Below are positions 1 through 50,565 of a DNA stretch of 50,565 bases, piece by piece. The DNA is from Candidatus Woesearchaeota archaeon. GTDB taxonomy: Archaea; Nanobdellota; Nanobdellia; SCGC-AAA011-G17; ARS1403. Within the stretch, counting starts at the first letter, position 1. Every line of letters starts with the position of its first letter. The position numbers and the translations under genes are program-made. The stretch is from assembly GCA_016188065.1 (NCBI GenBank), contig JACPIN010000022.1, forward strand, positions 1 to 50,565. Direction: 5' to 3'. Below the pieces are notes generated by a model that searched no databases, had not been told where the DNA came from, and saw nothing but the letters and a program-made list of their open reading frames with translations.

Positions 1-738
1 GGAATCCTGCATTATCAAGAATGAATACATATTTTTTGCTTGGATTTAGCCAAGCAAAAAGATTTTTCAAGAAAAAAGAAAACGTCAAGCTGTTCTGAGC
101 AATGTAAAAATCATAATAAAACTTTGACGAACTTGTAAGTGCACCAAAAGCAATTAGTTTTTTATTGCTCCAAAAGAACGCTCCTTTTGGTTTCTCTCCC
201 TTGAGAAACCAAATTCTTTTGTAATTTTCTTTTAACTGGAAGCTTGCTTCATCTATGGCAACTAGCTCATAGCCCACATACTCCGACTCGAGTTTTTTTT
301 ATAACTCTTGCGAAAGGTATCAACTTTTTTCTGGTCATGCCTTCTGTGTTGGGGTCTTGGTGTAATAAGGGAGAAACCAATCTTATGCATTATTCGCTCT
401 ATATGCCTGAGCGAATAAATCTCACCAATTTCCTTGTGAACAAGGTCTTTCACCTGTTTTGTACTGACAGAGCAATAGCTGTCATTTGCCTCTTTCACAT
501 TTGTAAGAATCTTATTCTTAAGTTTTGCAAGATTCTGTTTCGTCAACTTTGTTGGTCTGCCACTTCGCGGCAGAGTGTGTAAGGTTTTACCTCGCTTGAA
601 ACGCATAATCCATTTGTGCACAGTTGGTTGACTACAACCAATTAAATCAGCAATTTCCTGCTGATTCTTCCCTTGTTGATGCAACCTTACAATTAATTCC
701 CTTTCTTTTATTGATATCATAAAAGAAAGTAAAAGCAT
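1..738 (-). CDS. IS630-family transposase, two frames joined by a -1 frameshift, cut by the window edge
   Basis: Cut-and-paste transposase of an insertion sequence. The first frame (738 down to about 262; a second Met lies at 720) encodes two helix-turn-helix units, including a QQEIADLIGCSQPTVHKW stretch, followed by an IS630-type linker. The frame stops at 262-264, but a second frame continues without a break to the window edge and encodes the DDE nuclease core: ELVAIDEASF carries the first catalytic Asp and VFILDNAG the second; the third acidic residue lies outside the window. The frames meet at 291-304, where the coding strand has eight A followed by C, containing an A AAA AAC slippery heptamer in the first frame. 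A programmed -1 slip would fuse the halves; a one-base error or inactivating indel is the alternative. The other IS end and its terminal repeats are not visible. Confidence 0.8.
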
Positions 739-776
739 ACTACTATTTATAATTTACTTTTGTCGGAAACTATATT

Positions 777-1172
777 CTAAAGAACTTCTTTCTTAAATAA
801 AACTTTTCCCAAACTCCACTTTCCAGCGCCATATGCAAGCAATACCAAGAAAGATGCAAAGAATAATAATGCTGGCTCTCCTTGATTTAATAATGGGATT
901 GCTCCTCGTGGGGCATGCGCCATGAAGTATGCAATAATCATTTCAATAGCAGTTACACCTGCAGCTAATCTTGTAAACAATCCCAAAACAATTGCCAATC
1001 CTCCAAAGAATTCTATTATTCCTGCCAATCCCATTAAGCTTACTAATTCAGCCGGATTCCCACCAAGGCCGCCAAACCACCCAAATAATTTCTGGCCGCC
1101 ATGCTGCAGGAATAATAAGCCAACGACAACCCTGAAAACAAAATATAAATAATCCTGAAACTTATTTTGCAT
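777..1172 (-). CDS. DoxX family membrane protein
   Basis: Small integral membrane protein of the DoxX family (131 residues, the family's usual size). The opening segment has the typical R-V-V-V-G-L-L-F-L-Q-H-G-G-Q-K-L-F-G-W-F pattern, followed by a glycine-rich loop and three more hydrophobic segments (about residues 45-67, 72-92 and 100-122), so four membrane passes are expected. Family members have been linked to redox-active membrane complexes and sulfur or quinone chemistry, but no precise activity can be assigned here. It stands alone, divergent from the next gene and convergent with no neighbour, just outside the IS element. Confidence 0.85.
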   Translation of the reverse strand: MQNKFQDYLYFVFRVVVGLLFLQHGGQKLFGWFGGLGGNPAELVSLMGLAGIIEFFGGLAIVLGLFTRLAAGVTAIEMIIAYFMAHAPRGAIPLLNQGEPALLFFASFLVLLAYGAGKWSLGKVLFKKEVL

Positions 1173-1323
1173 AAAAATTAGTATTATCAGGGATATTTAA
1201 AGATTTTTATTCTCGAAATACAATTTTAATACTCATTATTAAGTGATGAAAATAGAAAGGTTTATAAACGATGTAACATCCCATCAAATGATAATATTAA
1301 ATGATAAAGTTGAGGAATAAAAA

Positions 1324-1746
1324 ATGAATGAACAATCACAAAACCCTTTGTTGAATGCACTGGGATTAGCAGTTAAATATTTGAAGGAAGATAAAGCACC
1401 TACTAGCATGGGATATAATGATTTTGCATTAATGTTTGCATTAGCACAAGAACAACTACCAAGGCAGCCAATTACATCTGATTATATAAGCAAATACCTT
1501 GTGAAGCACCCTGCAATTCCAAATGATGTTAGATTAGAACCAAAAAGTGTTGAAGAATATCTGGAATTACTTCAGAAAAGGGGATTAATTGAAGGAAACC
1601 AAGAAAAAGGATATATAATGCATAGCGAAATAGTTAGAATTCTTTCTGCAAATGTTGATAAGATTAAAACTCCGACTTTAGAGGAGTTGGCTATTCGAGG
1701 GATTAGTATATATGCTTCTTGGGATAACCCCGTTTATAGAAAATAA
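1324..1746 (+). CDS. Hypothetical protein, possible winged-helix fold
   Basis: A 140-residue soluble protein I do not recognise. The middle (about residues 45-105) has alternating short helices and a K-R-G-L-I-E-G-N-Q-E-K-G-Y-I turn that resembles the wing of a winged-helix domain, so a DNA- or protein-binding role is possible. A TATA-like box (TTTATAAA, about 1260-1267) lies about 60 bases upstream and a GAGG-containing ribosome site precedes the ATG. The 3' end is odd: another frame stays open for 41 codons beyond the last 12 codons and runs up to the next gene, so a longer frameshifted protein cannot be excluded. Confidence 0.6.
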   Translation: MNEQSQNPLLNALGLAVKYLKEDKAPTSMGYNDFALMFALAQEQLPRQPITSDYISKYLVKHPAIPNDVRLEPKSVEEYLELLQKRGLIEGNQEKGYIMHSEIVRILSANVDKIKTPTLEELAIRGISIYASWDNPVYRK

Positions 1747-1837
1747 ATTTAGTTTTGATAGTGATATCTATGAAATCATTGTTTCTAAAAATCGAAAACG
1801 ATTTAAGCTGAAAGAACATATGAATTATCTAGAATAA
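1712..1837 (+). CDS. Possible 41-residue overlapping ORF or frameshifted tail of the preceding gene
   Basis: This ATG-started frame overlaps the last 35 bases of the 140-residue gene and ends four bases before the start of the ATP-grasp gene. The translation (MLLGITPF...KEHMNYLE) has an ordinary mix of charged and hydrophobic residues and fills what would otherwise be a gap. It may be an independent small protein, translationally coupled, or the natural C-terminus of the upstream gene displaced by a single-base indel. No ribosome site of note is seen. Confidence 0.3.
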   Translation: MLLGITPFIENKFSFDSDIYEIIVSKNRKRFKLKEHMNYLE

Positions 1838-1841
1838 AATT

Positions 1842-3212
1842 ATGGCTCAAATATCTGCAACTAACAATCAAAAGGGGGGTTTGAATTTAAAGGAAGTTAA
1901 AAAGAATGGTGTAGCTAGAACTATGAATCCTAAAAAATTTCTTTTTGTTTCAATAGATGGGTTAATCGGGGATATTGCATGGCAAATAGTCAAAGAAGGG
2001 CATGAAGTGAAATACTACATTGAAAATCCTGAAGACAAAGAAGTAACACAAGGCTTTGTTCCGATGATAGATGATTGGAAAAAAGAAGTTGATTGGGCTG
2101 ATGTAATTGTCTTCGATGATGTTCTAGGCCAGGGGAAAAAAGCACAAAAACTAAGAGAACAGGGAAAGTTTGTAGTCGGAGGAACGCCATACACAGACCA
2201 GTTGGAAGATGATAGGTCATTCGGCCAGGAAGAATTAAAAAAACATGGAGTGCCAATACTTCCTTATAAGGAGTTTACTTCTTTTGATGATGCAATCCAG
2301 TTCATGAAAAACAATCCTGGAAGATATGTGATCAAGCCAAGCGGACAGGCTCAAAATATCAAAGGCCTTTTATTTATCGGCGAAGAAGAGGATGGAAAAG
2401 ATGTAATTCAAGTCTTGGATGATTACAAGAAAGCATGGGCCAAAAAAATTCCAGTATTCCAGCTGCAAAAAAGAATTACCGGAGTGGAAGTTGCTGTAGG
2501 TGCATTTTTTAACGGGAAGGAATTTATCTATCCTGTCAATGTAAATTTTGAGCACAAGAAGTTATTTCCTGGAAATCTGGGGCCTTCAACAGGGGAGATG
2601 GGAACCGTTGTTTTTCACAGTGATCCTAATCGGCTTTTCAACTCAACTCTGAAAAAGTTCGAATCAAAGCTTGCTGAAGAAGGATATATTGGCTACATAG
2701 ATATCAATTGCATCGTGAACAGCAACGGAATTTACCCATTAGAATTCACTTCGAGATTTGGTTATCCTCATATAAGCATAATGCAGGAAAGCATGATAAC
2801 TCCTATTGGAGATTTCTTATATGAGCTTGCAAGGGGGGATAAGCCGCAATTGAAAGTCAAAAGCGGTTTCCATATTGGAGTTAGATTAGTTGTCCCGCCA
2901 TTTCCGTTTACCGACAAAGAAACATTTGAAGTTAAGTCAAAGGATTCTCTTATTTATTTCAAGAAGCCAGTTGATGGAGTTCATTTAGAAGATGTAAAGT
3001 TAGTCAATGGAGAATGGATTATTACTGGAAACTCAGGGGTAGTACTAATTGTTTGCGGCAGCGGCCAGACATTGAAGCAGGCTCAAAACCAAGTCTATAG
3101 CAGAATAAAAAACATTATGATTCCACATATGTATTATAGGACAGATATTGGAGATAGATGGTATGAAGACAGCGACAAATTACATAACTGGGGTTATTTG
3201 AGAGAACTTTAA
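1842..3212 (+). CDS. PurD-like ATP-grasp ligase (phosphoribosylamine-glycine ligase family)
   Basis: ATP-grasp carboxylate-amine ligase resembling GAR synthetase, which joins glycine to phosphoribosylamine in purine synthesis. Visible are an N-terminal Rossmann-like segment (about residues 30-120), the ATP-binding strand RYVIKPSGQA, the PurD-like LFPGNLGPSTGEMGT loop, and a YIGYIDINCIV...PLEFTSRFGYP metal/ATP region; a C-terminal beta domain follows. At 456 residues it is close to PurD size. No other purine gene is present in the window, and it is only distantly PurD-like, so the substrate may differ. ATG at 1923 (MNPKKF) is a plausible alternative start because the first 27 residues look like an unstructured leader. 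Confidence 0.75.
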   Translation: MAQISATNNQKGGLNLKEVKKNGVARTMNPKKFLFVSIDGLIGDIAWQIVKEGHEVKYYIENPEDKEVTQGFVPMIDDWKKEVDWADVIVFDDVLGQGKKAQKLREQGKFVVGGTPYTDQLEDDRSFGQEELKKHGVPILPYKEFTSFDDAIQFMKNNPGRYVIKPSGQAQNIKGLLFIGEEEDGKDVIQVLDDYKKAWAKKIPVFQLQKRITGVEVAVGAFFNGKEFIYPVNVNFEHKKLFPGNLGPSTGEMGTVVFHSDPNRLFNSTLKKFESKLAEEGYIGYIDINCIVNSNGIYPLEFTSRFGYPHISIMQESMITPIGDFLYELARGDKPQLKVKSGFHIGVRLVVPPFPFTDKETFEVKSKDSLIYFKKPVDGVHLEDVKLVNGEWIITGNSGVVLIVCGSGQTLKQAQNQVYSRIKNIMIPHMYYRTDIGDRWYEDSDKLHNWGYLREL

Positions 3213-3357
3213 AACAATTTTTATCTTAAATAGACACCTGCGGTTTCTATGAGACTTCCCTTCACGCTTTCAGAAGAAACAAAATCTTATCTAATATTCA
3301 GAAATATGAATTAAACCACATAAATATTTATAACATTGATAATTCTCTTTTTATTTT

Positions 3358-3750
3358 ATGCCTAAAACTTTAGAATTCATGATCCTCATTGATAGAAAAA
3401 TACGATTACAAAATCAAGATCATAACTTTGAACATTTTTATGGATATAGGGAAGATTTGGAAAAATCGGTAGAAGAATTAGGATGGAAAGCAGTTTTTCA
3501 TACATTGGGAGGGGTAAAATTTATTGGTGCATACTATTCATTTAATGCATCTTTTGTATCTAATTCAGGATCGTTAATAAATATTGTCTATAATCGTGAT
3601 TCTACAGGTCCAAATGGGTATCAAAAAGGATTAATTGTTTCTGATGAAGAATCAATTGCTGTGGAAGATCTTAATGTTCTAGAAGATAAAATTAAAGAGA
3701 GGCATCCTGCATACTTTTTAGAAACGAGAAATACCTTAAGTTCGAAATGA
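3358..3750 (+). CDS. Hypothetical protein
   Basis: A 130-residue protein with no family I recognise. It has no signal peptide or membrane segment and is mildly acidic. A TATA-like AATATTTATAA lies about 28 bases before the ATG, which suggests a leaderless transcript, a common arrangement in archaea. It sits alone between the ATP-grasp gene and msrB, each of which appears to have its own promoter. Confidence 0.6.
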   Translation: MPKTLEFMILIDRKIRLQNQDHNFEHFYGYREDLEKSVEELGWKAVFHTLGGVKFIGAYYSFNASFVSNSGSLINIVYNRDSTGPNGYQKGLIVSDEESIAVEDLNVLEDKIKERHPAYFLETRNTLSSK

Positions 3751-3819
3751 TAAAGAAGGCTGCTTGTTCTACAAATAATCACTAACTATATAATTAAGAT
3801 AAATTATAATAACAAGAAG

Positions 3820-4191
3820 ATGAAAAAATTAACAAAAGAGCAGCATCATATATTAAAAGAAAAAGGAACTGAAATTCCATTCACTGGAAAGTTATTGAAA
3901 AACAAAGAAAAAGGAATGTACATCTGTGCCAATTGCGGAAATAAATTATTTTCTTCAAAAACAAAATTTGATTCTGGAACAGGCTGGCCTAGCTTTTATG
4001 ATGCTGATAAAAATACAGTTAAGCTGAAGGAAGATAACAGCTTATTGATGAAAAGAACAGAAGTTGTTTGCAGCAAATGTGGCGGCCATCTGGGTCATAT
4101 GTTCGATGACGGGCCCAAGCCAACTGGAAAAAGATACTGCATAAATTCTGCTGCTCTGGATTTTAAAAAAGAAAAAAAGAAAAAATCTTAG
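3820..4191 (+). CDS. msrB: Peptide-methionine (R)-S-oxide reductase MsrB
   Basis: Reduces the R-epimer of methionine sulfoxide in oxidised proteins, in the cytoplasm. The 123-residue protein is a complete single MsrB domain: zinc ligands Cys36/Cys39 (CANC) and Cys84/Cys87 (CSKC), the signature GTGWPSF at 53-59, the GGHLGHMF substrate loop at 88-95, and the catalytic cysteine at 107 in [10 protein letters not shown] lysine-rich tail follows. The stop codon abuts the stop of the convergent antitoxin gene. It is likely transcribed on its own; thioredoxin-like partners are not adjacent, but a glutaredoxin-like gene occurs at 45262. Confidence 0.95.
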
Positions 4192-4509
4192 CTAAGGGCT
4201 CAGCGTCATTGTCTTGCCTTTTATACCCCATTTCAGTAATTGGCCTGCTTTCAGATTTTCTATTTCCATTAAAGTTTGTGGAACAGTAACCACATTGCTC
4301 TTGCCTACTTTTCTTAATTTTACAGTTAATTCATCATTTTTTCTAGCTCGATCTATTTCTAGCGCTTTCTGAGCATCTATTGGATGTATTAGCTCCTCAT
4401 TACACTTCATACATCTCCAGCCCCTGACTTCTATTCCTCTCCAGTTTGTTGTTATCCTCTCCATTTTACCATTGCATTGGCAATTGATTTTTAGATTTTC
4501 AAAATCCAT
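4192..4509 (-). CDS. Antitoxin with MqsA/YgiT-type zinc finger and SpoVT-AbrB domain
   Basis: Predicted antitoxin and autoregulator. Residues 1-45 hold a zinc-finger-like module with cysteines in CQC and CMKC pairs, as in YgiT/MqsA antitoxins. Residues 60-105 hold an AbrB-type swapped-hairpin DNA-binding segment (VTVPQTLMEIENLKAGQLLKW). Classical MqsA has an Xre-type helix-turn-helix at this position, so this is a domain swap. The start is set by a GGAGGG ribosome site just upstream. It overlaps the toxin gene by 11 bases and follows it, the toxin-first order typical of mqsRA. Confidence 0.7.
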   Translation of the reverse strand: MDFENLKINCQCNGKMERITTNWRGIEVRGWRCMKCNEELIHPIDAQKALEIDRARKNDELTVKLRKVGKSNVVTVPQTLMEIENLKAGQLLKWGIKGKTMTLSP

Positions 4510-4783
4510 TTTTACCCTCCATCAATTTTCTAAATTTTTTAGTCAAAGTAAATTCCCCAGCATGGATTAATTTGTAAAAATTCCCCATATCTACAACCAC
4601 AACATTAACCACTTTTGCTCCCTTTCTAATTGCTTTTTCTGTAATATTTTTCTTTCTTTTTTTTATTTCAAATCCTTTCTCTAATATTTTCTGCACTTCA
4701 TATAAATCAAGATTGATGTTGCTTAACTCATCTAACACTGCTTTAGTAGGCATTATTGGCTTGCCTTTGTAGCTATAATCCAT
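4499..4783 (-). CDS. Probable toxin of the MqsA-like pair
   Basis: Small basic protein encoded directly upstream of, and overlapping, the zinc-finger/AbrB antitoxin. I chose ATG 4783 (MDYSYKGK, 94 residues) because AGGTGAT lies at the right distance; an in-frame ATG at 4819 would put the start inside the operator repeats. The sequence (VQKILEKGFEIKKRKKN...VVVVDMGNFYKLIHAG) suggests an alpha/beta fold like the DUF4258 proteins that often accompany YgiT-type antitoxins, possibly a ribonuclease. No catalytic residue can be named with confidence; the toxin role is inferred from size, basicity and context. Confidence 0.6.
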   Translation of the reverse strand: MDYSYKGKPIMPTKAVLDELSNINLDLYEVQKILEKGFEIKKRKKNITEKAIRKGAKVVNVVVVDMGNFYKLIHAGEFTLTKKFRKLMEGKNGF

Positions 4784-4789
4784 TAAATC

Positions 4790-4843
4790 ACCTTGATATA
4801 TATCAACAAGATATATCATAGATATATCATAGATATATAAAGA
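4790..4843 (-). promoter_or_regulatory. Promoter/operator with repeated GATATATC units for the toxin-antitoxin operon
   Basis: Three GATATATC-like palindromic units, two of them in exact 11-base direct repeats (AGATATATCAT), crowd the region just before the toxin gene and overlap TATA-like sequence. Such symmetric repeats are what an AbrB-type antitoxin or toxin-antitoxin complex would bind for autorepression. Binding is inferred. Confidence 0.5.
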
Positions 4844-4904
4844 TTTCTGTTGATTTTCTTATGAATTATTTTTTGAAACTCTACTGCTCTGGATTTTAAA
4901 AGCA

Positions 4905-5051
4905 TTAAACAGTTAATGCAAATAAAACTCCCAAAACTGCTTCAAGCAATCCAAAAACAAGCAGAAGATTCTTCTTCCCTTTAAATGCTAGAAAGCTTAT
5001 CCATCCCAAGTTTAGGATGATTACTATCAACAAAATTATTTGGTGTATCAT
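4905..5051 (-). CDS. Two-pass small membrane protein
   Basis: A 48-residue hydrophobic protein (MIHQIILLIVIIL...) with two predicted membrane helices separated by a K-G-K-K turn. I use the ATG at 5051, which overlaps the stop of the upstream gene (ATGA) and implies translational coupling; a longer in-frame start would overlap that gene by 70 bases. Function unknown. Confidence 0.55.
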   Translation of the reverse strand: MIHQIILLIVIILNLGWISFLAFKGKKNLLLVFGLLEAVLGVLFALTV

Positions 5052-5239
5052 CTTAATAATATCCTCTCTAGGATTGCAGCTATAACTGAAATAATTCCTA
5101 AGACAACTGAGCCAACCCATACCAGCGAGGAATTACTGAAAATGAAGCCCATTCCCATAAAGCTTACCGCAAGCACCCCTATCATAATTATCAGCAAGCC
5201 TACAAAAAATTTTATATCAACTTGCCCTTTTTTGTCCAT
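5048..5239 (-). CDS. Two-pass small membrane protein
   Basis: A 63-residue protein with a short charged N-terminus (MDKKGQVD) and two hydrophobic helices, ending in a basic tail (ERILLR). The MDKKGQ start resembles short archaeal class III signal-like N-termini seen in DPANN membrane proteins, but this is only a resemblance. It forms an overlapping pair with the 48-residue membrane protein downstream. Function unknown. Confidence 0.55.
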   Translation of the reverse strand: MDKKGQVDIKFFVGLLIIMIGVLAVSFMGMGFIFSNSSLVWVGSVVLGIISVIAAILERILLR

Positions 5240-5302
5240 CCATTAAATAAAAGCATTTTTAAATTATAAGCTTATCGCTTTATATAACTCCATGGCTATC
5301 CT

Positions 5303-5345
5303 TTTTTCTTTGGACACGATTTCTTTTTCCTAAAAAGAAAGTGTG
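5303..5345 (+). repeat. 43-base interspersed repeat with internal hairpin, copy A
   Basis: Identical over 43 bases to the reverse complement of 31262-31304. The core is a hairpin: TTTCTTTTT, loop CCT, AAAAAGAAA, flanked by CAC and GTG that can also pair. Both copies are intergenic. Confidence 0.85.
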
Positions 5346-5395
5346 GAGAGCGAAGCGATTTCAAAAGTTTTAAATACCCTAATTATATCGATTTT

Positions 5396-5459
5396 TACAG
5401 AAATTAAATACATGAACTAGGGAGCATCTTTGAGATCAGAGAAACTTTCTATTTCTGTA
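5396..5459 (+). promoter_or_regulatory. Structured 5' leader of the cold-shock gene
   Basis: A TATA-like TTTTAAATA at about 5368-5376 predicts a transcript start near 5398 and thus a leader of about 80 bases, unusual where many starts are leaderless. The 9-base arms TACAGAAAT (5396-5404) and ATTTCTGTA (5451-5459) are perfectly complementary and close a long stem ending six bases before the strong GAGGAGG ribosome site. A smaller ATCT/AGAT hairpin lies inside. This could be a temperature-responsive switch. Confidence 0.45.
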
Positions 5460-5481
5460 TAATGAGGAGGAAAAATTTAAA

Positions 5482-5793
5482 ATGGAAGGAACAGTAAAGT
5501 GGTATAACCTAAAAAAAGGCTATGGCTTCATCAAAGGAGAGGACGAACAGGATTATTTTGTTCATTTTTCAGCTTTGAACGGGGCTATGCTGAGAGAAAA
5601 CGATAAAGTGAGCTTTGACGCAGTTGACACCGACAGGGGAAAACAAGCCCAGCAGGTAAAATTGCTTGAAAAAGGCAGTGAAAGAGGCGGCAGCAAAAGA
5701 AAACAGAAAAGATTTGGAGAAGAAGATAATTCTGAAGAATTCGGATCTGAAGGGCAAGAAGGTTATGCAAGTGAAGAGCAAGACGACTATTAG
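5482..5793 (+). CDS. Cold-shock domain protein with acidic tail
   Basis: Single-stranded nucleic-acid-binding protein. Residues 1-66 form a cold-shock domain with RNP1 (KGYGFI, 12-17) and RNP2 (YFVHF, 25-29). Residues 67-103 are an added tail: first basic (KRKQKRF), then rich in Glu, Gly and Asp. Typical Csp proteins end near 70 residues, so the tail is an extension; acidic tails on RNA-binding proteins can modulate affinity. A strong GAGGAGG ribosome site and a structured leader precede it. A 32-residue acidic ORF follows, perhaps on the same transcript. Confidence 0.92.
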   Translation: MEGTVKWYNLKKGYGFIKGEDEQDYFVHFSALNGAMLRENDKVSFDAVDTDRGKQAQQVKLLEKGSERGGSKRKQKRFGEEDNSEEFGSEGQEGYASEEQDDY

Positions 5794-5871
5794 AAATACA
5801 GAATGCAGAACCGAAAGGGTTAAAAATCCCGCAATTATGTTCGCCGAGTAGTACCTAAAGGAAGGTCAAAA

Positions 5872-5970
5872 ATGGAATTTGATGGATTCAAAGTTGGGTT
5901 CGATGATGACGATGATGGATTAGATAGCGACGATAATGACAGTGATGACGGCTGGGATGATGACAATTAA
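5872..5970 (+). CDS. 32-residue Asp-rich miniprotein
   Basis: ATG-started ORF of 32 residues; 15 are Asp, plus one Glu (MEFDGFKVGFDDDDDGLD...). GGAAGG lies seven bases upstream as a ribosome site and a T-rich terminator follows immediately, so it looks like a real gene at the end of the cold-shock transcript. Such composition could chelate divalent cations or mimic nucleic acid, for example by competing for the basic surface of a cold-shock protein. This role is speculative. Confidence 0.6.
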   Translation: MEFDGFKVGFDDDDDGLDSDDNDSDDGWDDDN

Positions 5971-6000
5971 GATCATCCTTTTTTTATTTTTTTAATTTTA
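5971..6000 (+). terminator. T-tract terminator
   Basis: Three runs of five to eight T within about 20 bases, directly after the acidic ORF stop, as in archaeal poly-T termination. The opposing gene ends just beyond, and the A-runs may serve it less well. Confidence 0.5.
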
Positions 6001-6008
6001 ATTTTTAA

Positions 6009-6710
6009 CTATTCTTTGTAAAGTTTATGCTCAACTCCATTCTGTATTATGCTCTTATGTCCATTTAGCCTGTAAAACCAGACAGGATCATTGCCATAAG
6101 TAGGGTGGTTTCTAGAAAATTCGAGCATGGCTTCAGTTTTACTGCCTTTCTCTATAGAGTCAGTATAATTTAGGTCATCAAGGTCAATATTTGGAAGCTG
6201 TACCCCGCTGTGATATAGCCCATAATGCCCATTAATTACTAATGAGCCAACCCCCTCCCTACTCCTCATCTCTCTTAATGTTTTCCTTACTTCAGTATCT
6301 TCTCCCATTAAATTTATTGAATTGCCCTTTAGAAAGTCATTCCCTCTATATCTCCCAAGCTTTAAATCTACCAATGGACTTCCATCACCATAGCTGCACA
6401 TCAATACTAATGAATGCCTGCTGCTTCCGCTCATCCATCTACCTAAGGAAAAATACGCATCTTCAGCCTTCCCTCTTATCCCGCTTAATAAGTCATCAAC
6501 CCTATTTGCCACTAGTGTCTGATCAGCGATTATCCTTTCACTCACGCCCCTAGCCAGCAAGCCTTCCAGGTCTCTCTTCATCATGCTAACCCTTAATTCC
6601 CCTTCTAATGGCTCCCTAGCCTTGAAATAAGCACCAGGATAAGTTGATATTAAAGACAAGATTATGCCTGAATTAGCTGCAAGATCCAATTCAGTTGTTA
6701 ACTCTATCAT
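6009..6710 (-). CDS. Hypothetical protein
   Basis: A 233-residue soluble protein without a family I recognise. The sequence has an ordered look: an N-terminal helical half and a C-terminal half with GDGSPLVDLKLGRYRG and SLVINGHYGLYHSG turns. A conserved-looking H-Y-G-L-Y-H segment could bind a metal, but this is not established. A TATA-like box at about 6755-6765 and GAGG before the ATG support the start. It is transcribed alone. Confidence 0.6.
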   Translation of the reverse strand: MIELTTELDLAANSGIILSLISTYPGAYFKAREPLEGELRVSMMKRDLEGLLARGVSERIIADQTLVANRVDDLLSGIRGKAEDAYFSLGRWMSGSSRHSLVLMCSYGDGSPLVDLKLGRYRGNDFLKGNSINLMGEDTEVRKTLREMRSREGVGSLVINGHYGLYHSGVQLPNIDLDDLNYTDSIEKGSKTEAMLEFSRNHPTYGNDPVWFYRLNGHKSIIQNGVEHKLYKE

Positions 6711-6841
6711 TTTAGCCTCTTATTTGATTAGTAGGAAACAGATTTACTCATTTCTTATATATAAACTTACCTACCCTCATTTTTTATTTTTATCCAAAAA
6801 AACAGCAAAACTTATTAATAAATAAAGATTTTATATTAAAA

Positions 6842-7831
6842 ATGGCAAAAATTGATTATAATGCACTCTACCTTCGGTCGGAAAATGCAAGAATGAAGTT
6901 AAAAGAAGTCTCCAGGGCCTTGAGAAAAAGCTCGCAGCGCTTAAAATACAACTTCGACATTCTTGAAAATGAAAAAATGATCAAAAACCCTTATTGTATG
7001 TTTGACTATTCTTATTTTGGATTGGTTTTATTTAGGGCATACCTAAGAGGCGTTTATGTTGCAGAACAGGACAAAAAGAAGATACTGAATGAGCTGGAGA
7101 AAAATTCTTATGCCGTATCAATATATGAACTTGGTGGAGAATATGATCTTGCAGTTGAATTCATATCCCCGAACCCTTCAAAATTCAGCAAGGAGATAAA
7201 GAAAATCTCGACAATGATGCCAAATTTAAATGACTATAAAGTCGTTCTTAATGTTGTAACTCATCTTTATCCAGGGCATTACCTTACTAATGGAAAATTT
7301 CAAGATTCGTACAATGAAAAAATTATAGGGGGAGATAGAGATATAGAAATGCTAAACAAGAATGAGATGAAGCTGATTAAAACCCTGCTATTTTATCCAA
7401 CTGCACAGATGAACGAACTTGCAAAACATTCTGGATTGAATGTTAAAACTGTAAAAACAATTTTGAATGATTTGATGAAGAGAAAAGTGATCAAGGGATT
7501 TAAATACTGCCTTGACAGGGAAAAATTGGGGATAAATGCTTCGAGGCTTTTTTTAAAGCTACATCACCTGACAATTGAAAGAGAGACTAGCTTGATGAGC
7601 TATCTGAGAAATACCAAAGAAGTTGTGCAGGCAAACAAAACTATCGGCGACTGGGATATGGAAATTGACATTGAAGCACTTGATGCGGGAAAAATAAGAC
7701 AGGCAATTCTGCAGATAAGAATTGAATTCAAGGACATCATTGAAAGGTTTAACTTGATTGAGTTTCAGGACACATACAAGAAAAGTTATCTCCCAAGTTA
7801 TTTATTTGATGAATCTTTCATTAACAGTTAA
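6842..7831 (+). CDS. Tandem Lrp/AsnC-type transcription regulator
   Basis: DNA-binding regulator of 329 residues, about twice the usual Lrp length. Residues 5-50 look like a first HTH-type unit followed by a ligand-sensing-like domain (60-130); residues 170-215 hold a clear winged HTH (MNELAKHSGLNVKTVKTILN) followed by a second Lrp-type sensing domain (225-310, with IGDWDMEIDIEA). The protein seems to be an internal duplication in which the first half has drifted. Lrp proteins sense amino acids or nutrients. It stands upstream of the lipoprotein and HExxH genes, but about 45 bases separate them, so co-transcription is possible only. Confidence 0.75.
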   Translation: MAKIDYNALYLRSENARMKLKEVSRALRKSSQRLKYNFDILENEKMIKNPYCMFDYSYFGLVLFRAYLRGVYVAEQDKKKILNELEKNSYAVSIYELGGEYDLAVEFISPNPSKFSKEIKKISTMMPNLNDYKVVLNVVTHLYPGHYLTNGKFQDSYNEKIIGGDRDIEMLNKNEMKLIKTLLFYPTAQMNELAKHSGLNVKTVKTILNDLMKRKVIKGFKYCLDREKLGINASRLFLKLHHLTIERETSLMSYLRNTKEVVQANKTIGDWDMEIDIEALDAGKIRQAILQIRIEFKDIIERFNLIEFQDTYKKSYLPSYLFDESFINS

Positions 7832-7886
7832 GCATTTAAAATTTTTTATTAACCTAATCTATATCTAAAATAATATGGAGGATAAA

Positions 7887-8462
7887 ATGAACAGCGGATT
7901 AAAAAGTATTTTAGCAGCAGGAATAATTGCAGCATCAATCGGGTGTTATGACGATAAGTTGAAAGGTGAAAATAAAAAAGAGACTAAAAATTTAGAAACA
8001 GAAATTGTGTCTTCTGTTCAGCCTACTAAGGTGGATACAGTTTACGTCGAAGATTATTCACACTATTCCAAAATGGTTGGAAGAAAAATGCGCATTTACA
8101 ATGAAGAGGTTGGCTTGAAAGGAACATTGGAATTTACCCTCTCAGAAAATGGAGATGAATATGTACTGACAAAGAAAAGAGATTGGCAGAAGGAAGTTAA
8201 AGGAAAAAAAGTTTCGGTATATGATCAAGTTGATTTCTATTCTTCGGTTGAAGAACCAAGAAAACTAAAATCATTTGAGTCTTCTGCAGTGTACGATAAA
8301 GATTGGCTAATGACAAATATTCTGCTTGAGAGAGAAACAGCTGGAGAGGCTAAAGACTTCAAAAAAGCTGAAGAGATTTATCTCCAATGCCTTGACGCAT
8401 TAGAAAGGCCTACGATAAATGGAAGGCCAAGGGTTGCACCAATACCAGATGGAGGAATTTAA
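7887..8462 (+). CDS. Putative lipoprotein of unknown function
   Basis: 191 residues from ATG 7887, chosen because GGAGG (7877-7881) sits five bases before it; the in-frame ATG at 7875 overlaps that site and is unlikely. The N-terminus MNSGLKSILAAGIIAASIGC is a signal peptide ending in a lipobox-like A-S-I-G-C, followed by a Lys/Glu-rich linker and a soluble domain of about 140 residues that I do not recognise. It is expected to be exported and anchored on the outer face of the membrane. Confidence 0.65.
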   Translation: MNSGLKSILAAGIIAASIGCYDDKLKGENKKETKNLETEIVSSVQPTKVDTVYVEDYSHYSKMVGRKMRIYNEEVGLKGTLEFTLSENGDEYVLTKKRDWQKEVKGKKVSVYDQVDFYSSVEEPRKLKSFESSAVYDKDWLMTNILLERETAGEAKDFKKAEEIYLQCLDALERPTINGRPRVAPIPDGGI

Positions 8463-8483
8463 TTTTATTTTTTATTAATTTGT

Positions 8484-9023
8484 ATGTACAATCTTGACGA
8501 TATAAAAGAGGAAGTAATTGAAAAAGGTTTTAATGAGCTAAAGCAAGTTAGAATTGATATAGGCTGGCATCCAGTTAACAGCGGATTCATGACTTATGGG
8601 GATCTTGACATGCCTCGAAAAAGGAGCTATTATATTCATGTTCACCCATATCTGAAGAAAGCTGAAAAGCAGGTGATCAGAGGCGGAGTTGCCCATGAAA
8701 ACAGCCATATTATCAAGGATATGCGACTAACAAGACAAGAAGCTGAAATGGATGTAAAAAGATACTATCTTTCTAAAGCATATCATGTAAGAGATGAAAT
8801 ATGCACTGACCTTGATGTGATTAATAGGGGCTTTGGATATGAACTCCTTGCATTTGAATTTTTTCGAGAAACAAATGCATACGATAACGGATATGGCATG
8901 TCATCCACAAAAATAAGACAAATTATTGCAATCGTAGAAGATTTTCCTTTTGCATTTACCTATCGGGATTACCTTAATCTTTTTGGCAAAGATGGGGGGA
9001 ATGGAAACGAGAAAAAGCATTAA
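8484..9023 (+). CDS. Putative zinc metallopeptidase with HExxH motif
   Basis: A 179-residue protein with HENSH at residues 71-75 (context GGVAHENSHIIKD), fitting the HExxH zinc-protease signature. A third ligand could be among the acidic residues of RDEICTDLD, about 30 residues later. There is no signal peptide, so it is cytoplasmic. It begins 21 bases after the lipoprotein gene and is probably co-transcribed. I cannot place it in a named peptidase family; the protease call rests on the one motif. Confidence 0.6.
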   Translation: MYNLDDIKEEVIEKGFNELKQVRIDIGWHPVNSGFMTYGDLDMPRKRSYYIHVHPYLKKAEKQVIRGGVAHENSHIIKDMRLTRQEAEMDVKRYYLSKAYHVRDEICTDLDVINRGFGYELLAFEFFRETNAYDNGYGMSSTKIRQIIAIVEDFPFAFTYRDYLNLFGKDGGNGNEKKH

Positions 9024-9070
9024 CACCTACATCACAAAAATTATAAACTTCTAAATATTAACATGCAGCA

Positions 9071-9457
9071 ATGAAAGTTAAAAAAAAGAGTTTGGCAATG
9101 TGGTACACAAGAGTTATAGGAGTTCTTTTCATTCTCGTTGTTGTCTCTTTGGCTTTTGACTTCCAAAAATTCGGCTTTCGGGCTGAGACAATGCACAAAG
9201 TTTTTCATATTATATTAGGCATATTTGTTGTTGCTTTTGGCTGGAGTAATCACAAATTCTGGAGACCTTTTGCAATAATTAATGGTGCTTTTTTTACTTA
9301 CATTGCAATCTTCGGATGGATATTTCCTGACTTTGGAGGATTAGACACTTTTAATTTAATAGATACAATTCTGCATTCAATAGTTGGCCTTTCTGGCTTG
9401 TATATTGGAATCTTTGAAAAATCAGAAAAGGAAGATTATATCTTGTTAAAAAGCTGA
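9071..9457 (+). CDS. Four-pass membrane protein (DUF4383-like)
   Basis: A 128-residue membrane protein with four hydrophobic segments (about 12-30, 42-60, 65-83 and 98-116). Histidines in the helices (HKVFHIILG and DTILHSIVGLSGLY) resemble the DUF4383 pattern. Function unknown. The TATA-like TTATAAAC at 9041-9048 lies about 26 bases before the ATG, suggesting a leaderless mRNA. It converges with the next gene with no space between stops. Confidence 0.7.
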   Translation: MKVKKKSLAMWYTRVIGVLFILVVVSLAFDFQKFGFRAETMHKVFHIILGIFVVAFGWSNHKFWRPFAIINGAFFTYIAIFGWIFPDFGGLDTFNLIDTILHSIVGLSGLYIGIFEKSEKEDYILLKS

Positions 9458-9715
9458 TTAATAATACTCGCTCAGCATTGCTTCTATAGAGCCTTTTGCA
9501 GGGCAATTCTTGTATTTTTTTCTTAATATCTTTAACGCAAGCTTTAGAGACTCCCTGTGGTCTGCCTTGATTAATTCAACCAGCTCTTTTCTTTCTTTCA
9601 AATAATGCTCGGGCATTCTAGATAATCTAAAAAGCAAATTATTTTGAACTTGGTATATCGCATCGGTCTTTAGCCTCCAGTATCTTTCTTTTTTATTTTC
9701 ATAATAACCGCTCAT
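9458..9715 (-). CDS. Small basic hypothetical protein
   Basis: An 85-residue, mostly helical and Lys/Arg-rich protein (KNCPAKGSIEAMLSEYY at the end). No family recognised. Its start region faces the tRNA-Trp promoter; the AT-rich stretch between them may carry divergent promoters. Confidence 0.5.
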   Translation of the reverse strand: MSGYYENKKERYWRLKTDAIYQVQNNLLFRLSRMPEHYLKERKELVELIKADHRESLKLALKILRKKYKNCPAKGSIEAMLSEYY

Positions 9716-9798
9716 ATCACTGCTTGTTTTTGAATTTTAATATATAATACTTTTGCAAAGATAATTTTATATAGAGGGTTTTCAATGTTTTCATTTAC

Positions 9799-9897
9799 GG
9801 GGACGTAGTATAACTCGGTTATTATGGTCGGCTCCAGTTCGGCTTTAAAGAGCAGAAAAGAAACCGATTGATGGGGGTTCAAATCCCTCCGTCCCCA
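9799..9897 (+). tRNA. tRNA-Trp (CCA) with a short anticodon-loop intron
   Basis: The acceptor stem GGGGACG (9799-9805) pairs with CGTCCCC (9890-9896), followed by discriminator A. The D arm is at 9808-9825, the anticodon stem is GTCGG/CCGAT (9827-9831/9864-9868) and the T arm is GGGGG-TTCAAAT-CCCTC (9873-9889). The anticodon loop region is 32 bases; it begins CTCCAG, giving anticodon CCA at 9834-9836, and leaves an intron of about 25 bases near 9838-9862 after position 37, the canonical archaeal site. The intron can form a short GCTT/GAGC hairpin. CCA is not encoded. The TATA-like TTTTATATA (9765-9773) is about 30 bases upstream. Confidence 0.92.
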
Positions 9898-10085
9898 TTC
9901 GGTAGCTCAATGTAATGACTTCCAGTTACAAAAATTTATTTTATAAAAAATATTTTTTAATTTTTGTTTTTTGTTATTACTATTTGTGACAAATTCATAT
10001 ATCATGTTTCTATTTTATAATAGTGAAATTTTAGAAAGACTTATAAAGTATTTTCTTGAATCCATCTTTGGGGTTAAAATTAACA

Positions 10086-11189
10086 ATGCTGGAATCTATT
10101 ACTCAAAAAAATATTGATGAAGCTTTTAATGAGCCGCTTTTAATTGCCAGTGCTGCTGGTAAGGGCGGAGTCGGAAAAACTTCTGTTAGCATAAATTTAG
10201 CCCATGCACTTGCTGACCATGGCTTGATTGTTGGTTACATCGACGCTAATTTAAGAAACCCTGACGGAGCTTCAAGGTGCTATGCCGATGCAGGATTAAG
10301 ATTAGATGAAATTGGCAGAGCCACTATTCCAGAAAACAAGCCTACATTGCTTGATGTTGTGCTAGGAAAAAAAGTCTTAACTGGAAGGAAAAAAATAGAA
10401 AAAGAAGGTACAAAATCTGGTCGGGGGTATGCAGCAGTGTTCAGATGGGATCGAGCTTCTTTAAATGAAGTTGCAATGCAAAGTATAAATAGGCCAAATT
10501 TATTTTATTTTTTTGCGCCAAGATCAAGTATAGGCAGTTTGGATGAAAGGGCAAATCTTGATGAAAGAGAGAGAGCTTTAAATGAAGCACAGAAGAACAT
10601 CCTAGAAAAATCCAGAAGGCTTAACGGATATCAGGCTTTAGTAGTTGACTTTCCTGTACTTAATACTCATTTTGAGATAGATTCTTTCTTCAAATGTGAT
10701 AAGAAGCTTTTCATTGTCCATTACGGAGATAATGCAAGTAAAGATTGGGTTTATGATTGCCTTAAGTTTGCCGTTAATAAGGAAAATATAAGGCCGCAAG
10801 ATAATTTTATTGTATTTAATAAAATAAAACAAGAATCTAAAATAGCAGACAGAAGGGATTTTTTTAATCAATACGGCCTGGGCAATATTTTTGATTGGTT
10901 TAGGGATTATTCATGGGATAAGAATAGAAATGACGCGCAAGAAATGTACGAACTACAGCTTCCAAAGGATATAAGAAAATTAAATCTTGATAGGCTCGCT
11001 TTTGTAAATCCTGCTTTTTATTTCTATCTTACTGAAAGAATTGAAATAAGTGAAGATCGGGGAACTCCATTTTTGTCAGATATTAAAAATATGAATACAG
11101 TATATGGAGATGAAATGAATGCATTGGCATCTTATCTTATTTCATCAAGGATTAACGGGTATAAAGAAAAAAATCAGGAGCGAAAATGA
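10086..11189 (+). CDS. ParA/MinD-like P-loop ATPase
   Basis: Deviant Walker ATPase of the ParA/MinD superfamily. With ATG 10086 as start (an upstream TTG at 10056 is possible), KGGVGKT occupies residues 26-32 with the signature lysine at 26; GYIDANLRNPDG is the switch I-like segment and ALVVDFPV the Walker B strand. The 367 residues exceed MinD size because of an insertion between switch I and Walker B that includes an Arg/Glu-rich stretch. Such ATPases position complexes on membranes or nucleoids. Its ATGA overlap with the next gene puts it at the head of the surface operon, suggesting that it localises or drives that assembly. No ParB or MinE partner is seen. Confidence 0.85.
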   Translation: MLESITQKNIDEAFNEPLLIASAAGKGGVGKTSVSINLAHALADHGLIVGYIDANLRNPDGASRCYADAGLRLDEIGRATIPENKPTLLDVVLGKKVLTGRKKIEKEGTKSGRGYAAVFRWDRASLNEVAMQSINRPNLFYFFAPRSSIGSLDERANLDERERALNEAQKNILEKSRRLNGYQALVVDFPVLNTHFEIDSFFKCDKKLFIVHYGDNASKDWVYDCLKFAVNKENIRPQDNFIVFNKIKQESKIADRRDFFNQYGLGNIFDWFRDYSWDKNRNDAQEMYELQLPKDIRKLNLDRLAFVNPAFYFYLTERIEISEDRGTPFLSDIKNMNTVYGDEMNALASYLISSRINGYKEKNQERK

Positions 11190-11935
11190 GAAGCGGAGAC
11201 AATCTTGAAGCCAGTACATTCGGAAAAAGAGTAAAAGGGGTTGTTGCAGTAGTTGCAGGAACAGTTATTGCCGGGTCTGTTTTATGCCATTATGTTACAA
11301 AAGAGTCTGCTGTTAAAGATGTAAAAATTTCTGCTGTTAAAGAAGCTAGAGAAGTTAAGTCTGGCTTGGAGAAGAAGCTTACCATAGCTGAAAGCGCAAA
11401 TATAGTTTTAAAAAATGAGAATAAAACACTGGAATCTGATAAAGAGTTATTGAGCGGAAGAGTAACACTTTTACAAACTGAAGCAGACTCTGCAAGAAAA
11501 GAAGCTGATAAGAGGGCTGTAGCAATCAAGGCATTAGAAAAAAAAGCTCAAGTAAGCTATCAGGACAGCATAAGGGTCGTATACCAAAAACAATATTCAA
11601 AGCACCCTTCTGAAATCAGGGATTTTGCATATAAATCTGAATTCGAGGGAAGAAAGGCCTATTTGTATATTGAACAAGTTAAGGAAAAATCATTAAAGGA
11701 AATTATAGAAGAAGTTATCCCTGAAAATCTAAAAGAAAGAAAAGAGTTTGCAGTATCGATTCCAGGATTCTTTGATAGATATCAGGCTTTAGCAAAAAAA
11801 TACAAATTGAGCACTAGCCTTACAGATTACACTGCAATAGATGCAACAAAGCAGATGAGCGGAGTCTGGAACATTGTTTTCATCGATAAAAACGGAAAAG
11901 AAAAACTAGCAGAATATTATCCTGGGAGGGATTAA
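11186..11935 (+). CDS. Membrane-anchored coiled-coil protein
   Basis: A 249-residue protein with a short N-terminal tail, one membrane helix (about residues 18-37, VVAVVAGTVIAGSVLCHYV), then a heptad-rich coiled coil (about 45-125) and a C-terminal domain of about 110 residues that I do not recognise. The start overlaps the ATPase stop, and the next gene begins three bases after its stop, so it is within an operon. The likely layout is a membrane tether with the coiled coil outside, or a link between the cytosolic ATPase and the secreted products of the operon. Confidence 0.7.
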   Translation: MRSGDNLEASTFGKRVKGVVAVVAGTVIAGSVLCHYVTKESAVKDVKISAVKEAREVKSGLEKKLTIAESANIVLKNENKTLESDKELLSGRVTLLQTEADSARKEADKRAVAIKALEKKAQVSYQDSIRVVYQKQYSKHPSEIRDFAYKSEFEGRKAYLYIEQVKEKSLKEIIEEVIPENLKERKEFAVSIPGFFDRYQALAKKYKLSTSLTDYTAIDATKQMSGVWNIVFIDKNGKEKLAEYYPGRD

Positions 11936-11938
11936 AAA

Positions 11939-13516
11939 ATGAAAAGATTATTGCCATATTATATAGGAGCATCATTGGCAGCATTGCCATTAAGTTCTTC
12001 CAAAGCAGAAATTCCAATGGAGGAAATCATAAGTACAGTCGAGAAAGAAGGAAAAATTTCTTTTAAAGACTTGAGAGAAAGAGATGAAGCAATTAATAAT
12101 GCTTACGGGCAGTTCTTGCCTTTTGATAAAACAAACATCACTGCAGATGGAAAAATTATTTATTTAGATGACAGCGTTATTGACCGCATTATCGATACAG
12201 CATATCCACAAAAAGATATTGATGTAAGCAATTTGGATGATTTATTGAGCAGGCATGATGATTTCTTTGTGGCAAAGAAAGACGGCAGTTTCAAAGTTTT
12301 GATACAAGAGCCAAGATTGGTAGGAACTACAGATGATACACTAAAAGCTTCTTTCAGGGATTTAGGTGTTAATGAAATAGCTGGAGATTATTTTGAAAGT
12401 ATAGCAAGAAAAACAGATAGGGTTGCAACAGAAGCTTATAATATGTTCAATAATGTTAAAACTTTCAGCGTTCATCTAAAAGGCACTAAGACCTCAATGC
12501 TTGCTGATTTGCCTACTGCATTCGGTCTCGCTTTAGGGACAAATTCAAGCACTTCGGATATAAGAAAATTAGTTGAGGAATTAGAAGTGGATTCCACATT
12601 GGAAGATGAGCTTGGAAAAATCCCGGCCATAGGAATGAAAAGCAGGATTACATTGAATTTTTTCAGAAGGGAAGGATGGGGAGCAAATATTCTTGACTAT
12701 GAAATTATCGTACAAGACAACGGAACAGAATACACGCAAGCAAAGTATACAATTTCAGAAAACATATTCTGGAATAAGCATAAGATGGCTAAACCAACTG
12801 ATATTATCCTCGCTCCCGCCATGGAATCTTATCTAGGAATTAAGCCTGTTATCGTAGCTGCTGAAACTACAAAACCAGAATCAGGGCCTATAAATGTAAC
12901 AAAGCCAGAAGGTTTAGATACAGCCAGGGCAGTAAGTGAAGATACTCCTTATGTTGAGAGAAAAGAAAAGAGAAAAGAAAAAGCGCCAAAGAGATCTATC
13001 GTAGATATAGTTCTTGGAGTTGGCTATAATCCAATCAGGGGAATTGCAGGAGTTCACAGAAGCCATGGAGATTTTGTCTACGGCCCATATGGTGGGATAA
13101 GCAAGATTGGTGGAGAGCACTCATCCATTTCTCAAAGCCAAGTCAGTGCATTAGGAAATAGACATGAGATTAGCAGAGACTGGAATGAAGATGAGATGGG
13201 CTGGTTTGTCGGCGGAGATTTCGGATATAGGATTGATGATAAATTTTCTGCTGTTGCTGGACTTGATCTGGGTTTAAGCAGGGTCGAGATTTCTGGGAAA
13301 GCATCTCCGAGAGTTTATGATAAAAATGGAAAAGTTATTGGAAGAGGTCCAGATCAGATAATCACTGACAGCAGTTTAAGAAAAAAACTTGGGCTCAATA
13401 TTGGAGCTCAGTATAAAGGTATAACTGGAAAGTATAGCTATGATATCGAAGGAAAAAAACATGGAGTTCAAGTTACTTTCCCAATTGTAAGATATGTAAA
13501 TGGAGGGAAAAAATGA
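11939..13516 (+). CDS. Secreted protein with barrel-like C-terminal domain
   Basis: A 525-residue protein with a signal peptide (MKRLLPYYIGASLAALPLSS, cleavage near SKA). The first 300 residues are an unrecognised domain; a Glu/Lys-rich linker (about 340-355) leads to a C-terminal region of alternating short strands rich in Gly and aromatic residues (VLGVGYNPIRG, GYRIDDKFSAVAGLDLGL, LGLNIGAQYKG) that reads like an outer-membrane beta-barrel or its N-terminal plug. Archaea of this type lack a bacterial outer membrane, so this may instead be an assembly or surface domain, or an acquired one. It starts three bases after the previous stop and overlaps the next start by four bases. Confidence 0.65.
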   Translation: MKRLLPYYIGASLAALPLSSSKAEIPMEEIISTVEKEGKISFKDLRERDEAINNAYGQFLPFDKTNITADGKIIYLDDSVIDRIIDTAYPQKDIDVSNLDDLLSRHDDFFVAKKDGSFKVLIQEPRLVGTTDDTLKASFRDLGVNEIAGDYFESIARKTDRVATEAYNMFNNVKTFSVHLKGTKTSMLADLPTAFGLALGTNSSTSDIRKLVEELEVDSTLEDELGKIPAIGMKSRITLNFFRREGWGANILDYEIIVQDNGTEYTQAKYTISENIFWNKHKMAKPTDIILAPAMESYLGIKPVIVAAETTKPESGPINVTKPEGLDTARAVSEDTPYVERKEKRKEKAPKRSIVDIVLGVGYNPIRGIAGVHRSHGDFVYGPYGGISKIGGEHSSISQSQVSALGNRHEISRDWNEDEMGWFVGGDFGYRIDDKFSAVAGLDLGLSRVEISGKASPRVYDKNGKVIGRGPDQIITDSSLRKKLGLNIGAQYKGITGKYSYDIEGKKHGVQVTFPIVRYVNGGKK

Positions 13517-16500
13517 AGAAATTTTTATTATCCTTAATTTTTGTATTTTTATTATTATTAGGAAATGTTAATGCATCTGTCAGCGTGATAAGCGGATTCA
13601 AGGATGGGGGCAGTGTTAAGGATATAAACGACGGCGATAAAACTGCATTTTGGGTGGATATATGGAGTGATACCGGAAAAGAAACTGTTGATATAACTTT
13701 AAGAGATTTGAATAATAATTTAATTTATACATTTGAAGACAATACTGTATCAAGAGAGGGATTTGCAAAGGAATACATGCTCGACAAGTCAGTATATAAA
13801 AATCCAGGACAGTATAAAATATTAGTCTATGCAAAAGACAGTGAAAGCGATGTTCTTGATGATAGCTTAAGATTGAATGTTAAAGAAAAGTCTAAAGTAA
13901 ACAGCGCTCCTATCGTTGCAAATATTCCAAATCAAGAAGTAAAAATTGGAGACCTATTTAATTATCAAGTTTCTGCTTCTGATCCTGATAACGATGTTTT
14001 ATCTTATTTCCTAAACGAGAAACCTGAAGGAATGAGTATTGTAAATGGAAAAATTAGTTGGAATGCGAACAAAGTCGGAAGCTATAATATTGTTGTTTTA
14101 GTAAGTGACCTGAAAGGCGGAGATGTGTCAAAAGGCTTCACTCTTGTTGTTAAAGAAAAAGTGCAACAACCTATTAACAATGCACCAAGATTATTTATCA
14201 AGAAAGACGATATTGTTATAGGTTATGAGGTCACTATAGAAAAAGGAAAAGAGCTAGTCTTAGTTTTAGAAGGCATTGATGAGGATAAAGATGACAAATT
14301 AACATATAGTTATAGAGATGGTATCCCTTCTGGCTCTATCTTAGTAAACAATGTTTTTAGATGGACTCCTGAAAAATCGGACAGCATTGGAACCATAATT
14401 GAATTCACTGTAAGCGACGGTAAAGCTACTGACTTTAAGGTTATCAAAATTATCGTGAAAGAAGAATTGCCCATTCCAGATGATGTCGTAAGGGGGGATT
14501 TTGATTACGACGGCATTGTTGATTTAGATGATTTCTTTTTATTCAGCGAACAATTCGGCAAGCCAATAACAGAGCAAAATACTGAATATGACTTGAACAA
14601 AGATGAAAAAATCAATTTAGAAGATTTCTTCATAATTTCCGGGAGCTTCGGCAAAAGTACGGGATTAAGCATACAGTTTTCAGACATCAACGGCAATAAG
14701 ATAGGTAGTTTAACAGTCAGAGAAAATGAAGGATTCAAATTGCAGGTTGATCCAAGAGACAGGACAGGAAGAAAATTACAATTTACATATCAAAGCGACC
14801 TTCCAGTATTAAAAACAGACAGCACGCTTGCAGGAGCAACAACCCAAGATACCGTGAAGCATCCTAATGTAGAAGGTAAATTCATTATCAAGGTTTTAAC
14901 AACCGATGGTATAAATAAATTCCTGAAATCTTTCTATGTAATAGTAAAGGATGTCAATAGAAATCCTGTAATTAGAAATGTTGAAAGAATTGAGCCCGTT
15001 GGATTAGTAAAAGAAAGTCAAACAATAAAAATCAAAGTCGATGCTGTTGATCCTGATGGAGATACTTTAAGCTTCGAAGCAAATAGAGGTAAATTTTTCC
15101 AAGATGGAAGCATTCTCAGCTGGAGAACAGGATTTGATGATGCAGGGGTTTATGAATTAACTGTAACTGCAAAAGATGGATTTGGTGGAAGCGCTTCTGA
15201 TTCAAGGCTGAAATTTACAGTTTTTGATATAACTCCATTAACATTCACTTCAACACCTGTAGTAGAATTTTTCCTTGATAAAATAGGAAAAGAATATGTT
15301 TACGACGCAAATACAAATAAAGACAACGGATTCATTGGAGGATATCCAATCTATTCTTTGATTGCAGGCCCTAAAGGGATGAACATTGACAGCAAATCAG
15401 GAGTAGTAAAATGGAAGCCTGAAGCAAATCAAGACGGAAACCATGTTATAAAAATAAAAGCCGTTGACGACGAGGGTATTGACGGTGTTCAAGAGTTTAC
15501 ATTGAAAGTTGTTAAGCCTGTTAATAAAGCACCCCAGCTGAGTGTAAAGAAAGATGGAACTATCGTAACATCTGCTAATGTACTTGAAAATTCTGAATTA
15601 ATGCTTGATTTATCTGCAGTTGATACTGACAGTGATATTTACCCCGGAACCATCAGCTTCAGATTGGAAAATCCTCCTGCTGGAATGAAATTAGAGAATA
15701 ATAAAATTTTATATAAACCTGGTTTCGATGTCGTGCAGCATCCTGCTAAAGAAAAACAATTTGAAATTAAGATTATTGCAAGTGATGGTGTTTCTGAAAA
15801 TAAACTTGATTTTAAAATTGTTGTTGCTGATGTAAATAGATTGCCTAATTTAATCACGCCTGATTCAGCTATTAGAATTGAAGAAAGCAGATATTTAGGA
15901 GCTGACCTTAGAGGGAATACTATTGCTTTTGATGTTGTAAATGAAAATGATCCTGATAATGACAGTGTGAGCACTAGTGTTGATAACATGCCAAAAGGAG
16001 CAAAGATAGAAAATGGAAAATTTATCTGGAAGATAAGAAAGAATCAAGGAACAATTAAAGAAATTGGACAGCCAGAAATACCATATGAATTAGTATTCAA
16101 ATTGAGTGATGGAATATCAACAGCTGAAAAGAAAGTTAAAATTTTTATTATTGATACAGCAGCTCCTTTTTATCCTGGATTATTTAATCAATTGACGCCG
16201 CCAGAAGTATTCCTTAGTGTGATGAGTGTTGAGCCTGTTTCAGAAGGAATAAAAGTTGTTGCAACAGGAAAATACAACTCCATTGATAAGCAGAATTTTA
16301 ATGACGAGCTTGAATACAATTTTGACTGGGGAGATGGAACAAGCGCTGGTTTTAAGAAAAACATTGAGGAAAGCACAGCAACACATTTCTATAAGTATGA
16401 TATGAAGTTCGGCACTCCAAAATTAAAGCTGCAAGTAAAAGATGAAGATGGGATGATTGGCGAAGCTTCTTATGATTTTGATTTTAGAGGGGCAATAATC

Positions 16501-17553
16501 TTGAAGGAATCTGGCCAGCCAGTAGTTGTAAGTCAGCAGCCGCAGCCAACTCCGTCAACTCCACCAACTCAACCAACGCCTACTCCAGGAGTGAACCAAG
16601 CTCCTGTTGTCTCGAATATACCAGATCAAACAGTAACAACAGGGCAAAACTTTAATGACATCAATTTGGACAGCTTTGTTGCTGATCCTGATAATGCAGA
16701 CAATCAAATTATCTGGAGCATCTCTGGAGCCGCAGGGTTAGTAGTCAGCATTGATGCCAATAGGGTGGCAAAGGTTTCTTATCCAAGTGGATTTATTGGA
16801 AGTGGATTGATAACATTCACAGCAAGAGATCCTAGCGGAGCAACAGGAAGTGACAGCGCTGTATTTACTGTTCAATCAGTTCCAGTAGTGCCTGCAAATA
16901 ACAATCCAGTGTTGAATGTTAAAAGAAACAATATTGTCATAAGCAGTGTAGTGATAAATGAATTGGAGAGCTTAGTATTGAATCTTGAAGGCAGTGATAT
17001 TGACAATGATCCTCTAAGGTTTGAAGCATCCAACACTCCTTCTAGTTCTGCTTTAAACAATAATGTGTTCAGCTGGACTCCAAGCAATATCCAAGGTGGG
17101 CAGATTTACACAATCACTTTCAGGGTATTAGATCTTGCTAGCAATGGCCAGTTAAAAGGTGGAAGCGACAGCAAGACAGTTATTGTTACAGTCAATGACA
17201 ACTTAGAGCCACTATTTAAGAAGGCAAAAATCAGCAGGCATAACCTGAATGTCAAAGGGATAGTTGTCAATAGCTGGCAGACCGTTAAGAAAGGAGAGCC
17301 GTTTAACATAGATATAATTGCTGAAAATAAGGGCAATGTAAAAGAGAATGACGTAAAAGTTACATTGGAGATTCCTCAGATAGATTATTATCAGAGAAGT
17401 GGTGAGTTCGATGTCAAGAAGAAGAGAACAGATACCCGAAGCTTCTCAGCTGTAGTGCCTGAAAGCATCACAGATGAGATAGTGTACGCTATTGTCACAG
17501 TAGGTAGTGATAAGGATAAGGTTGCGGAGGTAATCGGATTCTTGGTGGAATGA
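13513..17553 (+). CDS. Giant secreted Ig/cadherin-repeat protein with dockerin-like and PKD domains
   Basis: A 1346-residue surface protein. Order: signal peptide (1-21); repeated Ig/cadherin-like domains with SDPDNDVLSY- and DPDGDTLSF-type calcium-binding motifs (130-320 and on); two dockerin-type calcium loops at about 327-383 (GDFDYDGIVDLDDFFLFSEQ and YDLNKDEKINLEDFF); more cadherin-like repeats (390-880); a PKD domain with YNFDWGDGT (about 898-993); a Pro/Thr/Gln linker (about 1007-1027); further Ig-like repeats; and a COG1361-like C-terminus. No C-terminal membrane helix or sorting signal is visible. Dockerins bind cohesins, and no cohesin is seen in the window. It is last in the four-gene operon starting with the ParA-like ATPase. 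Role: adhesion or cell-surface scaffold, inferred. Confidence 0.85.
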   Translation: MKKFLLSLIFVFLLLLGNVNASVSVISGFKDGGSVKDINDGDKTAFWVDIWSDTGKETVDITLRDLNNNLIYTFEDNTVSREGFAKEYMLDKSVYKNPGQYKILVYAKDSESDVLDDSLRLNVKEKSKVNSAPIVANIPNQEVKIGDLFNYQVSASDPDNDVLSYFLNEKPEGMSIVNGKISWNANKVGSYNIVVLVSDLKGGDVSKGFTLVVKEKVQQPINNAPRLFIKKDDIVIGYEVTIEKGKELVLVLEGIDEDKDDKLTYSYRDGIPSGSILVNNVFRWTPEKSDSIGTIIEFTVSDGKATDFKVIKIIVKEELPIPDDVVRGDFDYDGIVDLDDFFLFSEQFGKPITEQNTEYDLNKDEKINLEDFFIISGSFGKSTGLSIQFSDINGNKIGSLTVRENEGFKLQVDPRDRTGRKLQFTYQSDLPVLKTDSTLAGATTQDTVKHPNVEGKFIIKVLTTDGINKFLKSFYVIVKDVNRNPVIRNVERIEPVGLVKESQTIKIKVDAVDPDGDTLSFEANRGKFFQDGSILSWRTGFDDAGVYELTVTAKDGFGGSASDSRLKFTVFDITPLTFTSTPVVEFFLDKIGKEYVYDANTNKDNGFIGGYPIYSLIAGPKGMNIDSKSGVVKWKPEANQDGNHVIKIKAVDDEGIDGVQEFTLKVVKPVNKAPQLSVKKDGTIVTSANVLENSELMLDLSAVDTDSDIYPGTISFRLENPPAGMKLENNKILYKPGFDVVQHPAKEKQFEIKIIASDGVSENKLDFKIVVADVNRLPNLITPDSAIRIEESRYLGADLRGNTIAFDVVNENDPDNDSVSTSVDNMPKGAKIENGKFIWKIRKNQGTIKEIGQPEIPYELVFKLSDGISTAEKKVKIFIIDTAAPFYPGLFNQLTPPEVFLSVMSVEPVSEGIKVVATGKYNSIDKQNFNDELEYNFDWGDGTSAGFKKNIEESTATHFYKYDMKFGTPKLKLQVKDEDGMIGEASYDFDFRGAIILKESGQPVVVSQQPQPTPSTPPTQPTPTPGVNQAPVVSNIPDQTVTTGQNFNDINLDSFVADPDNADNQIIWSISGAAGLVVSIDANRVAKVSYPSGFIGSGLITFTARDPSGATGSDSAVFTVQSVPVVPANNNPVLNVKRNNIVISSVVINELESLVLNLEGSDIDNDPLRFEASNTPSSSALNNNVFSWTPSNIQGGQIYTITFRVLDLASNGQLKGGSDSKTVIVTVNDNLEPLFKKAKISRHNLNVKGIVVNSWQTVKKGEPFNIDIIAENKGNVKENDVKVTLEIPQIDYYQRSGEFDVKKKRTDTRSFSAVVPESITDEIVYAIVTVGSDKDKVAEVIGFLVE

Positions 17554-17589
17554 TGTTGTTACTCTCAGTAACAATTTACTACCAAAAAG

Positions 17590-17634
17590 TTTATAAACTA
17601 TGTTTAACTTAAAAATAACAACAATTAGGGGGTT
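17590..17634 (+). promoter_or_regulatory. TATA box and strong ribosome site for the surface protein gene
   Basis: TTTATAAA at 17590-17597 is a good archaeal TATA box; a transcript start near 17620 is expected. AGGGGGTT (17627-17634) lies just before the ATG at 17638. This separate promoter shows that the last surface gene can be expressed apart from the ParA-led operon. Confidence 0.65.
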
Positions 17635-17637
17635 AAA

Positions 17638-18936
17638 ATGAAATTTGAAAGTGCACTTAGTATTATGGTGATATTTGTGTTAGGCTTGCTTAGCTTAAAC
17701 GCAGTTTCTGCAGGAATTAGTCCTGATTATGCAGTCGACAAAGTTGAAGTCGATGATAGGGAAGTAAGTGAGAGCGACGTAAATTACATTACTGTTGAAA
17801 GGGGAGATAGCATAGAGCTTGATGTCTGGATTAGAGGCTTAAGCAATGGCGCAGTCAGGGACGATATAAAAGTCAAGGCATGGGTAGGCGGCTATGAATA
17901 TGGGGATGTTGCAAAACAAACAAAAATATTCAAGGTTGAGCCTAGTGGGTTATACAAGAAATCTTTGAGTGTAACTCTGCCTAATGATGTAGATGCTGAC
18001 GCCAATGGAAAGGCTGAAAGCTACACATTGCATGTTGAAATCTTTGACGGGGATAATGAAGCAAGAAAAAGTTATGTCTTAAGGGTTGACGAAAAAAGGC
18101 ATGACTTGAGAATTGTTGATGTTATCTTCAGGCCTGGAACTCTTGTTAATGCAGGTGACATGTTATTCACAACTGTAAGAGTAGAAAACATGGGCGACAA
18201 AAAGGAAGAAGACATTCAAGTTAAGGTAAGCATTCCAGAGTTTGGATTCTTAGCTAGAGATTATATAGATGAATTAGTTCCAGAAGATAATGACAATGAA
18301 GAGGAAAAGTCAGGGGATGTTGACTTGTTCGGAAGAATTCCAAAAAGCGCTAAATCCGGTGATTATGAAGTCAAAGTCGAGTTGATCTTCAACCGTGGCC
18401 ATGATGTTATAAGCGAGGATTTCACAATTAGCGTTGATGGTGAATTAGCAAAGGACGCTGGAGAATCATTGATCAGCGTTGATGCAACTAGAAAGGATGC
18501 AAAAGTGGGGGAAGCAGTCAGCTATAAATTAATGATTGCTAACTTTGGAAGCGAATCTGCAAGATACTCAGCTGAAGTTCTTGGAGTTGGAAACTGGGGA
18601 AGCGCAAGCGTTGATCCTGCATTTGTTTCAGTGAATGCTGGCGACACTGGCGAATTATTCGTGAAAGTAACTCCAAGTGTTGCAGGCGAGCAGAGCTTCA
18701 CTGTAAAGGTAAAATCCAATGGTGCAGTCGTTAAGGAAGTCAACTTGCAGGCTAATGTTTCAAAAGCCGGAGTTGAATTGAGAAGGGGATTGGAGATAGG
18801 GTTTGCAGTTCTGGCAATCTTATTAGTAATCCTAGGCTTGATCATTGCTTTTACTAAGTTAAGGGGCAATGGCAGTGAAGAAGGTCCTGAATTGGGCGAA
18901 GAAGAAGAGAAAGAAGCAGGGCAGACTTACTACTAA
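17638..18936 (+). CDS. Membrane-anchored S-layer-like surface protein (COG1361-type)
   Basis: A 432-residue protein with a signal peptide ending near NAVSA (residue 24), three or so Ig-like beta domains of the COG1361/CARDB kind (typical TVRVENMGDKKEEDIQVKV), a C-terminal membrane helix at about 381-403 (GLEIGFAVLAILLVILGLII) and an acidic cytoplasmic tail. This architecture is frequent in DPANN cell-surface proteins, perhaps as part of the S-layer. Its own TATA box and strong ribosome site suggest high expression. The C-terminal domain of the giant protein just upstream is of the same type, so the two may interact. Confidence 0.8.
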   Translation: MKFESALSIMVIFVLGLLSLNAVSAGISPDYAVDKVEVDDREVSESDVNYITVERGDSIELDVWIRGLSNGAVRDDIKVKAWVGGYEYGDVAKQTKIFKVEPSGLYKKSLSVTLPNDVDADANGKAESYTLHVEIFDGDNEARKSYVLRVDEKRHDLRIVDVIFRPGTLVNAGDMLFTTVRVENMGDKKEEDIQVKVSIPEFGFLARDYIDELVPEDNDNEEEKSGDVDLFGRIPKSAKSGDYEVKVELIFNRGHDVISEDFTISVDGELAKDAGESLISVDATRKDAKVGEAVSYKLMIANFGSESARYSAEVLGVGNWGSASVDPAFVSVNAGDTGELFVKVTPSVAGEQSFTVKVKSNGAVVKEVNLQANVSKAGVELRRGLEIGFAVLAILLVILGLIIAFTKLRGNGSEEGPELGEEEEKEAGQTYY

Positions 18937-19145
18937 GTTTGTTCTTCTTTTTTTATTTTTTTATTATTAACCATCCTCCTTTGTAGCATCCATTGTTATC
19001 TCTTCACCTTTTTTTAATATTTCTCTTAGCCTTAGCTATATCGTATGGAAATATCGAAAGCCTTAAATACTCCAAATCTTTAGGAATTTTAGAAGCATTT
19101 TGACATGTTTGGTAAAAAATTTGTTAGGCTGTTTCTCAATTAAAA
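18937..19145 (+). terminator. T-tract terminator and otherwise empty spacer
   Basis: T-runs at 18938-18966 directly after the surface protein gene look like an archaeal terminator. The rest holds no ORF of note; CTTAAATACT at about 19073-19082 is a TATA-like element that could drive the zinc-ribbon/cold-shock genes. Confidence 0.5.
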
Positions 19146-19304
19146 TTGAAGATATGCAAAATATGTAAAGGAACGAGCATAAGGTCAAGAGTTAATTATT
19201 CCCATGGAAAGGGATCGAAATCAACTATGAGTTTTAATTGCAGGGGATGTGGATCTACAGAAGTAGAAGTGAGATCAGAAAGGGCATCTAGAAAAAGAAG
19301 ATGA
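19146..19304 (+). CDS. 52-residue zinc-ribbon protein, TTG start
   Basis: Reading from TTG 19146 gives 52 residues with a CKIC pair near the start and a CRGC pair at about 32-35, spaced as in a zinc ribbon, and a very basic tail (RASRKRR). No ATG is available in this frame before the first cysteine pair, so the TTG start is inferred. It probably binds RNA or ribosomes. Its stop lies 27 bases before the cold-shock gene, fitting one transcript. Confidence 0.6.
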   Translation: MKICKICKGTSIRSRVNYSHGKGSKSTMSFNCRGCGSTEVEVRSERASRKRR

Positions 19305-19331
19305 GTGAGAATAAAATATAAGGCGGGTAAA

Positions 19332-19523
19332 ATGAAAGGAAAAGTAAAATTCTTCAATGACATGAAGGGCTTTGGTTTCATAAGCGGAGACGATGGAAAT
19401 GAGTACTTTGTCCATCAGACTGGATTGGAAGCAGGAGTAAGAATAAGAGAAAACGATTCAGTGGAGTTCCAGGTTGAACAGGGTGAAAGAGGACCAAAAG
19501 CAGTTAAAGTCTTGAAAATATAA
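19332..19523 (+). CDS. Cold-shock domain protein
   Basis: A 63-residue single cold-shock domain with GFGFI (RNP1) and YFVHQ (RNP2), the normal size for CspA proteins, unlike the long-tailed one at 5482. ATG 19332 is preferred to an in-frame GTG at 19305 because GGCGGGT stands just before it. It lies upstream of a DEAD-box helicase, a pairing that fits RNA unwinding at low temperature. Confidence 0.93.
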   Translation: MKGKVKFFNDMKGFGFISGDDGNEYFVHQTGLEAGVRIRENDSVEFQVEQGERGPKAVKVLKI

Positions 19524-19625
19524 ATTGAAGAAAGATAGTGTACATCTATGAAAAGGCACTTGCTTAATAAAATTAACATTTTGCTTTTTCTAGAATTGTA
19601 AGTGCTAATGGAAGGTGTATGAATA

Positions 19626-20843
19626 ATGAAATTTGAAGATTTAAAATTAAGTAATGATCTGTTTAAAGCAGTGAATAAATTAGGATTGACTGAGCCTACT
19701 GAAATACAGGAGAAAAGCATTCCTCACATACTAATTGGCAAGGATGTTATAGGCGAAAGTGCAACAGGCTCGGGAAAGACCCTGGCTTTTGGATGCGGAA
19801 TCATAGATCAGGTTGCTCCAAATAGGGGATTGCAGGCATTGGTCTTAGTTCCAACAAGAGAGTTAGCAGAGCAGGTAAGAAAATCAATAAGCGACCTTTC
19901 CGATGATAGAAGGATTAAGGTTGCTGCAGTTTATGGAGGGGTATCAATAAATCCTCAGATGACTGCTTTGAAAAGATGTGAAGTCATTGTTGCAACTCCA
20001 GGAAGATTATCAGACCATATGAGGCAGAAAACCGTTGATTTTTCAAGAATTAAAATCCTCGTGCTAGATGAAGCAGATAGAATGCTGGACATGGGATTCA
20101 TCAGGGATGTAGAAAAGATAATTCAAGGCTGCCCAAGGCAAAGGCAGACAATGTTTTTTTCTGCAACCATATCAGATGATATAAAATATCTGGCTGATAA
20201 GTACATGAATAATCCAATAAGAGTTTCAGCTGCGAAATTAGTTGACCCTGGCAAATTAAAGCAGATATACTATAACACTCCAAGAGGGCTGAAACTTCCT
20301 TTGCTTGTAAGCTTGCTGAAAAATGAAAAATCAGGGCTTGTTATGGTTTTCTGCAACATGAGAGTCACTACAGACTTCGTTGTTAAAAATCTGCAGGTAA
20401 ATAAGATTGATGCTACTGCTATTCATGGAGGATTGACTCAAAATAAAAGAAGCAGGATGATGGAATTATTTAATAATGCTAAAGTTAGTGTGCTGGTTTG
20501 TACCGATGTCGCTGCCAGAGGTTTGCACATTGACAATGTTTCACACGTCTATAATTATGAGATTCCAAAAGACTCAAAGGATTATGTACATAGGATAGGA
20601 AGGACTGCCAGGGCTGGAGAGAATGGGATAGTTGTTAATTTACTATCTGAGCATGACCATGATAATTTTTCAAGGGTACTGAGGGATTACAGCACATTTA
20701 AAATTGAAAAGATGATCACCCCAAGCCTGGAGAGGATAACTATCATCAAGAATAATAATGGGCGTCCATCCGGAAGGTTTAATGAAAGGAACAGAAACAA
20801 CCATTATAATAATGGGCATAAAAGGGGGTTCAAAAGGTGGTAA
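19626..20843 (+). CDS. DEAD-box ATP-dependent RNA helicase
   Basis: RNA helicase of 405 residues. Visible motifs: Q motif with Gln28, ATGSGKT at 46-52 (motif I), PTRELA (Ia), TPGR (Ib), DEAD at 148-151 (II), SAT (III), and HRIGRTARAG (VI). The C-terminus is short and rich in Arg, Asn and Gly (RFNERNRNN), typical of RNA-binding tails. It follows the cold-shock gene by about 100 bases; 6-base complementary arms GCACTT (19556-19561) and AAGTGC (19600-19605) can form a stem just before the GGAAGGTGT ribosome site, a possible control point. Confidence 0.95.
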   Translation: MKFEDLKLSNDLFKAVNKLGLTEPTEIQEKSIPHILIGKDVIGESATGSGKTLAFGCGIIDQVAPNRGLQALVLVPTRELAEQVRKSISDLSDDRRIKVAAVYGGVSINPQMTALKRCEVIVATPGRLSDHMRQKTVDFSRIKILVLDEADRMLDMGFIRDVEKIIQGCPRQRQTMFFSATISDDIKYLADKYMNNPIRVSAAKLVDPGKLKQIYYNTPRGLKLPLLVSLLKNEKSGLVMVFCNMRVTTDFVVKNLQVNKIDATAIHGGLTQNKRSRMMELFNNAKVSVLVCTDVAARGLHIDNVSHVYNYEIPKDSKDYVHRIGRTARAGENGIVVNLLSEHDHDNFSRVLRDYSTFKIEKMITPSLERITIIKNNNGRPSGRFNERNRNNHYNNGHKRGFKRW

Positions 20844-20857
20844 ATTATAATATAATA

Positions 20858-20953
20858 ATGTCATGCAGGCTATGCAGGAAAAGATTCATCATTGGAAATC
20901 ACGAGCCAAGAAATAATCTTTGCAAGAAATGTGACAAGACAAAAAAAAATTGA
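20858..20953 (+). CDS. 31-residue zinc-ribbon miniprotein
   Basis: ATG-started ORF with CRLC at residues 3-6 and CKKC at about 22-25, the spacing of a minimal zinc ribbon, and a lysine-rich end. It starts 14 bases after the helicase stop and may be its translational follower. Too short for family assignment, but the double CxxC pattern makes chance unlikely. Confidence 0.5.
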   Translation: MSCRLCRKRFIIGNHEPRNNLCKKCDKTKKN

Positions 20954-20966
20954 AGATTTGAATTCA

Positions 20967-21383
20967 TTAGATGATTTCAGCCTTGTCTCCAATCTCAAAT
21001 TTATATTTATCTGCTAATCCTGCATTTATTTCCAGAACGTATTTTGCATCTTTATTTGGGGTTATAGAATTACAACTTTCTCTGCATGGCTGAGCATTTT
21101 CATAAATATAAACAATTTTAAAATTTTCATCAATCCAGATAATGTCCAAAGGAATAAAAGTGTTTTTCATCCAGAATGAATGCTTTTCTGAATTTGGAAA
21201 AATAAATAACATGCCTGAATCTTTATCTAAATCTTTCCTGAACATCAAGCCTTTGGCTCTTTCAGCTGGATTGTCGGCTATTTCTATATTGAATGATTTA
21301 TCGTTAATAGTTATTTTCTGATTTTGTGTTGTACAACCTAATAATAAGATATTAATGGTAATTAGAATGATTAGTTTATTCAT
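20967..21383 (-). CDS. DUF192 lipoprotein
   Basis: A 138-residue DUF192 protein. After the signal peptide with lipobox LLLGC (residues 1-17) come the family hallmarks ADNPAERAKGLMFRKDL, SGMLFIFP, HSFWMKNTFIPLDIIWID and the YVLEINAGLADKY end. DUF192 domains form a compact beta fold of unknown molecular function, found as exported or lipid-anchored proteins. Two Cys (PCRESCN) may form a disulfide outside the cell. Transcribed alone. Confidence 0.88.
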   Translation of the reverse strand: MNKLIILITINILLLGCTTQNQKITINDKSFNIEIADNPAERAKGLMFRKDLDKDSGMLFIFPNSEKHSFWMKNTFIPLDIIWIDENFKIVYIYENAQPCRESCNSITPNKDAKYVLEINAGLADKYKFEIGDKAEII

Positions 21384-21602
21384 TTTTAAAAATTTGAAGC
21401 TATGATTAACTTAATATAAACAAACTTCTATTATATTCTATTATAGTTACAAGGTTTATATATTTGTCGTAATATGCATTTTATAATGTGAAAAAAAGAG
21501 AACTTGAAGAACCTCAAGACATTGAAGTGAATATCCCTGTTGCTTCTTAAATTTGTTTTCAATTCAAAAGATATAAATACACGAATCTCATTAGCCTGAT
21601 GA

Positions 21603-22490
21603 ATGGGAAGTAAGAGGAAAAAGCTTTCTGTAGGAATTATCTATTACAAAACATATCATGATTATGAAGATAAAATGCTTCCATCTGCCTTAAAAAAAAT
21701 AGAAATGGGTGTTGTTTTGCTTCCAGCCGAGGAGCAGATAGATTTCAAAGAGATTGAGGAAAAAACAAAGAGATGCAAAATAATTTACAATGACACAGTC
21801 TGCCAGCCGATTTTATTCGAATCTCTTGAGCTTTCTAAAACATTAGAGGAACTTGGAAAGAAAGTTATAAATTCCTCTTACTCTTTCTTTTATCAAGAAG
21901 ACAAATGGATGTTCTATTTGAAATGCCTCGAACATAGAATACCCACTCCAAAAACATATTTGATACCAAAGGAAACAAGATATAATGTAAAAGCGATCAA
22001 AGAGTTGTTAAAAAACAAGCCAATGGTTTTGAAGGGAGTTTTTTCAGACAACGCAAAGCTTGTAGAGAAAGTTACTAACTACCCAATGTTCCTAAAAAAA
22101 TTAAGGCGCATTGTTAAGATGGATCCGACATCGCCCATTGTAGCACAAGAATATATCCCAAACTCAAAAAAAAGCTATCGTGCAACTTTAATCAATTACA
22201 AGTTAAGGCAGTTCATTGTAAAGATTAGCAAATCGTGGAAGCAGTCTGGGCATGAAAGAGAGCATTTTAGAAGCATCAAGATCAATAAAAAATTAAGGCA
22301 TCTCTGTGAAAGGACTGCCAAGGTGCTTGGAATGCAGGTATGTGGGCTTGACTTGATATTTAACGACGGGAAATGGTACATTATAGAAGCCAACAGCTCT
22401 CCAAGCATGGATTTTATCTATCATGATGAAAGGAGATTAGTAAAAGCCTTGGCGAATTACCTCTGCTCAGAATCCAAGAAATTAGGTTAG
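21603..22490 (+). CDS. RimK-like ATP-grasp ligase
   Basis: ATP-grasp enzyme of 295 residues related to RimK/glutathione synthetase-type ligases, which add amino acids such as glutamate to proteins or cofactors. Seen: an N-terminal Rossmann-like part, the lysine strand KPMVLKG, the central IVAQEYIPNSKKSYRA strand, and the metal/ATP site VCGLDLIF...YIIEANSSPSMDF. The TATA-like GATATAAATAC (about 21569-21579) is 25-30 bases before the ATG, indicating a leaderless mRNA. A second TATA box further upstream (about 21455-21463) precedes a 20-codon GTG ORF at 21488 that I do not call. It converges with the nitrilase gene, overlapping by nine bases. Confidence 0.8.
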   Translation: MGSKRKKLSVGIIYYKTYHDYEDKMLPSALKKIEMGVVLLPAEEQIDFKEIEEKTKRCKIIYNDTVCQPILFESLELSKTLEELGKKVINSSYSFFYQEDKWMFYLKCLEHRIPTPKTYLIPKETRYNVKAIKELLKNKPMVLKGVFSDNAKLVEKVTNYPMFLKKLRRIVKMDPTSPIVAQEYIPNSKKSYRATLINYKLRQFIVKISKSWKQSGHEREHFRSIKINKKLRHLCERTAKVLGMQVCGLDLIFNDGKWYIIEANSSPSMDFIYHDERRLVKALANYLCSESKKLG

Positions 22491-23228
22491 CCATTTCTTC
22501 CTTATATTTCTTAGATAATCAAGATCTATTTTCGCAGTAATCATCCCTTCTTTGTTGAACATTTCCTTGATAATCTTGTGCGGCTCTGCTATTGCAGTAT
22601 ACGATGTCAAATATTTCTCATTTAAATCAATTGGATTGCAGAACACAACATAAACAAGGCTTTCATATGCTCTTGTAAGTATTAGCGACTTCAGGATTTT
22701 CTTTTCAAATTTTTTATGATTTTTCTTGTGCGCCCAGTCATCATAGCACCAATACATCGGGCAGAAGATAATTTTTGCTCCTTTTTTTGCCATTCTCTTC
22801 ATCGCCATTGGATTAGAGACATCCCAGCATATTGCAATCCCTATTTTGCAGAAGGGGGTTTTGTAAATATCAAACTTCGATCCTGGAAAGATATTCGGGC
22901 CGTCTCCCTGAAGGTGAACTTTCTTGTGCTTGCCGCAAAGGTTGCCGTCGCTGTCTATAAGCAGGGCGGAATTGTAATGATATTTTTTTTCTTTGAGATG
23001 TGTCGATATGATGCACCAAATCCCATACAATTTGCAGCACTCCATTACTTGGGATATGATTAGCTTATTCTTCTTGGGGCCTAGAGAGATAGAATCTTCA
23101 GGAAAACAGATAATGTCCACTCTTTTTCCCTTGGCAAGATGCATAAATTTCCTTATGTCTTTGATTACAGAATCTATCGGCTTGCTTATATTTAACTGGA
23201 CTGCTGCTATTTTAAATGCCTTTCCCAT
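22482..23228 (-). CDS. Carbon-nitrogen hydrolase (nitrilase superfamily)
   Basis: Amidase-type enzyme cleaving C-N bonds. The Glu-Lys-Cys triad is visible: Glu in FPEDS, Lys in KHKKVHL and Cys in IAICWDVSNP. The length (248 residues) equals a single nitrilase domain. ATG 23228 is preferred to the GTG one codon upstream. The substrate is unknown. The tail-to-tail overlap with the RimK-like ligase raises the possibility that one makes and the other breaks an amide of the same compound, but convergent genes need not be linked. Confidence 0.88.
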   Translation of the reverse strand: MGKAFKIAAVQLNISKPIDSVIKDIRKFMHLAKGKRVDIICFPEDSISLGPKKNKLIISQVMECCKLYGIWCIISTHLKEKKYHYNSALLIDSDGNLCGKHKKVHLQGDGPNIFPGSKFDIYKTPFCKIGIAICWDVSNPMAMKRMAKKGAKIIFCPMYWCYDDWAHKKNHKKFEKKILKSLILTRAYESLVYVVFCNPIDLNEKYLTSYTAIAEPHKIIKEMFNKEGMITAKIDLDYLRNIRKKWLT

Positions 23229-23324
23229 CACAATAAAAAATAGCTGTTTTATTTATTTAGTTTTCTATCTAACTTATCAAACTCTAATCTTTCATGGAAT
23301 AGTTTAAATACTCATGTTCAGCTT

Positions 23325-23723
23325 TTGCCTTCGCTTGTCCAAAGGAGCAAAATTAAAACATTAAGTAAGCTACTATTAATCTTAAGCACTGCAGCATATT
23401 TCTATGGAACTGGAGCCTCGCATTACTATGATAGAAGGCAATCCGTGTCTGAAATAGTAAAAAAGACATACACTTTAGAAGCCAAGATTGCAGGTCTCGA
23501 TTCAACATTAAAAATTGAGAGCTGCAATAAGGACAGTATTAAGACAGAGCTCTGCAATTTAAAAAAAGAGCACGGGCAATTTATGTTTATAGGTTTTATC
23601 TCATCAGAAAGAAAGGACTATGAAAATAAAATGAAACTTTCAAGGCTTTATGCACTTCTTGCAGCAATCTCAGTTCTTCCATTGTCAATGGGAATTGGTT
23701 ATGAAATGTACGGGAAAAATTAA
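23325..23723 (+). CDS. Small two-helix membrane protein with coiled coil, TTG start
   Basis: A 132-residue protein with hydrophobic segments at about 15-30 and 105-122, enclosing a charged, probably coiled-coil region (EAKIAGLDSTLKIES...LCNLKKEH). The start codon seems to be TTG 23325; no ATG is in frame upstream of the first membrane segment. The TATA-like TTTAAATA (23303-23310) is close upstream. Function unknown. It converges with the SMC gene. Confidence 0.55.
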   Translation: MPSLVQRSKIKTLSKLLLILSTAAYFYGTGASHYYDRRQSVSEIVKKTYTLEAKIAGLDSTLKIESCNKDSIKTELCNLKKEHGQFMFIGFISSERKDYENKMKLSRLYALLAAISVLPLSMGIGYEMYGKN

Positions 23724-23742
23724 ATTAATTAAATTTTCAAAA

Positions 23743-26700
23743 TTAAACCTTCAAGCTCACAACATGGCTTATCCCGTCTTGATGCATTGACACACCATAT
23801 AGTTTATCTGCCTGGGAGATTACAGAATCATTGTGAGTTATGACTATGTACTGCGCCTTCTGTGAATATTTTTTGATGAGCTCGGATAACTTCTCTGAAT
23901 TTTTCTTGTCTAGCGCCGCGTCAACCTCATCTAGAAGATAGAACGGAGCAGGCTCATGATCCTGTATTGAAAATATGAATGCCAATGCAGTCAATGTCTT
24001 TTCTCCTCCAGAAAGGCTTTTTATATCCAGGAATTTATTCTGCGCTATCTTAACCATGATCTGAATCCCACCTTCAAGCGGCTTTTCAGGATTTTCCAGA
24101 ATAAGATGGGCTGTCCCCTTTGTAGTTAGCTGGCTGAAAATAGATTCAAAATTGCTGTTAATCTTATTGAATGATTTCATGAAAGTAAAAGTTTTCTTGG
24201 ATTCAACTTCGTCAATCATCTTCAGTACATCCTGCTTCTCCTCTTTAAGCTTGCCAGATTTTAATTCAAGTGATTCATATTCCTTATTTACCTCCTCATA
24301 AATTTCAAGAGCACGCAGGTTTACATTCCCCAGATTCCTCATCATGGATTCAAACTTTGCCATTTCATCTTTCAACTCCACTTCTGACAATCCTTTCCTC
24401 AAGCTCACGTCTTTGTATTCCTGCAGCTCCTGGTTTAACCCTGCTATCTCAGAAGTTATTTTCGCCTTGTCAATGTTGAAATTATTTATCCTCTCCTCAA
24501 AAATTTGTGTCTTGTTTTTCTCGTTGTTGATTTTTATTTCATTTTCCTGTATTGCTTGGCTGGATTTTTCTCTTTTGCCAAGCATGTCTTTGAAGCTGCT
24601 GTAAAGTTTCACTTCCTGCTTCTCCTTCTCTCTTATTTTAGACTCATTCCCCGAAATTGCAGAAGACAGCTGCTTTATCTCAGAGCTGAATGCATCCATC
24701 TGCAAGCTGTTCTGCTTTATTATCTTCAGCATTGATTCCTTCTCTGGAAGGATAAGCTCTTTTATTTGTGTGGAGATATTATTGATTTCAGAATTTATCA
24801 TAATTTTTTTCTCATTCAGGCTTTGAGCATATTTTTCAAGGCTTTCAATCTGGGCCATTACCTTGGGATTCCTTTTATGGCCTATTCTCTCCCTCAGCGC
24901 AACCCTCTTATTGCCCAAATCCTTTAACAATGAAGAATTCTTTTTTATTGCAGAATCAATTACCCCTATCTCATTCAAGGTTTGTTTTAAATTTTTATCA
25001 AGATTTTGCTTCTCTTTCAATATGTCCTCAACATCACCAACAGATGCTTGTATTCTCAGCATCTCGCCTTCAAGAGTTGACTTTTCCTCTCTCGCTTTTC
25101 TAATCTTTTCCCCATTAACTGAGAGTCTTTTCTCAACATCACTGGTTAAAGAAGTAAATTTGGATATTTCAGATGATAAAGTATCAAGATTTTTTTCAAT
25201 CCCGGGAATTAAAAACAGGGAAGAATGCTTTCTCCTGAATCCTCCAATCATCGCGCCAGATGTCTCAACCAGGTCGCCGTCAAGTGTTGCCATCCTATAT
25301 TTTCCAATGCCAATTTTTCTTGCAGCGTCGATGTTATCAACTATGATTGTGTTTCCTAATACATATTGGAATGCCTGCTTGAATTTTGAATCAAATTTGA
25401 GAATGTCGATTGCAGGGCCATGCCCATGAGAAATTTTCTGCGCTGTCTGGGTTTTCAATTTATTCAATGGAAGGAAGATTGCAGTGCCTAGCTTGTTAGA
25501 TTTCAAATATTTTATGCATTTGGAAGCAACATCATCATCCCTGACAACAATGCTGTTTATCCTGCTGCCTGCCGCAACTTCAATCGCCATGGAATATTCT
25601 GGAGGAACTTGAGCAAGCTCTGCAAAGGTCCCAAAAACACCTTGCATATTAAGCGACTTTATTTTGCTCACAGCTAAATTTGTAGAATGCTCTTTTGCAA
25701 GGGTCTGCTGCGTCTTCAGCCGTATATGCTCTTCTTTAATCTGCTGCAGTTTTATTCTCGCTGAAGAAAGCTGGTTTAATAATGTCGTATCATCCTCTGA
25801 TAGCTCATTCAACTCATTTGTTGCCCGCTTGAGATCCTGCCTTAAGCCATTTAGCCTGGCCAGCTGCTGTTTGCTTGCAAGTTTTTCTATGGTCCCAAGC
25901 CTGATTTCTATTTTGTCTTTTTCTCTCAGAAGCCCCAATTTTTTCTCATCGAGATTTTGGGACTTTATCGATTCTATTTCCGCGTCTATTTTCGCTATTT
26001 CCTTTTCCAAATCCTCCATACTATGCTTTTCCTTTAATTTGCCAAGCTCTTGTAATTTCTTAGAATGTTCATCTTTCAGTTTCCCCAATTCGTCTTCAAG
26101 TTTCGATTTTTTTTCCTGCGAAGATTGAACTCTTTTATCTGAGTCTTGAAGTGAAGACTTCAGCTGTGAAGTCCTTTCATTGAGGAATTTAATTTCATTC
26201 TGCAGCGTAGTAAACCTGATTTTATCTTCTGACAGCTGCTCCTTCAAAGATTCTACCTCGCTGTGCAGGGCTAGCTGGGCTGATTCTCCGCTCCTCTCAA
26301 TCTCGTCTTTTAATTTCTGAAGCTCCTGCTTTTTATTTCCCAGCTCCAGTTGCATCTGCCGTGCTTTATTATTTATGGAATCTATTTGAGATTGGTTTTT
26401 GCTTATTAACGAAACAACCTTATTCAGCTTTTCTTCCCTTTGTTTAACTTGAATGTGAAGATAAGTAGCTTTATTTCTCTTAATGTTTTTCTCAAACTCC
26501 TTGTAGCGTGCAGCCTGGTCATAATCTTTCTTAAGTTCTTTTAGGTAAGTTCCTCTTTCTGTCAAGACAATATCCGCTTCTTTCAGTTGTGAATCAACTT
26601 TCTCCAGCTCTCTAACAGCTTTTTCTTTCTTGTCTTCATACACAGAAATCCCGGCAATGTCCTCTATTATATGCCTTCTTTCTTCAGATGGCATCTCAGC

Positions 26701-28722
26701 AGCATGAGTAATGTCTCCCTGTAGGATTATATTGTGCCCATTAGGATTTATCTTTGCAGCCGATAGCAGATCAAGAATTTGCTGTCTTGTCCTCAGCTCT
26801 CCGTTAATAAAATATTTTGACTGGCCGTTATGCCTTACAAGCCTTTTTATTTCAATCTCTTTTGCTTTTGCCGGAAATGTTCCATTAGAATTATCAAATA
26901 AGATTGAGACATAAGCCTCTTTTGCAGCCTTCCCATTCTTTCCGCCGTTGTAAATTAACTTTGCAGAGTTATCCGCTCTCATGGATTTTGAAGACAATCT
27001 TCCAAGGACAAAACACAAAGAATCAACGACATTGCTGTTATGAACAAAGACTCCATCACCAATAAAATTATGATTATCCAAAACGGTTAAATCATAAACA
27101 TATGGCGCCTTTTCGGTTTTTTTTATTGACACAATTCTTTCCCAGTATATATCTGAATTAGAAATTGTTTGTAATTTCAAAAATATCTTTTTAATTTCTA
27201 TCAGCCTGTCCCCTATCGTTGCCCTGATGAAATCATTTAAACTTTGTAAATTTTCTTTTTTTCCATTCCAACCATGAAACCTCCAACTATCCGTGATCGT
27301 TTGTTTGCCCAGACCTATTCCTAATGAAGCTTGAGCATAAGAGATGTTTAACAATGGAAGAATCTCCATTAATGATTCTTTGTTTAATCTTATCTCTGAA
27401 AAGGTATTTGCTATCTTGTTTAATTTATACTCAAAGAATATCAATAGATCTCTTATCCCTTCTCTTGATGGCTGGCATCTATCTTCATAATAAGCACCTA
27501 ATTTTGGATATTTTTCCTTTTCATTTTTTATTTTTATCCCAAGCAGATTTGTTAGATTTTTAATATATTTATTAACCTCTTTTGGCAACAAATCACTGTT
27601 TGGATTTGGAATTTTATTTTTTGAAGCCCAACCTTCCAAGGCTTCTCTTTTATGTTTGCATCTTAGGGGAATATTTATATAGAACTTCTTTAGATTTTCA
27701 CAACCATAGATATAAAGGTAATAATACGATCTTTTTGTTTTATTTTCTGTATTATAAGCATAATTAATCCTCTCCTTTACATTAGAAATTATTCCAAATC
27801 TTAATAAAAGCCTTTGAATTTGTTTTGTTAAATTCACATTCTTAGAACAGAACTCTATTACAGAGAGATCTTTTCTTATATAGCCATCTGTATCAAATAA
27901 GCTTGCTAAAATATTTCTTATTGTTTCCTTATCAGAACTCAATATTTCATTTGGAATTGTTTTAAATTCCGATGTTATCGATCCAAGATGGTTTCTTTTT
28001 ACTGCATTTCTTATATCATTTACTATGATCTTATTTCTGACATAAACTCTTGTTATGTTTTTTTCATATCTTTCTTTTATATTAGGGTCAATATATAATT
28101 TAATTAATAATTCCTTAAAATCCTGTAAAACTTCTTTATCTTGATTTACAAACTCTATCCTATCTTCAGCAATATATCCATCCCCGATTACATATCCCAA
28201 TAGCCTTGATTTATCCTTATCAAAACTTTTTTCTTCTTTTGTGTTTATTATCCTTGGAGAAGCAATAAGATCATTTTCTTTAAGTTCTCTGATTAAGGTG
28301 CTCTTTAATTTTCCATCTCTAAAGATCATTACTGGATGGCAACCTGTTGCTTTTAATTCCTTTCCCAATGAAGTCCTTATATTGTATAATTCCTCTCCTT
28401 CCCTTTTTATAAATTGAGAGATTTTCTTTATCTCTTGTTTCATAGAATTTGGATTTACAGATATAATTTCCAACGGCTCTTGAGATTCACAATATACTCC
28501 ATCTTTTAAAGTCTTATTCTGATTTTTCTTCAGCTGCTCTTCTACTATCTTTCCAATCTTTACTTCTTTTCCACTTGAAATGGTTATAACCGTATCATAA
28601 TGGCATGACTTCCCACTGCCATTTGGGCCAATAACCGCAGAATAATCTTTTGAAAAAGGCAGCTCTGTGGGCTTGGCAAAAGACTTGAAGCCGTGTATCT
28701 TCATCTTTTTAATGTAGGTCAT
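23743..28722 (-). CDS. smc: Chromosome segregation ATPase SMC, interrupted by an intein
   Basis: Structural maintenance of chromosomes protein. The ORF encodes 1659 residues; removing the intein (residues 39-562) leaves about 1135, the normal archaeal SMC size. Extein parts in order: N-terminal half of the ATPase head with Walker A GPNGSGK/SN, which is regenerated only after splicing; the first coiled-coil arm; the hinge (GVFGTFAELAQVP...DGDLVETSGAMIGGF); the second arm; then the signature LSGGEKTLTALAFIF, Walker B YLLDEVDAALD and D-loop. A TATA-like AATATATAAAC (28745-28755) lies about 28 bases before the ATG, so the mRNA is probably leaderless. No ScpA/ScpB gene is nearby. Confidence 0.95.
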   Translation of the reverse strand: MTYIKKMKIHGFKSFAKPTELPFSKDYSAVIGPNGSGKSCHYDTVITISSGKEVKIGKIVEEQLKKNQNKTLKDGVYCESQEPLEIISVNPNSMKQEIKKISQFIKREGEELYNIRTSLGKELKATGCHPVMIFRDGKLKSTLIRELKENDLIASPRIINTKEEKSFDKDKSRLLGYVIGDGYIAEDRIEFVNQDKEVLQDFKELLIKLYIDPNIKERYEKNITRVYVRNKIIVNDIRNAVKRNHLGSITSEFKTIPNEILSSDKETIRNILASLFDTDGYIRKDLSVIEFCSKNVNLTKQIQRLLLRFGIISNVKERINYAYNTENKTKRSYYYLYIYGCENLKKFYINIPLRCKHKREALEGWASKNKIPNPNSDLLPKEVNKYIKNLTNLLGIKIKNEKEKYPKLGAYYEDRCQPSREGIRDLLIFFEYKLNKIANTFSEIRLNKESLMEILPLLNISYAQASLGIGLGKQTITDSWRFHGWNGKKENLQSLNDFIRATIGDRLIEIKKIFLKLQTISNSDIYWERIVSIKKTEKAPYVYDLTVLDNHNFIGDGVFVHNSNVVDSLCFVLGRLSSKSMRADNSAKLIYNGGKNGKAAKEAYVSILFDNSNGTFPAKAKEIEIKRLVRHNGQSKYFINGELRTRQQILDLLSAAKINPNGHNIILQGDITHAAEMPSEERRHIIEDIAGISVYEDKKEKAVRELEKVDSQLKEADIVLTERGTYLKELKKDYDQAARYKEFEKNIKRNKATYLHIQVKQREEKLNKVVSLISKNQSQIDSINNKARQMQLELGNKKQELQKLKDEIERSGESAQLALHSEVESLKEQLSEDKIRFTTLQNEIKFLNERTSQLKSSLQDSDKRVQSSQEKKSKLEDELGKLKDEHSKKLQELGKLKEKHSMEDLEKEIAKIDAEIESIKSQNLDEKKLGLLREKDKIEIRLGTIEKLASKQQLARLNGLRQDLKRATNELNELSEDDTTLLNQLSSARIKLQQIKEEHIRLKTQQTLAKEHSTNLAVSKIKSLNMQGVFGTFAELAQVPPEYSMAIEVAAGSRINSIVVRDDDVASKCIKYLKSNKLGTAIFLPLNKLKTQTAQKISHGHGPAIDILKFDSKFKQAFQYVLGNTIIVDNIDAARKIGIGKYRMATLDGDLVETSGAMIGGFRRKHSSLFLIPGIEKNLDTLSSEISKFTSLTSDVEKRLSVNGEKIRKAREEKSTLEGEMLRIQASVGDVEDILKEKQNLDKNLKQTLNEIGVIDSAIKKNSSLLKDLGNKRVALRERIGHKRNPKVMAQIESLEKYAQSLNEKKIMINSEINNISTQIKELILPEKESMLKIIKQNSLQMDAFSSEIKQLSSAISGNESKIREKEKQEVKLYSSFKDMLGKREKSSQAIQENEIKINNEKNKTQIFEERINNFNIDKAKITSEIAGLNQELQEYKDVSLRKGLSEVELKDEMAKFESMMRNLGNVNLRALEIYEEVNKEYESLELKSGKLKEEKQDVLKMIDEVESKKTFTFMKSFNKINSNFESIFSQLTTKGTAHLILENPEKPLEGGIQIMVKIAQNKFLDIKSLSGGEKTLTALAFIFSIQDHEPAPFYLLDEVDAALDKKNSEKLSELIKKYSQKAQYIVITHNDSVISQADKLYGVSMHQDGISHVVSLKV
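27037..28608 (-). other. Intein with LAGLIDADG endonuclease inside the SMC Walker A motif
   Basis: Protein-splicing element of 524 residues in the SMC P-loop. I place its first residue at Ser39 (SCHYDTVITI, block A with D-T at positions 5-6), because excision then restores the canonical GPNGSGK-SNVVD; starting at the following Cys would leave an extra Ser. Block B is present (ATGCHPVM, TxxH). Two dodecapeptide motifs, LLGYVIGDGYI and LASLFDTDGYI, mark a homing endonuclease. The C-terminal blocks are YVYDLTVLDNHNFI and VFVHN, with final Asn562 followed by Ser as the +1 nucleophile. All splicing residues appear intact. Confidence 0.93.
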
Positions 28723-28777
28723 TTGCTACAAAGTTTCTAAATTAGTTTATATATTTTGTTGTTAAAGAAAACCTAAA

Positions 28778-29434
28778 CTAATATTCATCAATCTTTTTCT
28801 GCTCTTTTTCCTCGACTTGCTTTTTATAAGGCATCCATGATTTTCTGAATAATTTTGGATATTTGTCAAAATTCTCTTTTACAAATTTTTGGCATTGAGG
28901 GTTTGACATATAACCTGTTCCAATTTTCTGCCCAATTTTTTTTTCAATTTTTTCAACTTCTTCCTCTCTTGCAACCTTTGCCAATATCGAGGCTGCTGCC
29001 ACTGGCTCATATTTTTCTGCTTTATGATCTAAAATTAGCTCCATGTTTTGATTGTTGATAAATTTTCTTAAATAATTTGCGTATGCCTTTATGTTTGGCG
29101 ATGGGCAGTCGACTATTGCTTTGTCGGGGTTTAAAAAATTTATTATTTCTGCTGTTTTTCTTGCTTCAAGCCAGTTAAGATTTAAGCCGTCGTGGCCACC
29201 TACTGCATGATCGATTTCTGCTGGTTTTATTTCCACTATTTTATAATTCTTGGCTATTTTTAATATTTGTTTTTCTATTTGTACTCTTTTTTTATGTGTT
29301 AATAACTTAGAATCTTTTACTCCGAGGCTTCTCAATCTTCCTTCATCTCCTTCTTCGAATAAAGCACCTGCAATGAATAAACTTCCAACAATTGGACCTC
29401 TTCCCGCTTCATCTATGCCAGCAACTAAACTCAT
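28778..29434 (-). CDS. rnhB: Ribonuclease HII
   Basis: Removes RNA primers and misincorporated ribonucleotides from DNA. The 218-residue protein has GIDEAGRGPIVG (Asp8 and Glu9 catalytic), the SKLLTHKKR segment, AIVDCPSP and LDHKAEKYEPVAAASILAKVARE, which supply the remaining acidic site and the substrate tyrosine/serine features of type 2 RNase H. Its ATG overlaps the stop of a 33-residue membrane protein upstream (TCATGA), so it is the last gene of a four-gene minus-strand operon that begins with the PGK-like fusion. Confidence 0.95.
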   Translation of the reverse strand: MSLVAGIDEAGRGPIVGSLFIAGALFEEGDEGRLRSLGVKDSKLLTHKKRVQIEKQILKIAKNYKIVEIKPAEIDHAVGGHDGLNLNWLEARKTAEIINFLNPDKAIVDCPSPNIKAYANYLRKFINNQNMELILDHKAEKYEPVAAASILAKVAREEEVEKIEKKIGQKIGTGYMSNPQCQKFVKENFDKYPKLFRKSWMPYKKQVEEKEQKKIDEY

Positions 29435-29532
29435 GATCCTTGCCCTTTAAGATAAAAATATAACAGGATTAGCACCACTAGAATAAGAAGTACGACAAAA
29501 GGCAAAATGTCTCCTATCTTTAGCTTTTTCAC
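29431..29532 (-). CDS. 33-residue single-pass membrane protein, GTG start
   Basis: GTG-started ORF preceded by a strong GGAGG ribosome site seven bases upstream. After the charged start (VKKLKIGD) it is one membrane helix (about residues 9-27, rich in Leu, Val and Ile) with a short basic tail. It overlaps the gene before it (GTGA) and the RNase HII start after it, showing strict translational coupling. Function unknown. Confidence 0.65.
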   Translation of the reverse strand: MKKLKIGDILPFVVLLILVVLILLYFYLKGQGS

Positions 29533-29717
29533 CTTCTTTCCTCCTTTAATTTATAAACTGCCAGTGTTAAATACGTTAAATGTCCAGTCATCAGCAGAAA
29601 AATGTTTCCAAAGATTATATCTGCTGTATCTTTTGTCATACTAATTAGAAAAATATTCAATCCTATAAATGTTCCTATTATTGCAAATACAACTCCGATT
29701 GTCTGCAGTGTTTCCAT
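29529..29717 (-). CDS. 62-residue two-pass membrane protein
   Basis: Two hydrophobic helices (about residues 6-27 and 32-52) separated by a T-K-D-T-A-D loop, with a charged end (YKLKEERR). It starts five bases after the PGK-like gene and its stop overlaps the GTG of the next miniprotein. The family is not recognised; being tied to the PGK-like fusion it might serve as a membrane anchor, which is inference. Confidence 0.6.
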   Translation of the reverse strand: METLQTIGVVFAIIGTFIGLNIFLISMTKDTADIIFGNIFLLMTGHLTYLTLAVYKLKEERR

Positions 29718-29722
29718 CCAAT

Positions 29723-31132
29723 TTACTTCATCCTCAGCACTTCCATCGTCGGCAGTTTCTCCTCTATTAGATAAGTAAGCAAAGGCTGCGTATTCTTTGA
29801 GAGGTGCTTTATGTTTTTCATTGGGATGTCAAGCTGCTTGAAGCAGTTAACAGTAGATTTTCCAATCACGAATGTAAAAGCACTTGATTTTTCAATCTCG
29901 CCTAAAATTGTCTTTGTTGCATCCTGAAAATTAACATCCTCTACCTTTCCAAGGGGGCCTTTAATTACAATTGTTTTTGCTTTTCTTATCAGCTCCAGAT
30001 AATCTTTCACTGTCTCCGGGCCAATTTCATAAAGATTTTGAGCAAGAGGTAGTTCGCTTGATAATGCCTGCCAGGGAGTTGTCAAATTAAGGAATTTATA
30101 ATCTTTTGGAAGGATAATATTTTCATATTTCAACAGTTTCTTAACATCTGAAGAGGCCTTTATCTTAAGTTTCTTTAATTCATCTTCCTGTCCGCCAAGT
30201 TTTTTCCCGTGTGCAAGCTGGATGAGATGAGCGACAAAGCCGGATGTAAGAATTGTATTAACTCTGTTTTTATCAAGTGAGGTTTTCATAAAGGGGACTA
30301 GCTCCAGCGGCTTTTCCCCGCCGAGAATATACAAACAGGGCTTTACCGGATTCAAGAGATGATTCGCAGCTTCAATCTCTTTCTCAAAAAACCTGCCAAT
30401 GCAGGACGACATGACTTGGGGAAAGCCGGTTAAGGATGCGTATGATAGATGCGCTAATGAAAAAGAATCATTTACATAATAATCCGCCAGCGGAAACAGC
30501 GTCTTAATAAGATTTGTCTTTCTCTGCTTCTTCAATTTTGTTTTAAACTCATCCTTCATTGAAAAAAGATTCTTCAGCATTATTATATTTCCAGAAGCCA
30601 GTGATTTTATACTATTTTGAGCAGCCTCTCCAATTAAGTCGTCTACATAAAGAACCTCTTTGTTAAGCTTCTTTGACATGTATGATGCATGCTGGCTCAG
30701 CATCTCCGGATTTTTATTCTTATGATCTGATGGTGTTTGATGCGCCAATATCACTATCTTTGCCTGCTTCTCAACCAGCTCAAGAATTGTCGGAAGATGA
30801 TGCGAGAAATGATCTGTAGGAACAAACTCAGGCAATATTCTTGAATCTAAATCCAGCCTTAACAAAACTGTCTTATCCTTAAGCTTGAAATCATCTAATG
30901 TCTTGAAATCTTTTATTTTATACGCATACCCGGCAAAGCTCTTCTCCTTAAGCCGATTAGGATCCTGGATGACTTTAGAAGCAGGCTCTTTCTTTACCTC
31001 TCCCCATTTCACCAATCTCCTCAGCGATGATTGAATTGACTTCAGGGATTGGCCTGTAGACTTTGCTATCTCATTGCTCAACAGCCAAGAACCAGATTTC
31101 TTTAATTCTTTTTTAACCTCTTCCTGCCCCAT
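29723..31132 (-). CDS. Winged-helix domain fused to a divergent phosphoglycerate kinase
   Basis: A 469-residue protein. Residues 1-60 are a winged-helix DNA-binding-like domain (LLSNEIAKSTGQSLKSIQSS, wing VKWGEVKKE). Residues 75-469 align in order with PGK: RLDLDSRI for RxDxNVP, AHQTPSDH for SHxGRP, NDSFSLAHLSYAS for NDAFGxAHRAHAS, GGEKPLE for GGAKVxDK, KGPLGKVED for NGPxGxFE, and FVIGKSTVNCFK for the GGGDT region. Many substrate-site residues are altered, including the catalytic-loop arginines and the ATP-site GGGDT. It could be a weak PGK or a transcription factor that senses 3-phosphoglycerate or nucleotides. No second PGK is in the window. It heads a four-gene operon. Confidence 0.82.
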   Translation of the reverse strand: MGQEEVKKELKKSGSWLLSNEIAKSTGQSLKSIQSSLRRLVKWGEVKKEPASKVIQDPNRLKEKSFAGYAYKIKDFKTLDDFKLKDKTVLLRLDLDSRILPEFVPTDHFSHHLPTILELVEKQAKIVILAHQTPSDHKNKNPEMLSQHASYMSKKLNKEVLYVDDLIGEAAQNSIKSLASGNIIMLKNLFSMKDEFKTKLKKQRKTNLIKTLFPLADYYVNDSFSLAHLSYASLTGFPQVMSSCIGRFFEKEIEAANHLLNPVKPCLYILGGEKPLELVPFMKTSLDKNRVNTILTSGFVAHLIQLAHGKKLGGQEDELKKLKIKASSDVKKLLKYENIILPKDYKFLNLTTPWQALSSELPLAQNLYEIGPETVKDYLELIRKAKTIVIKGPLGKVEDVNFQDATKTILGEIEKSSAFTFVIGKSTVNCFKQLDIPMKNIKHLSKNTQPLLTYLIEEKLPTMEVLRMK

Positions 31133-31626
31133 TTTCAGCTTAAAAGAAAGAAATTAAGGTTTTAAATGTTATTGTTCTGAGGTATAATTATTGAAACAAA
31201 AAAAGGCTTTATTTTTTTAATCTAAATATGGACAACTGCGTTTTCCATCTGCCTTTCCTCTCACACTTTCTTTTTAGGAAAAAGAAATCGTGTCCAAAGA
31301 AAAAGGGGAATATTGAGGTATGAAATCTCGCTACGGTTTTTTGGCTTCTATTTGACAATCCTTTTCACTCAACTTTTTTTATAGTAACAATTAAATTAAC
31401 AAACTTGTCAATTTAGAGACGGATATTTATATATTCCTTCTTGGGAATTACCCCGTAGCTTGCTGCATAATGAGAACTTTGAATAATTCAATTTTAATGG
31501 AAAAAAGAACAAAACAATTTATCAAAGCTTGAAAAGTATTGGTAATGACAAAACTTTTAGAAATTTCATCTGACACACTTGCCACATAGTCATAAGGCTT
31601 TTAAAGGCTTATTATAAATTAATTTT
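31133..31626 (+). other. Long intergenic region with repeat copy B, no clear gene
   Basis: Nearly 500 bases without a convincing gene. It holds the second copy of the 43-base hairpin repeat (31262-31304) and, at 31425-31436, a TATA-like ATATTTATATAT. An ATG-started 20-codon ORF lies at 31470-31532 but has no supporting ribosome site. TATTATAAAT at about 31609-31618 is too close to the following ATG to be a standard TATA box for it. Confidence 0.5.
31262..31304 (-). repeat. 43-base interspersed repeat with internal hairpin, copy B
   Basis: The reverse complement is identical to 5303-5345 over all 43 bases, in inverted orientation about 26 kb away. It carries the same TTTCTTTTT/AAAAAGAAA hairpin. 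The flanks differ, so the unit is about 43 bases. Confidence 0.85.
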
Positions 31627-32628
31627 ATGATATTCTATAATGGAATTCCAAAGGAAAAAGTGATTGAAGCATATAGATATGCAGTTAATTTGAGGAAAAA
31701 CAACAAGAAATTAGGACAGAGAAGTATACAACGAAAGATAAAAGAAAACCTTGGTATAGAGATAATAGAAGGAACCCTTTCTGGATGGATTTATAGAAAA
31801 ATTGTACCTTTTGCACAAGAAAAAACACAATTTAAACCCAAACCAATTCCTCCAAAAGTGGAACTACATGAAGGTTATGCTAAAAATAAAATAAGTGCTC
31901 AAAGGTTAGCTAAGAAGTATAAAGTTTCTACAATAATTTTGATTAATTGGTTACGCCATTATAACCTTCCTGTTAGAACCCATCGAGAATCAATGAATAC
32001 CCCCCTTATCAAAGAGGAGTTAAGGAAACTAAAACTAATTTATCCTACAAAAGACTATAAAATCTTGACTCCCGAAAAATCCTATATCTTGGGTGTTTTG
32101 TGTGGAGATGGCTTTATAGGAGAAAATAGTATAAGAATGGAGATTAGAAGGGATGTAGAATTTATTGATAAGTTTACCAAGGCTATTAAAAGTGTTTATG
32201 GAATAGAATGTAAATGCCACTATTACAAACCAAGAAACAGTTATGTAATCCAGATAAATAACAAGATTATAGCACAAGATTTAGGAACATATGGTAAATT
32301 CAAAAGTTTTGAATGGTATATTCCAAAAGAGATTCTAGATTCTGAAAATCGAGAAATAATAATAAACTTTTTAAAAGGAGTTTACGACAGTGATGGGTAT
32401 ATAGTCCGTTATAATATCGGTTTAACTTGTGCCTCAAAAAAAGGTGTTGAGGGAATCAAATACTTGTTAGCTAAATTAGGAATTGATTCTAAATTATATA
32501 AGTCTAGAAAATATTTTGTTGTAAGGATAGGAAAGAAACAAAACTTGAGGAAATTTAGAGATTTAATTAATTTTACAATAAAAAGGAAGAACAAGAAATT
32601 TGGAAATATATATCGGTTGGGTTGGTAA
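31627..32628 (+). CDS. Free-standing LAGLIDADG homing endonuclease
   Basis: A 333-residue protein with N-terminal HTH-like segments (SAQRLAKKYKVSTIILINWL, residues 93-112) and two LAGLIDADG-type motifs, ILGVLCGDGFI and FLKGVYDSDGYI, each with the catalytic acidic residue; it is therefore a probable monomeric double-strand DNA endonuclease. It lacks intein splicing blocks and is not inside another gene, so it is free-standing. It lies directly upstream of lhr, with stop and next start within a few bases, so it shares a transcript with the helicase or has been inserted in front of it. Confidence 0.82.
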   Translation: MIFYNGIPKEKVIEAYRYAVNLRKNNKKLGQRSIQRKIKENLGIEIIEGTLSGWIYRKIVPFAQEKTQFKPKPIPPKVELHEGYAKNKISAQRLAKKYKVSTIILINWLRHYNLPVRTHRESMNTPLIKEELRKLKLIYPTKDYKILTPEKSYILGVLCGDGFIGENSIRMEIRRDVEFIDKFTKAIKSVYGIECKCHYYKPRNSYVIQINNKIIAQDLGTYGKFKSFEWYIPKEILDSENREIIINFLKGVYDSDGYIVRYNIGLTCASKKGVEGIKYLLAKLGIDSKLYKSRKYFVVRIGKKQNLRKFRDLINFTIKRKNKKFGNIYRLGW

Positions 32629-32630
32629 AG

Positions 32631-35228
32631 ATGATAACTAAGATAGAAGAGCCTCATAAAAAAAATGACATATTGAAAATACTTCATCCCTTTGTTAGAG
32701 AATGGTTTCTTAATAAATTCGGAGAATTTAGCTTACCACAATTGTATGGAGTGATGGAAATACACAACAGAAACAACATTCTTGTTAGTGCTCCCACTGG
32801 ATCAACTAAAACACTTACTGCTTTTCTAGCTATTTTAAATGAGCTGGTTACATTAGATGTAGAAGGAAAATTGGAAGATAAAATCTATGCAGTCTACGTA
32901 AGCCCCCTTAAAGCACTTTCTCGGGACGTGGAAGTTAACTTGACTACTCCTCTTGGAGAAATTAATGGAATTGCCAAAAAATATGGTAAAAAATTGAGTA
33001 TTAGAATTGGTTTAAGGACTGGAGATACTAGTGCTAGTGAGAGAGCTAAAATGAGTAGAAAGCCTGTTCATCTGCTTGTTAGTACTCCTGAATCTTTAGC
33101 GTTAGTGATAACGAGCCCCAAGTTTCGTGAGTATATGAGGGATATTAGATACTGCATTGTTGATGAGATTCACGCATTAGCTGAAAATAAAAGAGGTGTT
33201 CATTTATCATTATCAATTGAAAGGCTGAGAGAATTAACTGGAGAGGATTTCTGCAGAATTGGATTGAGCGCTACTGTCTCTCCATTGGATGAGATTGCAA
33301 AGTACCTTGTAGGAAACGGGAATAGCTGCAAGATAGCTGATGTTCAGTTCGTCAAGAAAATGGATTTGAAGGTTCTCAGTCCAGTTAAAGATTTAATCAA
33401 TACAAGCTATGAAGAGCAATCAAGAGAGACTTATGAGCTGATTGATAATTTAGTCCAAGAGCATAAAACAACTTTGATTTTTACCAATACAAGGGCTGCC
33501 ACTGAAAGGGTTGTGCATCATCTGAAAGAAAAATTCCCTAAAAAATACAGCGACAATATTGGAGCGCATCATGGAAGCCTAAGCAAAGAGAAGAGACTTG
33601 ATATCGAGAATAAATTAAGAGAAGGTAAATTAAAAGTAGTTGTCTGTAGCACAAGCTTAGAGTTAGGAATAGACATTGGCTACATTGATTTAGTCATTTT
33701 GCTTGGAAGCCCTAAAAGCGTTGCTCGCTGCTTGCAAAGAATTGGAAGGAGCGGACATAAACTGCATGAAACTGCCAAAGGAAGGATAATTGTTTTAGAC
33801 AGGGATGATTTGATTGAGTGCAGTGTAATGTTAAAAAGCGCAATAGAAAAAAAGATAGACACAATTCACATTCCAAGAAACTGCCTCGATGTTCTAGCCC
33901 AGCAGATTTACGGGATTGCAATTGCAGACATGATTCATTATGATGATTTGTTTAAATTAATCAAGAGGAGCTACTGCTACAAAGGTTTAGAGAAAAGTGA
34001 TTTTGATTCTGTTTTGGATTACTTAGCTGGAGAATTCACTTCTTTAGAAGACAGGCATGTCTATGCAAAGATATGGAGAGATAAAGAAACAGGGATGATA
34101 GGAAGGAGGGGAAAATTAAGCAGGATAATATACATGACTAATATAGGAACAATTCCGGATGAGACACATGTTACTGTAAAAATAGGAGAGCAGATTATAG
34201 GGCACATTGACGAAGGCTTTCTTGAAAGATTAAAATCAAGGGATGTTTTCGTTCTCGGAGGAGAAAGATACGAGTTTCAGTTTGCCAGGGGAATGGTTGC
34301 ACAGGTTAAATCTTCTGCTAATAGGCCTCCGACGATTCCAAGCTGGTTTTCTGAGATGCTTCCTTTGAGCTATGATCTTGGAGCTGAAATCGGGAGATTC
34401 CGGAGATTGATGGAAGAAAAATTTCTGAAGAGAAGAAACAAAAAGGAGATAATTGATTTCATTGACGAATATTTGTACGTTGATAGAAACAGCGCTGAAG
34501 CAATTTACAGATATTTTAATGAAATGTTTCTGTATGTTAAAGAAATTCCTAATGATAAAAAAATTGTGATTGAGCATTATAGTGCGTATAATAAAAAATT
34601 CGTTGTATTTCACACCCTCTACGGAAGAAGAGTCAATGATGTCCTGTCGAGAGCAACTGCATACTTAGTAGGATTGCTTGGAAAAAGAGATGTTGAGCTT
34701 GGCATTAATGACAATGGATTCTATATTGCATCAGAAAATAACATGCAGGCCAAAAGGGCATTTGACTCATTAAAGAGCAAAGACTTGGATAAAATAATGG
34801 AAATTGCCTTGGAAAAAACAGAAGTATTGAGAAGAAGATTCAGGCATTGCGCCGGAAGGAGCTTGATGATTCTGAGAGAATATAAGGGAAGGAGGAAAAG
34901 AGTTGGAAGGCAGCAAGTCAGCTCGATGCTGCTGATAAGCGCTGTCAGAAGGATTAGCAACGATTTTTCCATTTTAAAAGAAGCGAGAAGAGAAGTGCTG
35001 GAAGATTTAATGGATATTGAGCATGCCCGCGAGATAATAAAAAAAGTTGAAAATGGAGAGATAAAAATTAAAGAGATAGACACGAAGGTTCCGAGCCCTT
35101 TTGCATTCAATTTAGTATTGCAGGGATACGTTGATGTGTTTAAAGTAGAAGATAGAATGGAGTTCCTGAAAAGAATGCATCAACTAGTGCTTGCAAAGAT
35201 TGGAATGACAGAAAAGCTTGAAGTTTAA
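32631..35228 (+). CDS. lhr: Lhr-family ATP-dependent helicase
   Basis: Superfamily 2 DNA helicase of about 865 residues, implicated in archaeal DNA repair. I use ATG 32631; an in-frame TTG at 32622 is possible. Motifs: SAPTGSTKT at 53-61 (motif I), STPESLAL (Ib), CIVDEIHALA (II, DEIH), GLSATVSPLDEIA (III), TNTRAATERV (IV), STSLELGIDIG (V) and QRIGRSGHKLHE (VI), followed by the Lhr winged-helix and core C-terminal part. Motif I has Thr where SF2 enzymes usually have Gly (GSGKT), while the essential Lys and Thr remain. Phosphoesterase and SprT-like genes follow, a repair-like neighbourhood. Confidence 0.92.
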   Translation: MITKIEEPHKKNDILKILHPFVREWFLNKFGEFSLPQLYGVMEIHNRNNILVSAPTGSTKTLTAFLAILNELVTLDVEGKLEDKIYAVYVSPLKALSRDVEVNLTTPLGEINGIAKKYGKKLSIRIGLRTGDTSASERAKMSRKPVHLLVSTPESLALVITSPKFREYMRDIRYCIVDEIHALAENKRGVHLSLSIERLRELTGEDFCRIGLSATVSPLDEIAKYLVGNGNSCKIADVQFVKKMDLKVLSPVKDLINTSYEEQSRETYELIDNLVQEHKTTLIFTNTRAATERVVHHLKEKFPKKYSDNIGAHHGSLSKEKRLDIENKLREGKLKVVVCSTSLELGIDIGYIDLVILLGSPKSVARCLQRIGRSGHKLHETAKGRIIVLDRDDLIECSVMLKSAIEKKIDTIHIPRNCLDVLAQQIYGIAIADMIHYDDLFKLIKRSYCYKGLEKSDFDSVLDYLAGEFTSLEDRHVYAKIWRDKETGMIGRRGKLSRIIYMTNIGTIPDETHVTVKIGEQIIGHIDEGFLERLKSRDVFVLGGERYEFQFARGMVAQVKSSANRPPTIPSWFSEMLPLSYDLGAEIGRFRRLMEEKFLKRRNKKEIIDFIDEYLYVDRNSAEAIYRYFNEMFLYVKEIPNDKKIVIEHYSAYNKKFVVFHTLYGRRVNDVLSRATAYLVGLLGKRDVELGINDNGFYIASENNMQAKRAFDSLKSKDLDKIMEIALEKTEVLRRRFRHCAGRSLMILREYKGRRKRVGRQQVSSMLLISAVRRISNDFSILKEARREVLEDLMDIEHAREIIKKVENGEIKIKEIDTKVPSPFAFNLVLQGYVDVFKVEDRMEFLKRMHQLVLAKIGMTEKLEV

Positions 35229-35253
35229 CCATTATTGGTATAGTAATAATCGG

Positions 35254-35297
35254 TGTTGTCCACCTTTTATTAATCATAAACATATTTGTGGACAACA
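35254..35297. repeat. 10-base inverted repeat, possible terminator or operator
   Basis: TGTTGTCCAC (35254-35263) and GTGGACAACA (35288-35297) are perfect complements separated by 24 AT-rich bases, between lhr and the phosphoesterase gene. It may form a hairpin in the lhr 3' end or act as an operator for the downstream gene, whose TATA-like AATTTATATAT lies just beyond (about 35310-35320). Confidence 0.5.
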
Positions 35298-35339
35298 TTA
35301 TATGAATAATTTATATATCATAAGATTTTAATTTTTATT

Positions 35340-36029
35340 ATGAAAATATCTGACAATATAGAGATCATTGACCTTTGCCTGTATCTAAAAAAAGAAAAGA
35401 TTCTTGTAATCGGGGATATGCATATTGGTTTAGAGGAAAGTCTGCAGAAACAAGGGTTTTTTATTCCAAGATTTGATGTTAATGAGGTCATTGAGAGATT
35501 AAAAAATATCTTTTCCAAAGCTGAAGTTAAAAAAATAATCCTAATGGGTGATGTGAAGCATGAATTTGGGACTATTTCAGGCCAGGAATGGAGAGATACA
35601 TTAAAAGTCCTGGATTTCTTACTGGAAAGGGGAGAGATTATTCTCATAAAGGGAAACCATGACACAATTTTAGGGCCCATCTCCCATAAAAGAAATTTAG
35701 AAATTAAAGATTACTATAAAATAAATGATACATTATTTGTTCATGGAGATAAGATTGTAAATGAAAAAAGCAAAATAATTGTAATAGGACATGAGCATCC
35801 TGCTGTAAGCTTTGAAGAAAGAAGAGATGAGAAGTATAAATGTTTTTTACTCGGAAAATTTAAAAAATCAAAATTAATTGTTATTCCAAGCTTTAATTTA
35901 TTAACTGAAGGGAGTGATATAACAAAAGAAAACGTGCTGAGCCCATATATAAAAGATATTAAAAATTTTAGAGTCTATGTCGTTGAAGATGAAGTGAGAG
36001 ATTTTGGATTTGTGAAGGATTTGGAATGA
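35340..36029 (+). CDS. Calcineurin-like metallophosphoesterase (ICC type)
   Basis: A 229-residue two-metal phosphoesterase. Metal-binding motifs in order: GDMHIG, GDVKHEFG, GNHD and VIGHEHPA. It resembles the small ICC-like phosphoesterases (COG1407) that accompany Lhr helicases in archaea, for which a nuclease role in repair has been proposed; here it follows lhr. The TATA box about 25 bases before the ATG suggests its own leaderless transcript. Its stop overlaps the start of the SprT-like gene (ATGA). Confidence 0.9.
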   Translation: MKISDNIEIIDLCLYLKKEKILVIGDMHIGLEESLQKQGFFIPRFDVNEVIERLKNIFSKAEVKKIILMGDVKHEFGTISGQEWRDTLKVLDFLLERGEIILIKGNHDTILGPISHKRNLEIKDYYKINDTLFVHGDKIVNEKSKIIVIGHEHPAVSFEERRDEKYKCFLLGKFKKSKLIVIPSFNLLTEGSDITKENVLSPYIKDIKNFRVYVVEDEVRDFGFVKDLE

Positions 36030-36457
36030 AAAGGGATGATCTTTGGTTAAAAGAAAAGCTAGAGAGGATTTGGGAGCTGTTATTTCCGGAAGTACCCAGA
36101 GAAAATAATGTTCATGTAAAATTTAAAGGAAAAAGCTTAAGGAGATTCGGCTGCATAAAGAGAAAAAATAAAGATTCCATTATTGAGATTAATTCCTTAT
36201 TCAGAAATGAAATTGTTCCTGAATACGTTGTTGATACAACTTTAGCTCATGAACTAGTGCATTATATGCATGGATTTAATTCTCCTCTGCCAAGGAAATA
36301 TAGGCATCCTCATAAAGGCGGCATCGTAGATAAAGAACTGATTAAAAGGGGATTTGGACATTCATTAAAACTGGAAAAAATTTGGGCAAAGAAAGATTGG
36401 GAGAAGGTGTTTAAAATAATTAATGGTAGAAAGTTTTATATATGTGTTAACACATAA
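36026..36457 (+). CDS. SprT-like zinc metalloprotease
   Basis: A 143-residue protein with TLAHELVHYMHG, His75-Glu76-Leu77-Val78-His79 being the HExxH site, and a following H-P-H-K-G-G and GFGHS that could supply the third ligand. The size and arrangement fit the SprT/Wss1-like fold, whose eukaryotic members digest DNA-protein crosslinks. Translational overlap with the phosphoesterase and proximity to lhr support a DNA-repair role, by inference. The last 17 bases of the gene also contain the operator palindrome of the downstream toxin-antitoxin pair. Confidence 0.75.
   Translation: MKRDDLWLKEKLERIWELLFPEVPRENNVHVKFKGKSLRRFGCIKRKNKDSIIEINSLFRNEIVPEYVVDTTLAHELVHYMHGFNSPLPRKYRHPHKGGIVDKELIKRGFGHSLKLEKIWAKKDWEKVFKIINGRKFYICVNT
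36441..36456. promoter_or_regulatory. 16-base perfect palindrome, operator of the VapBC-like operon
   Basis: TATGTGTTAACACATA is a perfect palindrome 19 bases before ATG 36475 and overlaps the TATA-like TTTATATATG (about 36435-36444). Autorepression by the antitoxin is the obvious inference. It is embedded in the end of the SprT-like coding sequence. Confidence 0.65.
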
Positions 36458-36474
36458 CTAAGTAAGTGATTAAA

Positions 36475-36693
36475 ATGCCAAACATGACTTTGTCTGTACC
36501 TATTGAACTTCATAATGAAATGTTACAACACTCTGAAATACGATGGAGTGAGATAGCCAGGCTAGCTTTTGAAAAGAAAGTAAAAGAACTACATTGGATA
36601 GATGCATTATTAGAAAAAAGTGAATTAACTGAAGATGATGCTGAGAGAATTGGTCATAAAATAAAGCGCAATATACGGAAAAGGTTCTCCTGA
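36475..36693 (+). CDS. VapB-like antitoxin, ribbon-helix-helix type
   Basis: A 72-residue protein beginning MPNMTLSVPIELHNEM, a beta strand followed by helices as in ribbon-helix-helix regulators; WSEIARLAFEKKVKEL is the second helix. The C-terminal part (LLEKSELTEDDAERIG) would wrap the toxin. ATG 36475 is preferred over a GTG three codons upstream. The stop overlaps the toxin ATG (TGATG). Confidence 0.8.
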   Translation: MPNMTLSVPIELHNEMLQHSEIRWSEIARLAFEKKVKELHWIDALLEKSELTEDDAERIGHKIKRNIRKRFS

Positions 36694-37118
36694 TGAATCT
36701 TGTTGTCAATACTAATAGGATTATAGCTGCCTTAATTAAAAATTCTTACTCAAGAAAAATTATTTTAGACAGTAGTGTGGATTTACTTACTATCAACGCT
36801 TCAGAAGAAGACATAAAGGATCATAAGCAAGAAATTTTGAATAAGTCTAAGCTTACAGAAGACCAATTTAATAGTGTTTATGAAAAATTAAAGGAAAAGT
36901 TAACAATGCTCGATGATAAGATTATCCAAGAAAAAATGAATGAAGCAAAGGGGATTATAGATCATATAGACAAAGATGATGCTCCTTTCATTGCAGCAGC
37001 TCTTGCAACTAATTCCATAATCTGGACAGATGATAAACACTTTGAAAGACAAAATAAGATTAAGATTTTGAAGACAAAAGATTTGATAAAGAGGATTTAT
37101 CCTTCTAATGCTTCTTAG
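36693..37118 (+). CDS. PIN-domain toxin, VapC-like, with altered first catalytic residue
   Basis: A PIN-domain ribonuclease-fold protein of 141 residues. The N-terminal strand reads MNLVVNTNRII, where PIN nucleases have Asp at position 6 (VVDTN); here it is Asn. Other acidic positions remain: DHIDKDDAPFIAAAL and the WTDDKHF motif. With the first metal-binding Asp changed, nuclease activity may be weak or lost, or the protein may be a decoy. It is coupled to the ribbon-helix-helix antitoxin and overlaps the convergent Rpp21 gene by 14 bases. Confidence 0.85.
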   Translation: MNLVVNTNRIIAALIKNSYSRKIILDSSVDLLTINASEEDIKDHKQEILNKSKLTEDQFNSVYEKLKEKLTMLDDKIIQEKMNEAKGIIDHIDKDDAPFIAAALATNSIIWTDDKHFERQNKIKILKTKDLIKRIYPSNAS

Positions 37119-37398
37119 GCTTTATCTGTATTCTTGTATATTTTTTGCAATTTAAACAATAAATAATTACACGATGCTTATGAATTCTAACTCTTGAGTT
37201 TACTCCCGGCTTTAAATAATGGTAGCAGTGCTTGCAGAATTTTCTTTTTAGACTTTTTGGAAGACGTACATTCATCTTCATTCCGATCTTTCTTGCCAGC
37301 TCAATATACCTGTCTGCCAATTTTTGGTTTTTTGAAAAGATTTTGTCTGCTTCAGAAAATAATTTTTGAATTCTATGTTTTGCTATTGCTATAGACAT
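37105..37398 (-). CDS. RNase P protein component Rpp21 (Rnp4)
   Basis: Zinc-containing subunit of archaeal RNase P, which matures tRNA 5' ends. The 97-residue protein has N-terminal helices (AKHRIQKLFSEAD, LADRYIELARKIGMKMNVR) and a zinc ribbon from CKHCYHYLKPG and YCLNCKKYTRI, with the basic C-terminus typical of the family. It occurs only in archaea and eukaryotes, which supports the archaeal origin of the window. It is transcribed alone. Confidence 0.92.
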   Translation of the reverse strand: MSIAIAKHRIQKLFSEADKIFSKNQKLADRYIELARKIGMKMNVRLPKSLKRKFCKHCYHYLKPGVNSRVRIHKHRVIIYCLNCKKYTRIQIKPKKH

Positions 37399-37538
37399 AA
37401 GCTCATTATAAAGAATAGACTATTTAAAGCTTGTTTTGCGTTTGATAAATGTTTATAAAGAAGGCAATTCCTGAAATTGATTAGTTAACAAATTGGCGAT
37501 AACCCCCTATCCCGGGATTAGAGGTGTGAGGTGATACA

Positions 37539-38168
37539 TTGAACTCTGATAAGCATAACATGATAATAATGGCAGTTGAAAATAATAAACTTTTTAACAA
37601 TGATTATTTTCAGGGATTTAAATCTCATGATGAAGTTGATTATGTTTCTAGAATTTTAGAGGATTATAAATTTGTAAAAAGAGGCCCTATTGAAATTAAT
37701 TTTGAACACAAACAGCCGATAGGATATGCCCTGCTTATTAATCCTTCTTTGAAAAAAGTTTTTGCTTATCAAAGATCTCAAAAAGGAGGAGATAAAAGAC
37801 TGCATAATAAATGGTCTTGGGGTATTGGCGGCCACATTGAGAAAACAGAAGAAGAAAGAGACAATCCAATTTATGCGAGCTTGTTGAGGGAGATAAAAGA
37901 GGAAGTCTTGATTAATGGTGAAATTGAAAATATAAGGGTCTTAGGCTACCTTAATGATGATTCTGATGAAGTCGGGAAAGTCCATTTCGGGATATTATAT
38001 CTAGTTGAGACAGATTCTACAGAAATAAAGCCTCTTGATTCTGAAATAGAAGTTGGTGAATTAAAAACCATAAAGGAATTGGAAGAAATCTGCGCATCAG
38101 ATGAATGCATTGTTGAGGGCTGGTCTGAAATTGCACTAGAACCATTGAAAAGATATTTATTAAAATAA
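37539..38168 (+). CDS. NUDIX hydrolase, TTG start
   Basis: A 209-residue NUDIX enzyme hydrolysing a nucleoside-diphosphate-linked substrate. The NUDIX box is visible: GGHIEKTEEE followed by an unusually extended spacer, then LLREIKEEV, with the catalytic R-E-x-x-E-E. The start is TTG 37539, supported by GAGGTGAT five bases before it; the next in-frame ATG (37560) has no such site. The upstream region contains the palindrome TCCCGGGA, which may be regulatory. Substrate unknown. Confidence 0.88.
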   Translation: MNSDKHNMIIMAVENNKLFNNDYFQGFKSHDEVDYVSRILEDYKFVKRGPIEINFEHKQPIGYALLINPSLKKVFAYQRSQKGGDKRLHNKWSWGIGGHIEKTEEERDNPIYASLLREIKEEVLINGEIENIRVLGYLNDDSDEVGKVHFGILYLVETDSTEIKPLDSEIEVGELKTIKELEEICASDECIVEGWSEIALEPLKRYLLK

Positions 38169-38228
38169 TAGTGGTAAAATATATTTTATAGTTTATATAT
38201 ATTTATAAACGACTTTGTTTTTAAAAAT

Positions 38229-38271
38229 CAACATATTGTTGTTGATAGCCTGATAACACACAATAGGTTGT
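38229..38271. promoter_or_regulatory. Possible paired NrdR boxes
   Basis: CAACATATTGTTG (38229-38241) is an interrupted palindrome, and ACACACAATAGGTTGT (38256-38271) has ACA/TGT ends like the known NrdR box. They are centred about 28 bases apart, near the three-turn spacing of NrdR box pairs, between the TATA-like ATTTATAAAC (about 38201) and the nrdR ATG. The match to the consensus is imperfect. Confidence 0.4.
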
Positions 38272-38277
38272 ATAACG

Positions 38278-38727
38278 ATGAAATGCCCTTATTGCGGACA
38301 TGCAGAAACAAAAGTTGTCGACAAGAGAGAAACTGGAGAATTTGACACTACAAGGCGAAGAAGAGAATGCCTGAAATGCGAGAAAAGATTCACCACATAT
38401 GAGCGTGTTGAAAGGGTTGACCTGAGTGTTGTGAAGAAAGATGGAAGGAAAGAACTGTTTGATAAGGAAAAAATTAGAAATGGTATATTGAGGGCCTGCG
38501 AAAAAAGGCCTGTAACGCTTGAGCAGATTGACAAGATTGTAGACATGATTGAATCTGACTTGAGGAAATTAAAATCAACTGAAATAAAAAGCGAAAAAAT
38601 AGGCGAGAGGGTGATTCAGGCTTTGAAAAAACTTGACAAGGTTGCTTACATTCGATTTGCTTCTGTGTACAGGAGCTTTGCAGACATTAAAGACTTTGAA
38701 AAAGAAATAAAGGAGATTAAAAAATAG
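38278..38727 (+). CDS. nrdR: Transcriptional repressor NrdR
   Basis: Repressor of ribonucleotide reductase genes that senses ATP/dATP. The 149-residue protein is full length: N-terminal zinc ribbon with MKCPYCG and RRRRECLKCEKRFTTYE, then an ATP-cone (VVKKDGRKELFDKEKIRNGI ... RFASVYRSF). It begins an operon with the reductase, whose ribosome site overlaps the nrdR stop, so it probably controls itself and the reductase. NrdR is widespread in bacteria and rare in archaea, suggesting ancient transfer. Confidence 0.95.
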   Translation: MKCPYCGHAETKVVDKRETGEFDTTRRRRECLKCEKRFTTYERVERVDLSVVKKDGRKELFDKEKIRNGILRACEKRPVTLEQIDKIVDMIESDLRKLKSTEIKSEKIGERVIQALKKLDKVAYIRFASVYRSFADIKDFEKEIKEIKK

Positions 38728-38739
38728 GGGTGATAAAAA

Positions 38740-41061
38740 ATGAATGAATATGAAGGTATTATTGAGGGAAGCAAAGGTATATTTGACCTTACGCAAGTTA
38801 GAAAAAGGACAGGTGAGTTAGTTCCTTTCGATGTAACTAAAATTTCTGGTGCTCTTTATCGTGCTATGGATGCTGTGAGGAGCCAAGGCATTGATGAGGG
38901 TGTTGACATGACCAATGACCCTATCAGAATTGCAGATAATGTTGTTCAAGATTTAAAAGTAAGCATTGAGGCAAAAAGAGGGAATGGAAGAGACTATGTT
39001 CCTGAAATAGAAGAAATACAAAACTGGGTGGAAAGAAATTTAATTTTAGCTGGATTTCCAGATACAGCTAAGGCATACATATTATATCGTAATCAAAGGT
39101 CTCAAATAAGGAAAATAAAGAGCGACGTTCCTGAAAAAGTTAAGAGACTTGCTGAAGAAAGCAGAGCCTATTTCAAAGATAATCCATTGGGAGAATTTGT
39201 TTTTTATCGAACTTATTCTCGTTGGATGGAAGATGAAGGTAGAAGAGAAACATGGGTAGAGACTGTTGATAGATATATAGATTTTATGAAAGATAATCTA
39301 GACGGAAGATTAACCGAAGATGATAATTTGATGATTAGAAACTCCATTTTGAACCATAAAGCACTACCATCAATGAGGTTACTGTGGAGTGCTGGAAAAG
39401 CAGCAGAAGCTTCAAATGTAACTGCGTATAATTGCTCTTTTACAACACCTACAGAGATAAATGACTTTGGAGAGATAATGTATTTATTAATGTGCGGAAC
39501 AGGTGTTGGTTTCTCTGTAGAAAATCAATTCACTCAACAGTTACCCATCATACATAAACAGAGAGGAGAGCCGGCTCCTGCTTATATCATAGAAGATAGC
39601 AAGGAAGGGTGGTCTAAGGCTCTTGTTCATGGGATGAAATTGTGGTATAATGGGGATGATGTGAAATTTGATTATTCTAAACTTAGGCCTGCCGGATCCA
39701 GATTAAAAACAATGGGTGGAAGAAGTTCAGGACCTGATCCTTTGAGAGCTTTGCTTAATTATACTCGTGATAAAATATTAAAGAACCAAGGACGAAGATT
39801 AAATAGTTTGGACGTTCATGATATTATCTGCAAAACAGGAGATATAGTTGTTGTTGGGGGTGTAAGGAGAAGTGCAGAGATTTCTCTGTCTGATTTGGAT
39901 GATATTTTGATGAGAGATGCAAAGATTGGAGACTTTTATAATAGACATCCTGAGAGAAGCCTGGCAAATAACTCTGCAGTATATTTAGAGAAACCTGGAA
40001 CAATAGAATTCATGAGAGAGTGGCTGGCTTTGGCTGAAAGCGGTACTGGAGAAAGAGGTATTTTCAACAGGGGAGGACTATTATATCAGCTGCCTGAAAG
40101 AAGGGTAGCAACACTTGATGAGCATCTAATCTCTATGGGAACAAATCCTTGTGGAGAGATAAACTTGAGGGCGAAACAGTTCTGCAATCTTACCGAAGTT
40201 GTTGCCAGAGCTTGGGACACCTTGGAAACTCTTCGCGAGAAAATTAAAGTTGCAACAATCTTAGGGACTTATCAGTCTATGTTAACTAATTTTTCTTTTC
40301 TCTCTCATAAATGGAAAGAAAATTGTGAAGAAGAAAGACTGCTTGGCGTTTCTATTACAGGAATAATGGACTGTTCCTTACTACAAAATCCTGAAGTGTT
40401 GGAAACTTTGAGAGATTATGCCGTTGAGGTTAACAGAGATTACTCTAAAATCTTTGGAATAAATCCCTCTACTTGCGTAACTTGTGTTAAGCCTTCTGGA
40501 ACAGCTTCTAAGATTGTTAATTCTTCTGAGGGAAGTCACCCAAGATGGAATCAATATTATCTACAGAACATTAGGATAAATGCAAATGATCCGCTGTTCC
40601 ATATGCTTAAGGATCAAAAGTACCCTTATTCTCCGGAAGTAGGACAAAGCATCGGGAATGCAACGACTTTTGTTTTGCCATTTGCTGTGAAGTCTCCTGA
40701 TGGAGCAGTCGTTAGAAAGGATTTAAACGCCATCACTCAGCTTGAGCATTGGAAGAGATTGAAAAATCATTATACAGAGCACAATCCTTCTGTTTCAATT
40801 TACATTGGTAATGATGAATGGGTAGATGCTGCACAGTGGATTCATAGAAATTGGGAGAGTATTGGAGGATTGGCTTTTTTCCCTCGTGACGACAATGATT
40901 ATCAGCTGGCTCCAAAGGAAGACATTGATGAGGCAGGATATCATGAACTGCGCTCTCGATTACCTGCAGTAGATTACTCGGCAATATTACATTATGAAAA
41001 GGATGATCAGACAATGGGAGCGAGAGAATATGCGTGCATTGGAGGCTCGTGTCAAATTTAG
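38740..41061 (+). CDS. Ribonucleotide reductase, adenosylcobalamin-dependent (class II) type
   Basis: Reduces ribonucleotides for DNA synthesis. The 773-residue protein has an N-terminal ATP-cone (VRKRTGELVPFDVTKISGAL), YNCSF with one active-site cysteine, the finger-loop NPCGEI at 469-474 with the thiyl-radical Cys471, and a C-terminal redox pair Cys766/Cys771 (CIGGSC). Length and motifs resemble monomeric B12-dependent RTPR of the Lactobacillus type. No small radical-generating subunit or glycyl-radical activase is nearby. It follows nrdR by 12 bases, with AGGGGTGAT as the ribosome site. The cobalamin source is not evident in the window. Confidence 0.93.
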   Translation: MNEYEGIIEGSKGIFDLTQVRKRTGELVPFDVTKISGALYRAMDAVRSQGIDEGVDMTNDPIRIADNVVQDLKVSIEAKRGNGRDYVPEIEEIQNWVERNLILAGFPDTAKAYILYRNQRSQIRKIKSDVPEKVKRLAEESRAYFKDNPLGEFVFYRTYSRWMEDEGRRETWVETVDRYIDFMKDNLDGRLTEDDNLMIRNSILNHKALPSMRLLWSAGKAAEASNVTAYNCSFTTPTEINDFGEIMYLLMCGTGVGFSVENQFTQQLPIIHKQRGEPAPAYIIEDSKEGWSKALVHGMKLWYNGDDVKFDYSKLRPAGSRLKTMGGRSSGPDPLRALLNYTRDKILKNQGRRLNSLDVHDIICKTGDIVVVGGVRRSAEISLSDLDDILMRDAKIGDFYNRHPERSLANNSAVYLEKPGTIEFMREWLALAESGTGERGIFNRGGLLYQLPERRVATLDEHLISMGTNPCGEINLRAKQFCNLTEVVARAWDTLETLREKIKVATILGTYQSMLTNFSFLSHKWKENCEEERLLGVSITGIMDCSLLQNPEVLETLRDYAVEVNRDYSKIFGINPSTCVTCVKPSGTASKIVNSSEGSHPRWNQYYLQNIRINANDPLFHMLKDQKYPYSPEVGQSIGNATTFVLPFAVKSPDGAVVRKDLNAITQLEHWKRLKNHYTEHNPSVSIYIGNDEWVDAAQWIHRNWESIGGLAFFPRDDNDYQLAPKEDIDEAGYHELRSRLPAVDYSAILHYEKDDQTMGAREYACIGGSCQI

Positions 41062-41130
41062 CCTAAACTCCTTAACTCTTTTATTTTTTTAACTGAAAAC
41101 TTTATAAATCTTAGTGTGAAATAAACTAAC

Positions 41131-41337
41131 ATGGTAAAGCACAAAGTTTATGTCACGGATGAATGCATAGCATGTAATGCCTGCGTCGCTGCCTGTGAGG
41201 AAAACTTCTACATGAATGACGACAACACAAAGGCTAAAGTAAAGAAAGAGATTATCGACGATAAAGAGCTAGCAAAAAACCAGGAAGCTAAAGATATCTG
41301 CCCAGTTGAAGCAATAAAGATTGAGAAGGCTAAGTAA
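41131..41337 (+). CDS. Single [4Fe-4S] ferredoxin
   Basis: A 68-residue ferredoxin with CIACNACVAAC near the N-terminus and ICPVEAI near the C-terminus, giving ligands for one four-iron cluster. The TTTATAAA at 41101-41108 is 26 bases before the ATG, so the mRNA is likely leaderless and may be abundant. It overlaps the convergent methylthiotransferase gene by eight bases. It may serve the reductase upstream or the radical-SAM enzyme; neither is shown. Confidence 0.93.
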   Translation: MVKHKVYVTDECIACNACVAACEENFYMNDDNTKAKVKKEIIDDKELAKNQEAKDICPVEAIKIEKAK

Positions 41338-42409
41338 TACTGCAGTTATTTTTTCTATATTCTTGATATAAACTATACAATCTTACAGACCTTTCCTTAA
41401 TCATTTCAGAAGACAATTGTTTTAATTCTGATGCTTTCGTTCCTGGCCTTGAAGAGAACTTTGAAATGTTCAATACTTCTGGCTTTGTTTCCTTAATCAA
41501 ATTATAAGTTAACTGAAAGTCTTCTTCTGCCTCAAACGGATATCCCACAATTACATCCGTTGCTATTGAAATCTCTGGAAAAATCTTTCTAAACTCTTTT
41601 ACCGCTGTTTTATAATTCTCAACAGTATGAATCCTCTTCATATGCTTTAATATTTTTTCAGAGCCTGACTGTACTGGGATATGCAGGAACTTCATTATCT
41701 TTTCAGACTTGTATGCTTCAATCAGCTCAGTAAGTATTTTTGTGAGATGCCAAGGATTCATCATTCCAACTCTGATTATATAATTTCCTTCTATCGTTGT
41801 TAATTCATTTAATAATTCTGGAAGCGAAGTTTTTATGTCAAATCCATAGCACCCATTGTCCTGTGAAGTTAAATAAATCTTCTTGCATTCTTCTTTAACT
41901 GCTTTTTCAACGCTTCTTTTTATATCCCCTATCCTGTAAGATCTTAAATTTCCACGCGCTAATTTTGTTGCGCAGAAAGTGCAGGAGTTTAAGCAGCCTT
42001 CTCCTATAGAGATTATTCCAATGCTTTTATCTTTTCTTATAACTGGGGCAGTTAATCTATTTTCCTTAACATTTGAAAAATGATCTTCTTCTTTTTGAAG
42101 TACCTCAGGAATTTTCAAGATTGAATTCGTGTCAAAAACCGCTGTTATTTCTGGAGCATATTTTCTTATATCCAAAGTTTTTGTTAAGCACCCGCCTACT
42201 ACAACTTTTTTTGTCTTCGCTTTTTCTCTTATGTAATGCAGCTCTTTGCTTTGACTTGAATTTTTTACAGAACAAGTGTTCACGATAATGGTATCTGCCT
42301 CTTCTTCATTGTCTGTCAATTCATAGTTGTCTTGTTTTAGAATTCCTGCTATTGCTTCTGAGTCTGCAATGTTAGCCTGGCAGCCATAAGTCTTCAGATA
42401 AACTTTCAT
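41330..42409 (-). CDS. tRNA methylthiotransferase, MiaB/e-MtaB-type radical SAM enzyme, lacking a TRAM domain
   Basis: Radical-SAM enzyme predicted to add a methylthio group to t6A37 of tRNA. The N-terminal UPF0004 domain has three cluster cysteines (KTYGCQANIADSE, VNTCSVK, VGGCLTK), and the radical-SAM motif is GCLNSCTFC. HIPVQSGSEKILKHMKR and TDVIVGYPFE are family marks. At 359 residues it ends just where the TRAM RNA-binding domain normally begins, with no frameshift visible in the short 3' region, so the TRAM domain is genuinely absent here or supplied elsewhere. Confidence 0.9.
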   Translation of the reverse strand: MKVYLKTYGCQANIADSEAIAGILKQDNYELTDNEEEADTIIVNTCSVKNSSQSKELHYIREKAKTKKVVVGGCLTKTLDIRKYAPEITAVFDTNSILKIPEVLQKEEDHFSNVKENRLTAPVIRKDKSIGIISIGEGCLNSCTFCATKLARGNLRSYRIGDIKRSVEKAVKEECKKIYLTSQDNGCYGFDIKTSLPELLNELTTIEGNYIIRVGMMNPWHLTKILTELIEAYKSEKIMKFLHIPVQSGSEKILKHMKRIHTVENYKTAVKEFRKIFPEISIATDVIVGYPFEAEEDFQLTYNLIKETKPEVLNISKFSSRPGTKASELKQLSSEMIKERSVRLYSLYQEYRKNNCSIT

Positions 42410-42479
42410 TTATAGATACTATCAATTTGTATTTAAAAGCTTTAGCAAACTATAAAAATCAATAAACCTTACTGTACTT

Positions 42480-42881
42480 ATGCAAAAGAAATATTTTTCA
42501 CTTGATGATGCGCAAGCCATTATTCCTGAGGTTAAAGAGATGCTTAACAAATTGTTAGAGATACAAAAAATGGTGAAGATGAGGAACACACTCAAAATTA
42601 GATACGAAGATGATTTTCTGGATGCGCATAATTCAACAAAAATTTCAATGGAAACACATAGATATGCTTATGAGTTTTTCCAGATTCTTGATTCGCTTAT
42701 GATAAGGGGAGTATTTGTCAAAGACCCTAAAATCGGGCTAGTTGATTTCTACTCTAGATTTGGTGGAAATGATATTTTCTTATGCTATAAGTACCCAGAA
42801 GAAAAAATTCTGTACTGGCATGGATTAAATGAAGGATATTCAGGAAGAAAAAGCATTGAATTGCTAAAAGAAAAAATTTAA
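42480..42881 (+). CDS. DUF2203 family protein
   Basis: A 133-residue protein with the DUF2203 pattern: YFSLDDAQAIIPEVKEML at the start, a helical middle, then RGVFVKDPKIGLVDFYSRF and LCYKYPEEKILYWHGLNEGY at the end. The function of the family is unknown. A TATA-like ACTATAAAAATC lies about 26 bases before the ATG, consistent with a leaderless transcript. Confidence 0.85.
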   Translation: MQKKYFSLDDAQAIIPEVKEMLNKLLEIQKMVKMRNTLKIRYEDDFLDAHNSTKISMETHRYAYEFFQILDSLMIRGVFVKDPKIGLVDFYSRFGGNDIFLCYKYPEEKILYWHGLNEGYSGRKSIELLKEKI

Positions 42882-42886
42882 ACTCA

Positions 42887-43327
42887 CTATTTTTTGATTA
42901 AGGCTTTTATTCTTACAGAATTCAAAACTTTATCTAAAGCATTTGAAAACTTTATTGCCTGCTCTAGTGGAATCGTTATAGAATGCTCATGAATCCATCC
43001 ATTACCTTCTTTTTTCTTTTTTTGAATTAGCAAATATTTTCCATATTCATTCTCCAGTATATCGAACCATATTGTTTTATTATTGTAACTTATTTTTTCA
43101 AAATCAAAATGATGTATCCTATGATTTGGGTAATAGACTTTCGTGACTCCGAATTGCTTCATATAAATCTCATTTTCCAAGATTAATACTTGCAGATGCT
43201 TTTCAATTGCTTTTCTTGAAAATTTTGTATTTCTAACCAGTTCAGTCATTGTAAACCCTTTTGGATTATTTCTCAGAGTTTCTAGAACCTTTTCGTGAAT
43301 TATTTTTTCTTTTTTTACAGGATACAT
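42887..43327 (-). CDS. Winged-helix transcription regulator
   Basis: A 146-residue regulator with a winged-helix region at about residues 10-70 (MTELVRNTKFSRKAIEKHLQ as recognition part, then a wing ending at VTKVYYPN) and a C-terminal domain of unknown ligand. ATG 43327 is preferred over TTG 43345, because the TATA-like TAATATATAAAC (43350-43361) is about 28 bases away and predicts a start near 43330. It is divergent from the aberrant tRNA locus. Confidence 0.7.
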   Translation of the reverse strand: MYPVKKEKIIHEKVLETLRNNPKGFTMTELVRNTKFSRKAIEKHLQVLILENEIYMKQFGVTKVYYPNHRIHHFDFEKISYNNKTIWFDILENEYGKYLLIQKKKKEGNGWIHEHSITIPLEQAIKFSNALDKVLNSVRIKALIKK

Positions 43328-43444
43328 ATTATTATTAAGAACCAAAAGGTTTATATATTATTAGTTCTTTATATTGGTTATCAATAATGATGACTAACAA
43401 AATAGTTCACAAATCAAGAATAAATAACCGATAAATAAGAAATT

Positions 43445-43491
43445 AATGCTCAGAAAGCTGAGCATTGATAAGCTCAAAACATACCATGTTC
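43445..43491 (+). repeat. Partial copy of the neighbouring tRNA: D arm and variable arm only
   Basis: 43458-43491 repeats the D arm and variable arm of the tRNA at 43542-43642: TGAGC-8 bases-GCTCA followed by AACAT-ACC-ATGTT. Compared with the full copy it lacks exactly the 17-base anticodon arm, and the acceptor and T arms are absent too. It is preceded by a 9-base hairpin AATGCTCAG/CTGAGCATT (43445-43466) that competes for the same CTGAGC. It may be a decayed duplicate or a functional RNA fragment. Confidence 0.55.
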
Positions 43492-43541
43492 ATTACTAGA
43501 GTAAAACCCAGATTATATAAAACTTACGGTCGAGTTGCAAA

Positions 43542-43642
43542 GCCGACGCTGAGCATCGGTGAGCTCAACCGCCTGAAAAGCGGTGAACATACCATGTTCT
43601 GGGGGTTCGAAACGTTTGAACGCGGAGATCCCTCCATCGGCG
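43542..43642 (+). tRNA. Class II (Ser-like) tRNA with GAA anticodon and T-loop insertion
   Basis: Acceptor GCCGACG/CATCGGC (43542-43548/43635-43641, one C-A mismatch), discriminator G43642. D arm GAGC-ATCGGTGA-GCTC with A14, G18G19 and A21. Anticodon arm ACCGC-CTGAAAA-GCGGT (43568-43584), anticodon GAA at 43575-43577. The 16-base variable region forms GAACAT-ACC-ATGTTC. T stem GGGGG/CCCTC encloses TTCGA and AT separated by about 17 extra bases (43611-43627), a likely T-loop intron. TATA-like TTATATAA (43513-43520) lies 26 bases before the 5' end. The long variable arm and G73 point to serine identity, but GAA reads Phe codons; GGA would differ by one base. Position 8 is C instead of T. Pseudogene remains possible. 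Confidence 0.72.
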
Positions 43643-43710
43643 CAAATTACTTAGTTTACCAGACTGAGTTGGTTTAAAGCATGATATTAACATATGAGCA
43701 TTAGCATATA

Positions 43711-43938
43711 ATGCTTTTATTTAAAATGAAAATAAAATTTCAGAACATTGGGTGGAAAAGCAAAGTAAGTCAAAAAAGGGCCACTTTTAGTATTTCTATA
43801 AATAAATTAGTTGTAATTGGGAGTTGTTTGAAAAAAGGCCAAATCTTATATAGTTATTTGGGTGAAGATGATGACAATAGGCCCATTATGATAACGTATT
43901 TGGATGGGAAAGAAAAGTTGGATAATGAGACTTCCTGA
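43711..43938 (+). CDS. Small hypothetical protein, possibly AbrB-like
   Basis: A 75-residue basic protein. KVSQKRATFSISINKLVVIG followed by LKKGQILYSYLGE resembles the strand-loop-helix pattern of SpoVT-AbrB domains, but the match is weak. ATG 43726 is an alternative start. It belongs to a run of small genes on the plus strand (43.7-44.7 kb) with AbrB-like and zinc-ribbon features. Confidence 0.45.
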   Translation: MLLFKMKIKFQNIGWKSKVSQKRATFSISINKLVVIGSCLKKGQILYSYLGEDDDNRPIMITYLDGKEKLDNETS

Positions 43939-44051
43939 GGGGGCAAAAACTTACGTTACTTGTATATAAATTATTTATTTTTCTTTTCTTAATAAAGGTC
44001 GAAAGTACTTTTAGAGCTGGAAGAAAAAATTAAAGAAAGAATATACGGTGA

Positions 44052-44219
44052 ATTTTTGAAGACAAAAAAGGAAAATTATGCCTGCCAATTCCGAATGAAA
44101 TCCGTAAGATATTCGAAATTGAAATCGGGACTATTGTAATATTTGAAGTTGTTGATAAGAAAACTTTTGTAATGAGCTTGATGAATAAAAATATGTTTGG
44201 TCTTGTTGAGAGGATATAA
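44052..44219 (+). pseudogene. AbrB-like fragment without a usable start
   Basis: An open frame of 55 codons reading FEDKKGKLCLPIPNEIRKIF... then IGTIVIFEVVDKKTF, a good AbrB-type segment, but no ATG, GTG or TTG precedes the domain in frame. The frame in front (KIKERIYGEFL) joins it if one T is added to the run of five T at 44053-44057, so a single-base loss may have broken the gene. The stop overlaps the next ATG (TAATG), showing former coupling. The surrounding 43939-44051 holds no other gene. Confidence 0.45.
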
Positions 44220-44464
44220 TGGTTAAAGGACTAGGGGCTCAATGTAAAAATTGTAATAAAATATTCTGGGTCGAATTAAGGCTAAAATTTGGTGTTAGAA
44301 AAAATATGAATACCCCTGATTTGCTAAAATGTTTTTTAGATGAGTCAAGGTTTTATTTCAAGTGTCCTTACTGTAAGAAGCCAACCATTGTAGGAGCTGC
44401 ATTCTTTCGCCATAGAGATCCTGAGATAACACAGATTGTTGAGAATCCGGATTACATCGGCTGA
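44219..44464 (+). CDS. Zinc-ribbon protein
   Basis: An 81-residue protein with CKNC near the start and CPYC at about residues 49-52, a two-knuckle zinc ribbon, with helical residues in between. No family recognised. Overlapping the AbrB-like fragment's stop and ending next to the following zinc-ribbon gene, it is part of a compact cluster. Confidence 0.6.
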   Translation: MVKGLGAQCKNCNKIFWVELRLKFGVRKNMNTPDLLKCFLDESRFYFKCPYCKKPTIVGAAFFRHRDPEITQIVENPDYIG

Positions 44465-44465
44465 A

Positions 44466-44669
44466 ATGAAATATGATGAATTAATCTGCCCTAATTGTAA
44501 AAAAGAAACGTTGCATAGAATTAGAAATAAATATGGATTAGGGGATAAAGGAAAGCCTTATTTAAAAAATCAGATAAAGCATTGTTTAGTTTGTAACTTT
44601 TATCATGGCTATAAAGAAAAGAGAACAAGATCTGAAAGGAAAGAGGAAAGAATGGTGAGTTTAAGGTAA
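44466..44669 (+). CDS. Zinc-ribbon protein with basic tail
   Basis: A 67-residue protein from ATG 44466 (MKYDELICPNCKK...) with CPNC and CLVC pairs, then a strongly basic tail (EKRTRSERKEERM). An in-frame TTG at 44436 would overlap the previous gene and is less likely. It begins two bases after the preceding stop region. Probably nucleic-acid binding. Confidence 0.6.
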   Translation: MKYDELICPNCKKETLHRIRNKYGLGDKGKPYLKNQIKHCLVCNFYHGYKEKRTRSERKEERMVSLR

Positions 44670-44773
44670 GAATTCAGTAGAAATCTTCACTGAACTGATG
44701 ATTATTTATGCATACGCAAAAACACACGCTATAATTATTTAAGAAAATCAAACCTAATGCATACCGGATAAAA

Positions 44774-45127
44774 ATGTCAGAAAGCCAATCAAGATACAGC
44801 ATTGTTGAAAGATTAACGCAAAGAAAACTAGATATTATGACTGCTAAGTCTGAGCTCAAAGAAGAACTTAAGCATAAAGAGCAGAAGATAGAAGAATTAA
44901 AAAAAGATCTTGACAACTGGAATAAAGACATTGAAGAAGATATGAAGAGAGAACGAAGGAGTAGAGAGAGACTAATTGAAAGATCCATACAGGCATTTCA
45001 AAATATGAAAGAGAGAATAAAGGAGAAAGAGCAAATTTATGATGAAAAAATAAATGCTATTGAAGAAGCATTGGCATCTATTGAAGAAATCAGCAAAACT
45101 TCTCCTACAATTCAGTCTAAATCATAG
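44774..45127 (+). CDS. Coiled-coil protein
   Basis: A 117-residue, highly charged protein predicted to be a nearly continuous coiled coil from about residue 15 to 105 (ELKEELKHKEQKIEELKKDL heptads). Function unknown. A TATA-like TATAATTATTTAAG (about 44730-44743) lies upstream. Beyond it, 45128-45261 has no gene, but CTGCTAC/GTGGCAG (45195-45216) can form a 7-base-pair hairpin. Confidence 0.55.
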   Translation: MSESQSRYSIVERLTQRKLDIMTAKSELKEELKHKEQKIEELKKDLDNWNKDIEEDMKRERRSRERLIERSIQAFQNMKERIKEKEQIYDEKINAIEEALASIEEISKTSPTIQSKS

Positions 45128-45261
45128 TCCTGTAAAAAATAAAATAAGCCATGTGCTTGGGACGCCAATTGAAAAAAATCTGCAAGCCATGTTGCTGCTA
45201 CCCCAGAAAGTGGCAGAAATTAAGGTCTTTTGTCACGGGGTGTTTTTTCTTATTGTGTCAT

Positions 45262-45567
45262 TTAATGCCCCACGCAGGCTGAATCCGTTGGAACCTCTGT
45301 CTTGTCAAATTTCTTTTTAACAAAACTCTTTTCAGCTAAATACTGCTCTACTTCATCTCCAGAAACATCAATCAGCATTTCTCCATTAACTTCAACACAT
45401 GGAGAGAGAGTTTGCCCAGATTTTTCCACCATTTCCTGGAATTGCTTTTGATTATCAATTATATTTCTGTCTTCATATTTCAAACTATATTTTTTCATTA
45501 TCTCGCGAACACCCATGCTCCATCCGCATTGAGGTTTCAGATATGCTACTATTTTTGGCTGCTTCAT
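45262..45567 (-). CDS. Glutaredoxin-like protein with CGWS site
   Basis: A 101-residue thioredoxin-fold protein. The active site reads QCGWSMGV, a single cysteine as in monothiol CGFS glutaredoxins, which handle iron-sulfur clusters. SPCVEVNGEMLIDVSGDEVEQYL matches the cis-Pro and C-terminal helix region, although the residue after the Pro is Cys. The C-terminus carries a further ACVGH cysteine. It may function as a redox or Fe-S carrier. Confidence 0.8.
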   Translation of the reverse strand: MKQPKIVAYLKPQCGWSMGVREIMKKYSLKYEDRNIIDNQKQFQEMVEKSGQTLSPCVEVNGEMLIDVSGDEVEQYLAEKSFVKKKFDKTEVPTDSACVGH

Positions 45568-45620
45568 AATTATTAGTGGAATTAATAAGTTTTTTAAGCT
45601 TTCTATTTCTTGTTCACATT

Positions 45621-46586
45621 ATGAAAATTCTTGTGCTGGATGATTTTGATGATTTTTCTGTATTTGAAAGAGCCGTGAAAAAAATAAAAGAAGAGATTGA
45701 AATTGTATATGCTATAGATAAGGATGGTAAGTTAGATAAGGATAAACTGGAGAAGAACATTTGGGATTCTAATATATTAATTGTCGGCCATTTTAACAAA
45801 GAAATTTTTCACAAGGCAAATAAATTGAAATGGGTTCACTGCACTTCCGCAGGGGTGAATAAACTGCTGTTTCCAGAATTTATTAAAAGCAAAGTAATCT
45901 TGACAAATTCCAGGGGAATACATCCTATCCCGATTACGGAGCATGTCTTCGCTGCTATTTTATGCTTCCAAAGAAGATTCAAGGATCATATCAAAAATCA
46001 AATCAAGAAAGAGTGGAAATATGAGAGAAGTGATGAGTTATGCGGAAGAACAATAGGTATTGTCGGCGTAGGAGAGATTGGAAAGAGAATTGCTGAAATT
46101 GGGAAAGCCTTTGGCTGCCACATTATTGGTGTAAAAAGAAGTGTCAATGAAAAAATAAATAATGTTGATGAGCTTTATAGTGTTGAAGAACTTGACAAAT
46201 TACTGAAGGCAAGCGATTACGTAGTTTTGTGCCTGCCTTCGACAGAGAAAACAAAAAACATGTTTGACATCAGCAAATTCAGAATGATGAAAAAGAACTC
46301 GGTGTTAATCAATATTGGAAGAGGTGACGCTGTAAAAGATGAAGACTTAGTAAAAGCATTAAAAGAAAAAATAATTGCAGGAGCTGCATTGGATGTCTTC
46401 AGGGAAGAGCCATTGCCGAAAGAAAGCCATTATTATGGATTGGATAATATACTGATAACCCCGCATCATTCAGGATCAACATTGAAATACGATGAAAGGA
46501 GCATTAAAATATTCTGTGAAAATTTGAAATTATTCTTGGAAGGAAAAAAATTAAAAACTAAAGTTGATAAAATAGAGGGATATTAA
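45621..46586 (+). CDS. D-2-hydroxyacid dehydrogenase, NAD(P)-dependent
   Basis: Oxidoreductase of about 321 residues from ATG 45621; an upstream GTG at 45576 adds a hydrophobic leader that is not expected. Rossmann motif GIVGVGEIGKRIAEIG, then catalytic Arg in INIGRGDAV, Glu in DVFREEPLP, and His in TPHHSGST. The family includes glyoxylate/hydroxypyruvate reductases and phosphoglycerate dehydrogenase; without the serine-pathway regulatory domain, substrate is uncertain. It is followed without a gap by a methyltransferase gene. Confidence 0.92.
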   Translation: MKILVLDDFDDFSVFERAVKKIKEEIEIVYAIDKDGKLDKDKLEKNIWDSNILIVGHFNKEIFHKANKLKWVHCTSAGVNKLLFPEFIKSKVILTNSRGIHPIPITEHVFAAILCFQRRFKDHIKNQIKKEWKYERSDELCGRTIGIVGVGEIGKRIAEIGKAFGCHIIGVKRSVNEKINNVDELYSVEELDKLLKASDYVVLCLPSTEKTKNMFDISKFRMMKKNSVLINIGRGDAVKDEDLVKALKEKIIAGAALDVFREEPLPKESHYYGLDNILITPHHSGSTLKYDERSIKIFCENLKLFLEGKKLKTKVDKIEGY

Positions 46587-47192
46587 ATGGAAAGCTACAA
46601 GGAAGTCAATAGAATAGTTTATGGTAAGCATGCTGGACAGTTCAAGGAGTTTACTAAAGACTACTTGGAGTATATCCTGGAAGATGCTAATTTATTTTTG
46701 GATAGTTTAAACGGGAAGAAAATTCTAGACTTGGGGAGTGGCCCTGGAAGAGATTCATTGTTTTTCAAAGAAAGCTGTTTTAATCCGGTGTGTTTAGATA
46801 TCTCAAAAGAAATGATAAAACTCTGCAGAAAGAAAAGTTTAGCTGCAGTTGTAGGAGACTTAGAGAATTTATGTTTCAAAGATAATTCCTTTAATGGTGT
46901 TTGGGCGTATACCTCTCTTTTACATTCACCAAAAGAAAAATTTAATTATAACTTATCTCAGGTAATAAGGAGTTTAAAGAGTGGCGGAGTTTTTTATCTT
47001 GGGATGAAAGAAGGAAACTTTGAGGGTTTTTTAGAAAGTGACAAGTATCCCGGAATTAAAAGATTCTTTTCTTTATATAGAGATGAAGAGTTATCTGAGA
47101 TTCTTTCACAATATTTCGAGATATTCCATAAATCGAGAGTAAAATTAGAAAAAGCAACATTTCTTAACTATTTATGCAGACCTAAAAAGTGA
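46587..47192 (+). CDS. SAM-dependent methyltransferase (class I)
   Basis: A 201-residue protein with motif I ILDLGSGPGRDSLFF, motif II CLDISKEMI, acidic loop VVGDLENL, and motif IV-like GVWAYTSLLHSP. The substrate is unknown; the fold resembles ubiquinone/small-molecule methyltransferases (methyltransferase type 11). It starts on the base after the dehydrogenase stop, so it is co-transcribed. Its stop is one base from the convergent 5S rRNA 3' end. Confidence 0.88.
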   Translation: MESYKEVNRIVYGKHAGQFKEFTKDYLEYILEDANLFLDSLNGKKILDLGSGPGRDSLFFKESCFNPVCLDISKEMIKLCRKKSLAAVVGDLENLCFKDNSFNGVWAYTSLLHSPKEKFNYNLSQVIRSLKSGGVFYLGMKEGNFEGFLESDKYPGIKRFFSLYRDEELSEILSQYFEIFHKSRVKLEKATFLNYLCRPKK

Positions 47193-47193
47193 T

Positions 47194-47305
47194 GAACAGC
47201 ACCAAGGAGTTCCCATACATAAGTACAGTACAGTCCAAGGCGTTGCCCTTCTTAACTTCTGAGATCGAGACGAGATCAGGTGGAACCAGGGCACTATGGC
47301 CGTCC
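47194..47305 (-). rRNA. 5S ribosomal RNA
   Basis: About 112 bases. The minus strand reads GGACGGCCATAGTGCCCTGG and then CCACCTGATCTCGTCTCGAT, followed by CTCAGAAGTTAAG, the most conserved 5S segment. The ends GGACGGC (47305-47299) and GCTGTTC (47200-47194) form helix I with two G-U pairs. It is free-standing: no 16S or 23S is within the window, as in several DPANN genomes with scattered rRNA genes. TATA-like sequences occur upstream at about 47317-47341. Confidence 0.93.
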
Positions 47306-47389
47306 ATCAATAAAAACTTATAAATTAGATGTTTTTAAGCTTTACTCTTGTGCCCATTATGTCCTTCTAAATTTAAGTATCATTTTAAA

Positions 47390-48028
47390 TTATCCACAAC
47401 TAAACTCACATTTTTCTTGTTTATGCAAAACACAGGCCCTACATTTTCCAGGAATATTATTTGGAATTGGCTCAGTTTCGTTTTTAAATAAAGATAACAT
47501 TCGATTAATTACATTAAAAACATCTATTAAATTACTCTCTCTAAATTCTTCTTTCCAAACTTCTCTATTTGAATCTCTATCCCTCAAAACTGCAAATATC
47601 TTTTTATTTAAATGTTCGGGATGATTTTCATTAACAAACTCTCTAACTAAAATGCAGTAAGCCCAAATTTGTCTTTTAGTTCCAAACCAAGGTTTTGCTC
47701 TAGGCTTGTCATCAATAACACATAGATTATTTGCATCTACTCCTAATTCATCTATTTTTCCTATTAAGATAAAATTATCAAATTCTTTCTTCAATCCTAT
47801 TTCTTTAGTAATAGTATAGAACTTGCTTTCCAGAAATTCTTTTGGTGTGGTTGGTTTTGCAACCTTCCTAAATTCATCTTCTTTTACTTTATGGATTTCC
47901 TTTCCAACAACCATCGCCCTTACTATCGGAATCTCTTCTTTCATGATATTTTCTAAATACCATTTATATTCACAGTAATCATGAGATCCTAGCCAAGAAA
48001 CTTTGATTGTGGGTTTTTCTGAGATCAT
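47390..48028 (-). CDS. Cas4-like PD-(D/E)XK nuclease with Fe-S cysteines
   Basis: A 212-residue nuclease of the RecB/Cas4 type. Cysteine near the N-terminus (DYCEYKWYL) and three near the C-terminus (CRACVLHKQEKCEF, then SCG) match the Fe-S cluster arrangement. Catalytic signs: GKEIHKVKE, GKIDELGV (Asp) and VIDDKPRAKPW (D-x-K), then a QIWAYCILV helix. No CRISPR array or other cas gene is present, so this is probably a stand-alone, Cas4-like nuclease for DNA end processing. Confidence 0.8.
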   Translation of the reverse strand: MISEKPTIKVSWLGSHDYCEYKWYLENIMKEEIPIVRAMVVGKEIHKVKEDEFRKVAKPTTPKEFLESKFYTITKEIGLKKEFDNFILIGKIDELGVDANNLCVIDDKPRAKPWFGTKRQIWAYCILVREFVNENHPEHLNKKIFAVLRDRDSNREVWKEEFRESNLIDVFNVINRMLSLFKNETEPIPNNIPGKCRACVLHKQEKCEFSCG

Positions 48029-48105
48029 AATAAAAGGTCAAGATAGCCAAATATTTAAAAAGATTGATTATAATGTATTCTAAATTAAAAACTTAGGGAG
48101 TTAAA

Positions 48106-48267
48106 ATGACACACAAACTTGAAGGCAATAAACTAATCATAGAATTAGATCTGGAAAGCAAAGAGTTGTCAAAATCTGGAAAGACTCTTATGCTTGCTAC
48201 TTCCAACGGATTTCAATGGGAAGGAGATATTGGCATTTCCTATAATATCGTTAAGAGAAAGAAATAG
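48106..48267 (+). CDS. Small beta-strand protein of unknown function
   Basis: A 53-residue protein from ATG 48106, preceded by AGGGAG. Text like MTHKLEGNKLIIELDLESKE and KSGKTLMLATSNG suggests a compact beta-sheet protein; similar small proteins with KSGKT-type motif are frequent in prokaryotic accessory genes, but with no assigned role. The next gene starts 29 bases later. Confidence 0.6.
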   Translation: MTHKLEGNKLIIELDLESKELSKSGKTLMLATSNGFQWEGDIGISYNIVKRKK

Positions 48268-48296
48268 CAAAAGTGAAAGACAAAAAAGGCTGAAAA

Positions 48297-48845
48297 ATGG
48301 ATAAGGAAGATAATACCGGATTTGCACAAAGGGAATTTGACTTGGCTTGGAAGGCGTTTTTTAGGGGCAAGCCAAAGCCTAGAGATGATGATGAAGAAAA
48401 AAAGCAGATGGAGGAATTTGCCCATTGGTATAATTATACAAGAAAACAAAGCGACACAGGAAAAACTCCTGCTGAAATGTACAAGGACGAATATGGAAAA
48501 GAGCCTATTCCATCTCCAAATACAACTGGCAGAATGATAAATTTTGACTGGGATAAAAGCTATAATGAAGATAATTATGAAGATGAAGAAATCATGGAAA
48601 TGAAAGAAAATTTTGACAAAGAAGTATGGCCGAGAATAAAACAAGAAACAAAGGAGATGACAAAGAGAGAAGCCTGTTTTACATCTTTTTTATTAGGATT
48701 TGAAACAATGAAGAAAATAACTCAGGAAGAGTTTGCAGAAGTAAATGAAAAATTGGGGGAGATGACTTCAGAAGAAATTGGAGAAATTATAGAAAAGCAT
48801 TACAAAGAAAAAGCCAAGAATAAGTTAAAGAGTACGAATAATTAA
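48297..48845 (+). CDS. Hypothetical acidic protein
   Basis: A 182-residue, highly charged protein. The segment HWYNYTRKQSDTGKTPAEMYK resembles the C-terminal stretch seen in some transposase-derived or SEC-C-type archaeal proteins, but the rest is not transposase-like. The C-terminal half is helical, with many Glu and Lys. Function unknown. Confidence 0.55.
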   Translation: MDKEDNTGFAQREFDLAWKAFFRGKPKPRDDDEEKKQMEEFAHWYNYTRKQSDTGKTPAEMYKDEYGKEPIPSPNTTGRMINFDWDKSYNEDNYEDEEIMEMKENFDKEVWPRIKQETKEMTKREACFTSFLLGFETMKKITQEEFAEVNEKLGEMTSEEIGEIIEKHYKEKAKNKLKSTNN

Positions 48846-48884
48846 GTCTAAAATAAAAATAAAGAAAAAAAGAATAAAGTGGAA

Positions 48885-49031
48885 TTACTCCATCTTGCCA
48901 ATCTTGAACATTTTTGTTCCGCATTTCATGCAAGTTCCCTTCACAGCATCTCTGCCGTTCTTCATCTTGACCTGCTTAGCATCTTTCATCTGCCTTGATG
49001 TCTTACATTTCATGCAGTGCCCTTCAACCAT
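48885..49031 (-). CDS. DUF5679-like zinc-ribbon protein
   Basis: A 48-residue protein with CMKC at residues 6-9 and again at about 34-37, the two knuckles of a small zinc ribbon, as in DUF5679. A strong GGAGGTGT ribosome site is five bases before the ATG. Family members occur widely in archaea and candidate phyla; the function is unknown, though ribosome association is possible. Confidence 0.8.
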   Translation of the reverse strand: MVEGHCMKCKTSRQMKDAKQVKMKNGRDAVKGTCMKCGTKMFKIGKME

Positions 49032-49113
49032 CTGTTACACCTCCGCTATTTTCAATATAATCTTTTTAGATTAATAATAACTATTAATGCCCCTTTTTTA
49101 ACGTTTCTGTTTG

Positions 49114-49794
49114 TCAAAATCTCAGTTTTCTTCTTTCTGCAAAGCTATAATAGCTATCTTTTCCAATTATTACGTGGTCTAGAATCGGCATAAATAGCAA
49201 TTTTCCTGATTCAATTAAAATTTTTGTGACTTCGACATCTGGCTGCGATGGATTTGAATTTCCGTTTGGATGAATATGAACTAAGATAATAGAATCTGCA
49301 CTTTCCTTGATTGCCTCCTGAAAAACCTCTCGAGGATGGACTAAAGTTGAGTTTAATATACCAATGCTGATCTTTTTTATGGCTATTACTTCTCTATTAG
49401 TATTTAATAGCACAGCGAATAAAACTTCCTTTTTGTAACTTTTTACCTTATCTGAAAGCATATTGTAAATATCTCTTGCTGATGTAATTGGCTTTTTGCT
49501 ATATCCGCCTTTTTTTAAGGTATTATATCTTTTGCTTAATTCAATGAAACTAAGAATTTTCAATGCCGCTGCTGTGTCGTTTCTGCATTCCTTTTTTAAT
49601 TCTTGAAAACTTAGTTCTTCTAATTTGTTCAGGTTGTATTTTTTCAATAACCTATTTGCTAGGTTTACAACGCTTTCTTCTTTTGTCTTTCCTAAGATTA
49701 TTTCCAACAATTCAGAATCAGTTAAATTTTCAGCGCCGTCTTTTATCATCCTGTTTCCTGGGCGGTCATACCAAGGCATATCTAATATCCCCAT
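49114..49794 (-). CDS. radC: RadC-family JAB/MPN-domain protein
   Basis: A 226-residue RadC-like protein. The N-terminal helix-hairpin-helix-like part (NLTDSELLEIILG, the RadC UPF0758 opening) precedes a JAB domain with the metal site HIHPNGNSNPSQPD. JAB proteins are metalloproteases or nucleases; the RadC role in repair is not settled. A symmetric TATA box (49814-49823) lies about 25 bases before the ATG, so the mRNA is leaderless. Common in bacteria and occasionally in archaea, often on mobile elements. Confidence 0.92.
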   Translation of the reverse strand: MGILDMPWYDRPGNRMIKDGAENLTDSELLEIILGKTKEESVVNLANRLLKKYNLNKLEELSFQELKKECRNDTAAALKILSFIELSKRYNTLKKGGYSKKPITSARDIYNMLSDKVKSYKKEVLFAVLLNTNREVIAIKKISIGILNSTLVHPREVFQEAIKESADSIILVHIHPNGNSNPSQPDVEVTKILIESGKLLFMPILDHVIIGKDSYYSFAERRKLRF

Positions 49795-49813
49795 AAATTT
49801 AAACAGGTGATTT

Positions 49814-49823
49814 TTATATATAA
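49814..49823. promoter_or_regulatory. Palindromic TATA box shared by radC and tRNA-Ala
   Basis: TTATATATAA is perfectly symmetric. Its centre is about 25 bases from the radC ATG on the minus strand and 30 bases from the tRNA-Ala 5' end on the plus strand, so one TBP-binding site could serve both. Confidence 0.55.
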
Positions 49824-49848
49824 GCTTTTAGAATTATTTAGTTTATTC

Positions 49849-49919
49849 GGGCTTGTAGTTCAATGGAAGAATGTTGCCTTCGCAGGGCAGAGATGCGGGT
49901 TCAATTCCCGCCAAGTCCA
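49849..49919 (+). tRNA. tRNA-Ala (CGC)
   Basis: Acceptor GGGCTTG (49849-49855) pairs with CAAGTCC (49912-49918) with a G3-U70 wobble, the alanine identity pair; discriminator A. D arm GTTC-loop-GAAT (49858-49872), anticodon stem TTGCC/GGCAG with loop TTCGCAG and anticodon CGC (49881-49883), T arm GCGGG-TTCAATT-CCCGC (49895-49911). No intron. CCA is not encoded. Confidence 0.95.
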
Positions 49920-50003
49920 GCTATAAAAGAAATAAAACAGTTGATAGAGATTTCATGTAAAATTACAGATAAATTTATATAACTTAAACGCTTAAAGGCA
50001 GTT

Positions 50004-50312
50004 ATGAGAAAAGAAATTATTCTATTGATTGCAATTCTCTTAGTTAGTTCTGTTTTTGTATTTGCTGCAGGAAGCGGTGGAGGAGGAGCAAATGCAAATG
50101 AAAATCAAGCTGTTGTAACTCAAGAAGAATCTGCAGGGAATATAGAAGTGGGTGAAGATACAAGTTCAAATGAGATTACGGGTGCGGTTGTAGGAACTGG
50201 AAGTAAGACATCAAAAATTTTAGTCGGCGTTGTTATCGCTCTTGCAGTGCTTGGTTTAATATTCCAGTTCTTTGGAAAAAAATTAAGATTCAAAAATAAA
50301 GGAATTTTCTAA
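50004..50312 (+). CDS. Secreted or membrane-anchored small protein
   Basis: A 102-residue protein with signal peptide (MRKEIILLIAILLVSSVFVF, cleavage near AAG), a Gly/Asn/Glu-rich linker carrying an EITGAVVG motif that is common before the membrane helix in DPANN surface proteins, and a C-terminal helix (ILVGVVIALAVLGLIFQFF) with a basic tail. The TATA-like AATTTATATAA lies about 25 bases upstream. Function unknown. It converges with the flavoprotein gene. Confidence 0.7.
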   Translation: MRKEIILLIAILLVSSVFVFAAGSGGGGANANENQAVVTQEESAGNIEVGEDTSSNEITGAVVGTGSKTSKILVGVVIALAVLGLIFQFFGKKLRFKNKGIF

Positions 50313-50565
50313 TTATAAACTTCCTTCTTGATGTTTTCCTGCTTGATGTTTAATTCTTCTGATAATATTTTTTCAATGGTTTTTACAAAATCAGGCGGTC
50401 CGCACAAATAGAATTCTGTTTCCCTTAAATTTAATTTTGAGTTTTCTATAATTTTTTTATCAATCCTTCCAGTTGTTCCTTTCCAGTTTTCTCTAGTCAA
50501 TGTAAACTCATGGCTTATGTTTTTTGAAGTTTTCGAAATTAATTCAATTTCCTTTCTCCACAAAA
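50309..50565 (-). CDS. Ferredoxin/flavodoxin reductase C-terminal part, truncated by the window edge
   Basis: The 3' end of a flavoprotein reductase. YLCGPPDFVKTIEKIL is the NAD(P)H-binding CGPP motif of FNR-type enzymes, where the adjacent cysteine region contacts nicotinamide. The N-terminal FAD domain is outside the window, so the gene runs past 50565. The electron acceptor cannot be told. Confidence 0.8.
   Translation of the reverse strand, partial: LWRKEIELISKTSKNISHEFTLTRENWKGTTGRIDKKIIENSKLNLRETEFYLCGPPDFVKTIEKILSEELNIKQENIKKEVYN

What the first reader, a model, noticed from the sequence alone, without database searches (positions are those of the whole stretch)
43542..43642. Serine-type class II tRNA with a phenylalanine anticodon and a T-loop insertion
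The gene folds into a full cloverleaf with conserved A14, G18G19, A21, T54T55C56 and A58. It has a 16-base variable arm and discriminator G, marks of tRNA-Ser, yet its anticodon is GAA. Archaeal SerRS uses the variable arm and G73 more than the anticodon (known for the family), so this tRNA could deliver serine at Phe codons. GGA to GAA is one base change. A 17-base insertion in the T-loop is likely an archaeal intron at position 58/59 or 59/60. Position 8 is C and there is a C-A mismatch, so decay is also possible. A well-placed TATA box argues for expression.
Basis: partly seen in the sequence, partly recalled or inferred. Interest (0 to 1): 0.85.

Follow-up and report, generated by a model that had tools for sequence, protein, structure and literature searches.

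The report
Rogue serine tRNA with antisense RNA
In tiny symbiont-type archaea we found a family of transfer-RNA genes that look built to carry serine but read codons for oily amino acids such as phenylalanine, leucine and isoleucine, each paired with a matching antisense RNA encoded beside it, an arrangement that looks like a toxin-antitoxin pair made only of RNA.

Summary
The tRNA-like gene at 43542-43642 is real. It is a class II tRNA with serine-identity features (G73, G1-C72, G30-C40, serine-type variable arm), anticodon GAA, and a 17-nt intron at 59/60 in an exact bulge-helix-bulge motif. It is one of a family: 64 verified genes in about 35 genomes of a Nanoarchaeota/Woesearchaeota (DPANN) class carry G73 with a non-serine anticodon, 60 of them with A35 (Phe, Leu or Ile codons). 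In genomes checked, normal tRNAs for such codons coexist. A partial copy of the tRNA lies just upstream (43457-43491). Read on the opposite strand it is an antisense RNA ending in a hairpin plus T-run. Across 44 loci, copy/gene differences preserve antisense pairing through G.U wobbles (140 versus 19 transitions, p=6e-24). Cognate duplexes average -64.6 kcal/mol against -34.9 for non-cognate ones. Ordinary tRNAs lack the copy (2/51 versus 47/63). Best reading: a protein-free two-RNA locus, an antisense-controlled missense seryl-tRNA, probably toxin-antitoxin-like. Family, intron and antisense partner are shown from sequence. Expression, serine charging, mistranslation and toxicity are inferred. 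I found nothing like it in the papers searched.

The parts
43542..43642 (+). class II (serine-type) tRNA gene with anticodon GAA, intron included
43542..43611 (+). exon 1: acceptor 5' strand, D arm, anticodon arm, variable arm, T-stem 5' strand, TTCGAA
   Evidence: read; BHB geometry
43575..43577 (+). anticodon GAA in loop CTGAAAA (43573-43579)
43585..43599 (+). variable arm GAACAT-ACC-ATGTTC
43612..43628 (+). 17-nt intron at 59/60; BHB = TTCG(43606-43609)/CGGA(43623-43626) with 3-nt bulges AA^A (43610-43612) and GA^T (43627-43629)
   Evidence: 60 of 70 family introns have the complete 4-bp central helix at exactly this register, 0 at any shift of 1-3
43629..43642 (+). exon 2: T60, T-stem 3' strand, acceptor 3' strand, G73 (43642)
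43430..43492 (-). predicted antisense RNA, divergent from the tRNA; 5' end about 43491-43495, 3' end in the T-run (ends inferred)
43457..43477 (-). antisense segment complementary to the tRNA D arm (43548-43568)
43478..43491 (-). antisense segment complementary to the variable arm (43586-43599); the anticodon arm is skipped and loops out of the duplex (-56.3 kcal/mol)
43445..43466 (-). terminator hairpin AATGCTCAG-CTTT-CTGAGCATT on the minus strand, followed by a T-rich run (43424-43444)
43513..43520 (.). palindromic TATA box TTATATAA, about 25 bp from both predicted start sites
   Evidence: family statistics
42887..43345 (-). winged-helix + PurA-domain protein, flanking gene conserved at this locus in G000, G001, G005 and G022 but not at other loci of the family

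Best explanation
The locus is a two-RNA module. The plus strand makes an intron-containing tRNA. After splicing it would be a normal-shaped seryl-tRNA whose anticodon (GAA here; mostly NAN in the family) reads codons of hydrophobic residues, so it would put serine at Phe, Leu or Ile codons. The minus strand makes a short antisense RNA, probably from the same palindromic TATA box. This RNA is complementary to the tRNA's D arm and variable arm (in many relatives also the anticodon arm), ends in a hairpin plus T-run, and should trap or misfold the tRNA. The most likely role is toxin-antitoxin-like: the tRNA causes damaging mistranslation unless the antisense RNA is present. Shown from sequence: the tRNA family, the identity elements, the BHB intron, the antisense complementarity kept by selection, its terminator and orientation. 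Inferred: transcription, splicing, serylation, mistranslation, toxicity and the antitoxin role.
For: 64 verified G73 genes with non-Ser anticodons, 60 with A35, 63 with the 59/60 intron. Compensatory conservation of the cloverleaf; G30-C40 in 68/74 while neighbouring pairs vary; G73 and G30-C40 are strong SerRS elements, G73 bars LeuRS in H. volcanii, and serine identity is anticodon-independent (PMC9976931). Upstream copy in 47/63 family genes against 2/51 ordinary tRNAs; the other loci examined carry it further out, mostly at -185 to -285. Wobble-preserving changes 140 versus 19, p=6e-24, normalised rates G>A 0.179 vs C>T 0.031 and T>C 0.133 vs A>G 0.011, repeated in 13 further loci, 43 vs 10, p=5.6e-6. 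Terminator on the minus strand better than plus in 44/44 and 13/13. Duplex median -59 kcal/mol, z -7.0; cognate -64.6 vs non-cognate -34.9, cognate tRNA best in 40/44, diagonal also within single genomes. A/T run centred at 0.52 of the 48-nt interval. Normal Phe and Ile tRNAs coexist. No recurrent protein partner.
Against: No RNA, proteome or growth data. A class II tRNA with a foreign anticodon need not mistranslate: nematode nev-tRNAs mature fully, yet no misincorporation was detected (PMC4300185). The window gene has C8 and a C6-A67 mismatch. A few loci have a weak partner (L126; L083, where it lies downstream). Family sampling used a model that includes the anticodon loop, so anticodon shares are biased, although the seeds found by the T-loop motif alone were 10/10 non-Ser. 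Toxicity is not shown, and no mobile-element or plasmid context was demonstrated.
Confidence: 0.6

Rival explanations
1. Regulated mistranslation, not a toxin: the tRNA is a useful missense suppressor made under some condition, and the antisense RNA sets its level.
For: Cloverleaf and identity elements kept by selection; several verified genes per genome, most in G314; the same locus kept in two families of the order.
Against: Serine at NUN codons is among the most disruptive substitutions; anticodons and arms turn over quickly between relatives, unlike a trait tied to given codons.
Confidence: 0.17
2. Non-decoding RNA: the charged or uncharged tRNA-like RNA serves another role (regulator, decoy for an anticodon nuclease or virus, amino-acid donor) and never decodes in the ribosome.
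For: nev-tRNAs are mature but cause no detectable mistranslation (PMC4300185); anticodons vary.
Against: The 59/60 intron restores a normal T-loop, the anticodon loop stays 7 nt, and A35 is kept in 60/64.
Confidence: 0.13
3. Neutral leftovers: odd tRNA genes arise by duplication and anticodon mutation, and the upstream copies are decaying tandem duplicates.
For: G005 has two tandem genes plus a further fragment; the window copy has C8 and C6-A67.
Against: Strand-specific wobble-compatible changes in two sets of loci, terminators on the minus strand, constant spacing and extent, strong stem covariation.
Confidence: 0.05
4. The window gene alone is a tRNA-Ser(GGA) with a mutated or misread anticodon, or a pseudogene.
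For: Ser GGA and GCT were not found in this 91% complete genome by RF00005.
Against: Orthologues at the same place carry CAA or GAT; relatives in other families have the same GAA loop (L083, L108, L134); the antisense partner is intact.
Confidence: 0.05

Closest known systems
nev-tRNAs of nematodes (PMC4300185)
   Same: class II tRNAs with variable arm and foreign anticodons (including UAU for Ile), identity of one amino acid and anticodon of another, conserved in genomes
   Different: leucine rather than serine identity, eukaryotic, no antisense RNA partner described, no 59/60 intron described
allo-tRNAs / 8/4 and 9/3 tRNAs of bacteria (recalled from Mukai et al. 2017, not found in the library)
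   Same: serine-type tRNAs with unusual anticodons, proposed missense or nonsense suppressors
   Different: acceptor/T arms here are 7/5; archaeal; BHB intron; antisense partner
CreTA RNA toxin-antitoxin of haloarchaea (PMC8501985)
   Same: small RNA toxin plus RNA antitoxin, translation hit through tRNA
   Different: CreT sequesters a rare tRNA and CreA guides Cascade to the promoter; here the tRNA itself would be the toxin and the partner is a direct antisense RNA; no CRISPR part was looked for
Type I / type VIII toxin-antitoxin systems (established knowledge)
   Same: antisense RNA encoded beside or opposite the toxin RNA, with cognate specificity
   Different: no toxic peptide and no mRNA; the target is a structured, intron-containing tRNA
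Archaeal BHB introns at noncanonical tRNA positions
   Same: strict 3-4-3 BHB at 59/60, also in ordinary Asp, Lys, Ala and Arg tRNAs of this class
   Different: nothing; the intron itself is ordinary

Membership tests
archaeal tRNA-Ser (by identity) | discriminator G73 | tested here: met
   Leu tRNAs of the same genomes have A73
archaeal tRNA-Ser (by identity) | G30-C40 and G1-C72 pairs | tested here: met
   68/74 and 72/74; window has both; importance from PMC9976931
archaeal tRNA-Ser (by identity) | long variable arm with no unpaired base 5' and one 3' | tested here: met
   same geometry as canonical Ser CGA (L019)
archaeal tRNA-Ser (by identity) | serine anticodon (NGA or GCU) | tested here: not met
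   GAA in the window; 64 family genes with non-serine anticodons
archaeal tRNA-Ser (by identity) | charged with serine | not testable with these tools
   needs aminoacylation assay
tRNA-Phe | class I body and A73 | tested here: not met
   class II, G73; true tRNA-Phe is G000:C15:14336-14409
archaeal BHB tRNA intron | 3-nt bulge, 4-bp helix, 3-nt bulge at the splice sites | tested here: met
   window TTCG/CGGA with bulges AAA and GAT
allo-tRNA (8/4 or 9/3) | 12-bp acceptor branch as 8+4 or 9+3 | tested here: not met
   7/5 in the aligned members
RNA-RNA toxin-antitoxin (type VIII-like) | antisense RNA gene with selected, cognate pairing to the toxin RNA | tested here: met
   (sequence evidence; transcription not tested)
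RNA-RNA toxin-antitoxin (type VIII-like) | toxicity of one RNA and its relief by the other | not testable with these tools
   no expression or growth data
CreTA | CRISPR-repeat-like antitoxin RNA acting with Cascade | not tested
   pairing here is long and with the tRNA itself, not a short promoter match; repeats were not searched

The most novel reading that the evidence does not exclude
A new class of all-RNA toxin-antitoxin system in DPANN archaea: the toxin is a spliced seryl-tRNA that puts serine at hydrophobic (NUN) codons across the proteome, and the antitoxin is a divergently transcribed, locus-specific antisense RNA that invades the D, anticodon and variable arms.
Probability: 0.45. 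Interest if true: 0.95.

Novelty: categorically new. Interest (0 to 1): 0.9.

Why it matters
If true, a tRNA can be a toxin: cells would keep, under RNA-only control, molecules that break the genetic code. It would be a protein-free control or addiction system of an unreported kind in a group of archaea with little genetics. It would also explain why such genomes hold many unannotated tRNA-like genes with foreign anticodons, and it would offer natural, regulated missense tRNAs for genetic-code engineering.

Tried and rejected
Rfam and ARAGORN calls on the segment (missed by both). An intron pairing with the T-stem in the mirror-image BHB register (wrong chirality; the correct register fits 60/70 introns). 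The upstream copy as a decayed tandem duplicate, an att site or an alternative 5' half for trans-splicing (rejected by strand-specific wobble bias, minus-strand terminators and constant spacing). A protein partner: the winged-helix/PurA gene is only local synteny of four genomes. A viral home: the one viral-contig hit of the T-loop motif lies in sequence without a recognisable tRNA. Bacterial hits of the motif show no recognisable tRNA either. G099 (L067, 45 bits) was left out as doubtful. Literature searches returned nothing describing this; most subscription papers are not held.

Full report
What is there. The segment 43542-43642 reads as a complete class II tRNA: GCCGACG CT GAGC ATCGGTGA GCTC A ACCGC CTGAAAA GCGGT GAACATACCATGTTC T GGGGG TTCG AA^A CGTTTGAACG CGGA GA^T CCCTC CATCGGC G. 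Default ARAGORN and Rfam do not see it. The genome (0.88 Mb, 26 contigs) has an ordinary class I tRNA-Phe(GAA) elsewhere. The named records that match relatives are Candidatus Woesearchaeota / Nanoarchaeota MAGs.

The insertion is an intron. In the archaeal BHB register, T-stem - TTCG/TTCA - 3-nt bulge - hairpin - CGGA/TGAA - 3-nt bulge - T-stem, 60 of 70 family insertions have the complete 4-bp central helix and none has it at any shift of 1-3. In the window the intron is 43612-43628 (17 nt) and the spliced T-loop is TTCGAAT. The same kind of 59/60 intron occurs in ordinary Asp, Lys, Ala and Arg tRNAs of the class (the same motif read backwards gave no hits), so the splicing machinery for it is likely present.

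A family with foreign anticodons. DNA similarity found a relative in another family of the order with 74% identity over promoter and gene. A two-sequence covariance model found G001, G005 and G022. A motif of the T-loop intron alone found more: all ten class II genes it caught had G73 and none had a serine anticodon. A model of those ten run over 371 genomes, with 40 further loci fetched, gave 74 aligned genes. Of these, 64 have G73 and a non-serine anticodon: GAA 11, CAG 11, TAT 10, TAA 9, CAA 8, GAT 7, and single or double cases of GTC, CTC, CCT, TAG, GAG, AAC, AAG; 60 have A35. They come from about 35 genomes. The model contains the anticodon loop, so the shares are not unbiased. An independent motif search gave four class II genes, again all odd, three of them already in the set. 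Pairing is 96.9% with strong covariation, and the 30-40 pair is G-C in 68/74 while pairs 29-41 and 31-39 vary freely. G73 and G30-C40 are strong SerRS identity elements, G73 is an antideterminant against LeuRS in H. volcanii, and serine identity does not use the anticodon (PMC9976931). Normal Phe and Ile tRNAs coexist with the odd ones in G314.

The partner. Repeats showed a partial copy of the tRNA at 43457-43491. Relatives have one too: a significant copy within 200 bp upstream in 47 of 63 family genes, 44 of them inside -125..-35, against 2 of 51 ordinary tRNAs; the downstream flank has it in 1 of 63. The copies cover the D arm to the variable arm and hardly ever reach the T arm. Genes without a near copy have one further out in the same orientation, mostly at -185 to -285, or in one case downstream; a few of these matches are weak. 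The differences between copy and gene are strand-specific. Those that keep G.U pairing between the opposite-strand RNA of the copy and the tRNA (G to A, T to C) number 140; the mirror changes number 19 (p=6e-24; base-normalised). A second set of 13 loci gives 43 versus 10 (p=5.6e-6); those loci were located with a wobble-aware search but counted with symmetric scoring. Selection for antisense pairing explains this well; AT drift would push G to A and C to T alike and cannot give T to C. On the minus strand the copies end in a hairpin plus T-run: the score beats the plus strand in 44/44 and 13/13. Duplex energies are -64.6 kcal/mol for cognate and -34.9 for non-cognate pairs, with the cognate tRNA best in 40 of 44 cases and diagonal dominance within genomes that hold several pairs. 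In the window the duplex is -56.3 kcal/mol, and the antisense RNA bridges D arm and variable arm while the anticodon arm loops out. The best of the ordinary tRNAs tested from the same genome reaches only -37.6.

Promoter. In the near type the longest A/T run lies on average midway (0.52) in a mean interval of 48 bp between copy end and gene start, and 36 of 44 loci have an A/T-only palindromic 6-mer there. In the window TTATATAA (43513-43520) is about 25 bp from both predicted starts. One box could serve both strands; this is inferred.

Neighbourhood. The HTH/PurA gene at 42887-43345 and downstream small genes are shared by G000, G001, G022 and in part G005. At this one locus the cassette differs: G000 and G022 have one type (GAA, CAA), G001 another (GAT), G005 both in tandem. 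No protein recurs beside the other loci examined beyond three genomes, so the module appears protein-free.

How it probably works. Spliced, the tRNA should be serylated and read hydrophobic codons. That is harmful if unchecked, and the matching antisense RNA would block folding, splicing or charging. A toxin-antitoxin-like role is the simplest reading of a harmful RNA tied to a locus-specific antisense RNA, several per genome, scattered and fast-changing. Regulated mistranslation and a non-decoding role remain open; nev-tRNAs warn that a foreign anticodon does not guarantee mistranslation (PMC4300185). CreTA (PMC8501985) is the nearest archaeal RNA toxin-antitoxin found but works differently.

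Limits. No transcript, charging, proteome or growth data exist here. The genomes are MAGs. The window copy has C8 and a C6-A67 mismatch and may be weaker than its relatives. Ends of the antisense RNA are predicted.

Noticed in passing
L066 1207-1312, 1331-1384, 1529-1630 (G005:C31): Two odd tRNA genes in tandem (GAA and CAA), each with its own antisense element, plus a third tRNA-like fragment between them that may be an orphan antisense gene.
   Followed up: partly
L087, L094, L114, L123, L133, L139 and similar loci: In one subgroup the intron also carries a mimic of the variable-arm 3' strand and T-stem 5' strand (e.g. TGTCAAT-ACGGG), so the precursor could adopt an alternative fold with the variable arm.
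   Followed up: no
L082, L160, L174, L248-L277: BHB introns at 59/60 in ordinary class I tRNAs (Arg CCT, Lys, Asp, Ala, Thr) of this archaeal class; standard searches may miss some of them.
   Followed up: partly
L099 (G248:C2): A tRNA with leucine-type A73, anticodon CAA and a 59/60 intron also has a strong upstream antisense copy (-89 kcal/mol), so the arrangement may extend beyond serine-type tRNAs.
   Followed up: no
L232-L246: In G314, G218 and some others the antisense element lies about 185-285 bp upstream (L240: about 370-400), so it must use its own promoter there.
   Followed up: partly
window 42887-43345 (-): Winged-helix protein with a PurA-like nucleic-acid-binding domain, conserved neighbour in four genomes of the order.
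   Followed up: partly
upstream of many family genes, about -25 to -8: A recurrent TTTCGGT/CTTACGG-like element follows the TATA box, perhaps an initiator.
   Followed up: no
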